Source: Elusimicrobiaceae bacterium (GTDB lineage Bacteria; Elusimicrobiota; Elusimicrobia; Elusimicrobiales; Elusimicrobiaceae). Taken from it: a stretch of 45,111 nucleotides of DNA. The stretch covers positions 1 to 45,111 of the forward strand of contig JAFXVA010000005.1 of assembly GCA_017534965.1 (NCBI GenBank), written 5' to 3'. The notes beneath the pieces were generated by a model that made no database searches, was not told where the DNA came from, and saw only the letters and a list, made by a program, of their open reading frames with translations. This document shows positions 1 to 45,111 of this stretch, one piece after another. Numbering within the stretch: position 1 is the stretch's first letter; each line of letters opens with the position of its first letter. A program made the translations under genes and the position numbers.

Positions 1-624
1 ATCTTTTTTTATCATTAAAACACTATACCATTGATTAAGGGCTTCTTCATAATCGCCATTTTTATAAGCATAATAACCTCTGCGGGTATGTTCTTCAGCT
101 ATATCTTCATCAATTCTTTCTATCCATTTTTTTGCTTGAGTTTCATTAGGACGTAAAACTAAAATTTCTTCAAATTTGTTTCTTGCTTCTACAAGACGGC
201 CTGCTTTATATAAAGTTATGCCATCATCGTATTTCATACGAATAATTTCCGCCTCTGAAATTGTGCCATAAGCGGCCATTCTGGAGGCCTCTCTTGCAAG
301 TGTTTGAGCTTGTGTCAAAGTCGGATCAATACTTAAAATAACATTAGCCATTTCGGCAGCTCTTTGATAATCCCCTCTCTTATAAAGGGCATAGGCATTT
401 TCATAAACCATTCTTAAAGTATAGTTTTGTATTCTTTGTTTACCAAGTTGAACGGTTGAAAGATATTGTTTTTTTTGTTCGACATTGGAAAGAGTGCCCA
501 AAGAGATTTTTTGTAAATCAAGAATCATACCGGCTTCCTTACCGGTTTCTCTTAAACTATTATGGGGTTGTTGCGCATATAAAGGGGCGCTACATATTAA
601 AAATAAAACAAATAATTTTTTCAT
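1..624 (-). CDS. TPR-like secreted protein, 3' part cut by window edge
   Basis: The reading frame is open from an ATG at 624 to the window edge (208 codons); the C-terminus is missing. The first 20 or so residues (MKKLFVLFLICSAPLYAQQ) form a signal peptide, so the protein is probably periplasmic or outer-membrane attached. The rest is helical with TPR-like units, for example YENAYALYKRGDYQRAAEMA at about residues 75-94 and YYAYKNGDYEEALNQWYSVL near the end. It starts 20 bases after the TadC stop and is the last visible gene of the pilus operon. Tad loci often carry a TPR protein (TadD), so a role in pilus assembly is a reasonable guess, but there is no specific motif to prove it. Confidence 0.75.
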   Translation of the reverse strand, partial: MKKLFVLFLICSAPLYAQQPHNSLRETGKEAGMILDLQKISLGTLSNVEQKKQYLSTVQLGKQRIQNYTLRMVYENAYALYKRGDYQRAAEMANVILSIDPTLTQAQTLAREASRMAAYGTISEAEIIRMKYDDGITLYKAGRLVEARNKFEEILVLRPNETQAKKWIERIDEDIAEEHTRRGYYAYKNGDYEEALNQWYSVLMIKKD

Positions 625-644
625 AATTTTATACCTCTTTTAAA

Positions 645-1526
645 TCAAAAAAGACCGCCGCTAAGCAAATCACCAAGCATAGGTGCAAGCATCAAAATAA
701 ACACCACCGGGAATATAAAAATAAACATCGGTATTAACATTTTTGTTGAAGCTTGAGCTGCAAGTTTTTCTGCTTTGTTAAGTCTTCTAAATCTAAGGTC
801 TGTAGAAAAGTTCCTTAAAAGTTCAACCAAACTTGTTCCGAGTTCATCAGACTGCACAATAAGACCGACAAAGGATCTGATATCTTGAACCCCTGTTCTT
901 TGGGCAAGTCTTTCAAGGGCTTCTCTTCTTGAATAACCAAGTTTTGTTTCATTTAAAGTTTTTTCTATCTCAACTTCCAAAAGGGTTTTATTTTTTGCTA
1001 TTTTAATAATTCTTTCAAAAGCGGTCATATAATCTAAACCGGATTCTATGATAAGAGCCATCAAATCTACCGTTGTAGCAAAATTACCAAGCATATCTTG
1101 TTGGCGTTTTTGGATTTGTGCTTTTAATTGCATATCCGGAATATAAAAACCTATTATAGCAAGTAAAATAAAAAGAGGATTTTTCGTTAAAACAATAACA
1201 AGCAAAGGTAAAAAAATTGCCCAATTTATTTTAGAAAAAAGGATATCTACCGGTTGCGGTTTTGCCGGACTACCAAGTAAAAGCCACATTTCTTCCAAAG
1301 GTTGCTGTAATTTTAATTTGTTAAGCAAAGCCATTGCAAAGCGATCTCTTAAATTTTCTTGTGGACGTAAACGGGCGAAAGAAGATGTGGATTTAATTTG
1401 TCTTACTTCAATATCGGCAATGGTTTCTTTTTCTTCTTTAGGCAAAAGGAAATTACGCACTGCTATATAAACAAAATAAGCACCTAAAAACGCTAATACA
1501 TATAAAGATAAACTATAGGTCTTCAT
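645..1526 (-). CDS. tadC: TadC-like inner-membrane pilus platform protein
   Basis: This 293-aa protein is a type II secretion F-domain family member. In Tad pili TadB and TadC form the inner-membrane platform on which the TadA ATPase acts. There is an N-terminal membrane segment (about residues 5-25), hydrophobic segments at about 100-130, a cytoplasmic F domain at about 150-255 (TVDLMALIIESGLDYMTAF, then RSFVGLIVQSDELGTSLVEL) and a C-terminal membrane hairpin ending in LAPMLGDLLSGG. Its ATG overlaps the TGA of the upstream tadB by four bases (ATGA), which implies translational coupling. The family call is firm; TadC rather than TadB is assigned by gene order and by the shorter length. Confidence 0.9.
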   Translation of the reverse strand: MKTYSLSLYVLAFLGAYFVYIAVRNFLLPKEEKETIADIEVRQIKSTSSFARLRPQENLRDRFAMALLNKLKLQQPLEEMWLLLGSPAKPQPVDILFSKINWAIFLPLLVIVLTKNPLFILLAIIGFYIPDMQLKAQIQKRQQDMLGNFATTVDLMALIIESGLDYMTAFERIIKIAKNKTLLEVEIEKTLNETKLGYSRREALERLAQRTGVQDIRSFVGLIVQSDELGTSLVELLRNFSTDLRFRRLNKAEKLAAQASTKMLIPMFIFIFPVVFILMLAPMLGDLLSGGLF

Positions 1527-3142
1527 ACTTTAATTTCCCCCAGCTTGCTAACCATTTTAATACCAATACCTATCCAAACGATACACATAAATAAAACTAT
1601 TATACCGACAGGTTTTGTATAAAATTTTATCATAACATCCGGTTGGAAGACAAATAAAACACCGACCATAATCCAAGGCATAATAGCAACAACTAAACTT
1701 TGTATCTTTTGTTGGGCTGTCATTGCTTGTAATTTTTCTTCAAGTTTACTTTCTTCACGGATATTTTCGACAATACGTTCAAAAATCTTTGTCAAATTAC
1801 CACCGACCTGTCTTTGTAAAACAATGGCCTTAACCATATAAGAAAGAAGTCTTGATTCAACACGTTCTTCCATATTTTCCAAAGATTTTTCAAAAGGTGT
1901 ACCGAGTTTATAATTTTTAATAACTAAACCAAATTCATCTGATATTGGGGGGCGTAAATCGCTTGAAACCCTTTCAAAACCTTGCACGATATCCATACCT
2001 GATTTAAGAGAGTTTGAAAGCAAAATCAAAGCATCCATAAGTTGTTTGTTGATTTTAGCACCGCGTCTTTTCTTTAAAGAATCCAATATAATACCCGGCA
2101 TTTTTAAACCGATAGAAAGACCTGCGGCAAAAAATACAAAAAACATAAAGACACCAAAAAAGCCACCTGCCCCTATAGCAAAAAAGGCACCAAGCAAACA
2201 GAAAACAGCCAAAGTTCCAAGAACAATATATTTAACATTAATGTCTAAAAATTGTCTGCTATAATCATCTGCCCAAGTGGTGCTTTTTTGTAAATATTCT
2301 TGAACTAACATTGAAATTTGGGTATTTCTTGATTCAATAAATTTATATACGGCAAAGAACACAAGTAAAGTACCAAGACTCATTAAAACACGTATTAAAA
2401 TTACTTGATATTTGCCCCCTTTCTTTTGTTTTTCAAAGGGCATTTGCGGGGCTGGTTTATTCATTATGTCGCTATAAAGAGTATTGGATAAAATTGCAAG
2501 AGCAATAGAAGATTTTCTAAATTTGGTCTTCCAATTGGCTGAAACAAAAGATTCGGCCATACTATCGGCCTCATCTAAAGCAAGTTCTAAAGTTGCTATT
2601 AAAGAACGGCCACGCCCCTGCATACTATCACGCATATCATAGTCGATTAAACGAGGATTCGTTTTTAAACGTTCAACTTCCAAAATTAAGCGGATTCTGG
2701 CAAGGCCGAACTCCTCCATAATACCTCTTGTAGCAAAAGTTGCCCCATCATCTATTTTTTGAGCTACGGTTAAAAGTTGATTAAGAGCAAGAAGAGGACG
2801 CCTCCACATTTCGGCTTCATTAAGATAGTCTGTTTGGCCATTTGATAAAGGTAGTTCCCATAAGCGGTTTTTTTCCATTTCGACCAAATCTGTTTCAAGC
2901 CAGGAAGGCATTTTTATTGCTTTTTTCACTTGTCCGCAATAAGTGGGTAAAAATTCTTTTTTTTCTGTTGGTTTAGAAGTATCTAAAAAATCATAAAGGC
3001 CATAAAGTTTTTCTTTAGCGCATTTAATAAATTCCTGTTGATTTAAAGTATAAACCTGCCCCAAGACTTGATCTTGAGCAAAAAGTCCTGTTGAGACAAA
3101 AACTAATAAAGACAAAGAAATTATTATATGCTTAAAAGACAT
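1523..3142 (-). CDS. tadB: TadB-like platform protein with long periplasmic N-terminal domain
   Basis: At 539 aa this is much longer than a usual TadB (roughly 300 aa). A signal-peptide-like start (MSFKHIIISLSLLVFVSTGLFAQ) is followed by about 220 polar, mainly helical residues that I do not recognise. Then come a membrane segment at about 246-266, a membrane pair at about 305-348, a type II secretion F domain at about 365-470 (LMDALILLSNSLKSGMDIVQGF; VLQRQVGGNLTKIFERIVENI) and two C-terminal membrane segments. The F domain and position next to tadC support the platform role. The N-terminal part would lie in the periplasm, perhaps contacting pilin or secretin. It starts directly after the stop of the ATPase gene. 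Confidence 0.88.
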   Translation of the reverse strand: MSFKHIIISLSLLVFVSTGLFAQDQVLGQVYTLNQQEFIKCAKEKLYGLYDFLDTSKPTEKKEFLPTYCGQVKKAIKMPSWLETDLVEMEKNRLWELPLSNGQTDYLNEAEMWRRPLLALNQLLTVAQKIDDGATFATRGIMEEFGLARIRLILEVERLKTNPRLIDYDMRDSMQGRGRSLIATLELALDEADSMAESFVSANWKTKFRKSSIALAILSNTLYSDIMNKPAPQMPFEKQKKGGKYQVILIRVLMSLGTLLVFFAVYKFIESRNTQISMLVQEYLQKSTTWADDYSRQFLDINVKYIVLGTLAVFCLLGAFFAIGAGGFFGVFMFFVFFAAGLSIGLKMPGIILDSLKKRRGAKINKQLMDALILLSNSLKSGMDIVQGFERVSSDLRPPISDEFGLVIKNYKLGTPFEKSLENMEERVESRLLSYMVKAIVLQRQVGGNLTKIFERIVENIREESKLEEKLQAMTAQQKIQSLVVAIMPWIMVGVLFVFQPDVMIKFYTKPVGIIVLFMCIVWIGIGIKMVSKLGEIKV

Positions 3143-5341
3143 TTAATTACCTTCTTGTTTTACTTTAAAAATATCTTCCGGAACGTCTATACCCTTTGCT
3201 TTAAATTCAGCAAAGAATGTCGGCAATTCCCCTGTAGGGGCAAAAACACCCTGAACTTTACCATTTTCATCAACACCTGTTTGAGTGTATCTGAATAAAT
3301 CTTTACTTTGAATAACGCCGTCTTTTTGACCGCAGATTTCCGTAATATAAGTAACCTTTCTGCTACCATCGGAAAACCTTGAAAGTTGAACAATCAAGTT
3401 AACAGCAGAAGAAATCATTTCGCGGATAGCCCAAATAGGCAAATCTGCACTTGCCATCATACACATGGCTTCAAGACGGGTTAAACTATCTCTTGGTGTG
3501 TTTGCGTGGATAGTAGCAAGGGAACCTTCGTGACCGGTGTTCATTGCCTGTAACATATCCAAGGCCTCCGCACCACGACACTCACCGACTACGATTCTAT
3601 CCGGTCTCATACGCAAACAGTTAATAACCAAATCTTTAATTGTTATAGCACCTTTGCCTTCTACGTTGGGCGGTCTGCTTTCAAGGGAAACCCAGTGTTC
3701 TTGCTGGAGTCTTAATTCCGCCGTATCTTCCACTGTTATGATACGCTCTGCAGAAGGAATATAACTTGAAAGAGCATTTAAGAAAGTTGTTTTACCGGTA
3801 CCGGTACCACCGGAAATAATAATATTTTTTCTAAGTTTTACACAACTTTCAAGGAAATTCATACATTGCTCGCTGATTGTGCCAAAGCGGTAATAATCTT
3901 GCGGGCCAAAAGGTTTTTGAGAGAAACGCCTTATTGTCAAAGACGGACCGGAAACAGCCAAAGGTGCAATAATAGCATTAACACGGGAACCATCTTTTAA
4001 ACGGGCGTCCACCAAAGGCACTGATTCGTCAATACGTCTGCCCAAAGGGGCAACAATTCTTTTAATAACCTGGATAACCTGGTCATTATCTCTAAAACGA
4101 TATCTTGTTAAAGTTAATTTACCTTTTTGTTCAATAAAAATCTTATCATAGGCATTAACCATAATTTCGGTAACGGAAGGATCTCTCATCAAGGCCTCTA
4201 AAGGACCAAGACCTAAAATTTCGTCTAAAAGTTCTGTAATAAAACGGGTTTTTTGATCTCTTGAAAGTTGGACATTGGCCTTCTTTCTTAAAACTTCATC
4301 AATAATGACGGAAACGCGCTTTCTTACTTGTTCGTTTTGAGAACCTTCTTCGCTAATAACAATACGTTCAAGTTCCAAAGTTTTAATAACTTCTTTATGA
4401 ACTTGTAATTTTAAATCATCCCAATAGGAAAGATCTGCATCTAAAGATTTAAAATGGTTAATATTTGAAGCACCGCCAACAGCTAAAGCAGAGGCCTCCC
4501 ATATATTTTTGGCAGAAGCGACAAATTCGCTATCAGGAACGGAAGTTTCCCATTTTTTATCTGTAGGTTTAGCTTCGGCAATAGCCGCAAGTATCGGGCG
4601 TAAACCCTCTTGAACCCAAAGACTGCTTCTGTTAACTAAAATTTCAATTTCCCTTTTATTAGAGGCCTCAAAAACACTTGCCTCCCAAGTTAAATAAACA
4701 ATCGGTTCTCTGCCGAGTTTAATAAAAAATTGGTTTACTTCTTCGTGATCAATAGCACCAGGTAAATTATATTGGTTACATATAATATCCATGCGATCTA
4801 TAGGAAAGTGCATTTCCTTAAAATCTGTAAAAGTGGAAACTGCCGTATTCAAATGTGAACGGGTGCAATTTGTTACCCAGAAAACTTTATCTGCAATATC
4901 AAAGGCGAAAGTTTCCATAGGAAAACTTGAATCTACATCTAAAAAGATATCAAAAGTTTGTTGTAAACGAGATAAAATAGGAAGCAAAACTTTAGGTGAA
5001 ATCATTGAAACTTCTTGTCTAGTAGAACCTAAAGGCAAAACGCCAACACCAACAGAAGTCATAGAAACTTTACCGCGTAAAAGACCACCGGCAATAGCAA
5101 TAGCACCTGAACCTAATGCCCTAACTAAATCTGTAACGCTGACAGGTTTTCTGATCCCCAAATAAAAGCCATGTTCCTGGCGAGCCAAGGGATCTAAAGG
5201 AACAATTAAAACAGGTCTTTTTTGGGTTTCAGCCCAAGCAATAGCTAAATTTAAAACTAAAGTTGTTTTACCAACACCTTCTTTTGGTCCGGTAAAAGCA
5301 ACAACTCTTGGGGTGCCGTTAGTTTCGTTTTTAGTGTCCAT
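3143..5341 (-). CDS. CpaE/TadZ-CpaF/TadA fusion: MinD-like ATPase joined to pilus motor ATPase
   Basis: This 732-aa protein fuses two Tad components that are normally separate. Residues 11 to about 260 are a ParA/MinD-type ATPase with a deviant Walker A (GPKEGVGKTT at 18-27) and a Walker-B-like segment FDIFLDVDSS near 135; no receiver domain precedes it, unlike many CpaE proteins. After a linker, about 320-720 is the CpaF/TadA secretion ATPase: Walker A GGTGTGKTT near 510, an Asp/Glu box around VGECRGAEALDMLQAMNTGH, and the His-box segment TIHANTPRD near 610. It powers pilus extension at the inner membrane, and the MinD part probably sets its position. The secretin gene is 5 bases upstream and tadB starts at the next base downstream. 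Confidence 0.93.
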   Translation of the reverse strand: MDTKNETNGTPRVVAFTGPKEGVGKTTLVLNLAIAWAETQKRPVLIVPLDPLARQEHGFYLGIRKPVSVTDLVRALGSGAIAIAGGLLRGKVSMTSVGVGVLPLGSTRQEVSMISPKVLLPILSRLQQTFDIFLDVDSSFPMETFAFDIADKVFWVTNCTRSHLNTAVSTFTDFKEMHFPIDRMDIICNQYNLPGAIDHEEVNQFFIKLGREPIVYLTWEASVFEASNKREIEILVNRSSLWVQEGLRPILAAIAEAKPTDKKWETSVPDSEFVASAKNIWEASALAVGGASNINHFKSLDADLSYWDDLKLQVHKEVIKTLELERIVISEEGSQNEQVRKRVSVIIDEVLRKKANVQLSRDQKTRFITELLDEILGLGPLEALMRDPSVTEIMVNAYDKIFIEQKGKLTLTRYRFRDNDQVIQVIKRIVAPLGRRIDESVPLVDARLKDGSRVNAIIAPLAVSGPSLTIRRFSQKPFGPQDYYRFGTISEQCMNFLESCVKLRKNIIISGGTGTGKTTFLNALSSYIPSAERIITVEDTAELRLQQEHWVSLESRPPNVEGKGAITIKDLVINCLRMRPDRIVVGECRGAEALDMLQAMNTGHEGSLATIHANTPRDSLTRLEAMCMMASADLPIWAIREMISSAVNLIVQLSRFSDGSRKVTYITEICGQKDGVIQSKDLFRYTQTGVDENGKVQGVFAPTGELPTFFAEFKAKGIDVPEDIFKVKQEGN

Positions 5342-5346
5342 TTAGT

Positions 5347-6090
5347 TTACTCCACCATCTCTACTGTGATAAAAAGGAATAAAGAGCGTTGTTCTTCTTT
5401 AATATTTTTTGTTTTAAAGAAATAACCAAGCAAAGGTATTCTGCCAAGAACAGGAACTCTATCTTCTGCTACACTTCTAGAGCTGCTTTTTAAACCACCG
5501 ATAACCAAAGTTTCACCGCTGTTAAGTTCCACTTGGGAATTTAATCTTCTTGAAGTGATAGAAGGAACAGAGGTTCCGTTTATAACAATAGGTGTAGAAT
5601 AATCCGGATTAGAAAGTTCTATTTCAAATTGGACATGGATAATATTGCCTTTTTCCGGAATAATTGTTGGCATAACATCCAAACGAACACCATAGTTCTT
5701 AAATTCAACACCGGCAGAAGTATTATTTACTACTGGGAAAGGAATAGAACCACCGGCAGAAAAGTTTGCACTTGTATTAGATTTTGCTATAACTTTAGGA
5801 TTAGACAAAATTTGCGCTTTACCTTCAGTTTCAAGCAAGTGTAAACGAGTGTTAAGCAAACTCTTACGTTCAAATTCACCGATAGAGAAAATACCCGGTA
5901 TTTCTTTTTCGGTAAAGTCTAAAAGCTGGTTCCAAGCAAACCCATTATTAGTGGTAAGAGATCCGCTGATTTCAACTATATCAGCACTAACGGCTACTAA
6001 GTCCGTTTTCTTAGCAGCATTGGCTTGCACGCCAGCTACTAAGGCAACTAAAACAAGTGGTAAAACTTTATTTATTATATTTTTTTTCAT
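5347..6090 (-). CDS. minimal secretin (CpaC/RcpA-type) for the Tad pilus
   Basis: The 247-aa protein has a signal peptide (MKKNIINKVLPLVLVALVAG, cleaved near ANA-AK) and then almost only the C-terminal secretin domain. Family landmarks are LHLLETEGKAQILSNPKVI, a Gly-rich stretch SAGGSIPFPVVNN, GVRLDVMPTII, the NSGETLVIGGLKSS motif and VPVLGRIPLLGYFFKTK. CpaC/RcpA proteins are usually well over 400 aa with N-terminal BON or N-domains; these are absent here, yet the gene has its own signal peptide and a good ribosome site (GGAAAGGAA), so it looks complete. It would form the outer-membrane gate. A 28-base gap separates it from the cpaB-like gene. Confidence 0.9.
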   Translation of the reverse strand: MKKNIINKVLPLVLVALVAGVQANAAKKTDLVAVSADIVEISGSLTTNNGFAWNQLLDFTEKEIPGIFSIGEFERKSLLNTRLHLLETEGKAQILSNPKVIAKSNTSANFSAGGSIPFPVVNNTSAGVEFKNYGVRLDVMPTIIPEKGNIIHVQFEIELSNPDYSTPIVINGTSVPSITSRRLNSQVELNSGETLVIGGLKSSSRSVAEDRVPVLGRIPLLGYFFKTKNIKEEQRSLFLFITVEMVE

Positions 6091-6118
6091 TTTTTTCCTT
6101 TCCTATAATAATCAAATT

Positions 6119-6871
6119 TTAGTTAAATAAGCTGGAGAAACTTGTTATAGGTACGCTATTTTCGTTCATATCACCGGGTGCGCGAACTACAACAGTTATT
6201 TCCCCTTCCTCTTCAGCCAAAGCAAGATATTGGGGTGCTTCCAAACCTAAAGAAAGACTTAAAGTTGACATATCAGAGAAAGCGGCACTATTTTGTTCGT
6301 CTTCTTTATTTTTGTTTTTAGCAGCGCTGTCAAGCCCTTGACCTAAGTTAGAACCGACACCAAGAACCAAAATGTTTTGCAAAATAATAACAGACATTTT
6401 TTCTTTATTACTATTTTTTAACTGAGCATCAAAAGTGATAAGGATATCAACTTTATCGCCCGGTTTTATCATTTTTGCTACTTGATTTTTTACTTCCAAA
6501 ATGTATGCCCTGTTACCGGGTTGGACTTTTAAACTGATACCCATTTCCGGGCTTAAAGAGCTAAGAGAAGGTTTTGTAATTTGATTGCCTTTAGCAATAG
6601 ATACTCTTGTTACCAAATTTTCAATATCGCTTAAATTTGCCCCTTTAGATAAGACATAAGCATCTTTTTGTATATAAGACAAAGGAATCTCGGCTGTTCT
6701 GATATGAGTTCTTTTAAGTTGTGTCCCTTCCGGTAAATCAAGACCGGCTACTGCAACTGTTTCCATCTTTTGAGATTTAGCCAAATTACCTTGGGCTAAA
6801 TTCAAAACAAAGAAATATATCAAAGCTGCCATTACAGCGATGACTAAAGGAAAAAGACTTCTTCTGTTCAT
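6119..6871 (-). CDS. cpaB: CpaB/RcpC pilus assembly protein
   Basis: The 250-aa protein has one N-terminal membrane anchor (about 5-25) and a SAF domain starting VAGLDLPEGTQLKRTHIRTA at about 42-61, followed by the RcpC/CpaB region (GISLKVQPGNRAYILEVKNQVAKMIKPGDKVDILITF). This is the usual CpaB/RcpC order and length. CpaB/RcpC proteins help secretin function in the periplasm during Tad pilus assembly. A strong ribosome site (GAGAGGAG) precedes the ATG. It sits between tadE and the secretin gene, as expected for a cpa/rcp locus. Confidence 0.92.
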   Translation of the reverse strand: MNRRSLFPLVIAVMAALIYFFVLNLAQGNLAKSQKMETVAVAGLDLPEGTQLKRTHIRTAEIPLSYIQKDAYVLSKGANLSDIENLVTRVSIAKGNQITKPSLSSLSPEMGISLKVQPGNRAYILEVKNQVAKMIKPGDKVDILITFDAQLKNSNKEKMSVIILQNILVLGVGSNLGQGLDSAAKNKNKEDEQNSAAFSDMSTLSLSLGLEAPQYLALAEEEGEITVVVRAPGDMNENSVPITSFSSLFN

Positions 6872-6922
6872 ATTTTAAAACTCCTCTCTTTTTTTTAAAA
6901 ACTGCTTATAATAAAATCAAAT

Positions 6923-7393
6923 CTAATTTATCAGTGGTCTTTCCACCGGCATCCTAACAGATGCTTTTATTCTTTTTACCCCGTATTTCTTTGGATGATC
7001 GGCGAAAATATAACTTGTTAAAGGAAACGCCAAATCTATTCTATAAACCAAAGTTACAACGAGATCTTCGTTCACATGTCCGCTAACTTGCGGATCGCGG
7101 CCGGTTCTTTGTAATACAGAAGATATCTGCATTTTAGCGGCCTTTTGTGGCCCAACTGCTTTAATTAGGGCCTCTTTCATCTTAATGGCTATTTTAGTGG
7201 AATCCGTTGCACCGCTTGGTTTGCGAACCCCAACCATAGAGCCAACTCTGGCAAGTTCATAAGAAATATGATGGGCAAGAATTGTATGATAGGCAATAGT
7301 TCCCATTTCCAATATAACAAATATTATCATCATAAAAACGGGAAGAATCAAAACTAATTCAACAACCGCTTGCCCACCATTTTTCTTAATCAT
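6923..7393 (-). CDS. tadE: TadE-like pseudopilin
   Basis: The 156-aa protein begins with a short basic leader and the prepilin-like motif G-QAVVEL followed by a hydrophobic helix (VLILPVFMMIIFVILEMGTI), as in TadE/TadG-type pseudopilins. TadE proteins are processed by the Tad prepilin peptidase and are needed for Flp pilus formation. The remainder is a polar periplasmic part of typical TadE length. Its start lies 9 bases downstream of the flp stop, so it is read with the pilins. Confidence 0.9.
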   Translation of the reverse strand: MIKKNGGQAVVELVLILPVFMMIIFVILEMGTIAYHTILAHHISYELARVGSMVGVRKPSGATDSTKIAIKMKEALIKAVGPQKAAKMQISSVLQRTGRDPQVSGHVNEDLVVTLVYRIDLAFPLTSYIFADHPKKYGVKRIKASVRMPVERPLIN

Positions 7394-7402
7394 AAAACCT
7401 GC

Positions 7403-7612
7403 TTAAATTTTATCTGCTTCGCCGAGAATTTTTGCTTTAATATTATCAAAGAGATCCGGCATAAAGGTTTTAATTGCAACGCCGACGATACCAACGACGA
7501 CGACAATAATACCTAACATAAACAAATATTCAACCAAACTTTGGCCTTTTTTATTGTTTATGGCTCTGATGGCTCTATCATAAGCCAAGTGCATTTTTGC
7601 GATCATTCTCAT
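7403..7612 (-). CDS. flp: Flp-type major pilin candidate
   Basis: The ATG at 7612 is chosen because GGAGG lies 8 bases upstream; a longer frame uses TTG at 7627. The 69-aa product has a 22-residue basic leader, the Flp processing motif (G followed by QSLVEY), then a hydrophobic helix (LFMLGIIVVVVGIVGVAI) and a short charged tail. This fits Flp/Fap pilins, which are cut after the Gly by TadV/CpaA and polymerise into the fibre. No TadV gene is in the window, so it must be encoded elsewhere. Confidence 0.92.
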   Translation of the reverse strand: MRMIAKMHLAYDRAIRAINNKKGQSLVEYLFMLGIIVVVVGIVGVAIKTFMPDLFDNIKAKILGEADKI

Positions 7613-7635
7613 TTTAATATCCTCCAAATTAATAT

Positions 7636-7800
7636 TTAATTTTTATCTTCATACACAGCGAGTATAATTTTTGCTCCCTGTTCAAATTGTCTTGGCACTA
7701 CCCAACTATAACTTTTGTAAAAGATTGCAAATGCGGCAAACAAAGCAAGTGCTGTTACAATATATTCCATAGCCGCCTGGCCTTTATTATTCATCTTCAT
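7636..7800 (-). CDS. second, very small Flp-like pilin (54 aa)
   Basis: This short gene begins at ATG 7800 and ends at TAA 7636. The product starts MKMNNKGQAAMEYIV, giving a 7-residue basic leader, then the G-XXXXEY processing motif of Flp pilins (G-QAAMEY), a hydrophobic helix (IVTALALFAAFAIFYKSY) and a short tail (VVPRQFEQGAKIILAVYEDK). Motif, size and position 23 bases upstream of the larger flp gene support a minor or alternative pilin. No clear Shine-Dalgarno sequence is seen; an alternative start two codons later is possible. Confidence 0.85.
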   Translation of the reverse strand: MKMNNKGQAAMEYIVTALALFAAFAIFYKSYSWVVPRQFEQGAKIILAVYEDKN

Positions 7801-7834
7801 ATTGCACCTTTTACAAACTTACTGCTTTTTACTA

Positions 7835-8806
7835 CTAAAACTGCAATCTTACTGCTAATTGATGCGCTGTGCCCAAAGCACCAAAAGGCATCATAGCATA
7901 ATCAAGGCCAAGGCCGTAGCCAAAGACCTCGCTACTATAAAAACCAAAACCAAGAGAGACCTTTGAAGTTGTATCAAGGCCCATCTTATCTGCTATTGTG
8001 CCATCTTCGGCAAAACCTGTATTATCGCGGTTATAATAACCAATTCTGATATCAAACTGGGCGACTTGAACAAGTTCTTCCGGGATGTGAATTGCAAGCC
8101 CAACACCATAGCGAACTTTATCATCAACATAGTCAACAACTTCGCCTGCAAGCGTAAAGTATTTGGTATTTATGGCAGCACCACCGCGCACAGCTGAAGG
8201 AACTTCATCTGTATCGCCTAAGTTTTGCCCCATTACACCTAAAACAAGTTTATTGCTAAATAAGCGAAGTTTTGCCCCCACATCAAAAGCTGCATTGATA
8301 TGGCGGACATTGACGTTATTTTCATTAATATACTTTGCTGTTGCACCTAAATCTAAAGCATTAAAGAAACTTCTTGATAAAGATACACTTGCAACAAAAT
8401 CTTGCATAACTGCACCGGCCCAATCTTGCGGGATACCCATATCATCTCTAAATTCAAGGTCATTTAATCTTAAATATCTGAGTGTCACGCCAAGCATTGT
8501 TCTGCCCATGGGTTGGATATAGGCAAGGGAACTATCCCCCACACCTTCAAACCATTGCATGTGGGAAATTTGCACTTCTCTAGTGGTATTGGTGGCAGCA
8601 CCTGCCGGGTTCCAAAAGAGAGCTTGGGTTCCTTCTGATAAAGCCGTATAAGCATTACCCATTGCCTGGGCTGTCGGTGCGCCTGTGCCAAGTTTTAAGA
8701 AGGCACTTGCGCTTGTACCGGCATATTCGCTAGATGCTTTGGCAGTTAAACCAAAGGACATTGCTATTAAAAACATTAAGGTTATTTTTGCTATATTATT
8801 TTTCAT
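7835..8806 (-). CDS. PorV/PorQ-like outer-membrane beta-barrel protein
   Basis: The 323-aa protein has a signal peptide (ending near AKA-SSEYAG) and the N-terminal signature of the PorV/PorQ (UPF0164) barrel family: FLKLGTGAPTAQAMGNAYTA, then GTQALFWNPAGAA. The remainder is alternating short beta-strand segments ending in an aromatic residue (QLAVRLQF), as expected for an outer-membrane barrel. In Bacteroidetes PorV carries type IX secretion cargo; in other phyla the role is unknown. Here it directly follows a large repeat protein with a FlgD-Ig-like C-terminus and precedes the pilins, so a role in displaying that neighbour is an inference. Confidence 0.85.
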   Translation of the reverse strand: MKNNIAKITLMFLIAMSFGLTAKASSEYAGTSASAFLKLGTGAPTAQAMGNAYTALSEGTQALFWNPAGAATNTTREVQISHMQWFEGVGDSSLAYIQPMGRTMLGVTLRYLRLNDLEFRDDMGIPQDWAGAVMQDFVASVSLSRSFFNALDLGATAKYINENNVNVRHINAAFDVGAKLRLFSNKLVLGVMGQNLGDTDEVPSAVRGGAAINTKYFTLAGEVVDYVDDKVRYGVGLAIHIPEELVQVAQFDIRIGYYNRDNTGFAEDGTIADKMGLDTTSKVSLGFGFYSSEVFGYGLGLDYAMMPFGALGTAHQLAVRLQF

Positions 8807-8823
8807 AAATTTGTCCCTTTATC

Positions 8824-11800
8824 CTATGGTATCAAAATCTTAATAACTCTTTGAGATTTCTTTGCATTACCTCTTGTTGGGTCAAGTTCCATGATTGCGT
8901 AGTATAAACCGCGGGCAACTTGTTTGCCATGGTCATTGGTCTTATCCCATTTACATCTTAAGGTAAAGTTTCTGCTTACGCCGTTAGTCGGTGTTGTGCC
9001 CGGAGGTGTCAAGTTCATATAAGGTTGTAAGCCCATATCGTTACCAAAGAAGCCATTATTGATTTGTTCCAAAGTTGCAGTTTCCATTTTGGCGTTGATA
9101 CAATCATAACCGCCGGATCTAACCAAATCACCTGCGATATTGTAAATCTTAATGGTAACTCTACCCGGTGCAGGAAGTTTTGCGATTTCAAACCAACCTT
9201 CATTACCTTTTAACGGGTTAGGGAAGAAAGAGGTAACTTTTTTGCTCTTCCAATCAACATCGGCATACCAGCTATCGCCTCTGGCGACATTGATATGTTC
9301 AAGGGTGATATATTTTTCCCAATCGGCAATCATACCGCCTGCCGTTGCTAAAGTATCGGTTGTAAGATTCAAAGCACCTGTTACGGAATCCATATCATAG
9401 GCATTTAACACGGTTACATACCTATAAGGATAAATACCATCCGGCACTTCTTGGCCTGCATAGTCAGTTCCGTCCCAAATTTCGTCAAGAGAAACAAGGT
9501 TCGGTCTGATACCGACAATAGATTTAACTAAAACATCATTAATATCGGCATTAGCGACATCAGCTTGTGTTACTGGGTCAACAAGACCGGTTGATGTTGT
9601 TGCGTTTCTATTTGTTGTTGTGCCGGGTTTAAAGATTTGAATTGCAACTTTCATCGGCACAGAAATTTGATAAGCAAACTTTGCATTGGGGTTTTCTCTT
9701 GTAATATCTTCCACATATCTATCATAAACTTGGAAGTTATTTACGCTGATAACCTCAGTAAAGATTGTTTCTTTAGGTAAATTGCCCAAAACAGCTGCCG
9801 GCATAGGATAAGGCAAACCTATAAGTTTAATTTCATAAGAGCCGTATTTAACATATTCGCCTTTGGAATCTTTACCATCCCAATAAACTTTATAAAGTTT
9901 TGTCGGGTCAAAGTAGCCGTCTGTTCCGTTATATATATAAGTACTTAAAGTGCGGCAGGTTGTGCCTGCAGGTGCACCGCCTTCGCATTGGCCGTTTTGT
10001 GTAGAAATAACTTCAATATTAACTGAAGCAGGGCGGCTTGTGCTAAAAGCAACTTCATAAGCAGGCAAGTAAACTGTTTCTGAAGAATACTTCATTGTCG
10101 GCTGGCTTGGAGTTATCAAGACCTTATTAAAGGCAATAGAACCACGGGCAATAGTAATAAAGCCGGTTGGTTTATCGCTTGCACCGATTGCAGAAGAACT
10201 ATCAACTGCTGTTAAAGCTACAGGATTTGCTGCTGTATAGTCATAATATCTGGAAACATTTTGAGTTGTCCTTGTACATATTCTGTAAGGATAGTTTCCA
10301 TCCGGTAAAGGTGCAACAGGATCGTTTGGACCGGTAGAGTGTTTTAAACCATCCCATATTTCAGTAATTGTCATACCTTCGCCTGCTCTAGGCAAGACAA
10401 ATTCTTTTAAAGGTGTAGCACCGGCAACAGGTTGTAAAGCACCTGTAGTAGGATCATATTGACACCAATTTGCATCATCTGTAGGAATAGTAACGTTTTG
10501 GTCATAAATTTCAACGGTTACATCCATACTCTTAGATAAGGTATAACTTATCTTTGCTTGAGAGGTTGCTTCATCTAAAATAGGTGAAGTTTGAACATCA
10601 ACAACTCTAAACAAATCTACGGGGAATTGAACAGTCATTGTTGCCTGTTTTTCAGGGTATAAACTATCTTTTGCAACAAATTCCACCATATAAGTTCCGG
10701 GGGCAACTTGATAACCTGCATCATCAATACCATCCCAAGTAAATTTATTTTCTTTACTTGAAATTGCTACCTCATTAGTTAATAATTTTTTAACTTCTAA
10801 AGGTGTTTCCCCTGCGTTAGCGGTTGTTTTGATTGTTGCATCTACGATAGAATCTCTAGATACAGCATAGTTAAAGGTAAAAGGATCAAGGCCAAAGGCA
10901 GTCGGGCTGGAACCTAAGCTTGTGTAGCCAACTGCGCCAACGGTAATTTCCGGCAAACCTCTATTAATAGGTAAAATACCATTATGATATTTGCGGGTTT
11001 TTACACCGCTCCACCATTTGCCGTTTACGCAGACAGCTCCGGGCATTAAAGTGGTGCTATTATAAGGAATTTCTGCCCACATTATATAGACATAATCGCC
11101 ATCAGGCATAGGTGTTCCGTAATTATAAGTTTGGCTGTTAAAAACACATCCGTTTTCATTTCTGCAAATACCATCCCATTTAGTATTAACATTTACTCTG
11201 CCTTGTTTTTGTTCTTGTATATAAGTTACTAATGAACCATTTTGTGCCATAGTAAGAACTTTTGCATAGGCATCTTCTAAAGTAGGTATTTCAACATCAT
11301 CAATATAAGTACCGGGAGTAAATATCATAACATGGGCTGTTGCCGATTCTGTTAAAACATAATCAATTTTTGCATAAGAGGTGGAAAGTTTGGCAAGGCC
11401 TGTTTCCTTAATATCAGTTATTTTAAGAGGATCTAAGGAAAGTTGGCGCGTAACCGTGCGGCTTAAATCTTCATCATTTTCGCCGGACCATTCATCATGG
11501 GTGGTGGCAGTAATACCAACTAAATAGTTACCATAAGGCATAAAGATACCATTAGTATCACGCCCATCCCAAGAATCTACATTTACATTTGTTCCATCAG
11601 GAATGCCTTCGCCAAGTCTGGGTTGTTTATTAATTAAATTAAACTCAGGTTTTTTTACAACAGCATGCTGAGTGCACACTATTGTGCTAGGTATGGGAGC
11701 ATAGTGCATTGTGCCAGTGCCATCATCCAAATCATCGCAATTACAACCTTCATTAGGATCGCTAATTTGTATTGTTGTTAAAGCATCTTTACTTAATTTA

Positions 11801-13218
11801 TAGGTTATATCATAAGGTTGCACCGGCACTTTTGTTGTTGTGCCAACCATAGTGGAAGAACTTCTGACACTATGAACATTGGTAACATCAATTTGTATAG
11901 GTATTTGATTTTCGCCGGGGTAGGCCATAGTGTGGTCCACTTCAACATCACCGCCGGAAGATATTCCGTCGCCCGGCCATTTTGTTTTTACATTTACTCT
12001 AAAGCCAAATTGCCCGTTGCTCTTACCAAATTCGCCGTCAATTTCATAACTGCCGTCCCATGCTGTGCAGAAAGGAATAACCGTTGTTCCGGCTACGCAT
12101 TCCTCTAAAGAACTAAAATGCTGTAAAGTATCATCACAACCAGCGATACCAGTTATTGTATTTGATTTCCAAGTACATCCATGGCTAGAACATTCTGCGG
12201 CTGTAGCATAACCTACGCAAGGATCACTTGCAGAAGTGTTACAAACACCTCTATTTTCCCAAATACAATTTTGTGCAAGGCCACAAGCACTTTGACCGAG
12301 TTTGCTACATTTATCTATACAAGTACTGCTGGAATTAACCCATTCGCACCCCCATTTGGCTTGGCAACTGGCTTTATTTCTACCCTCACAAAAATGCTGG
12401 GAAGCAGAATCTGTTTTAGTATAACATTTTGTTTGAGATTTCCAATAACAACCTGTAGTTGTACCGCACACTGCAGCAGAGGTAATGGTAGAACAAGTAC
12501 TTGATTGGCATGATCCTGCAGCAACAGCTTCAGAAGAGGTATTAAACAAATCACAACAAGACTTCATTTCTTCATTAGCGGATCCTTTATTTATAATATA
12601 AGTGCCAACGCCATAGCAAATATTATTATCTACAGGGGTTAAAGCGATGGTTCTTATCGGCGGTGTAGAATCTGCATTATAAGGGTTGGAGTTTGGTTGA
12701 TATTTAAAAATTTCAAATAAAACACTTTGAATAGGGAAAGGAGAACTTGCTACATCTTGTGTTAAAATTAAAGAACTACTTGAGCTACCATCGTTAGCTT
12801 CAACTTTTCTTGAAGGGTTGGCGCAGGTAACTGTTGCGCAAAGTCTCAAACAATGGTTAGGGTAATAATTTATTTGGTCGCCCGTTAAGGAATAAGGAAA
12901 GGGTTGGTCGTATTCTATTAAGGCGGAGTTATGCCAAGGGTCAACATTATCAGATAAGGTATTATGTGTGTTGTTATATTCGGAAAGAATATCAGGGTCA
13001 TATAAGAAAGAGACACTTGACGGAGCATCAAGATCACATTGATAGTTCGTATAGGCCTCTGCTTCCTTAGGATAATTGGTACTGACACTTGTCACCATTG
13101 CGGTTTGTGCGTTGGCGACACTTGCCCCTAAAACGGCAAATAATGCCGCTACAAAAACACAAAACAAAACACCGCCTGCCTTTAAGCAGGAGTTAAAAAT
13201 TTTATTATTTTTTATCAT
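8824..13218 (-). CDS. giant secreted surface protein with FlgD-Ig-like repeats and a Cys-rich region
   Basis: The start is set at ATG 13218 (1464 aa); a frame from GTG 13230 also exists, but its GTGGTGGAG serves better as the ribosome site. A signal peptide ends near VANAQ. Residues of about 235-355 hold four tandem Cys modules (C-x6-8-C-x5-6-C-x-W-x4-9-C). From about 370 onward there are at least six FlgD-Ig-like modules marked by WDG followed by a Gly turn and an aromatic strand, such as WDGRDTNGIFMPYGNYLVGI, WDGIDDAGYQVAPGTYMVEF and WDGKDSKGEYVKYGSYEIKL. The C-terminus (FFPNP..., TIKIYNIAGDLV, ARGLYYAIMEL, KILIP) looks like a sorting-type beta domain. It is probably a surface adhesin or scaffold co-expressed with PorV-like and pilus genes. 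Exact function is unknown. Confidence 0.88.
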   Translation of the reverse strand: MIKNNKIFNSCLKAGGVLFCVFVAALFAVLGASVANAQTAMVTSVSTNYPKEAEAYTNYQCDLDAPSSVSFLYDPDILSEYNNTHNTLSDNVDPWHNSALIEYDQPFPYSLTGDQINYYPNHCLRLCATVTCANPSRKVEANDGSSSSSLILTQDVASSPFPIQSVLFEIFKYQPNSNPYNADSTPPIRTIALTPVDNNICYGVGTYIINKGSANEEMKSCCDLFNTSSEAVAAGSCQSSTCSTITSAAVCGTTTGCYWKSQTKCYTKTDSASQHFCEGRNKASCQAKWGCEWVNSSSTCIDKCSKLGQSACGLAQNCIWENRGVCNTSASDPCVGYATAAECSSHGCTWKSNTITGIAGCDDTLQHFSSLEECVAGTTVIPFCTAWDGSYEIDGEFGKSNGQFGFRVNVKTKWPGDGISSGGDVEVDHTMAYPGENQIPIQIDVTNVHSVRSSSTMVGTTTKVPVQPYDITYKLSKDALTTIQISDPNEGCNCDDLDDGTGTMHYAPIPSTIVCTQHAVVKKPEFNLINKQPRLGEGIPDGTNVNVDSWDGRDTNGIFMPYGNYLVGITATTHDEWSGENDEDLSRTVTRQLSLDPLKITDIKETGLAKLSTSYAKIDYVLTESATAHVMIFTPGTYIDDVEIPTLEDAYAKVLTMAQNGSLVTYIQEQKQGRVNVNTKWDGICRNENGCVFNSQTYNYGTPMPDGDYVYIMWAEIPYNSTTLMPGAVCVNGKWWSGVKTRKYHNGILPINRGLPEITVGAVGYTSLGSSPTAFGLDPFTFNYAVSRDSIVDATIKTTANAGETPLEVKKLLTNEVAISSKENKFTWDGIDDAGYQVAPGTYMVEFVAKDSLYPEKQATMTVQFPVDLFRVVDVQTSPILDEATSQAKISYTLSKSMDVTVEIYDQNVTIPTDDANWCQYDPTTGALQPVAGATPLKEFVLPRAGEGMTITEIWDGLKHSTGPNDPVAPLPDGNYPYRICTRTTQNVSRYYDYTAANPVALTAVDSSSAIGASDKPTGFITIARGSIAFNKVLITPSQPTMKYSSETVYLPAYEVAFSTSRPASVNIEVISTQNGQCEGGAPAGTTCRTLSTYIYNGTDGYFDPTKLYKVYWDGKDSKGEYVKYGSYEIKLIGLPYPMPAAVLGNLPKETIFTEVISVNNFQVYDRYVEDITRENPNAKFAYQISVPMKVAIQIFKPGTTTNRNATTSTGLVDPVTQADVANADINDVLVKSIVGIRPNLVSLDEIWDGTDYAGQEVPDGIYPYRYVTVLNAYDMDSVTGALNLTTDTLATAGGMIADWEKYITLEHINVARGDSWYADVDWKSKKVTSFFPNPLKGNEGWFEIAKLPAPGRVTIKIYNIAGDLVRSGGYDCINAKMETATLEQINNGFFGNDMGLQPYMNLTPPGTTPTNGVSRNFTLRCKWDKTNDHGKQVARGLYYAIMELDPTRGNAKKSQRVIKILIP

Positions 13219-13289
13219 ATTCTCCACCACTTTAAAATATTAAAAACAAATAAAGTAGCACCGCATAATGCGGGCCTACATATATATTT

Positions 13290-13342
13290 ATTATACAACC
13301 TTTTTAAATATACTACTACTACATTTTTTAATACTACTACTA
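13290..13342 (-). promoter_or_regulatory. promoter of the surface-protein/pilus operon with paired direct repeats
   Basis: On the minus strand a perfect TATAAT lies at 13295-13290. Two 12-bp direct repeats (plus-strand ATACTACTACTA at 13310-13321 and 13331-13342) are spaced exactly 21 bp; the first overlaps the expected -35 position, which has no TTGACA-like hexamer. This suggests activator dependence. A perfect palindrome (CCGCAT-A-ATGCGG, 13261-13273) lies in the roughly 65-base leader. Confidence 0.5.
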
Positions 13343-13370
13343 TTTTCTAAACTTTTTAGCAATTTGTCAA

Positions 13371-14942
13371 CTACTTTTTGCTAATTTTCTTAATTGCTTT
13401 TTGCGCTTGCGTGTTATATTCCTCTGATTTAAGCAAAAGTTTATAATAAGAAATTGCTGTTTCTTGCTCGCCCAGACTTTCATAAACTTTGGCAAAATGC
13501 AAAGTAATTTCGGGGTCTTGTTTATCTTTTTCGGGCAAAGTGTTAAGCAAATTTAAGGCCTCTTGCACTTTACCTGTTTTATAAAAATACCACGCAAGAG
13601 AATCTATGGTTGCGCTATCTTTTGGGTTAAGAGCGACGGAGCGTTTAATATAATCGCCCCCTTTTTCAATTTGTTTTGTCTTGTCAATTAAGTAATAGCC
13701 AAGAAAGTTTAGGGCCTCGGCATTTTGCGGATTTTGGGTAATTATTTGATTTAAAACTTTTTGCATTTTTTTATAATCTTTTAACTCGGATAAAGTGTAA
13801 GCATAATTAAGCAAAAATTCTTGATTATCAGGTTGTTTTTGTAAAAGATTTTCAAGCACTTTTCTTGCCTGTTTATATTGCTTATTATCCTCTAACATCA
13901 AGGCATAATAAAAAGAAATTTCCACACTATCTTTAAAATCTTGGTAGGCCTGCTGCATAGCAAGAAGAGCTTTTTCTTGCTCGCCGGATAATTTTAAAAG
14001 GTGCACTTGTTTTATTCTTAAAGCGGAATTTGTTTTAAAATCTTCACTTTGTTTTAAGTAACTTTCCGCCTGTAAATAATTCTTTTGGCTTTGCTCCCAT
14101 AAAGATAAAAATTCGCAAGCGCGCGCATTTTTTGGGTTTTGCTGATAAGCGCGCAAGTAATATTTTTTTGCTTCCTTAGGTTTATTTTGCAAAGCATAAT
14201 AAGCACCGATTTTAATTAAATCTTCTTCGGTCAAAATACCTTCTTTATCCATATCAGCGTAAACTTGAAGCATTTTATTTATATCTTTATTTATCTCGTA
14301 AATTTTTGCTTTGGCAAGGTAAAACTCCCGCGTTTGAGGATGTTTCTTAATTGCATTATCTAAAGTTAATATTGCGTTTTGAACCTGATTTTCATTTAAG
14401 TAAATTTGCGCAATTTCCATATTAACAGGCATATATAAAAGATTGTTTTCTTGCTCAAGTTGTTTTAAAACTTTTATTGCTTCATCTTTATCTATTGTGT
14501 TTAATAAAGTTAAATACTGCATTAAAACAAATTGATTTTGAGGATCTTGTTTTAAGGCCTGGCTATAATATTTTTGCGCCTCTTTTAAATTACCTCTTTG
14601 CCAGGCAAGTTGCGCGCCTAAAGCAAGGGCTTGGGCTTCTTGCGGGGCAGCGTTAAGATATAAAGGAACATATTTTTGCATACAATTATGATTTTGAATT
14701 TGAGTGCATAAAGTAGCTAAACTTTTAAGCAAAGTTGTATCTTCTGGCGAAAGGGCGTAAAGTTCTTCATAAGTCTTTATTGCTTCTTTTGGATTTTCTC
14801 TTTCCTGGTAAATTGCTTCGGCAAATTTAGTCAAAAAATCTTTTGTATAAATATCTTTATTTTCTTTTTGCGCTTGCTCTGTTTGGGCAAAAAGATTTAA
14901 AGATAAAATTGTAAAAATAAAAAATAAAAATAGTTTTTTCAT
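13371..14942 (-). CDS. secreted tetratricopeptide-repeat protein
   Basis: The 523-aa protein has a signal peptide (MKKLFLFFIFTILSLNLFAQ) and is otherwise a near-continuous array of TPR units from about residue 30 to 520, for example AQLAWQRGNLKEAQKYYSQA, YALQNKPKEAKKYYLRAYQQ and FAKVYESLGEQETAISYYKL. Such proteins are scaffolds for complexes in the periplasm or at the outer membrane. It is the last gene of the tsa operon, 6 bases after the rimI-like gene, and ends 30-80 bases upstream of the next operon's promoter. No enzymatic domain is visible and the partner is unknown. Confidence 0.85.
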   Translation of the reverse strand: MKKLFLFFIFTILSLNLFAQTEQAQKENKDIYTKDFLTKFAEAIYQERENPKEAIKTYEELYALSPEDTTLLKSLATLCTQIQNHNCMQKYVPLYLNAAPQEAQALALGAQLAWQRGNLKEAQKYYSQALKQDPQNQFVLMQYLTLLNTIDKDEAIKVLKQLEQENNLLYMPVNMEIAQIYLNENQVQNAILTLDNAIKKHPQTREFYLAKAKIYEINKDINKMLQVYADMDKEGILTEEDLIKIGAYYALQNKPKEAKKYYLRAYQQNPKNARACEFLSLWEQSQKNYLQAESYLKQSEDFKTNSALRIKQVHLLKLSGEQEKALLAMQQAYQDFKDSVEISFYYALMLEDNKQYKQARKVLENLLQKQPDNQEFLLNYAYTLSELKDYKKMQKVLNQIITQNPQNAEALNFLGYYLIDKTKQIEKGGDYIKRSVALNPKDSATIDSLAWYFYKTGKVQEALNLLNTLPEKDKQDPEITLHFAKVYESLGEQETAISYYKLLLKSEEYNTQAQKAIKKISKK

Positions 14943-14948
14943 AATGTT

Positions 14949-15404
14949 TTATAATTTACTTGGCGCCGTAAAAAGCATTAATTCGCCGTCAATTTTTCCC
15001 TCATAAAAATTCTTGCGGATAGCAACTTTTTTAAAACCGAAATCTTGATATATCTTTTTTGCTTTTTTGTTTTGAGTGTTAACTTCCAAAGTTATTTTTT
15101 TTACATTTTTATTAAGCAAATAAGTTAAAGCAAAACTTAAAAGTTCTGTGCCGAAATGTTTGTTTTGCTGGCTTGGTAAAATAGCAAAATTTGTTAACTC
15201 TGCCTCATCTTGATAAACACGAAAACAAACAAAGCCAAAAACTTTTTTAGTATCCGCTGTTGCACACAAAAAAATTTGCGCGCAAGTTAAATTTAATTCT
15301 TTTTCAAATTGTTCTTTTGTCCAAAGTGCCGCACCTGATTCTTTAGCAATATCGGCTAAAGTTTGCGTGTAAATTTTATCTTTGCTAGTAGCAAGAAAAA
15401 TCAT
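14949..15404 (-). CDS. rimI: RimI-like GNAT N-acetyltransferase
   Basis: The 151-aa protein has the GNAT fold signature: strand AELTNFAILPSQQNKHFGTELLSF (acetyl-CoA motif A, with Q-x-x-x-x-G in place of the usual Q/RxxGxG/A), then KKITLEVNTQNKKAKKIYQDFGFKKVAIR, which matches RimI motif B. RimI acetylates the N-terminus of ribosomal protein S18 in E. coli. It starts at the base before the tsaB stop, and tsaB-rimI adjacency is widespread, which supports the symbol over other GNAT families. Confidence 0.85.
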   Translation of the reverse strand: MIFLATSKDKIYTQTLADIAKESGAALWTKEQFEKELNLTCAQIFLCATADTKKVFGFVCFRVYQDEAELTNFAILPSQQNKHFGTELLSFALTYLLNKNVKKITLEVNTQNKKAKKIYQDFGFKKVAIRKNFYEGKIDGELMLFTAPSKL

Positions 15405-16088
15405 TTATTTTAATTCCTTTTGTAAAGCCGTTAATTCAAAACGCGCCGGCTTTAAATAAAGCGGTGTAAAAACATCTGTCAATTTTTGTTTGCCGCAATA
15501 TTTCGGCGCAAGAACGGACATCGTTTCAAAAGAAATTTTATTTAATTTACCGGGTGCAAAAACTGCTTTTTTGCAAGCAAATATTTTATTTAAACTTTGC
15601 CCTTCGCCGCCCCAACCGCAAATAAATATTGGCGTTTTTTGTTTTTTAAGTAAAGTGGAAATTTCTTCTTCTGTAGTCCAAATTTCTTTATCCTTAAAAC
15701 TTAAGAAATATTCCTTTCTAAAAGCAGGTAAAATAACCATAATATCGCCGTATTCTTTTTTATATTCTTTGGCGTTTTGCGCTTGATATTTTAAAACATC
15801 AAACACACTTAAACTTGCCACTTTTACACCGGCAAATTCTTTAAGCATTGATGCAAGAGTTATACCAATTCTAATCCCTGTAAAACGCCCCGGCCCTTTA
15901 ACAAAAAGGCAAGAATCAATATCCCTTAATTCTGCTTTAAATTTTTTAAGTAAATTTTTAAGCAAAGGAAATAAATAATTTTCCTGCTTGATACCTTGCT
16001 TGCTTGCGCGGTAAAGTTTTTTGCCGTCGGTAATTGCGCAAGTTAAGGGAACAGAAGAACTATCTAAAAGTAAAGTTAAATTTTTCAT
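15405..16088 (-). CDS. tsaB: TsaB, tRNA t6A-modification partner protein
   Basis: The 227-aa protein starts LTLLLDSSSVPLTCAI and carries the family motif GPGRFTGIRIG (residues about 66-76; usually GPGSFTGLRIG). TsaB is an ASKHA-fold protein without full catalytic residues that scaffolds TsaD and TsaE in making N6-threonylcarbamoyl-adenosine at position 37 of ANN-decoding tRNAs. It lies between tsaE (3-base gap) and the rimI-like gene, the common order. Its length is close to the family norm; TsaD is not in the window. Confidence 0.93.
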   Translation of the reverse strand: MKNLTLLLDSSSVPLTCAITDGKKLYRASKQGIKQENYLFPLLKNLLKKFKAELRDIDSCLFVKGPGRFTGIRIGITLASMLKEFAGVKVASLSVFDVLKYQAQNAKEYKKEYGDIMVILPAFRKEYFLSFKDKEIWTTEEEISTLLKKQKTPIFICGWGGEGQSLNKIFACKKAVFAPGKLNKISFETMSVLAPKYCGKQKLTDVFTPLYLKPARFELTALQKELK

Positions 16089-16091
16089 TTT

Positions 16092-16571
16092 TTAATTCCT
16101 TTTTATTTTTTTTGAAAGTTTTTCAAGCATTTTTTGATAAGTTTTAGTTGTTGCTGTTAAAACAATTTTGCGTTTATCTTCTTTTTGTAAAATAATTTCA
16201 ATTTCCAAGCGGTTTTTTGGGAAAAAATCTGCCGCTGCCCCGGGCCACTCGGCCAAGATTAAAGAAGTTTCATCTTCCAGCATTTCTTCAAAACCAAGGT
16301 TAAACATTTCCCCTTCTTCAAGTCTAAATAAATCAATGTGGTAAAGTTCTGCTTTGGTGCCAAAATACTTTTTCATCAAACTAAAAGAAGCACTTGTAAT
16401 TTTATCTTTTACGCCGAAGAACTTTGCAATTTCTTTAACCATTATTGTTTTGCCAGCACCAATCGGCCCGCTGAAAAAAACAATATCCCCCTTGTTTAAA
16501 CAAGAGGCAAGTTTTCTTGCGAAGTCTTGCGTTTCTTTTAAACAAGAGGAATAAAAAATCAATTTTTTCAT
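16092..16571 (-). CDS. tsaE: TsaE, t6A-complex P-loop ATPase
   Basis: The ATG at 16571 is chosen because the product then begins MKKLIFYSSCLKETQDFARK, as TsaE proteins do, and the gene leaves a 5-base gap; a longer frame would use TTG at 16616 and overlap the upstream gene by 40 bases. The 159-aa product has Walker A GPIGAGKT, a switch region with S-A-S-F-S-L-M-K-K-Y, the YHIDLFRL motif and LAEWPGAAADFFP. TsaE hydrolyses ATP to recycle the TsaB-TsaD complex. No Shine-Dalgarno sequence is obvious, so coupling to the gene upstream is likely. Confidence 0.93.
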   Translation of the reverse strand: MKKLIFYSSCLKETQDFARKLASCLNKGDIVFFSGPIGAGKTIMVKEIAKFFGVKDKITSASFSLMKKYFGTKAELYHIDLFRLEEGEMFNLGFEEMLEDETSLILAEWPGAAADFFPKNRLEIEIILQKEDKRKIVLTATTKTYQKMLEKLSKKIKRN

Positions 16572-16576
16572 AATTT

Positions 16577-17029
16577 TTATAAAACGTTTTTTAAGGAAAT
16601 TTCCGGTAAAGGACAATCTTTTAAATCTAAATTTACAGCCGGTGCACTATCATCTTTTTGTGCTTTGCCGTCAACCAAGAAGTAATATTTATATTCACCT
16701 TTTGGCAAAAATAAAGTTTTACTAAAAAGGTCATCAGATATTTTTTCAAGAGATAAAGGATTTTTGTTCCACGCCGTAAAATCGGCGCACAAAAGCACTT
16801 CGCTTGCGTCTTTAGCACTAAAATTAAATTTAACTTTTGTAAAAGAAACTTCTTGCTTGGTGTTAACCTCAAGCAATTTTTGTGTTTCGCTTTTGGCAAT
16901 TAAAGAAGGGTTTGCCTTAGAAGTAAAATCAAAAAAATCGGCACAGGCATTAAGCCCGGCAAAAACAAAAAATATCAAAGCCGCTATATAAAAGAAAAGT
17001 GAAAAGAAACTTATACCTTTACATTTCAT
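16577..17029 (-). CDS. small exported protein with CBM48/AMPK-beta-type E-set domain
   Basis: The 150-aa protein has an N-terminal hydrophobic segment (FFSLFFYIAALIFFVFAGLNAC) that may be a lipoprotein signal, though Asn at -2 is unusual. Residues of about 62-125 resemble the AMPK1/CBM48 glycogen-binding E-set domain: VKFNFSAKDASEVLLCADFT, AWNKNPLSLEKISDDLFSKT, LPKGEYKYYFLVDGK. That fold binds glucan chains in other proteins, but here it is alone and exported. It overlaps the radical SAM gene upstream by 11 bases and precedes tsaE, so it is co-transcribed with genes of unrelated function. The actual ligand is unknown. Confidence 0.78.
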   Translation of the reverse strand: MKCKGISFFSLFFYIAALIFFVFAGLNACADFFDFTSKANPSLIAKSETQKLLEVNTKQEVSFTKVKFNFSAKDASEVLLCADFTAWNKNPLSLEKISDDLFSKTLFLPKGEYKYYFLVDGKAQKDDSAPAVNLDLKDCPLPEISLKNVL

Positions 17030-17636
17030 TTATAAACTCCCTTATTCTTAATTTTGCGCCTAAATCTTGAGCAAGTTTTTTAGTTTTTTCAACATCAATA
17101 TTTTGTTTATCTACGATAGAAACAATAGTGCTTACCTTTGGCGCACAGGCACGCACAAAATCAAGCATAGCTTGGTAACCTTGCGCGGCATATTCCGGCT
17201 TTGGGCGAACAATCTTTTGCCACTCTTGCGCGTTTGGTGAATTTAAACTGATAGAAACTTCATCAATATTTTTAGCCAAATCGCCTGATATATCACGCCC
17301 GTTAACAAGACTGCCAAGCCCTATCGTATTTAAACGCAGTTTAATTTTCGGATAAAGTTTTTTTATTTTTTCGGCTGTTTCAAGCAAAACTTTTAGACGC
17401 ATAGTTGGCTCGCCATAACCGCAAAAAACAATTTCTTTGACGGGATTTTGCTGCATTTCCTTTTTTAAAGCGGTTATAACTTCATCAGCAGTCGGCTCCT
17501 GCCCGCACAAGTTTAAATCGTATTTATCAAAACGCATAGCAAATTTCGTTTTAATACAAAACACGCAGGAGTTAGGACACCTGTTAGTAAGATTGATATA
17601 AAGCGCCTGATTAAAACGATACACTATTTGTTTCAT
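17019..17636 (-). CDS. radical SAM protein (TatD-linked type)
   Basis: The start is set at ATG 17636, six bases after a TATAAT, giving 205 aa; a longer TTG-started frame would begin upstream of that promoter. The product contains the SAM-cluster motif C-PNS-C-VF-C within INLTNRCPNSCVFCI, the GE motif CGYGEPTMR and later strand motifs LRLNTIGLGSLVNGRDI and VSISLNSPNAQEW. It matches short radical SAM proteins annotated as TatD-linked, whose reaction is not established. No tatD is adjacent here. It is the first gene of the tsa operon. Confidence 0.87.
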   Translation of the reverse strand: MKQIVYRFNQALYINLTNRCPNSCVFCIKTKFAMRFDKYDLNLCGQEPTADEVITALKKEMQQNPVKEIVFCGYGEPTMRLKVLLETAEKIKKLYPKIKLRLNTIGLGSLVNGRDISGDLAKNIDEVSISLNSPNAQEWQKIVRPKPEYAAQGYQAMLDFVRACAPKVSTIVSIVDKQNIDVEKTKKLAQDLGAKLRIREFINEM

Positions 17637-17642
17637 ATATTT

Positions 17643-17651
17643 ATTATAGCA
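17643..17651 (-). promoter_or_regulatory. extended -10 promoter for the tsa operon, probably leaderless
   Basis: On the minus strand 17651-17643 reads TGCTATAAT, an extended -10 element. Its last base is 6 bases from the ATG at 17636, so transcription should begin at or next to the start codon. No -35 hexamer or ribosome site is recognisable. Confidence 0.6.
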
Positions 17652-17698
17652 TTTAGAGTCTATAGCGCGCGCAGGTTTTATAGTTTTTAATAATTTGA

Positions 17699-17704
17699 TA
17701 TAAT
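17699..17704 (+). promoter_or_regulatory. -10 element of the tRNA-Ser promoter
   Basis: TATAAT at 17699-17704 is 24 bases upstream of the mature tRNA 5' end. The -35 region (around 17676-17681, TTTTAT) is poor. A start point near 17711 would give a leader of about 18 bases for RNase P removal. Confidence 0.5.
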
Positions 17705-17728
17705 TTAGATACAACCCGTTTTTAATTA

Positions 17729-17815
17729 GGAGAGGTGGCCGAGCGGTTTAAGGCGTTAGTCTTGAAAACTAATATACGGGAAACTGTATCGAGGGTTCGA
17801 ATCCCTCCCTCTCCG
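17729..17815 (+). tRNA. tRNA-Ser (anticodon UGA)
   Basis: The 87-base sequence folds as a class II tRNA. The acceptor stem is GGAGAGG (17729-17735) with CCTCTCC (17808-17814) and discriminator G at 17815. The anticodon loop CTTGAAAAC gives UGA, decoding UCA and related Ser codons. A long variable arm follows, and the T arm is GAGGG-TTCGAAT-CCCTC (17791-17807). The CCA end is not encoded. A terminator follows 9 bases later. Confidence 0.97.
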
Positions 17816-17847
17816 TAAAATTTAAACCCCGCTTTTGTGGGGTTTTT
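17802..17847 (+). repeat. direct repeat copy 1: tRNA-Ser 3' end plus terminator
   Basis: These 46 bases, from the T-loop end of the tRNA through the terminator stem, recur exactly at 18006-18051. With two 1-base differences at the ends the similarity spans about 56 bases (17798-17853 and 18001-18056). Copy 1 is part of the intact tRNA gene. The arrangement is what integration into a tRNA 3' end leaves behind. Confidence 0.9.
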
Positions 17848-17848
17848 T
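17824..17848 (+). terminator. intrinsic terminator of tRNA-Ser
   Basis: The stem AAACCCC (17824-17830) pairs with GGGGTTT (17839-17845), with loop GCTTTTGT and a run of six T. It lies just after the tRNA gene and is repeated downstream at 18028-18051. Confidence 0.85.
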
Positions 17849-17866
17849 AATTTTTACGAGTTGGAA

Positions 17867-18005
17867 GCAATGGCAACTGCTTGCCGTTGCGTAGGGATTC
17901 GAAAGGCGGAGCGATGTTTTTGTTTGAGGTGCTTTTGCACCGAAAGGCAAAAACCGCGAGCCCGGGCTGGAGCAAATTTCGTAAAAAATTTGACGAAAGC
18001 CGAAT
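17867..18005. other. GC-richer structured segment between the tRNA-end repeats
   Basis: Three hairpins are visible: GCAATGGCAA/TTGCCGTTGC (17867-17876 with 17881-17890, one G-U pair in RNA); GGTGC/GCACC (17928-17932 with 17937-17941) nested inside GTTTTTG/CAAAAAC (17916-17922 with 17948-17954) and GCG/CGC (17911-17913 with 17955-17957); and TTTCGT/ACGAAA (17977-17982 with 17993-17998). GGGATTCG (17894-17901) can pair with CGAATTCCC (18001-18009). The segment also contains GCCCGGGC. I see no credible protein; two overlapping frames here (17837-18022 and 17881-18072) run through hairpins and the terminator. It may be a small RNA or a short insertion or mobile repeat. Confidence 0.55.
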
Positions 18006-18051
18006 TCCCTCCCTCTCCGTAAAATTTAAACCCCGCTTTTGTGGGGTTTTT
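18006..18051 (+). repeat. direct repeat copy 2: remnant of tRNA-Ser 3' end plus terminator
   Basis: This is an exact 46-base copy of 17802-17847, 204 bases downstream. It is not preceded by a tRNA body: the 5' acceptor, D arm and anticodon arm are missing. It again ends in the terminator stem (18028-18051), which would insulate the plus-strand gene pair starting at 18099. Confidence 0.9.
18028..18051 (+). terminator. second copy of the tRNA-Ser terminator
   Basis: The stem AAACCCC/GGGGTTT with loop GCTTTTGT is identical to the copy after tRNA-Ser, followed by five T. It may stop transcripts crossing the structured segment. Confidence 0.75.
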
Positions 18052-18086
18052 AATTTACATCAACTGGAATAACTATAAAAATAAGC

Positions 18087-18092
18087 TATAAT
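18087..18092 (+). promoter_or_regulatory. -10 element 6 bases before the nuclease-like gene
   Basis: TATAAT at 18087-18092 is followed by six bases and then ATG at 18099, so the mRNA should be leaderless. The matching -35 is weak (TGGAAT at 18065-18070 with 16-base spacing). Confidence 0.5.
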
Positions 18093-18098
18093 TAACCT

Positions 18099-18914
18099 AT
18101 GGCAAAGCAAAATAATAAAGAAAAGAATAATATGGAAATTATTCTAGAAGAATTAGGCCCCAGATTTAAAGATTATAAAAATTATGCCTATCAACCTTCT
18201 GATGAAATAGCTATTTTAAAAGCTGTCCTATTAGCAAAACATAAACGTTTGACAGAGTCAAACAGATTTAGACAAAACTATAATTTTACCCTTATGCAAA
18301 ATTCAAAAGAATCTGTTGAAAATATCTTAGAGCGCGCCATAACACTAACTAACAATAATCAAATGAAAGATTCTTTTTATAACCAATATCCCTTTGACAG
18401 AGGCCAGCATATAGACTTACTACACAAAACTAAACAAGGTTTTGAAGCAATAGAATTAAAACAATGGGCTAATGATAAAGATTCCCCCCTTTATGCCTTA
18501 ATAGAAATTTTAAAATATTATTTTTTACTAATTAAAAAAGAACATCTTGAGTTTAAAAAAGAAAATCAATATCTTAAACAAGAACAGATTAAAGAATTAA
18601 CCATTCTTGCCCCTTTAGAATATTACAAAAATTTTGATTTTTTAAATACTTTTAATGAATTAAAAAAATTGTCTGATAAACTTGCTGCTTCTCTTAGTAA
18701 AGAAAGGAATATCCCTATTAAAATTTTCTTTAAATATTTTAATTTAGAGCCAAATATTTTTGAAAATATAAAAAATTCTTTAGTAGATAAAGAGGGTAAT
18801 TCCTTAAAAAACAAAGAAAAAATTATAACCGATTGGACTTTTAAAGAAAATCAAGAAAAATTAAAACAAATAGAAACTAATTTACTATGGCTAAATTGGA
18901 AAACAATTTTTTAA
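18099..18914 (+). CDS. uncharacterised protein with PD-(D/E)XK nuclease-like core
   Basis: I do not recognise this 271-aa protein as a named family. Residues 100-135 read as a restriction-nuclease-like core: D106 in RGQHIDLLHK, then a strand ending IELKQW with E119-x-K121, followed by a helix (ALIEILKYYFLLI). That D-x12-E-x-K pattern fits the PD-(D/E)XK fold, but the evidence is only local. The rest is Lys- and Asn-rich and helical. The gene is AT-rich (bases 18721-18780 contain 7 G/C of 60), stands on the plus strand after the duplicated tRNA end, and overlaps the following metallo-beta-lactamase gene by 28 bases. A second start, at codon 12 (18132), is possible. A nucleic-acid-cleaving role with its partner is an inference. 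Confidence 0.75.
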   Translation: MAKQNNKEKNNMEIILEELGPRFKDYKNYAYQPSDEIAILKAVLLAKHKRLTESNRFRQNYNFTLMQNSKESVENILERAITLTNNNQMKDSFYNQYPFDRGQHIDLLHKTKQGFEAIELKQWANDKDSPLYALIEILKYYFLLIKKEHLEFKKENQYLKQEQIKELTILAPLEYYKNFDFLNTFNELKKLSDKLAASLSKERNIPIKIFFKYFNLEPNIFENIKNSLVDKEGNSLKNKEKIITDWTFKENQEKLKQIETNLLWLNWKTIF

Positions 18915-20146
18915 TTATTCACCGCGGAACAAAAGAAATTGGCGGTTCTTGCCTAGAAATAGCACAAAACCATACGCATATTTTATTTGATTTCGGTTTG
19001 CCATTATCTTCTATGACAGAAGAAAAAGAAAATAAAAAATACCGCCTAAATATCCCAGGAATTTATAAAGATAGCAAACAAAAAAATACAAAAATTAAAG
19101 TTGTTTTTATTACCCACGCTCACCCGGACCATTATGGTCTTTTAAGCGAAATTTCGCCTAAAATACCAATTTATTTAAGCAGGGCAACTTATAATTTAAT
19201 TACAAAAATTGCACCGCTTATTAAAGAAAACCATATAAAAAATCTTAATTTTAAAATTATTAAATCTAATGAAGAAATAATTATTAATAAAATAAAAATA
19301 CAAGCCCTTGCCGTTGATCATAGCGCCCCTGAAGCCCTTGCTTATAAAATAACAATAAACAATAAAACTTTAGTATATAGTGGCGATTTGCGCGCCTATG
19401 GATATAATGCTTATAAAACAGAAAACTTTATTAAACAAGCAAAAAATGCCGATTATTTAATTTTGGAAGGCACAACACTTGGCAGGCAGCAAAAGCCCCC
19501 CTTTTTAGAGAAAGATTTAACAAAACTATTAGAAAAAGAATTTAGCAAAAATAAACTTAATTTAATTTACTTTTCCTCTCAAAATTTAGATAGATTTGTT
19601 TCCGTCTATAAAGCTGTGCGCAAAACAAAAAAGATTTTGGTAATAGATCCTTATACTTGTGCTGTTTTGGAAAATTTAAAAACTCTTAGCAAAAATATTC
19701 CGCAATATTTTTGGCAAGATATCCGTATCTATTTTGCAAACAATAAACAAACTGCGAAATTAGATAACAAAATATTTACTTATAAGAAACAAAAAATTAC
19801 TTTAAAAGAAATTTTAGAAAATCCTAATAATTTTGTTCTAAAAGCCAATTTTAATATAACACAAAAAGTTATAAAAAATATAAAAAATATCAATTTAATT
19901 CATAGTGCTTGGCAAGGTTATCTTACGGAAGATAATATTTTTATTAAAATTGCAAAAAAACACAATTTAAAAATAAAACAAATTCACACTTCCGGACATG
20001 CTGATATTAAAACTTTACAAAAAATAGTTCAAGGTATAAATCCAAAACAAATTATTCCAATTCATACAGAATTTACCAAAAAATATAAAAAATTTTTTGG
20101 TGATAAAATCACACTATTAAAAGATGAACAAATTTTACCTATATAA
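18887..20146 (+). CDS. beta-CASP-type metallo-beta-lactamase hydrolase, probable nuclease
   Basis: The 419-aa protein has the metallo-beta-lactamase motif THAHPDH (H77-x-H79-x-D81-H82), a later metal ligand in VDHSAPEAL (about 143), Asp in YSGDLRAYG (about 166) and the C-terminal SGHADIKTL and IIPIHTE motifs. A roughly 180-residue insert between the Asp and the SGHA motif is arranged as in beta-CASP nucleases such as RNase J and CPSF-type enzymes, which cut RNA or DNA. It is shorter than RNase J (about 550 aa) and lacks its C-terminal domain. It starts inside the upstream PD-(D/E)XK-like gene in another frame, so the two are coupled. Its 3' end overlaps the convergent gene by 8 bases. Confidence 0.85.
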   Translation: MAKLENNFLIIHRGTKEIGGSCLEIAQNHTHILFDFGLPLSSMTEEKENKKYRLNIPGIYKDSKQKNTKIKVVFITHAHPDHYGLLSEISPKIPIYLSRATYNLITKIAPLIKENHIKNLNFKIIKSNEEIIINKIKIQALAVDHSAPEALAYKITINNKTLVYSGDLRAYGYNAYKTENFIKQAKNADYLILEGTTLGRQQKPPFLEKDLTKLLEKEFSKNKLNLIYFSSQNLDRFVSVYKAVRKTKKILVIDPYTCAVLENLKTLSKNIPQYFWQDIRIYFANNKQTAKLDNKIFTYKKQKITLKEILENPNNFVLKANFNITQKVIKNIKNINLIHSAWQGYLTEDNIFIKIAKKHNLKIKQIHTSGHADIKTLQKIVQGINPKQIIPIHTEFTKKYKKFFGDKITLLKDEQILPI

Positions 20147-20597
20147 TCTTATTTTCTTGTAAATATTTTTCTAAAATTTCAGCGGCATTTTTAACTTTAT
20201 CAGCGCAAGGCCTTTTGGCATAATATTGGGCTGTTCTTTCTTGTGGAATTGGGCTGCTTGGCCCTTCTGAAAGTCCCAAAAGTTCACGACAAATAATTGA
20301 GCCGTTTTCTTTCTTAAACTCTTGGCAAATTTCTTGCACGCGAGCATAAAATTTTGCTTTTTCTGCGTGATTTGTTGGGTCTTTAGGGGCATATTTTAAA
20401 GATAAAGCCATACACATTGCACTAACCGCCCCGCAGACTTCTCTTTGACGGCCAAGTCCACCCCCAAAACAGGCAGAAAGTTTTAAAGCTGTTTCCTTAT
20501 CAATATCAAGCTCTTTTGCAAAGGTGCAAAAAACTGCTTGCGCGCAATTATATCCGTTTAAAAAAAGTTCTTTTGCTTGTTCACATTTATTTGTCAT
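20139..20597 (-). CDS. C_GCAxxG_C_C family protein
   Basis: The 152-aa protein carries the name-giving motif: GYNCAQAVF (about 15-23), SACFGGGLGRQREVCGAVSAM (about 41-61) and a later Cys in IICRELLG. Members are small Cys-rich proteins thought to be redox-active or metal-binding, often with an N-terminal or adjacent membrane partner; the reaction is not known. It is the last gene of the lipid-type operon, one base after the stop of the membrane methyltransferase-like gene. It might supply electrons or metal to the radical SAM enzyme upstream, which is a guess from context. Confidence 0.88.
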   Translation of the reverse strand: MTNKCEQAKELFLNGYNCAQAVFCTFAKELDIDKETALKLSACFGGGLGRQREVCGAVSAMCMALSLKYAPKDPTNHAEKAKFYARVQEICQEFKKENGSIICRELLGLSEGPSSPIPQERTAQYYAKRPCADKVKNAAEILEKYLQENKII

Positions 20598-20598
20598 T

Positions 20599-21600
20599 TT
20601 ATTCCTTATTAATTTTACATGTTCCTTTTGAAGTTAAACAATATTTTTTAAATAATTTAAAACAGGGGCATCCGTGATATTTTTCATAAACTAGCATACA
20701 GGGGCAATTCCATTTTAAGCCATATAAACACATCGCCACAATCACATAGAAAAAATAAAAGAAAACATGGTGTATATAAAGCCCTAAAAGGCCAAAAACA
20801 AACAACATCCCTGATTTAGAGCGATAAGAAAAAGCTGTTTTTTCCGGTTTTAAACTATATCCTAAATATAAATGAATAAACACAAGTCCGCCAAGCACGC
20901 TTAAATTAATTTGATGTGTAGCTGTAAAATAAAATAAAGTCAGTGCTATAATTAATCGCACTAAAACACTCCAAATACCCGATAGCGTAAGACTTAACAT
21001 ACGAACATTGTTTTGATAGAAAGTATAATCAGAATTTTTTTGAAGCAACAATTTTTCTTCTGCTTTAGCCCGTTTATACATTAAGGGCAAAAATACGACA
21101 CTGACAAAAACAAGAGTAAAGGCATTGGCAACTAATAAACTTGCGCTCCAACACCATAATAAAAGGGAGGCATACATCGGATGCCTTGCCAAAGCATAAG
21201 CACCGGTAGTTTGTAAGGGATGCTTTTCCTTAATTTCTATATTATCAGACCATAAACACCCTATATTAAATTTAGCCCACAGATGCCATATTGTGGAAAA
21301 TACCACACCTATGCATCCAACTATAAAGAAGAAATATTGTGCCATAAGCGGTAAATCTGCCTGCCCCCAAGAAGCAATCCAACAAGGGAAAAGTAATAAA
21401 ACTAAAAGCAACATTTCTTTGGTAGAAAAAAAATGTTTTTTTTGCTTTTCAAGTTTTTGTAATTTCAAATGATGTTCGTAAAATTTCCATACTACCGCAG
21501 CTAAAAGAATTACACCTGTTATATAAACAAGTATAATTCCTATCAAAAATAAATGAGGATTTTGCGCCTTTTCACTTGCCTGCAACAACCAATTTATCAT
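20599..21600 (-). CDS. membrane methyltransferase-like protein (ICMT/PEMT family) with Cys-rich tail
   Basis: The start at ATG 21600 has GGAGG 7 bases upstream; a longer GTG frame to 21666 lies within the upstream gene. The 333-aa product is a multi-pass membrane protein. At about 130-165 it has the isoprenylcysteine/phospholipid methyltransferase signature (KEKHPLQTTGAYALARHPMY), where RHPxY is the diagnostic core. After more membrane segments there is a short Cys-rich tail (CPCMLVYEKYHGCPCFKLFKKYC) seen in ferredoxin-thioredoxin-reductase-like or metal-binding ends. ICMT/PEMT enzymes methylate lipids or prenylated proteins at membranes using SAM. It overlaps the Lgt-like gene by 29 bases. 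The substrate is unknown. Confidence 0.8.
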   Translation of the reverse strand: MINWLLQASEKAQNPHLFLIGIILVYITGVILLAAVVWKFYEHHLKLQKLEKQKKHFFSTKEMLLLVLLLFPCWIASWGQADLPLMAQYFFFIVGCIGVVFSTIWHLWAKFNIGCLWSDNIEIKEKHPLQTTGAYALARHPMYASLLLWCWSASLLVANAFTLVFVSVVFLPLMYKRAKAEEKLLLQKNSDYTFYQNNVRMLSLTLSGIWSVLVRLIIALTLFYFTATHQINLSVLGGLVFIHLYLGYSLKPEKTAFSYRSKSGMLFVFGLLGLYIHHVFFYFFYVIVAMCLYGLKWNCPCMLVYEKYHGCPCFKLFKKYCLTSKGTCKINKE

Positions 21601-22207
21601 CTTTACGCCTCCAAATAATAAAAACACATATCGGAATAAATAAAATAGCCAACCATTGATATACACTTAAATTTGCAAATACTCGCGGTTCTATTCTCCA
21701 AAATTCAATTACAAAACGCATCAATAAATAGGAAAGCAAATAAATAGGAAATAATAAATCCGCTCTTTGTATTTTAAGGTAAAATAAATATAAACTTATT
21801 GCCATGATAAATTGAAATACACTTTCTATTAATTGCACGGGAATAAAAAGAGTTCCCCCGCAACATCCGTTTAAATAACATCCTATTTTACCAAAACCGA
21901 CTGCAACAGCTAATGGAATAACAAACCTTCCGCCAAAACCGCCCTTATTACCGCTACATTTTTTATATAAATTTATTGCCAAAAATGCGCCAAGAATTCC
22001 ACCCATCACACTTTTGCCTTGAATAATAAAACCATGCAGGCCATAGGAAAGCCATATAGGCACTTTTGCCCCTAAAATAGTTCCTATAAAAGCACTTACA
22101 TAAATAGGAAAGCGCACTTTTTCAGGCGGGCGCGGCATTTTTAATTTCCAAGCGACCAAAGCACCTACAATTATACCGATAAGCGAGAATAAAACATATG
22201 CAAACAT
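21572..22207 (-). CDS. Lgt-like (prolipoprotein diacylglyceryl transferase family) protein
   Basis: The 211-aa protein is a multi-pass membrane protein related to Lgt: a Gly-rich membrane core (GKSVMGGILGAFLAINLYKK), the signature-like GKIGCYLNGCCGG, and PVQLIESVFQF, equivalent to the PSQLYE segment of Lgt. True Lgt enzymes are usually 260 aa or more, so this is a short, divergent member. Lgt moves diacylglyceryl from phosphatidylglycerol to a Cys thiol. Given its operon with a Tes-like radical SAM enzyme and a membrane methyltransferase, it may use a lipid in a different reaction, and I would not name it lgt. Confidence 0.8.
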   Translation of the reverse strand: MFAYVLFSLIGIIVGALVAWKLKMPRPPEKVRFPIYVSAFIGTILGAKVPIWLSYGLHGFIIQGKSVMGGILGAFLAINLYKKCSGNKGGFGGRFVIPLAVAVGFGKIGCYLNGCCGGTLFIPVQLIESVFQFIMAISLYLFYLKIQRADLLFPIYLLSYLLMRFVIEFWRIEPRVFANLSVYQWLAILFIPICVFIIWRRKDDKLVVAGK

Positions 22208-22211
22208 ATTA

Positions 22212-22427
22212 TTAAAGCGATACTAAACCTAAACAAGTTATAAAAAACAAAAATGGAATTGCTATTACTATCCCAATTATTATTAAAAAGATAATACCAA
22301 CTGTTACCCAAACAGAACGAGGTTTAGGTTCAGTTGAAGAAGTTTGTTCTGTTCCTTTCTGATTTTCAACTTGATTTAGAACTTGTGGTGATTCTTGTTT
22401 GGTTGAATCTTTATTATTTTCTACCAT
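22212..22427 (-). CDS. 71-aa tail-anchored membrane protein of unknown function
   Basis: The first 38 residues are polar and low in complexity (Asn, Gln, Glu, Thr, Pro), followed by one long hydrophobic segment (VTVGIIFLIIIGIVIAIPFLFF) and a very short tail. A good ribosome site (AAGGAG) precedes the ATG, and its ATG overlaps the stop of the radical SAM gene (ATGGTAG). No family is recognisable. It may anchor or regulate the neighbouring membrane enzymes. Confidence 0.75.
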   Translation of the reverse strand: MVENNKDSTKQESPQVLNQVENQKGTEQTSSTEPKPRSVWVTVGIIFLIIIGIVIAIPFLFFITCLGLVSL

Positions 22428-23740
22428 GTTATCTCCTTTTTTAAAGCATTATGAACACAAAATGGAATAACTTTGCCGTTGCCAATACTTACTCCCGTGC
22501 AACATTTTTGAGCGCGTTGCCAATCAAAAGTATCTGCGTCCATAAAATTTTTAACTATAATACGAACTATTTTCATATCTTTATGACAAGAGCCATCCCC
22601 TTGTGCAAATTCTTGCAGTTTTTCAAGCATAAAATTGCTCCCCAAAACCCGCCCGACGAAGCATTTACACACATTTTTTTTCATATAGTCTAAAATCGTT
22701 TTATCAAATGCTATACGATTAGAAATTTGTGTTTTACATTTAGAATAATCAACATAATCGCCCAAAGAATAAACTTTATCGCCTTGACAAAATAAAAAGC
22801 CCAAACTTGTGCAATTTTCGTGCGAACAAGGCAGAGGTATTAAATCTTTATACTTCATATATTCGCTACCTGCGATAGCTAATAGAATATCTTCCTGTAA
22901 GACGGAGGCAATAGCCGTTCCTACGGCACTACCAACCTTTGTTAATCGCTGAAAAGTAATACCGGAAATATGTTTTAAATCAACAGCTAATTTTAAAATG
23001 GCAGGTATTTCTTTTAAATTACCTTGATAAACCGTAACAGCCAAACATATTTTTATTTCGGCTTTATTTAAGAGATTTAAAATTTTTTGTTTTTTAGATA
23101 ACAAAGCTTTACCACGCAATATTTTATAAACCTCATCATCAAAACCATCAAATTGTAAATAAATTTCCACTCTGTCTTTGTGTTGCTTAATAAATTCAAA
23201 AATACTTGTATCGGAAAGTAAATTAAGGCCGTTTGTATTAATTAAAATACGCCCAATATCTGCTTTTAATGCTTCCTGTAAGATTTCCTTAAATTGAGGA
23301 TGCAACAAACATTCCCCCCCGCTAATTTGTAAAACATCTAAATGGCCTTGTTCAACTTTAAGTAATGTTTGTAAGCGAGCTTTAAATTCCGCTACAGAAA
23401 TATAATGCTGTTCTTTTTTACCGAAATAACAAATAGGACAAGACAAATTACAGGCATCAGTTATCTCTATAAGTCCTGTGCAAATATGTTGTTTATGCTC
23501 CTCACACCAACCGCAATCTTGTCCGCAATTACCTTTAAATTTTGTAACTGCTTTAAAAGGTTTACCCTCTACATCATAGGTTTTATCAAAAAAGCGCTTT
23601 GCATCTTTTGCGATTTTAACCAAAAAATCTCCATGTAACGGACATTTTTTCTCTAGCCACACTTCCGCCCCTTTTTTTACTTTTAGTGCCGGAATCGTCT
23701 TTAAACATTTTGGACATAGAGATTCTGTTTTTTGTTTCAT
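22421..23740 (-). CDS. Tes/MJ0619-like radical SAM enzyme, candidate lipid-coupling enzyme
   Basis: The 439-aa protein has an N-terminal Cys module (C9, C12, C33-PLHG; then C72, C76, C79, C87), the radical SAM motif C97-NLS-C101-PI-C104, the GGE motif ISGGECLLHPQF and many C-terminal Cys, ending FMDADTFDWQRAQKC...GKVIPFCVHN. That ending closely follows the C-terminal motif of archaeal MJ0619/Tes, which couples two phytanyl chains to make tetraether lipids and uses several Fe-S clusters. Bacterial homologues exist with mostly untested roles. Here it follows a phospholipid acylation fusion by 3 bases and precedes an Lgt-like gene, so a membrane-lipid substrate is likely. An alternative is another radical SAM C-C bond-forming or methylating reaction. 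Confidence 0.85.
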   Translation of the reverse strand: MKQKTESLCPKCLKTIPALKVKKGAEVWLEKKCPLHGDFLVKIAKDAKRFFDKTYDVEGKPFKAVTKFKGNCGQDCGWCEEHKQHICTGLIEITDACNLSCPICYFGKKEQHYISVAEFKARLQTLLKVEQGHLDVLQISGGECLLHPQFKEILQEALKADIGRILINTNGLNLLSDTSIFEFIKQHKDRVEIYLQFDGFDDEVYKILRGKALLSKKQKILNLLNKAEIKICLAVTVYQGNLKEIPAILKLAVDLKHISGITFQRLTKVGSAVGTAIASVLQEDILLAIAGSEYMKYKDLIPLPCSHENCTSLGFLFCQGDKVYSLGDYVDYSKCKTQISNRIAFDKTILDYMKKNVCKCFVGRVLGSNFMLEKLQEFAQGDGSCHKDMKIVRIIVKNFMDADTFDWQRAQKCCTGVSIGNGKVIPFCVHNALKKEITW

Positions 23741-23743
23741 ATA

Positions 23744-26700
23744 TTATTTTTCCTTATTTTTATAAATCATTTCTTTAAGTTTGACATAATCTATTTTGCC
23801 TGTTCCCATTAAAGGTATTTCTTCGGTAATAATAATTTTTTTGGGAACGGCAAGTTCGCTAAGGCCACTGGCTTTAAAATCTGCAACAATATCACTACGT
23901 TTGGCATCTTTGTTAGTGGTAAACAAAATAAGTTGCTCGCCTTTTCTTTCATCAGGAATATTTACAACTGCATTCATTTTGCTAGGCCAAAGAGCATTGA
24001 TTTGGGTTTCTACGGCAGTTAAGGAAATCATTTCCCCTGCAATTTTGGCAAAGCGTTTTGCACGACCAAGGATAAAAACAAATCCGTCTTCATCAATACG
24101 CACAATATCGCCGGTATCATACCACCCCTCTTTAGGGGCCTCTAAAACACCGGGCGCACTATCACGCACATAGCCGGCCATAATATTACCCCCTTTAACA
24201 AGGAGTTTGCCCCCTTCTTCAACACCGGGTATTTTTTCAAGTTTATATTGAATACCAGGCAAAAGACGGCCCACACTGCCCCGTTTAAAGAACATTGAGG
24301 TATTAACCGCAAGAACAGGAGAAGTTTCCGTCGCACCATACCCTTCCATAATACGCAAACCAAATTGGTCATAATATTTTTGGATAGTTTCTTCTTTTAA
24401 TTTTTCTGCACCCACAACCGCTAAACGAACGGAGTAAAAATCATAAGGGTGCGCCATTTTTGCATAGCCATTAAAAAAGGTATCCGTTCCAAAAATAATA
24501 GTAGCATTTCTATCATAAATAAGTTCTGGCACAATTCTATAATGTAAAGGCGATGGATAGAAAAACACTTCAGCCCCACTTAAAATAGGCAAAAGAGTGC
24601 CAACGGTTAAACCAAAAGAATGGAAAATCGGCATAGCATTAAAAACTCTATCTCTTATACCAAAATCAAGAACACTTTTAAGCTGTAAGCAATTTGACTG
24701 AATATTTTCGTGGGTTAAAACAACTCCTTTTGGTGTGCCTTCGCTACCGGAAGTAAATAAAATTACCGCAGGATCTTTTGAAGTTACTTTACCTCTTATT
24801 TTTTTATAATAATGATGCGGGAAGTAGGAAGCAATAAAACCTGTTATTTTATCTAAAAATGTAATTTGTTTTTTAAGATCTTCCAGATAAATTAACTTTA
24901 GGCCTGCTTCTTTAAGAGCTTTTGCCGTTTCCAGCAAACCAGCTTGCGCTAAAAAAACTTTAGAGGTATAAATGTTTTTTATTTTAGCCGCTTTTGTGCA
25001 GGCAAGCATATTTTTTATACCTACGGAAAAATTTAACATACAAGGCGTAATATTAAAAGCCCTCATAGCAAAAAAAGCAACCACGCTAGAAGACATTGTC
25101 GGCATTAAAAGCCCCGCTTTACTGCCCGATTTTTGATATTTCGCAATTTGTTTGCCAAGCACAAAAACGGCTGTTAAAAATTGACCGAAAGTAAGAGGTT
25201 TAAAAGTAACATCATTTACAATTCTTTTTTGACGACCGACAAGTTCATAAGCATCTAAAAGAGTATCAAATAAAGTTTCGTGAATATTACCTGCCTCATA
25301 TTTCATATTTGCCATAAGATCATAAAGAGCTCTTGAAGTAGCTAAACGGCGTGCTTTACCTTTAATATTCTTTTTAATTTTTAAAACTTTCGGTGGTAAA
25401 ATTGTTATAGTAATTTTACTTTGTGGGCGTGTTTTTAATTGTGTGCCAAAACGCGAAAATAAAGAATATTGGCTACCTTCCAAATAAATAGGCAAAAGTT
25501 GTGCATCACTTTTATCTGCAATCATAGCAGGGCCTGGATAAATCTTCATCAAAGCACCTGTTGTTGTTATGCGCCCTTCCGGAAAAATCACCACCCTTTT
25601 ACCACTTTTAACTTCCTCAATAATAGATTTAACGGCCATCGGGTTTGTCGGGTCAATAGGAAAATATTTTACTAAGTGTAAGAAAGGTCTAACCCACCAC
25701 TTTTTGCTTACATGGGTATCTATAGCAAAATATAAACTACTAGGAATATAGACCCATAATAAAACAGCATCTAAAAATGAGGTATGGTTTGCAATTATAA
25801 GGACATTTCCTTTTAAATTCTTATAATTTTCAAGACCTATCACTTTTACGCCGTAAATAAAATTCAAAACGCGAGTCATAATCATACGAATAATGTGATG
25901 TGGTAAAAGCAAACAAATATAAATTGCAGCAAGCGCATTTACGCAAGCAATAACAGCAAAAACTGCAGGAATCGTCCAATGTAAAGCCAAAAGTAAAGCA
26001 CAAGCACCACAACCAAGAACCATAAATAAAGAATTAACAATATTATTTGTAGCAATCACGCGGGAACGCGTTTTCTCACTTGCTAAAAATTGAAGCATAG
26101 CATTTAAAGGCACAATATAAAGACCGCTGCATATAGCAAAACCAAGAATATCTATAGTAATACGTTTACCGGCAAAAGTGCTGAGAAAAGTTTTATAACT
26201 TATTGGCTCTATTGTAGAAATATAACCATTAGTTGCTAAAGCAAGATCCACTAAAAATACAGTCATTAAAAGGGCACTTATAGGCACATATTTGCTTGTA
26301 ATTTCCCCTTTAACTAAAAATTGACAAAGGACTGAACCTATTCCTATACCGCAGGAAAATAAAACATATAAAAAGGCAAGCAAATATTCATCCCCGTTTA
26401 AAATATTTTTTGCCAAAGCCGGCATTTGCCCGATTAAAGAAGTCCCTAACATCCAAAATAAAGAAATACCTAAAATACATAAAAAGATATCGTGATTTTG
26501 TTTGGCAAAGGACATATTTTTCCAAGTGCTACGCAAAAAATTTATATCAACTTTTAACTTGGGATTTGTGGCTTTTTGACGAGGAATAAATAAACTTGTC
26601 AAAAGCCCTAGGATTGCAGTTATCAAAATAACCAGCGGTAAAAATTTATCATTTAAAATAAAAGTATGTCCCAAAATATTTATTTGATTACTAGCAATAA

Positions 26701-27199
26701 CCAAAACGCCAAATATGATACCTTGTAAAACAGCCCCGTAAGTTCCCGCTTCTATAAGGCCATTACCTGCAATAAGTTGTTTTTTATTTAAAATATCCGG
26801 CAAAATACTATATTTTACAGGACCAAAGAAAGTAGATTGTGTCCCCATTAAAAAAAGAACAAATAAAAGCAAAGATATATTTGTTGTTAAGAAACCAAAA
26901 CCGGCAAGCAAAGCAATTAATACTTCGGCCAATTTGGCAATTTTAATTAATTTATCTTTGCTAAATTTATCGGCAAGTTCACCTGCTATGGCGGAAAACA
27001 AAAAATATGGCAACATAAACAAAGCCACCGCCAAAGAAGTTACAACAGGTTTACTTTCAGCACTCATGGTTACAACTTTATAAGTAACAAAAGTCGCTAG
27101 GGCATTACGAAAAAAATTATCGTTAAAAGCACCTAAATACTGAGTGCAAAATAAAGAAAAGAAAGCACGATTAAAAAAAGTTTTAAGTAGGGATAGCAT
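23744..27199 (-). CDS. LplT-PlsC-acyl-AMP ligase triple fusion (Aas type)
   Basis: This 1151-aa protein joins three units. Residues 1 to about 430 are an MFS transporter of the LplT lysophospholipid-flippase type (CTQYLGAFNDNFFRNA near the start). About 440-640 is a PlsC/1-acyl-glycerophosphate-type acyltransferase with an intact HX4D motif (H472-TSFL-D477) and FPEGRITTTG. About 680-1150 is an acyl-AMP ligase with FTSGSEGTPKG (about 811), YGATETSP, WYDTGDIVRIDEDG and the Lys motif GTGKIDY. E. coli Aas plus LplT performs uptake and re-acylation of lysophospholipids, so this one polypeptide could import, activate and acylate. The gene is 3 bases after marR and leads the lipid operon. Confidence 0.93.
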   Translation of the reverse strand: MLSLLKTFFNRAFFSLFCTQYLGAFNDNFFRNALATFVTYKVVTMSAESKPVVTSLAVALFMLPYFLFSAIAGELADKFSKDKLIKIAKLAEVLIALLAGFGFLTTNISLLLFVLFLMGTQSTFFGPVKYSILPDILNKKQLIAGNGLIEAGTYGAVLQGIIFGVLVIASNQINILGHTFILNDKFLPLVILITAILGLLTSLFIPRQKATNPKLKVDINFLRSTWKNMSFAKQNHDIFLCILGISLFWMLGTSLIGQMPALAKNILNGDEYLLAFLYVLFSCGIGIGSVLCQFLVKGEITSKYVPISALLMTVFLVDLALATNGYISTIEPISYKTFLSTFAGKRITIDILGFAICSGLYIVPLNAMLQFLASEKTRSRVIATNNIVNSLFMVLGCGACALLLALHWTIPAVFAVIACVNALAAIYICLLLPHHIIRMIMTRVLNFIYGVKVIGLENYKNLKGNVLIIANHTSFLDAVLLWVYIPSSLYFAIDTHVSKKWWVRPFLHLVKYFPIDPTNPMAVKSIIEEVKSGKRVVIFPEGRITTTGALMKIYPGPAMIADKSDAQLLPIYLEGSQYSLFSRFGTQLKTRPQSKITITILPPKVLKIKKNIKGKARRLATSRALYDLMANMKYEAGNIHETLFDTLLDAYELVGRQKRIVNDVTFKPLTFGQFLTAVFVLGKQIAKYQKSGSKAGLLMPTMSSSVVAFFAMRAFNITPCMLNFSVGIKNMLACTKAAKIKNIYTSKVFLAQAGLLETAKALKEAGLKLIYLEDLKKQITFLDKITGFIASYFPHHYYKKIRGKVTSKDPAVILFTSGSEGTPKGVVLTHENIQSNCLQLKSVLDFGIRDRVFNAMPIFHSFGLTVGTLLPILSGAEVFFYPSPLHYRIVPELIYDRNATIIFGTDTFFNGYAKMAHPYDFYSVRLAVVGAEKLKEETIQKYYDQFGLRIMEGYGATETSPVLAVNTSMFFKRGSVGRLLPGIQYKLEKIPGVEEGGKLLVKGGNIMAGYVRDSAPGVLEAPKEGWYDTGDIVRIDEDGFVFILGRAKRFAKIAGEMISLTAVETQINALWPSKMNAVVNIPDERKGEQLILFTTNKDAKRSDIVADFKASGLSELAVPKKIIITEEIPLMGTGKIDYVKLKEMIYKNKEK

Positions 27200-27202
27200 T
27201 GT

Positions 27203-27691
27203 TTATTTCTCCTTTTGTAAAGCAAAAAGCCAATTATTTAATATTTTTTCTGTAGAAGTGCGGTCTTTAGAGGGTATTTTTTCTGTCAAAGAACGCACAA
27301 GTTTATCATAACCGGGCCAAACTTTATCTATAAGATTTTGGCCTTTTTTAGTTATACAAATTATATTTTCTCTGCGGCTGATTGGATTTGTTTGGCGGGT
27401 AATCAAACCCGTTTTGACAGATTTTTCAACAAGTTTTGTTATATTACTTGCCGAAGCAATTAAATGGTTTGAAATATCTGCCTGTTTTAACCCTTTACCC
27501 TTATTGCGATAAGCAACCAACATAAGCAAATTAAACTGAACGGCAGATAAATTATAACTTGCTAAATAAGATTCCACTTTGGCTTGTAAAACATTATAAA
27601 TCAAAGCAAGCACATAAGTAATATTTTCGTATTTACGCCCTTTGGCAGGATTAATGCCATAGGAAGTTAAATCGTTCTTAATAGTTTCCAT
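27203..27691 (-). CDS. MarR-family regulator of the lipid operon
   Basis: The 162-aa protein shows the MarR winged-helix layout: LSAVQFNLLMLVAYRNKGKG, then the recognition helix segment ADISNHLIASASNITKLVEK and the wing TGLITRQTNPISRRENIICI. MarR proteins often bind phenolic or lipid-like ligands and repress their own operon. It is the first gene, 3 bases before the LplT-PlsC-ligase gene. A 15-bp inverted repeat between its own -35 and -10 is a likely operator, implying autorepression. Confidence 0.9.
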   Translation of the reverse strand: METIKNDLTSYGINPAKGRKYENITYVLALIYNVLQAKVESYLASYNLSAVQFNLLMLVAYRNKGKGLKQADISNHLIASASNITKLVEKSVKTGLITRQTNPISRRENIICITKKGQNLIDKVWPGYDKLVRSLTEKIPSKDRTSTEKILNNWLFALQKEK

Positions 27692-27697
27692 ATAAAT

Positions 27698-27726
27698 ATT
27701 TTACTAAGAAACTATTTCTTTGTCAA
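27698..27726 (-). promoter_or_regulatory. promoter and candidate MarR operator, leaderless marR transcript
   Basis: On the minus strand TTGACA (27726-27721) and TAAAAT (27703-27698) are separated by 17 bases. The spacer holds the inverted repeat AAGAAA-CTA-TTTCTT (plus strand 27706-27720), so a bound repressor would block RNA polymerase. The -10 ends 6 bases before the ATG at 27691, and no ribosome site is present, so the mRNA is probably leaderless. Confidence 0.75.
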
Positions 27727-27764
27727 CCATTATTAAAAGTTTTTGAAATTTATATTTTATTTTT

Positions 27765-27819
27765 TTGACATCATGCTTAACAACTGGTATAATTTATTTA
27801 TATAGCACACATTGTGCTA
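27765..27819 (+). promoter_or_regulatory. consensus sigma-70 promoter and palindromic operator before tetR
   Basis: TTGACA at 27765-27770 and TATAAT at 27788-27793 match consensus fully with a 17-base spacer. The perfect inverted repeat TAGCACA-CAT-TGTGCTA (27803-27819) covers the expected start region just downstream, a position where a TetR-type repressor would block transcription. AGGAG at 27831-27835 is upstream of the ATG at 27849, a long spacing of 13 bases. Confidence 0.8.
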
Positions 27820-27848
27820 CATAAACAAATAGGAGAACAATACCTTAT

Positions 27849-28472
27849 ATGTCTTATTCCCAAGGGACTAAACTACAAGATAAAATTTCACAAGAAATTA
27901 TTGATTGTGTAAGTAAAATGGTCTATAAGGAAGGTTCAACAGGTATAAGTGTCCGCTCTGTATTAAAAGAACTTCATATTACTAACCGCGTTTTTTATAA
28001 CAGATTCAAAAATATTGATGAGGTTTTGTTAATCATCTCTCAAAGAATTGTTAAAGAAATGCGCCAAAGCATTTTAACCCCTTATGATGAAAAACACAAC
28101 TACCATCAATATATAATAAACATAGCAACAAATGTGCTGGTAAAAACTTACGAAGTAAAAAATAACTTTAGTGATTATATGTTTATTAGTGATATTTTAA
28201 ATAAAGTAAATAAAGAATGGTGGGTAGAACATATTGTTGTTATTTTAAATTACGGAGTAAAAAACGGCTTTTTAAAACCTGTAAATACTGAAGATATTAG
28301 TTATGCTATTTGGTGTTTCTGCAGGGGTTTTAATGTGGATGCTATTAAAGGAAAGCTAGACTTAAATGAAGCTTTAAAAATCTTTAAGGTTGCTTTTACG
28401 GCCTTTATTGACGGACTTACTTTAAATAAAGACCCTCGTCCGCTTTTAAAAACAAAAGGGAAAAATATATAA
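27849..28472 (+). CDS. TetR/AcrR-family regulator
   Basis: The 207-aa protein has an N-terminal TetR helix-turn-helix (ISVRSVLKELHITNRVFYNRFKNIDEVLLII, about 36-66) and an all-helical ligand domain of typical size. It is divergent from marR and lies 14 bases before the second PlsC-ligase gene, which it probably controls. The perfect palindrome at 27803-27819 is the likely binding site. The ligand is unknown; acyl-CoA or fatty-acid ligands are common for TetR regulators next to lipid genes. Confidence 0.88.
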   Translation: MSYSQGTKLQDKISQEIIDCVSKMVYKEGSTGISVRSVLKELHITNRVFYNRFKNIDEVLLIISQRIVKEMRQSILTPYDEKHNYHQYIINIATNVLVKTYEVKNNFSDYMFISDILNKVNKEWWVEHIVVILNYGVKNGFLKPVNTEDISYAIWCFCRGFNVDAIKGKLDLNEALKIFKVAFTAFIDGLTLNKDPRPLLKTKGKNI

Positions 28473-28486
28473 ATTAAGGAAAAATT

Positions 28487-30832
28487 ATGAAAAATTTAAC
28501 AAACTTATTTTGCAGTAAAAATTTAATAACCATTGGAATACTTGCATTAGCAAGCATCATTATCCTGTGGGGGTTCGGTGTTGAACTTACAAAGGCCTGC
28601 AGTATTATTATACTGGCTTTAGCAGTGTTAATCGGTGCTTTATGGATTCATCACCCGGAAAGAATGGTCCGCTCTTTAGTTTATACTTATTTAAACTTGT
28701 TCTATAATATTAAAATTAAAGGTAAAGAAAACTTTAAAAAAGCAAAAGGGGCAACCTTAATTATTGCAAATAATAACTCTTTCTTAGACCCTTTAATCTT
28801 AGCTACCTATTTACCTAAAGATGTTATGTTCCTTGTAGATAGCAATATCGCAAAACGCTTTTGGGTGCGCCAGGCCTTAAAATTTGTAAACCACTTAGCC
28901 GTTGATAATACAAATCCTATGGCCTTAAAAACCATTTTAAATGAACTTAAAAAAGGCAAAAAAATTGTGCTTTTCCCAGAAGGCAGAATGAACACCGTTG
29001 GCGGTATTATGAAAATTTATAAAGGCCCTGCTATGCTTGCAGAAAAATCCGGCGCACAAATTTTGCCTATTTATATTCAAAACACTCAATATAGCAGATT
29101 TTCTTACTTCGGCAGAAAATTAAGACATCGCCCACACTTACACTTTATTGTTTCCGTATGGCCACCGCGCGAATGGGATTTTGACCAAAATAAACCCACC
29201 CAAGAAGGTCGCAAATACGGCTATGCAGAAGATAAAATTTTTGACCTTTTAAATGAAATGCGCATGAGCAGTTTTGATACCGATTGCACCCTTTTTGAAG
29301 CTATGCTTGAAGGTTCTAAACTTGCAAGAAAAAAATCCCGCGCTTTAGAAGATGCAACCCGCAAACCGGCAAGTTTTAGAAAACTTATTATTGCCTCTTT
29401 CTTACTCGGTAAAAAATTTGCGAAGATGACAAAAGAAGGCGAGTATGTCGGCGTAATGCTTCCTAACTTAAATGTAACGGTGTTTACAATTTTTGGTCTT
29501 TTTGCTTATGGCAGAGTTGTTGCAATGATAAACTTTACTTCAGGTAAAAGAAATGTAATTTCCGCCGTTAGAGCAGCAAAAATTAAAAAAGTTATTACCT
29601 CTAAAGCTTTTATTGAAAAAATGCAATTTGACTTTTTAATAGAAGCTTTAAAAGAAGAAAAAATTAAAATTATTTATTTGGAAGATATTAATGAAACCGT
29701 TAATATTATTGATAAACTTGGTGCTGTTGTAAAGAGTTTGGCACCTAACTTCTTCCACGATAAATACACAAAAAATCAAACGGCAGATTCCCCCGCAGTT
29801 GTTTTATATACCAGCGGTTCTGAAGGAACCCCTAAAGGTGTTGTTTTAAGCCATAGAAACTTAAATATTAACCGCTATCAATTAACCGGTGCTTTATTCT
29901 TAGATTTTAGAGATAAATTCTTTAATGCCTTACCGATGTTCCATAGTTTTGGGCTTGGTATCGGAACAATAGCTCCGCTTTTGATGGGGGCTTCTACCTT
30001 CCTTTATCCAACCCCTTTACACTATAAAGTTATTCCTGAACTTATTTATGATAGAAACGCAACTATCGCTTTTGGAACAGATACTTTCTTTAATGCTTAT
30101 TGTAAAAATGCCCATCCGTTTGATTTCTACTCTTTAAGATATGCAGGTGTCGGCGGGGAAAAATTAAAAGATGAAACCTTTAAGGTTTGCTCTGAAAAAA
30201 TGGGGGTTAGACTTGTTGAAGGTTACGGCGCAACGGAATGTTCCCCCCTTATTGCAGTGGATACACAACTTTATTTTAAACGCGGCACTGTTGGCAGATT
30301 ATTGCCCGGTATGGAATGTAAAATAAAGAAAATTGAAGGCGTTGAAAAAGGCGGAGAGCTTATCTTGAAAGGCGGAAACCTTATGCTTGGTTATTTAAGA
30401 GAAAATAACCCCGGTGTAATTGAGCCCTTAAAAAACGGCTGGTATGAAACAGGGGATATTGTGGAAATTGATGAACAGGGCTTTATTTCAATTAAAGGCA
30501 GAGCAAAAAGATTTGCCAAAATTGCCGGCGAAATGGTTTCTTTAACTTCTGTAGAACAGGCCTTAAAAGAAATCTGGCCAGAATATGAACACGCTGTTTT
30601 AAGACTGCCCGATGCTAAACGCGGTGAACAACTTTTTGCTTACACTACCAATCCAAAACCGGATATGCAACAATTACAGGAAGGGTTTAAAAAACTTGGT
30701 TATAGTGAACTTTGGACGCCTAAAACAGTTAAGCACTTAGAAGAAATTCTTTTGACCGGAACCGGCAAATATGACTATATTAAAATGGAAGAAAAAGCCA
30801 AAGCAGAACTGGCTAAAACAGCGAAAGCATAA
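28487..30832 (+). CDS. PlsC-like/acyl-AMP ligase fusion with altered HX4D motif
   Basis: The 781-aa protein is a paralogue of the 1151-aa fusion at 23744-27199 but lacks the transporter, keeping only two N-terminal membrane segments (about 12-55) that align with the last part of it. In the acyltransferase domain (about 70-260) the catalytic His of HX4D is Asn: NNNSFLD, N96 with D101, whereas the paralogue reads NHTSFLD. The FPEGRMNTVG motif remains. The ligase domain (about 300-775) is intact: YTSGSEGTPKG, GYGATECSPL, WYETGDIVEIDEQG and GTGKYDY. It may work mainly as an acyl-ACP or acyl-CoA ligase. It is co-transcribed with tetR and ends before a strong terminator. Confidence 0.92.
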   Translation: MKNLTNLFCSKNLITIGILALASIIILWGFGVELTKACSIIILALAVLIGALWIHHPERMVRSLVYTYLNLFYNIKIKGKENFKKAKGATLIIANNNSFLDPLILATYLPKDVMFLVDSNIAKRFWVRQALKFVNHLAVDNTNPMALKTILNELKKGKKIVLFPEGRMNTVGGIMKIYKGPAMLAEKSGAQILPIYIQNTQYSRFSYFGRKLRHRPHLHFIVSVWPPREWDFDQNKPTQEGRKYGYAEDKIFDLLNEMRMSSFDTDCTLFEAMLEGSKLARKKSRALEDATRKPASFRKLIIASFLLGKKFAKMTKEGEYVGVMLPNLNVTVFTIFGLFAYGRVVAMINFTSGKRNVISAVRAAKIKKVITSKAFIEKMQFDFLIEALKEEKIKIIYLEDINETVNIIDKLGAVVKSLAPNFFHDKYTKNQTADSPAVVLYTSGSEGTPKGVVLSHRNLNINRYQLTGALFLDFRDKFFNALPMFHSFGLGIGTIAPLLMGASTFLYPTPLHYKVIPELIYDRNATIAFGTDTFFNAYCKNAHPFDFYSLRYAGVGGEKLKDETFKVCSEKMGVRLVEGYGATECSPLIAVDTQLYFKRGTVGRLLPGMECKIKKIEGVEKGGELILKGGNLMLGYLRENNPGVIEPLKNGWYETGDIVEIDEQGFISIKGRAKRFAKIAGEMVSLTSVEQALKEIWPEYEHAVLRLPDAKRGEQLFAYTTNPKPDMQQLQEGFKKLGYSELWTPKTVKHLEEILLTGTGKYDYIKMEEKAKAELAKTAKA

Positions 30833-30845
30833 AATTACATAATGT

Positions 30846-30877
30846 AAAAAGCCCCGTCTAAATAACGGGGCTTTTTT
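30846..30877. terminator. bidirectional intrinsic terminator
   Basis: GCCCCGT (30851-30857) pairs with ACGGGGC (30865-30871) around loop CTAAATA, flanked by AAAAA on the left and TTTTTT on the right. It serves both the plus-strand ligase gene and the convergent minus-strand operon ending at 30894. Confidence 0.9.
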
Positions 30878-30893
30878 ATTTGGGTTAAAACAC

Positions 30894-31307
30894 TTATAAA
30901 TCAGCTTTTTCTATTAAAGAGCAGGCCTTTTCTATATCATCAACAACCAAAAATATTCTTGCTTGGGTATCTTCAACTGCGGCAGAATAAATATTATTAA
31001 TATTTATTTTATTTTCTCCAAGTAGTTTGGATAGTTTAAATAAAAAGCCGACTCTGTTTTTTGCTTGCAGACAAAGAGCATCTGTTCTTATTGCCGTATA
31101 GCCATTTTTAGCAATAAGAGATGGTAAGTTTACATCTTTTTCCCCGGCTATTACAAATTTAACAACGGCTGATTCATAGCGAACATCAGAAGATATACCC
31201 ACAATATCAAGCCCGGCATCGGCTATCATTTTGGAAAAGCGTTCCAAAGAACCGGGTTCGTTAACCAAAAACACGCTATATTGAATTACTCTTGATATTT
31301 TAGTCAT
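30894..31307 (-). CDS. tandem ACT-domain protein
   Basis: The 137-aa protein consists of two ACT domains: YSVFLVNEPGSLERFSKMIA (about 10-70) and the second beginning NRVGFLFKLSKLLGENKINI (about 83-137). ACT domains bind small molecules, usually amino acids, and regulate enzymes. Stand-alone double-ACT proteins of this size are common and mostly uncharacterised. It is the last gene of the kinase-rsmD operon, one base after the TM0106-type gene, with no evident link to it. Confidence 0.88.
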   Translation of the reverse strand: MTKISRVIQYSVFLVNEPGSLERFSKMIADAGLDIVGISSDVRYESAVVKFVIAGEKDVNLPSLIAKNGYTAIRTDALCLQAKNRVGFLFKLSKLLGENKININNIYSAAVEDTQARIFLVVDDIEKACSLIEKADL

Positions 31308-31308
31308 T

Positions 31309-32811
31309 TTATTTTACCTCTATAATCTCAGTTTGTTTTAAATAATCTTCTATATATAACATAGCGATACAATCATCTTCGTTATACATTAAAACTTTAC
31401 TAAGCAGGTTTTCATCCCCTTCAGTAAGCCATTTAGTAAAGTATACCATACTATCCATCGCCCCGCAATCATCTTGACGCCAATGAAAACCAAAAGCAGG
31501 GGCAGCCGCCTTTAAAGAAAGACTGGGCGATGGAAAATAAAAAGCTTTTTCCATAACTACTTTTAAGTCTATACAAGCACTTATTAATTTTTGTAAATCT
31601 TCACTAATAGCGGGATATTTTGAGCAAAGTTCCTTCATTTTTTTAACTTCATATTCTGTCCAATGATATAAAGCTGCTTTTTGGGGCTCGCCCATATAAT
31701 TGGCAAATTCTTTAAAAATTTTTTCTTCTTCAGCTTCTGATTTTGCGATAAAAGAAACAAATTTCCCCGCCTCTTTATCCCAAACACCTATTAAATAAAC
31801 AAAAGAACGGGTATCTTTTGTAAATGTTTCCGTAGTTTCAAAATCAAAATATAAATTGCGTTCTTTGGGGGGCAACGGGAAAAGACCTTTTTGCTTTAAA
31901 ATCGGTTTATTATAATGATAAGCCAAAGCGTGATAATAAACATCTTGGGCAATATTACTTTTATGGTCCGGGTCAAATAAAAGTTCTTTAATTTTATCAA
32001 GACCGGCATTAAAAACATCTTCGTAAGTGTTAATTTTATTTTCTCTTAAAATTGCTCTTTGGGCAGAATTTAAATGAGGTAGCAAAACTAAATCCTTTTT
32101 ATCAAAAACATATTTATTGGCATATACTCTCCAAGGCGAAAGAGCGGCCTTTGGCGGTTTTTCTGTTTCTGGCACAAAAGAACCTTCTTTTATGGCTTGC
32201 CATTCAAGTAAATGTTTTTTTACTCTTTCTTCAAGACGAATACAATCAAGCATTTGTTCTTTACTTTTAAAAATAAATAAGGCCTTTGGCTCTTGATAAT
32301 TTTGTATTTTATTTAAAATAGAACAAAGTAAAGCTGTTTGCATGGCATAATGTTCCTTCATACTGCCGGCGCGTTTTAATTGAACTATTTGATAATGATA
32401 AGGACCAAAAACACTTTGCCCTTGTGGCACTTTTTTAAGTAAATTTACAGAACCATAACAGCCAAATTCGCCACTTAAATCCCAAAGGTTTGCGCCGATA
32501 ATGCCTTCCACCCCTTGAGCCATGGCTTCAAGAGTTTGTTTAAAGCGTTCTGCTTCACTTGAAGCATTTATTATAGTAGTTGTCGCACAATGTTCGTGTA
32601 TCCAAGAATCCCGGATATCCCTATCAGTTTTGCTGCGTAAATCTTCATATAAATTATCTTCTTTTACGGCTTCTTCTTTAGGAGCGTGATAATTGCACCA
32701 AAGACCGAAAGGATCTTGTAAAAGCAAAAAGAATTTACCGGCATTAAAATCTTGTTGACTTGGTGTTCTGCCTGCACTAAATTTATCAAAAATATCTTCT
32801 ACTAAACTCAT
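31309..32811 (-). CDS. TM0106-type RecB-like/RNase H-like nuclease, N-terminal half degenerate
   Basis: The 500-aa protein matches the TM0106 layout: an N-terminal PD-(D/E)XK-like half and a C-terminal YprB-type RNase H-like exonuclease. The C-terminal half is intact (YFDFETTETFTKDTRSFVYL, LYHWTEYEVKKM, SLSLKAAAPAFGF, YNEDDCIAML). In the N-terminal half the expected acidic residues look replaced: GSVNLL has N123 where Asp is usual, and IVQLK has Q144 before K146 instead of D/E. The usual Cys cluster before the middle region is also missing. It likely processes nucleic acid ends through the RNase H-like domain. It lies in an operon with another PD-(D/E)XK nuclease. Confidence 0.85.
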   Translation of the reverse strand: MSLVEDIFDKFSAGRTPSQQDFNAGKFFLLLQDPFGLWCNYHAPKEEAVKEDNLYEDLRSKTDRDIRDSWIHEHCATTTIINASSEAERFKQTLEAMAQGVEGIIGANLWDLSGEFGCYGSVNLLKKVPQGQSVFGPYHYQIVQLKRAGSMKEHYAMQTALLCSILNKIQNYQEPKALFIFKSKEQMLDCIRLEERVKKHLLEWQAIKEGSFVPETEKPPKAALSPWRVYANKYVFDKKDLVLLPHLNSAQRAILRENKINTYEDVFNAGLDKIKELLFDPDHKSNIAQDVYYHALAYHYNKPILKQKGLFPLPPKERNLYFDFETTETFTKDTRSFVYLIGVWDKEAGKFVSFIAKSEAEEEKIFKEFANYMGEPQKAALYHWTEYEVKKMKELCSKYPAISEDLQKLISACIDLKVVMEKAFYFPSPSLSLKAAAPAFGFHWRQDDCGAMDSMVYFTKWLTEGDENLLSKVLMYNEDDCIAMLYIEDYLKQTEIIEVK

Positions 32812-32821
32812 AAAATACTTC

Positions 32822-34630
32822 TTAATTACCTTTTTGTTTTAATTGATCTAAAATATTTTGTGCTGCCTCTATAATTTGAGAATTATTTTGTTTTCTAGCA
32901 TAAGTTATTGCATACTGCAAATTAGAAATACCCGCTTGAACATTATTATTTTGAGCATTTATAATACCCATGTAAAAATAAGAAGTAGCATCTTCTTTAT
33001 CATAAGCAATTGCTTGGCTAAAATCTTTTAAGGCCTGATTAGGATTATTTTCCATATTAGCAAAACCACGCATACGATAAGCGTTAGAATTTTCCGGATT
33101 AATTTTAAGAGATTGTTCTATATAAGGTAAGGCCTCTTGAACTTTACCTTGCCCTATTAAAGTGCTGCTTAAGCCGTCAAGTGCTTCTGCCATATTGGGA
33201 TTGTGCTTTAATGCTTCTTTATATCTTTGTTCTGCTAATTCTACATGGCCCAATCTAGCATGGGTAATAGCACTATTATAATAAGCGGAGGCCTCTTGAG
33301 GATATTTTTTAATCAAATTATCCCAATGGGTTAAGGCCTCTTGATATTTACCGCTGTTAAAAGCATTGGCCCCTTCAATAAAGTCTTTATCTTGTCTTGG
33401 AGAGGAAACCTGTTTACCTTCCCATAAATTTTGCATTTCTTGCGCTTGTTTTACCCCTTCTTTATTCCCCTGCGCTTGATATAATTCTTTAGCTTGCTGC
33501 ATATCCTGCTTTGCGCCCTTTTTATCGCCAATCATCTCTTTTAAAAGGGATCTGTCATACAAACTAGAGGCATCTTTAGGGTTTAAACTAAGGGCTTTTG
33601 TATAATCAGCAATTGCGGCTTTGGGATCTTTTGCAGCCCTATTAATTTGTGCTCTTTGTTTATATAAATCAGCTTCCTTAGGATTAAGTTCTATTGCCTT
33701 ATTTATGGCCTCTAAAGCACCTTTTATATCGCCGGTAGCTTGCTTTTTATAGGCCTCATCTTTATAATCAAGAAAAGTTTTTTGTGCTGTTTCCTGTTTA
33801 AATTTTTGCCCTGCCTGTTCGCGCATAGAAGCCGCATAAGATTCAAAATCAGGCATAACGCCAGGTTCAGAACCAGCCCTTTGTCTTGCTTCTTTAAACT
33901 TTTCAAGCATACTGCTGGTATTTGATAAACTTGTCATAAGTTGGCTGGTATATTGTTTATTAAGGGCTTCATTGGAAGAAGTTTTAAAAACAGGTTGTTC
34001 TTGGGCACTTTGCTTGTTTGTTTGGGTAGAAACATTTTTATTGTTTTGATCTCTTTGCGCTACTATTGCACTTGCCACTTGATAAGCTTGATTTGCCTGA
34101 TCAAGAGATTTTTTATTACCGCTTTTATCAAAGAGCGTTGCCGCCTTTTTAAAATCTTCTTTTGCTAGGCCGTAAGAACCTAAATTGATATTGGCAAGAC
34201 CTCTGTTAAAAAAGTTTTCTCCTTTAGAAGAATCTAAATTTATTGCCACAGATAAATCACGCCTTGCTGCTTCATAATTGCCAAGCATATAATTAACAGC
34301 ACCGCGATTCATATATGCTTGAGTATTACGGCCATCATAATATAAGGCCTTATCGTAAAAAGATAAAGCTTCTTTAAGTTTGCCGTTTTTAGCAAGATAA
34401 TCTGCTTTTTGCTGGTAGGCATTAGAATCGGTAGGATTTAGCTCTATATATTTATCTAAAGCTTCTAAAATATTTAAAGGATTTTTAAGAGCGGGTTTAG
34501 AATCTGTCTTTTCCTGAACTGAAACAGCAGGTTTATTTGAAACTAAAGTATCACTTGTTTTTTGAGGAAGTGAAAAGAAAACTGCTAAAGTTAAAATAAC
34601 ACCTATAATAACACCTATAATAACTTTCAT
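32822..34630 (-). CDS. membrane-anchored TPR protein
   Basis: The 602-aa protein has an N-terminal membrane anchor (VIIGVIIGVILTLAVFF) and three TPR blocks at about 55-175, 295-400 and 425-590, for example YLAKNGKLKEALSFYDKALY, AIELNPKEADLYKQRAQINR and AITHARLGHVELAEQRYKEA. A low-complexity linker (Gln, Asn, Lys, Ser) separates the first two blocks. It is probably a periplasm-facing scaffold. It sits 3 bases after the Cas4-like gene and 10 before the TM0106-type gene; no functional link is evident. Confidence 0.87.
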   Translation of the reverse strand: MKVIIGVIIGVILTLAVFFSLPQKTSDTLVSNKPAVSVQEKTDSKPALKNPLNILEALDKYIELNPTDSNAYQQKADYLAKNGKLKEALSFYDKALYYDGRNTQAYMNRGAVNYMLGNYEAARRDLSVAINLDSSKGENFFNRGLANINLGSYGLAKEDFKKAATLFDKSGNKKSLDQANQAYQVASAIVAQRDQNNKNVSTQTNKQSAQEQPVFKTSSNEALNKQYTSQLMTSLSNTSSMLEKFKEARQRAGSEPGVMPDFESYAASMREQAGQKFKQETAQKTFLDYKDEAYKKQATGDIKGALEAINKAIELNPKEADLYKQRAQINRAAKDPKAAIADYTKALSLNPKDASSLYDRSLLKEMIGDKKGAKQDMQQAKELYQAQGNKEGVKQAQEMQNLWEGKQVSSPRQDKDFIEGANAFNSGKYQEALTHWDNLIKKYPQEASAYYNSAITHARLGHVELAEQRYKEALKHNPNMAEALDGLSSTLIGQGKVQEALPYIEQSLKINPENSNAYRMRGFANMENNPNQALKDFSQAIAYDKEDATSYFYMGIINAQNNNVQAGISNLQYAITYARKQNNSQIIEAAQNILDQLKQKGN

Positions 34631-34633
34631 AAT

Positions 34634-35362
34634 TTATATCTCCTCTTTTGCTGTGCTATTAGGACAGCGATTTTTGAGTAAACAATTTGCACAATGCTCC
34701 TGATTGGGTTTAAATTCTTCTTTTAAAATAAGTTCGCCCGTCTTAATAAAAGTTTCTAAAATTTCTTCTTCGTTAAAATCTTTAAAATCGGCACTTGCTT
34801 TTGTATTATTGGAAACGAAATAAATAGAAGCTTTGCCTTCCTTCATATTCCAATATCTTTTTGCACCGACACTATAGATGCCTAGTTGTAAAGAATCTTT
34901 GGCTTTAAAATCTGTGGGAGGTTCTAAATCTGTTTTATAATCAATAACTTCCCAAGTATCTTGACCGATTTTATCTATGCGATCAATTTTACCGCGAATA
35001 GTCCATTCATCATAGTCAAAAATAAATTCTTTTTCGGTAGAAATCACTTCACTCTTGCGCTGGGCGTCTTTTTCAGCATATTCTTGAAGCATTTCTTTAC
35101 CTTTAAGGTAATATTCCATTTGCTCTTGTGCGCTTTGATATCCGCCACTAATAAAATATTTGTTATAAAATTTTAAAATGCCGTTAAAAGATTTTGTAGA
35201 GTGATAGGCCTCTAAAGTCCTGTGAACACTAACCCCAAGAGAACTTGCCGCAATAAGCCCCTCTTTAAAACCTTTAACATATTTTTGTTTAAAGAGATAA
35301 GGACACTCTTTATAAGTTTTTACTTTGGAATAATTAAGTTCACGCGGTTTATATTCAAACAT
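34634..35362 (-). CDS. Cas4/RecB-like PD-(D/E)XK exonuclease with Fe-S cysteines
   Basis: The 242-aa protein shows the RecB-family nuclease order: N-terminal YSKVKTYKECPYLFK (C20), H47 in GVSVHRTLE, D127 in RGKIDRID, D141-x-K143 in VIDYKTD, and the helix LQLGIYSVGAKRYW (QxxxY motif). The C-terminal C224-AN-C227-x5-C233 completes a four-Cys [4Fe-4S] set with C20, as in Cas4 and AddB. These enzymes resect DNA ends. No CRISPR array or cas genes are near, so it is a general RecB-like nuclease. It overlaps rsmD by 8 bases. Confidence 0.9.
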   Translation of the reverse strand: MFEYKPRELNYSKVKTYKECPYLFKQKYVKGFKEGLIAASSLGVSVHRTLEAYHSTKSFNGILKFYNKYFISGGYQSAQEQMEYYLKGKEMLQEYAEKDAQRKSEVISTEKEFIFDYDEWTIRGKIDRIDKIGQDTWEVIDYKTDLEPPTDFKAKDSLQLGIYSVGAKRYWNMKEGKASIYFVSNNTKASADFKDFNEEEILETFIKTGELILKEEFKPNQEHCANCLLKNRCPNSTAKEEI

Positions 35363-35936
35363 TTTTGTGCCTTAAAAAATGGACTAGCGTATCGCCATAT
35401 TTTTCTTCTCGGAAGATTTCAAAATCTTCTGGCACTTTAAAAGTTTCTTTTTTATGATGCTGGGCAACGATAAGGCCCTGTTTTGAAAGAAGTTTACAAA
35501 CAGCTATTTGCTCCAAAACAGGTTCTGTAAAACTTAAAGGGTTATTTTTAATATCCCTATAAGGCGGGCCCATAAAAATAATATCAAAACCTTCAGGTGT
35601 GTTATAGGCACTTAACCATTTAAGAGGTTTTAACAAATCACCTTTTAAAACTACGGCTTTATCTGTAAAACCAAGATGGTCAAGATTGCGTTTGACATTT
35701 TTAATACAAGCAAGTTCCCAATCCACCATAACAACCTTTTGTGCTCCGCGGGAAATTGCTTCTAAAGAAACATTACCCGTTCCACAAAATAAATCAAGCA
35801 TAAAAGCGCCTGTTATGCGAGGACGTAAAATATCAAATACCGATTGTTTAATTCTATCAGAAATCGGCTTTACAGGTAATTTCTTTGATACAGAAAATAT
35901 CTTGCGTCCGCGCGCTGTGCCGGCAATAATTCTCAT
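35355..35936 (-). CDS. rsmD: RsmD-like 16S rRNA methyltransferase with unusual motif IV
   Basis: The 193-aa protein matches RsmD (m2G966 of 16S rRNA): RIIAGTARGRKI at the start, ISDRIKQSVFDIL, and the SAM-binding motif LDLFCGTGNVSLEAISRGA. The catalytic motif IV, normally DPPY/F, reads GPPY here (G123-P-P-Y126). The loss of that acidic residue is read directly from the codon GGC and could impair methylation, or a neighbouring residue may compensate. The gene starts within the stop of the response-regulator gene (TAATG). Length is normal. Confidence 0.9.
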   Translation of the reverse strand: MRIIAGTARGRKIFSVSKKLPVKPISDRIKQSVFDILRPRITGAFMLDLFCGTGNVSLEAISRGAQKVVMVDWELACIKNVKRNLDHLGFTDKAVVLKGDLLKPLKWLSAYNTPEGFDIIFMGPPYRDIKNNPLSFTEPVLEQIAVCKLLSKQGLIVAQHHKKETFKVPEDFEIFREEKYGDTLVHFLRHKNV

Positions 35937-36577
35937 TATATATGCGCAATGCCTTCTTTTATTGCATAACGAATTAAATCTGCTTGTTTATGCAATTTCA
36001 ATTTATGCATAATATTATTTCTATGCACATGAACGGTATTTAAAGAAAGACCAAATTCATCTGCAATTTTACGGCTGGAATAACCTTCCGCAACAAGTTG
36101 TAAAATTTCTTTTTCTTTAGCTGTAAGAACATGAGCGCTTTTTTTACCGCTTGCTTTATTTAAAAAACCCTCAAAAACATAATTGGAAATACTGGAACAT
36201 AAAAAGAATTTATCTTTACAAACATCATCTATTGCATTTAGAACTTCGTCTATAGTAGATACCTTTATTACAAAACCGTTTGCTCCGGCTCTGATGGCTC
36301 TTTCTACAGAAATTCTATCATCATACATACTTAAAATTATTACTTTTGCCTCTTTTCTTATTTTTTTCAATTTTTTTGTAGCTTCTATCCCATTTAAAAG
36401 AGGCATGGAAATATCCACAAGGAAAATATCCACTTTTAAACTTTCCGGTAATTCAAGCAATTCCTTGCCGTTTGAAACCTCTGCAACAACTTGAATATCT
36501 TTTCTCTTTCTTTCAAGAGCGGCTTTTATACCGCTGCGAACCATTACATGGTCATCTGCCAAAACTATATTTACCAT
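35936..36577 (-). CDS. NarL/LuxR-type response regulator
   Basis: The ATG at 36577 has AGGAAGG 4 bases upstream and overlaps the kinase stop (ATGGTAA); a longer TTG frame to 36610 is unlikely. The 213-aa product has a receiver domain with acidic pair D8-D9, phospho-acceptor D55 (FLVDISMP) and K104-like residue in FVIKVST, followed by a LuxR-type helix-turn-helix (LTAKEKEILQLVAEGYSSRK). It should be phosphorylated by the kinase encoded just upstream and bind promoters as a dimer. Targets are unknown. Confidence 0.93.
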   Translation of the reverse strand: MVNIVLADDHVMVRSGIKAALERKRKDIQVVAEVSNGKELLELPESLKVDIFLVDISMPLLNGIEATKKLKKIRKEAKVIILSMYDDRISVERAIRAGANGFVIKVSTIDEVLNAIDDVCKDKFFLCSSISNYVFEGFLNKASGKKSAHVLTAKEKEILQLVAEGYSSRKIADEFGLSLNTVHVHRNNIMHKLKLHKQADLIRYAIKEGIAHI

Positions 36578-37617
36578 ACAACCTTCCTCATATAAGAGAT
36601 TTTGGGACAACGCACACTTACTAATGTTCCTTTACCGCTTTTGCCTTTTATTTCAAAGTTTCCGCCTATACAAGAAACACTTTCCCTCATACCGAGTAGT
36701 CCCATTTTTTTAACGGAATTTGATTTTATTTCTTTATAACCAATTCCGTCATCTTTTATCGTTAATAAAATAGAAGCAGGGGCTTCTTTCAAAGTTATCC
36801 ATATATTTTTTGCCTGTGCATGTTTAAAAATATTATTAATGGATTCCTGAACACAACGATATAAAACAATTTTTACTTCTTCAGATAGGTTTACGTCTTC
36901 GGCTATTTGATAATCAAAATGGAAACTAAGGCCGGAAGAAAACTGCAAACTATCTATCAAATCTTTTATGGCGCAAACAATCCCGATTTCCCTTAATTGC
37001 GGAGGGCGAACGGAAATTATTATTTTGCGCATTCTTTGCGTAATATTTTTAATTGTATCTTCTAATTCTTGAACTTTTTTTAAAGCAGAATCTGTTTTAT
37101 GTTCCATTATGTCTGCTTTTAAAATGCTTATAACAGAATTTAATAAAACCGCCCCGGAACCTACTTCATCATGAAAAGCAGAGGCAATTTGACGTTTTTC
37201 TTCTTCTCTAACTTTAATTAAAAGACGGGTAAAACTATCCCCTGCCTTATCAGCAATAAAAATATCTTTTTGTTCCCCCATATTTACCCCTTCAAGTTGT
37301 TTGACTATGCAAAAGAGACTTTCAACTTGTTCAAAATTTTTTTCTAGGGGGATTAAAGTTGATTCATAAAAAGAAGTTTTATCTGTCATTAAAAACCATT
37401 CATAGACAATCCGGTTATTCTCAAACGCTTTTTTGTGAGAAAAGCCATGAATATCATTTTTGGCTAAAAAAATCTTTTTATCTATTTTACCAGAGGAATT
37501 ATCATACAAAACCTCTATTTTGCCCCCTTTATATAAACGATAAACATAAATATATTGTGCGTGGGGAGCAATTTCTGTAAAAAGATCGGTTTGAGTATGA
37601 TGTTTTGTATCTAACAT
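36571..37617 (-). CDS. cytoplasmic histidine kinase of the NarX/DegS (HisKA_3) class
   Basis: The 348-aa protein has no membrane segment. An unrecognised N-terminal sensor region (about 1-125) is followed by HisKA_3 with the phospho-acceptor H149 (SAFHDEVGSG) and a HATPase_c domain at about 240-340 (CVQESINNIFKHAQAKNIWI, IKDDGIGY, KMGLLGMRESV, GKSGKGT). It probably senses an internal signal or works with a membrane partner elsewhere. It is the first gene of the operon and is divergent from the PBP1A gene; a TATAAT on the minus strand (37642-37637) lies 19 bases before its ATG. Confidence 0.92.
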   Translation of the reverse strand: MLDTKHHTQTDLFTEIAPHAQYIYVYRLYKGGKIEVLYDNSSGKIDKKIFLAKNDIHGFSHKKAFENNRIVYEWFLMTDKTSFYESTLIPLEKNFEQVESLFCIVKQLEGVNMGEQKDIFIADKAGDSFTRLLIKVREEEKRQIASAFHDEVGSGAVLLNSVISILKADIMEHKTDSALKKVQELEDTIKNITQRMRKIIISVRPPQLREIGIVCAIKDLIDSLQFSSGLSFHFDYQIAEDVNLSEEVKIVLYRCVQESINNIFKHAQAKNIWITLKEAPASILLTIKDDGIGYKEIKSNSVKKMGLLGMRESVSCIGGNFEIKGKSGKGTLVSVRCPKISYMRKVVW

Positions 37618-37649
37618 AAATTAAGTCTCTATACTTATTATATATTATT

Positions 37650-37686
37650 TTGACATTTTTATTTTATCTTACATAATTGCTATAAT
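37650..37686 (+). promoter_or_regulatory. PBP1A promoter elements with very short leader
   Basis: Two options overlap: TTGACA (37650-37655) with CATAAT (37672-37677) at 16-base spacing, or the extended -10 TGCTATAAT (37678-37686). The second ends 8 bases before the ATG at 37695. No ribosome site is seen. Either choice gives a leader of about 0-12 bases. Confidence 0.55.
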
Positions 37687-37694
37687 AAAAGTAA

Positions 37695-39815
37695 ATGAAG
37701 ATTTTAAAATCAAAAATATTTATTTTTTCTTTTATAGGATGTGCGCTCTTACTTATTTTAATAAGCGCCTGTTCTTTATATGTTATTTTATCGGGTATGC
37801 CCCCCGTCTATGAACTGGAAGAGTATACCCCATCTCTAACAAGTAAAGTATTTGATAGAAACGGCAAATTAATTTATGAATTTTCTGTAGAAAAAAGGCA
37901 AATGGTGCCCCTTGATGAAATACCGGTTGATATACAAAATGCCGTAATTTCTATGGAAGATAGAAACTTTTTTAACCATGCGGGATTTTCCATAAAAGCC
38001 ATCTTGCGTGCTTTAATTAATGACGTTGTTTTACGTAAAGCGGCGCAAGGCGGTTCTACTTTAACCCAGCAATTATCAAGAGGGGTCTTTTTAAATAAGG
38101 AAAAAAAGATTATCCGTAAAATAAGGGAAATTTTCCTTTCCGTTCAAATTGAAGCCCTTTTTAGTAAACAGGAAATTTTAAAACTTTATCTAAATGAAAT
38201 TTATTTAGGAGAAGGAACTTACGGCGTAAAAGCAGCCGCAAAAAAATATTTTGATAAAGATTTAAGCGAGTTAACCCTTGGCGAAAGTGCTATGCTTGTA
38301 GGTATTATTCCTTTGCCAAGCCGCTATAATCCATTTGCAAATCCGGAAATGGCAAAAACAAGAAGAGCACTTGTTTTAAATTCTATGGTGGAAACAGGTT
38401 TTATTACTAAAGAAGAAGCCGAAAAAGCAAAACAGGAACCTTTACCGACACGCGCCTCCGTAACAGCTGATAAGCCAGGTCTTTATTTTATTGAATATGT
38501 CCGCAGAATTTTAGAGCCCAAATATGGCGTTGAAACATTCTGGAAAGGCGGTTTAAATATCTATACCACTATTGATATAGATAAACAGGCAAAAGCAGAA
38601 GAAATAATGAACGCCAAACTGCATGAGTATGATTTAAAAATTGCCCAAAATTTAGGTATTGAAGTTATAGAAGATGATACCCCCACAGAAGAAAGTTTGG
38701 AAGATGAAGATGCTACTCAACAGGAAGATAAAGAACAAAAAGAATATCCTCAGTTACAAGGGGCTTTTTACGCAAGAGATGTTAAGAGCGGTGCTATAAG
38801 AATTATGGTCGGAGGTAGAAATTATGAAGAATCCCGCTTTAACCGCGCAACTCAGGCAAAACGCCAGCCGGGGTCTTCCTTTAAACCTTTTGTTTGGATG
38901 GCTGCTTTGGAAAAAGGTTATACCCCCTCTTCTTTAATAAAAGATTTGGAAATGGTCTTTTATTATGACGGAAGAAATTGGCGTGTTTTTGATGAAGCAA
39001 AAGACCAATATTCCCTGCAACTTGCAGCCCAGCCTTTTATGCTAAGTAAAGATTTTGATGTTTGGGCCCCTAAAAACTTTGGTGGAAAATCTTCCGGTTG
39101 GGTTACTATGCGAAGAGCTTTGGAACTTTCCAAAAACTTAGCCGCAATTAACCTTATTGATGCTGTTGGTATTGATAAAACAAGAGATGTCGCAAGAAGA
39201 GCCGGTATTGTTTCTTCTTTACCAAAAGCACCGGCTTTAGCTTTAGGTGTTTCCGTTGTTACTCTGGAGGAACTTACCAATGCTATGAGTACTTTTGCTA
39301 ACGGCGGCATACAAACCCCTTCCTACGCAATAGAAAGAGTGGAAAATCAATATGGTCGCGTTCTTGAAGAACATATTCCTTCTGAGAAAGAAGCTTTTTC
39401 GCCTCAAGATGCCTATTTACTTATTAATATGATGCAAGGTGTTGTGCAAAGAGGAACCGGTGGTGCTGCACGTATCTTAAATAGACCGGTTGCCGCAAAA
39501 ACAGGCACTTCCCAAAGCCACAGAGATACTTGGTTTATTGCTATGACCCCGCAACTTGCAAGCGGTGCTTGGATGGGGTATGATGACGATACCTCCCAAG
39601 AAACCGGCAGATGGACCGGCGGTGGTGCCGTTGCCCCTTGGGCAAGTGCAATTTTAGCAGAAATTTTAAAAGATGAGCCCTCAACCGAGTTCCCCGTTCC
39701 CGAAGATATTTCCTTTAGCTTTGTTAACCCGGAAACAGGTAAACTTGCCACTGCTAACGATAGAAATAAAGTATTAGAAGCTTTCAAAAAAGGGACAGAA
39801 CCTAGCTCTTTCTAA
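37695..39815 (+). CDS. mrcA: class A penicillin-binding protein 1A
   Basis: The 706-aa protein has one N-terminal membrane anchor, a GT51 glycosyltransferase domain (ISMEDRNFFNH near 92, GGSTLTQQLSRGVF, then KQEILKLYLNEIYLG) and a transpeptidase domain with SSFK near 394, SKN (LELSKNLAAINL) and KTGTS near 601. It polymerises and cross-links peptidoglycan. An acidic, low-complexity insert (about 325-350, rich in Glu, Asp, Gln) lies between the domains. It is slightly shorter than E. coli PBP1A. It is divergent from the kinase gene and 18 bases before mfd. Confidence 0.95.
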   Translation: MKILKSKIFIFSFIGCALLLILISACSLYVILSGMPPVYELEEYTPSLTSKVFDRNGKLIYEFSVEKRQMVPLDEIPVDIQNAVISMEDRNFFNHAGFSIKAILRALINDVVLRKAAQGGSTLTQQLSRGVFLNKEKKIIRKIREIFLSVQIEALFSKQEILKLYLNEIYLGEGTYGVKAAAKKYFDKDLSELTLGESAMLVGIIPLPSRYNPFANPEMAKTRRALVLNSMVETGFITKEEAEKAKQEPLPTRASVTADKPGLYFIEYVRRILEPKYGVETFWKGGLNIYTTIDIDKQAKAEEIMNAKLHEYDLKIAQNLGIEVIEDDTPTEESLEDEDATQQEDKEQKEYPQLQGAFYARDVKSGAIRIMVGGRNYEESRFNRATQAKRQPGSSFKPFVWMAALEKGYTPSSLIKDLEMVFYYDGRNWRVFDEAKDQYSLQLAAQPFMLSKDFDVWAPKNFGGKSSGWVTMRRALELSKNLAAINLIDAVGIDKTRDVARRAGIVSSLPKAPALALGVSVVTLEELTNAMSTFANGGIQTPSYAIERVENQYGRVLEEHIPSEKEAFSPQDAYLLINMMQGVVQRGTGGAARILNRPVAAKTGTSQSHRDTWFIAMTPQLASGAWMGYDDDTSQETGRWTGGGAVAPWASAILAEILKDEPSTEFPVPEDISFSFVNPETGKLATANDRNKVLEAFKKGTEPSSF

Positions 39816-39833
39816 TAAAAATATTTCAATTTT

Positions 39834-42800
39834 ATGCAAGAAAATTCTTTAAAAATACCTTCCTGTCAAGCAGCAGCTTATTATTTGGCTAATTTAGATA
39901 AAAATAACCTTTTATTTGCCGCTAATGATGAAAAAGAACTTGAAGAATTTTCTTGTTCTTTTGAAACTTTTTCAGATAAAAAAATAATTATAATAAATGA
40001 AGACAAAAATACTCTTTACACAGCTTTAAATGAGCTTTTATTAAGTGAGAAAAAAATAATTTGCACTCTTTACAAAAACCTACTTACAGAAATACCCGGT
40101 AAAAAAGATTTTAAAAATTCTCTTTTAACTTTAAAAAATGCTCAAATTATCAATCGCAGTATTGTAGTAAATTTTTTAAACGAAAATGGCTATGACAGGG
40201 CTGATTTTACCGAAAAATCCGGCGAGTATGCTTTGCGCGGAAGCATAGTTGATATTTTCCCCATAAACAGCACTTTACCTGTTCGTTTATATTTCAGCGC
40301 AAATCAAATCTCAAGTATTGCTTTGTTTGATATTGATACTCAAAATACAAAAAACACTCTTGAGGAAATTACTATTTTACCGGCTATACAAAAACAAAAT
40401 TTTTCCACTTTGGCAAATTGGACAAAAGATTTTTCTTACTACTTTTGGAGTCCAAGTGAAGATTTTAAAGAAGATTTTGCTGAGGCACAAATACTTTCCC
40501 CTTTAGCGCTAAAAGATACCCCCTTTAAACTTAATGAAAGTTTTAACAGCAATTTAGACTTGCTTGAAAAATATACGGAAAATTTAATAAAAAAAGGATT
40601 TAAAATTATTTTTTACACTTTGAACTCCGGCGAAAAAAACCGCTTAGAAGAAGTTTTTTCCCAATATCAAACACTCTCTAAATTACCTCTTGTTATAGCC
40701 CCTTTAACAAAAGGGTTTATTCAAACGGAAGAAAAAAAAGGCTTTATAACTTCAAGCGAGGTTTTTAACAGAATTTATAGAAGAAATTCCCTAATAAAAA
40801 ATCTTGATATAAATAAAACCCGCATAAAATTTAAAGATTTACAAACAGGGGATTATATCGTTCACCAGGAGCATGGTATCGGCAGGTATGGCGGAATAAA
40901 AACTTTAACCAATGATAATGTGCCGCTTGATTGCTTGCTGATAGAATATAAACATGGCGAAAAACTCTATGTCCCAATCAGTGATTTTAGAAAAATACAA
41001 AAATATATCGGCGTAAAAGGTAAAGCACCAAAAATATCTTCTTTAAGTTCTAACACCTGGCGCGAAGTAAAAAAACGCGTTAGAGAAAATGCACAAAAAA
41101 CCGCTAAGGAAATTTTAACTTTAGAAGCTTTAAGACGCGCAAATGAAGCAACTATTTTAAATGGAGATGAACGCCTAGAAAGAGAATTTGAAGATTCCTT
41201 TCCTTATGAGCAAACACCCGATCAAATAAAAGCCACTCACGAAATATCTTCTGATTTAACATCTCCTGTTCCTATGGATAGAGTGTTAATAGGAGATGTC
41301 GGTTTTGGCAAAACAGAAGTTGCCATGCGCGCTGCCTTAAAAGCCGTTTTAAGCCAAACGCAAGTTTTAGTTTTAGTGCCGACAACCGTGCTTGCAGCGC
41401 AACATTATCAAACTTTTTCCTCTCGCTTGGCTGGCTTTCCTATAAATATTGCAATGATGAGCCGTTTTCAAACAAAAAAAGAACAAACAAAAATAGCTCA
41501 AGATCTTAAAAAAGGACTTATAGATATTGTTATAGGAACCCACCGCCTTTTATCAAAAGATATTGTTTTTAAAAAGCTAGGCCTTTGTATTATTGATGAA
41601 GAACACCGCTTTGGCGTAAAACAAAAAGAAAAAATAAAAACAAAAGCCCTTGGCGTGCATACTTTAATGCTTTCCGCTACCCCAATACCTAGAACTTTAA
41701 ACCAATCTCTTTCAAGTTTAAGGCAGATGTCTTTAATAGAAACGCCCCCGCAAGGGCGTATGGCGGTGCAAACTATTTTAAGCCCACAAGATGATGATCT
41801 TATAGCCCAAGCCATACAAGCAGAAGTTGATAGGGGCGGGCAAGTGTTTTATGTTTATAATCGGGTGGAAACTATGCCGGCAAAACTTGCCCATTTAAAA
41901 GAACTTTTACCTCTTGTAAAAATTGCTTATGCTCACGGACAAATGCCGGAAAAAGAATTAGAGCAAACTCTTTGGGATTTTTATAATAAAAAATATGATG
42001 TTTTGCTCGCTTCTACTATTATAGAATCAGGCCTTGATATAACAAATGCCAATACTTTAATTATTGAAGATGCACAAGATTTCGGTCTTGCCCAGCTTTA
42101 TCAATTAAGAGGAAGAATAGGCAGAAATAATAACAAGGCCTATTGCTATTTACTTCACCCTAAAAACCTTCTAACTAAAAGAGAAGATCAAGATTATGCC
42201 CTTGATAGTTTTTTTGGCAAAATAACAAAAAAACAAAAAGAACCCAACAGCGAAGCCAAAAAACGTTTAGAAGCAATTATGGAATTTACCCAACTTGGCA
42301 GTGGTTTTAAACTTGCTTTGAGAGATTTGGAAATTAGAGGTGCCGGTGAACTTTTAGGAGTTAAACAAAGCGGCTACGCCGGTGAAGTCGGCCTTAGTAT
42401 GTATTGTGATTTAGTTGCCAGCGAAGTAAAAAGATTAAAAGGCGAAGTTGTTGAACGTAAATTTTACGCAACAACAAATTTACATATTCCTGCTTATATT
42501 CCGCCTGATTATTTGCCAAATGATGACGAGAGATTAAGATATTATAAAGAATTTCTTGAAGCAACTTACGAGGAAAAACAAGCCCTTCTAAAAAAACTTG
42601 AAGATATTTGCGGCCCTGCGCCAAAAGAACTTAAGAATTTGCTTGAAGTTATGCAAATAAGCGCTGAGGCCGGTAAAAACCATATCCGCCATATAGAAGC
42701 AACAACGGATTATACTGAGTTTTTCTTTATCAGAAATTATAAAATGCCCGCAGAAATTATAACAAAACTTTTAGAACTTTTTAGAGGTAAAATAAAATTT

Positions 42801-42908
42801 TTACCTTCCCCTGCCGGTGACGGAATAAGAATTTATCAGCAAAATTCAGACCCTTTAAAAGCAACTAAACAAAATTTAGACTTGCTTATCAGGTATTTAA
42901 ACTGCTAA
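39834..42908 (+). CDS. mfd: Mfd transcription-repair coupling factor
   Basis: The 1024-aa protein has the UvrB-like N-terminal part without a functional Walker site (VDIFPINSTLPVRLYF), the RNA-polymerase-interacting CarD-like domain (GDYIVHQEHGIGRYGGI), RecG-like helicase motifs (Walker A GDVGFGKTEVAMRA, DEEH in IIDEEHRFGVKQ, SATPIPRTL, QLRGRIGRN) and a C-terminal TRCF domain. Mfd removes stalled RNA polymerase and recruits UvrA. It is shorter than the usual 1100-1150 aa, with the loss mainly in the N-terminal third. It begins 18 bases after the PBP1A stop. Confidence 0.96.
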   Translation: MQENSLKIPSCQAAAYYLANLDKNNLLFAANDEKELEEFSCSFETFSDKKIIIINEDKNTLYTALNELLLSEKKIICTLYKNLLTEIPGKKDFKNSLLTLKNAQIINRSIVVNFLNENGYDRADFTEKSGEYALRGSIVDIFPINSTLPVRLYFSANQISSIALFDIDTQNTKNTLEEITILPAIQKQNFSTLANWTKDFSYYFWSPSEDFKEDFAEAQILSPLALKDTPFKLNESFNSNLDLLEKYTENLIKKGFKIIFYTLNSGEKNRLEEVFSQYQTLSKLPLVIAPLTKGFIQTEEKKGFITSSEVFNRIYRRNSLIKNLDINKTRIKFKDLQTGDYIVHQEHGIGRYGGIKTLTNDNVPLDCLLIEYKHGEKLYVPISDFRKIQKYIGVKGKAPKISSLSSNTWREVKKRVRENAQKTAKEILTLEALRRANEATILNGDERLEREFEDSFPYEQTPDQIKATHEISSDLTSPVPMDRVLIGDVGFGKTEVAMRAALKAVLSQTQVLVLVPTTVLAAQHYQTFSSRLAGFPINIAMMSRFQTKKEQTKIAQDLKKGLIDIVIGTHRLLSKDIVFKKLGLCIIDEEHRFGVKQKEKIKTKALGVHTLMLSATPIPRTLNQSLSSLRQMSLIETPPQGRMAVQTILSPQDDDLIAQAIQAEVDRGGQVFYVYNRVETMPAKLAHLKELLPLVKIAYAHGQMPEKELEQTLWDFYNKKYDVLLASTIIESGLDITNANTLIIEDAQDFGLAQLYQLRGRIGRNNNKAYCYLLHPKNLLTKREDQDYALDSFFGKITKKQKEPNSEAKKRLEAIMEFTQLGSGFKLALRDLEIRGAGELLGVKQSGYAGEVGLSMYCDLVASEVKRLKGEVVERKFYATTNLHIPAYIPPDYLPNDDERLRYYKEFLEATYEEKQALLKKLEDICGPAPKELKNLLEVMQISAEAGKNHIRHIEATTDYTEFFFIRNYKMPAEIITKLLELFRGKIKFLPSPAGDGIRIYQQNSDPLKATKQNLDLLIRYLNC

Positions 42909-42917
42909 ACTTTAAGT

Positions 42918-43772
42918 ATGAGGAAAATAATAACGCTTTATATTTTGCTTGTTTGTCTTTGTGCTTGTTTAAAACAGGAAACCCCACAAGAACAAAAAGA
43001 AGCTTTGCCGCAGAATACTTTAGCTAAAGTTGCCGGTTATACGCTTACTCAAGAGGAATTTGATGAAAGAGCGGAACTTTTGGACCCTGCTTTTAAACAA
43101 TATGTTTCAACCCCTTTAGGCAAGCAGAACTTCCTTAATTATTTAATAAGCGAAAGACTTTTACAACAAGAAGCCCTTTTCAAAAACCTACAAAATGACC
43201 CCGAATATCAAAAAGAAATAGACACCCTTGTTAAACAACAAGAAGAATCTTTAAAAAGAGCAAAGGAATTTTTCCTTAAAAAAACACTTATGGATAATCT
43301 TTATAATGAAGGCGTTCTTTATGTGAGTGAAGAAGAAGTAAAAGATTATTATAAAAAATATCCTTATGAAATACAGATTTTACAGATAATAGTAAATGAT
43401 GCCCAAGAAGCAGCTCAAGTTATGAATTATGTAAAGGGAACAAAAACACAAAATAGTTTTAAAGAAGTTGTAAAGAAATTTTCAAAAGATCCTTTAGCAA
43501 AACAAAATCAAGGTGCTTTGCCCCCTTTTATACCGGGTGAATATCTGCCTGAAATTGAAGTGCCGGCTGCAAATTCTTCAAGCGGCCAAGTGCAAGGGTT
43601 TATACAAACCCCTTTAGGATTTCATATAATAATGAAAGTAGGAGAAAATAGATTATCTTATGACAAAGCTAAGGAAAGAATACAAACCATTCTTGAAAAG
43701 CAAAAGTTAGATGATTATCTAAATTCTCTTAAAGAGAAGTATGGAGTGGAGGTAAAAAATGAAAGTAAATAA
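42918..43772 (+). CDS. parvulin-type peptidyl-prolyl isomerase lipoprotein
   Basis: The 284-aa protein has a lipoprotein signal (LVCLCACLKQE; lipobox L14-C-A-C17). A SurA/PrsA-like N-terminal helical part (TLAKVAGYTLTQEEFDERAE; LNYLISERLLQQEAL) precedes a PpiC rotamase domain at about 150-255 (YEIQILQIIVNDAQEA, KFSKDPLAKQNQGALPPF, IQTPLGFHIIMKV). It probably assists folding of exported proteins from a membrane anchor. The start of the following surA-like gene overlaps its end by 14 bases. Confidence 0.92.
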   Translation: MRKIITLYILLVCLCACLKQETPQEQKEALPQNTLAKVAGYTLTQEEFDERAELLDPAFKQYVSTPLGKQNFLNYLISERLLQQEALFKNLQNDPEYQKEIDTLVKQQEESLKRAKEFFLKKTLMDNLYNEGVLYVSEEEVKDYYKKYPYEIQILQIIVNDAQEAAQVMNYVKGTKTQNSFKEVVKKFSKDPLAKQNQGALPPFIPGEYLPEIEVPAANSSSGQVQGFIQTPLGFHIIMKVGENRLSYDKAKERIQTILEKQKLDDYLNSLKEKYGVEVKNESK

Positions 43773-44907
43773 AACTATATTACTCGGAGCTTTAACAATA
43801 CTTGCTTTAAACGCAAACGCTAAAGTTATTGATTCAAGCGTAGCTACCGTAAATAGCAAGCCAATTTTAAGTTCTCAATACGATAAAATGACAAAAGCCG
43901 TTCTAGCTCAATATGAACAAAGAGCACCACAGGTTTTACAAGATCAAAATGCCGTAAATGCTATTAAAGAACAAGTCTTAAATGAAATGATCTCAGAAGA
44001 ACTTATGCTTCAAGCTGCTCAAAAAGAAGGCATTAAAGTTAAAGATAGCGAACTTGCCCAAGCCATTAACGCAATTAAACAACGCTTTATGTTAGATCCT
44101 AACGGCAAAGAAAGAAGCAAAAAAGAAGCTGATGCCGCTTTTAACCAAGCTTTAAAAGAAGAAGGCATGAGCTATAAACAATTTGAAAATAAAACAAAAG
44201 AACAACTTGCTGTCAGAAAAATGATTGATAGCATTGTTCAAGCTAATGCAAAAAAACCGACAGAAGCTGATGTCAAACAACTTTTTGAAGATGTCCAAGT
44301 TATTATGAAAGGTGATAAACAAAAAGTTGAAAAACTCCCTAAAGAAAGAGTTGCTTTAGCTTTACCTTTAGCAGCTAAATTAAATCAATTAACTGCTGAA
44401 CAAATTAAAGTATCGCCCATCTTTATTAAAGCCGATAAAACTTTATCTAAAACTGCTTTAAAAGATAAAGAAAATGAAGCCAGAAAAATACGCAAAGATA
44501 TTAAAAACGGCAAAATTACCATGCTTGATGCAATTAAACTTTACTCCGATGATAAAACCCCCCTTGCAACAGGTGGTGAAGTTATTTTAATCAGAGGTGT
44601 TATGCCAAAAGATTTTGATAATAAAATCTTTAATGTCGCCGTAGGTGAAATTAGCGAACCTTTGCAAACTGAAGGCGGTTTTTATATTATTAGAGTAAAC
44701 GAAAAAAGAGCCAAACAAGATGTTACTTTAGATAAAATTCAAAACGAACTTAGCCAATATGTTTACGCTGCAAATATGCAAAAAGCAATGGAAGATTATT
44801 TAGTTTCCTTAAAAGATAAAGCAGATGTTAAAGTTATGGTAAAATTTGATTACACCGATCCTGCTAAAGAAACTAAAAAAGAAACAAAAACTGAAACAAA
44901 AAAATAA
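43759..44907 (+). CDS. SurA-like periplasmic foldase
   Basis: The 382-aa protein has a signal peptide (KTILLGALTILALNANAK), a SurA N-terminal domain (VATVNSKPILSSQYDKM, VLNEMISEELMLQAAQKEG) and one rotamase domain near 245-340 (RKDIKNGKITMLDAIKLYSD, GGEVILIRGVMPKDFDNKIF, PLQTEGGFYIIRV). It ends in a Lys/Thr/Glu tail. SurA proteins deliver outer-membrane proteins to the Bam machine; only one rotamase domain is present, against two in E. coli SurA. It is coupled to the lipoprotein foldase upstream and followed by a terminator. Confidence 0.9.
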   Translation: MKVNKTILLGALTILALNANAKVIDSSVATVNSKPILSSQYDKMTKAVLAQYEQRAPQVLQDQNAVNAIKEQVLNEMISEELMLQAAQKEGIKVKDSELAQAINAIKQRFMLDPNGKERSKKEADAAFNQALKEEGMSYKQFENKTKEQLAVRKMIDSIVQANAKKPTEADVKQLFEDVQVIMKGDKQKVEKLPKERVALALPLAAKLNQLTAEQIKVSPIFIKADKTLSKTALKDKENEARKIRKDIKNGKITMLDAIKLYSDDKTPLATGGEVILIRGVMPKDFDNKIFNVAVGEISEPLQTEGGFYIIRVNEKRAKQDVTLDKIQNELSQYVYAANMQKAMEDYLVSLKDKADVKVMVKFDYTDPAKETKKETKTETKK

Positions 44908-44920
44908 TTTCTTTTAAAAG

Positions 44921-44946
44921 AAGGCGGCTGAAAAATGCCGCCTTTT
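44921..44946 (+). terminator. intrinsic terminator after the surA-like gene
   Basis: AAGGCGGC (44921-44928) pairs with GCCGCCTT (44937-44944), loop TGAAAAAT, followed by a T run (44943-44948). It lies 13 bases after the stop codon and just before the pdxA start, so pdxA would need read-through or its own start site. Confidence 0.85.
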
Positions 44947-44961
44947 TTATTGGCTGAAAAC

Positions 44962-45111
44962 ATGAATAAACAAAGAAAGACTTTAATAATAACTCTTGGC
45001 GATCCGCTTGGTATAGGGCCGGAAGTTGCTTTAAAAGCATTAAAAATTTTCCCTAGAAACAAAGCAGAGTTTATTATCATTTCAGACGATAAAACTTTAC
45101 AAAAATTCAAA
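44962..45111 (+). CDS. pdxA: PdxA, 4-hydroxythreonine-4-phosphate dehydrogenase, 5' part only
   Basis: The frame is open from ATG 44962 to the window edge (50 codons). The product begins MNKQRKTLIITLGDPLGIGP, the typical PdxA N-terminus (GDPxGIGPE). PdxA oxidises 4-phosphohydroxy-threonine in the deoxyxylulose-5-phosphate-dependent route to pyridoxal phosphate. An in-frame ATG at 44935, with GAAGG 10 bases upstream, could extend it by 9 residues but would sit in the loop of the terminator hairpin; a TTG at 44950 is another option. The C-terminal part is outside the window. Confidence 0.88.
   Translation, partial: MNKQRKTLIITLGDPLGIGPEVALKALKIFPRNKAEFIIISDDKTLQKFK

What the first reader, a model, noticed from the sequence alone, without database searches (positions are those of the whole stretch)
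22421..23740. Bacterial Tes/MJ0619-like radical SAM enzyme beside phospholipid acylation genes
The protein combines N-terminal C9/C12/C33-HG and C72-C87 Cys sets, CxxxCxxC at 97-104, and a C-terminal FMD...R...C...G..IPFC.HN segment that follows the pattern of archaeal tetraether synthase. Tes acts on isoprenoid tails; here the neighbours suggest a fatty-acyl substrate, so it could be a bacterial tail-coupling enzyme.
Basis: partly seen in the sequence, partly recalled or inferred. Interest (0 to 1): 0.72.

Follow-up and report, generated by a model that had tools for sequence, protein, structure and literature searches.

The report
Radical-SAM/Lgt-like membrane gene cassette
The gene encodes a real but divergent bacterial relative of the archaeal enzyme that joins membrane-lipid tails; it belongs to a small, portable gene set with an altered lipoprotein-making enzyme (Lgt-like), a membrane methyltransferase and a tiny membrane protein with one fixed cysteine, a set I found described nowhere and whose product is unknown.

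Summary
It is not Tes: it scores below the Tes and TrsS cut-offs and fits TrsS better; Tes-invariant Met439 and Tyr459 are K397 and V417; the stretch before the C-terminal domain is shorter and not recognisable. The phospholipid-acylation neighbour is a landing site: it occurs in 42 of 120 relatives, mostly without this gene, and in a sister genome a hydrolase gene sits where this cassette does.

All occur in every locus with enough DNA (Elusimicrobiota, Alphaproteobacteria), are present or absent together in 120 relatives, and the small protein is fused to the rSAM in two species. Ten of 11 distant bacterial Tes-like rSAMs also adjoin an Lgt-like gene, most with small Cys membrane proteins. 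Most likely it performs radical chemistry on a lipid chain at, or attached to, the small protein. No biochemistry exists.

The parts
22421..23740 (-). rSAM: Tes/TrsS-related radical SAM protein, 439 aa; rubredoxin-like site C9/C12/C33/H36, N-cluster C72/C76/C79/H82, RS cluster C97/C101/C104, C-terminal C413/C414/C428, further invariant C305/C310/C318/C358/C360
22212..22427 (-). small membrane protein, 71 aa, hydrophilic N-terminus, one predicted helix, conserved Cys in IPFLFFITC; start overlaps the rSAM stop by 7 nt, AGGAG at 22437-22433
   Evidence: dN/dS about 0.13-0.55 in pairs; fused in frame to the rSAM C-terminus in L020 and L028
21572..22207 (-). Lgt-like membrane protein, 211 aa (PF01790), GFGKIGCYLNGCCGG; no residue equivalent to catalytic His/Tyr103; one separate canonical Lgt in the same genome
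20599..21600 (-). ICMT/PEMT-like membrane methyltransferase (RHPMY, EE) with a C-terminal extension NCPCM..YEKYHGCPCF; start taken at 21600 by comparison with relatives (ORF open to 21666)
20601..23768 (.). footprint of the cassette: replaced by an 816-bp alpha/beta-hydrolase gene in sister genome G013, whose flanks match the window at 97% and 83%
23744..27199 (-). LplT-Aas fusion (MFS + acyltransferase + acyl-ACP ligase): neighbour, not a conserved part

Best explanation
The gene is the radical-SAM component of a portable membrane-associated cassette. SHOWN: the rSAM has the Tes/TrsS architecture; it co-occurs and neighbours with a small Cys-bearing membrane protein, a second Lgt-like protein and an ICMT-like membrane protein; these are gained and lost as a block. 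INFERRED: the small protein holds the rSAM at the membrane (it is fused to the rSAM in two species) and carries its conserved Cys in a loosely lipobox-like position near one end of a helix; the Lgt-like protein binds phospholipid and either transfers a lipid to that Cys or presents a chain; the rSAM abstracts H from a lipid chain, as Tes does, and forms a C-S or C-C bond, giving a Cys-linked or cross-linked lipid; the ICMT-like protein methylates the product or a thiol. It works like Tes (radical chemistry on a hydrophobic chain) without being Tes.
For: Fold: 7tol/7tom TM 0.75-0.77, next best about 0.40; metal-site residues conserved. Cassette: rSAM, small ORF, Lgt-like and ICMT-like in every locus with enough downstream DNA. 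Phylogenetic profile: G000 plus the same ten of 120 relatives carry rSAM, cassette Lgt-like (E below 1e-80) and ICMT-like; the others carry none. Block replacement in G013. Small-protein fusion and purifying selection. Lgt fold, nearest E. coli Lgt 5azb, TM 0.65. Ten of 11 distant bacterial Tes-like rSAMs adjoin an Lgt-like gene, most with small membrane-Cys ORFs such as LPLLFMGSC, IPFLLVGGC, IPSGAC, LLPGFC, GVCTG.
Against: No biochemistry. The Lgt-like protein lacks the catalytic His (Met/Leu) and has Lys for Arg143, so diacylglyceryl transfer is doubtful. A fused small protein fits an anchor or carrier better than a released substrate. The lipid pocket of Tes is not recognisable (middle stretch shorter, unaligned) and the model is low-confidence in the cluster loops and C-terminus. 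The topology of the small protein is a prediction from charge and hydrophobicity. The motif resembles a lipobox only loosely.
Confidence: 0.42

Rival explanations
1. The rSAM modifies the small protein itself (for example a thioether or C-C crosslink at the conserved Cys), a RiPP-like membrane peptide system in which the Lgt-like and ICMT-like proteins lipidate and methylate the product.
For: Small ORF next to the rSAM, often in tandem copies; one strictly kept Cys; SkfB (a RiPP maturase) is the next solved relative by sequence and fold.
Against: No peptide-binding leader domain found by Pfam; the fold is Tes-like end to end; the Cys lies in a hydrophobic helix away from a soluble active site; fusion to the enzyme is unusual for a released peptide.
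Confidence: 0.2
2. Bulk membrane-spanning lipid synthase: joins fatty-acyl tails of ordinary phospholipids; the other genes are accessory.
For: Tes fold; Tes binds bacterial phospholipids (PMC9433317); bacterial Tes homologues were proposed for brGDGTs (PMC8941075).
Against: Tes-invariant Met439/Tyr459 replaced (although single variants M439A and Y459F/L of Tes remain active), middle stretch shorter, TrsS closer; Mss is the proposed bacterial membrane-spanning lipid synthase; Lgt-like and small Cys protein are unexplained; the acylation neighbour is incidental.
Confidence: 0.18
3. Sulfur, metal or organometallic chemistry at the membrane, as TrsS-type systems are suspected to do; the many Cys residues (rSAM, GCYLNGCC, CPC..CPC, small protein) form a thiol or metal relay.
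For: Closest curated model is TrsS; Cys-rich partners conserved; DUF4395 and thiol-redox genes in some related loci.
Against: No metal transporter or known cofactor gene is conserved; the C_GCAxxG neighbour is in 52 of 120 relatives regardless of the cassette; GC..GCC also occurs in the canonical Lgt of Elusimicrobia.
Confidence: 0.15

Closest known systems
TrsS, radical SAM (seleno)protein (NCBIfam NF045646)
   Same: End-to-end match, 243 bits, residues 3-432
   Different: Below the 490-bit cut-off; no function for TrsS was found in the papers I could read; this cassette has Lgt-like, ICMT-like and small Cys proteins
Tes / GDGT-MAS, MJ0619 (PDB 7tol, 7tom; NF045702)
   Same: Fold TM 0.75-0.77; rubredoxin-like, N-cluster and RS-cluster ligands, CC and PFC motifs
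   Different: 182 bits against 450; Met439 to Lys397, Tyr459 to Val417; 120 instead of 158 residues between core and C-terminal domain; different genomic partners
Lgt, prolipoprotein diacylglyceryl transferase (PF01790, PDB 5azb)
   Same: Family and fold; Arg239 and Glu243 equivalents kept
   Different: No His/Tyr103 equivalent, Lys for Arg143; genomes have a separate canonical Lgt
Bacterial Mss (membrane-spanning lipid synthase)
   Same: Described as Tes-like in architecture (PMC13274423)
   Different: Not compared here by sequence

Membership tests
Tes (tetraether lipid synthase) | Passes curated NF045702 cut-off (450 bits) | tested here: not met
   182 bits
Tes (tetraether lipid synthase) | Ligands of the rubredoxin-like site, N-terminal cluster and RS cluster (C9/C12/C33/H36; C73/C77/C80/His; CX3CX2C) | tested here: met
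   Aligned and invariant in 22 homologues
Tes (tetraether lipid synthase) | C-terminal [Fe4S4] cluster | tested here: inconclusive
   CC and PFC motifs aligned and invariant, but the exact ligand list in Tes was not available to me and the model is weak there
Tes (tetraether lipid synthase) | Met439 and Tyr459, completely conserved in 1,000 archaeal homologues | tested here: not met
   K397 invariant in 22 of 22; V417 (V/I). Single variants at either site keep activity in Tes
Tes (tetraether lipid synthase) | Overall Tes fold | tested here: met
   TM 0.75-0.77, pTM 0.80, mean pLDDT 72.6
Tes (tetraether lipid synthase) | Two lipid-sized hydrophobic channels | tested here: inconclusive
   Model weak in the relevant loops, coordinates not inspected; middle stretch shorter and unaligned
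Tes (tetraether lipid synthase) | Joins two lipid tails | not testable with these tools
   needs enzymology or lipidomics
TrsS | Passes NF045646 cut-off (490 bits) | tested here: not met
   243 bits, full length
Lgt | PF01790 family and Lgt fold | tested here: met
   68.5 bits over cut-off 24.9; 5azb TM 0.65
Lgt | Catalytic His103 (Tyr in elusimicrobial Lgt) and Arg143 | tested here: not met
   Met/Leu and Lys in cassette proteins; roles of the residues from general knowledge

The most novel reading that the evidence does not exclude
Many bacterial Tes homologues are not membrane-spanning-lipid synthases but parts of an undescribed system that covalently couples a lipid chain, by radical chemistry, to a cysteine of a dedicated small membrane protein, with a re-purposed Lgt: a new kind of protein lipidation.
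Probability: 0.2. Interest if true: 0.9.

Novelty: new variant of a known kind. Interest (0 to 1): 0.62.

Why it matters
Bacterial Tes homologues have been proposed as makers of branched tetraethers, which are used as palaeoclimate markers. If ten of 11 bacterial homologues examined sit beside a second Lgt-like gene and usually small Cys membrane proteins, a Tes-like hit alone should not be read as evidence for membrane-spanning lipids, and the cassette gives concrete partners to test. It occurs in a cultured species, Rhizomicrobium electricum DSM 21034.

Tried and rejected
Acylation-gene context as a clue: rejected. C_GCAxxG neighbour as a cassette member, suggested by TrsS-type clusters as I remember them: rejected. 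Pfam assignment of the small protein and of the ICMT C-terminal extension (DUF4395 suspected because a DUF4395 gene adjoins ICMT in L092): no hit. GC..GCC in the Lgt-like protein as a diagnostic novelty: rejected, it is also in canonical elusimicrobial Lgt. Literature for such an operon: none found in the open library; the paper that named TrsS is not held. Tree with archaeal Tes: not possible, no full Tes sequence was reachable; in the tree built, distant rows have long branches and their places are unsure.

Full report
OBSERVATION. The ORF lies on the minus strand, 22421-23740, 439 aa. HMMER finds PF04055 and PF23545 (HMPTM zinc ribbon), and the best solved relative is M. jannaschii Tes, E 1.4e-43. 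C9, C12, C33 and H36 have exactly the Tes numbering; C72/C76/C79 and H82 align with the Tes N-cluster ligands. In 22 homologues these residues are invariant.

NOT TES. The curated Tes model gives 182 bits (cut-off 450) and aligns only model positions 1-274 plus the C-terminal motif; TrsS gives 243 bits (cut-off 490) end to end. Met439 and Tyr459, reported as completely conserved in 1,000 archaeal Tes, are K397 and V417 here. Single variants at these sites keep Tes activity, so this argues for a different subfamily, not against radical lipid chemistry. Between the core and the C-terminal domain there are 120 residues against 158 in Tes (from the alignment ends). The AlphaFold model (22 sequences, mean pLDDT 72.6, pTM 0.80) matches 7tol/7tom over the whole length with TM 0.75-0.77; all other structures listed reach about 0.40 or less normalised by the query. 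The cluster loops and C-terminus are poorly modelled, so lipid channels could not be judged.

THE UNIT. In relatives the rSAM is always followed by an Lgt-like and an ICMT-like gene wherever the contig is long enough, in gut Elusimicrobiaceae, two environmental Elusimicrobia, rumen, fen and other Alphaproteobacteria including Rhizomicrobium electricum, and one MAG labelled Kiritimatiellae. Between rSAM and Lgt-like lies a small gene in one or two copies, which in the window is 22212-22427 with its start overlapping the rSAM stop and a good Shine-Dalgarno sequence. The proteins share a hydrophobic helix with one conserved Cys (IPFLFFITC, IPVVLFGTC, LPVLFVGTC); pairwise dN is well below dS. In L020 and L028, two related species, the small protein is fused in frame to the rSAM. 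Of 120 relatives, ten plus G000 have the rSAM; the same genomes, and no others, have the cassette Lgt-like protein (E below 1e-80; three weak hits at about 1e-21 lie elsewhere in G002, G004 and G010) and the ICMT-like protein. These genomes are related, so they are not independent events, but presence is patchy within genera.

NEIGHBOURS. LplT-Aas is found in 42 of 120 relatives and C_GCAxxG in 52, mostly without the cassette. In sister genome G013 the same site, with flanks 97% and 83% identical, holds an alpha/beta-hydrolase gene in place of 20601-23768. The cassette therefore moves as a block and the acylation gene is its landing site. The rSAM tree groups gut Elusimicrobiaceae with Alphaproteobacteria apart from environmental Elusimicrobia (support 93/97, below the starred level), which suggests transfer between phyla.

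WIDER PATTERN. Among 11 more distant bacterial Tes-like rSAMs (28-41% identity; Elusimicrobiota, Bacteroidota, Actinomycetota, Alphaproteobacteria) ten have an Lgt-like gene close by; the exception, M. vanbaalenii, and three haloarchaea have a soluble methyltransferase instead. Two still more distant rSAMs (L095, L096; about 26% over part of the length) have no Lgt-like gene near. Small membrane ORFs with a Cys near the end of a helix adjoin L092, L093, L094, L105, L107, L108 and L109; none was found by my filter for L103, L110 or L111, although L110 has two annotated hypothetical genes in the same places.

LGT-LIKE. Each of six tested genomes has one canonical Lgt and one cassette Lgt-like protein. 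The model has the Lgt fold (5azb TM 0.65). His/Tyr103 is replaced by Met, Leu or others and Arg143 by Lys in the cassette family, while Arg239 and Glu243 equivalents remain (residue roles from general knowledge).

MECHANISM AND LIMITS. The best reading is radical chemistry on a lipid chain at the membrane with the small protein as anchor, carrier or acceptor. Everything beyond homology, linkage, co-occurrence, fusion and selection is inference. No paper describing such a gene set was found in the open library searched; that library is incomplete.

Noticed in passing
27849-30832 and G000:C36:27786-31202: The genome carries three Aas-type enzymes: LplT-Aas in the window, a second acyltransferase-ligase beside a TetR-type gene, and another LplT-Aas elsewhere (46% identical).
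   Followed up: partly
20139-20597: C_GCAxxG_C_C redox protein next to the cassette; common in relatives with or without it.
   Followed up: yes
L114:6159-6974 (G013): An alpha/beta-hydrolase gene occupies the cassette's site in a sister genome; another alpha/beta-hydrolase gene also lies downstream of the L092 cassette.
   Followed up: partly
G061:C19:123557-123676: Orphan 46-aa open frame matching only the CPC..CPCF end of the ICMT-like protein, away from the cassette.
   Followed up: no
L104:3326-8366 (Mycolicibacterium vanbaalenii plasmid): Tes/TrsS-like rSAM with a soluble methyltransferase, a thioredoxin-like protein, CcdA and a second rSAM: a different, thiol-redox type of neighbourhood.
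   Followed up: no
L034: A MAG labelled Kiritimatiellae carries the alphaproteobacterial-type cassette: transfer or misbinning.
   Followed up: no
17019-17714: Second, short radical-SAM protein (231 aa) near tsaE/tsaB-like genes.
   Followed up: no
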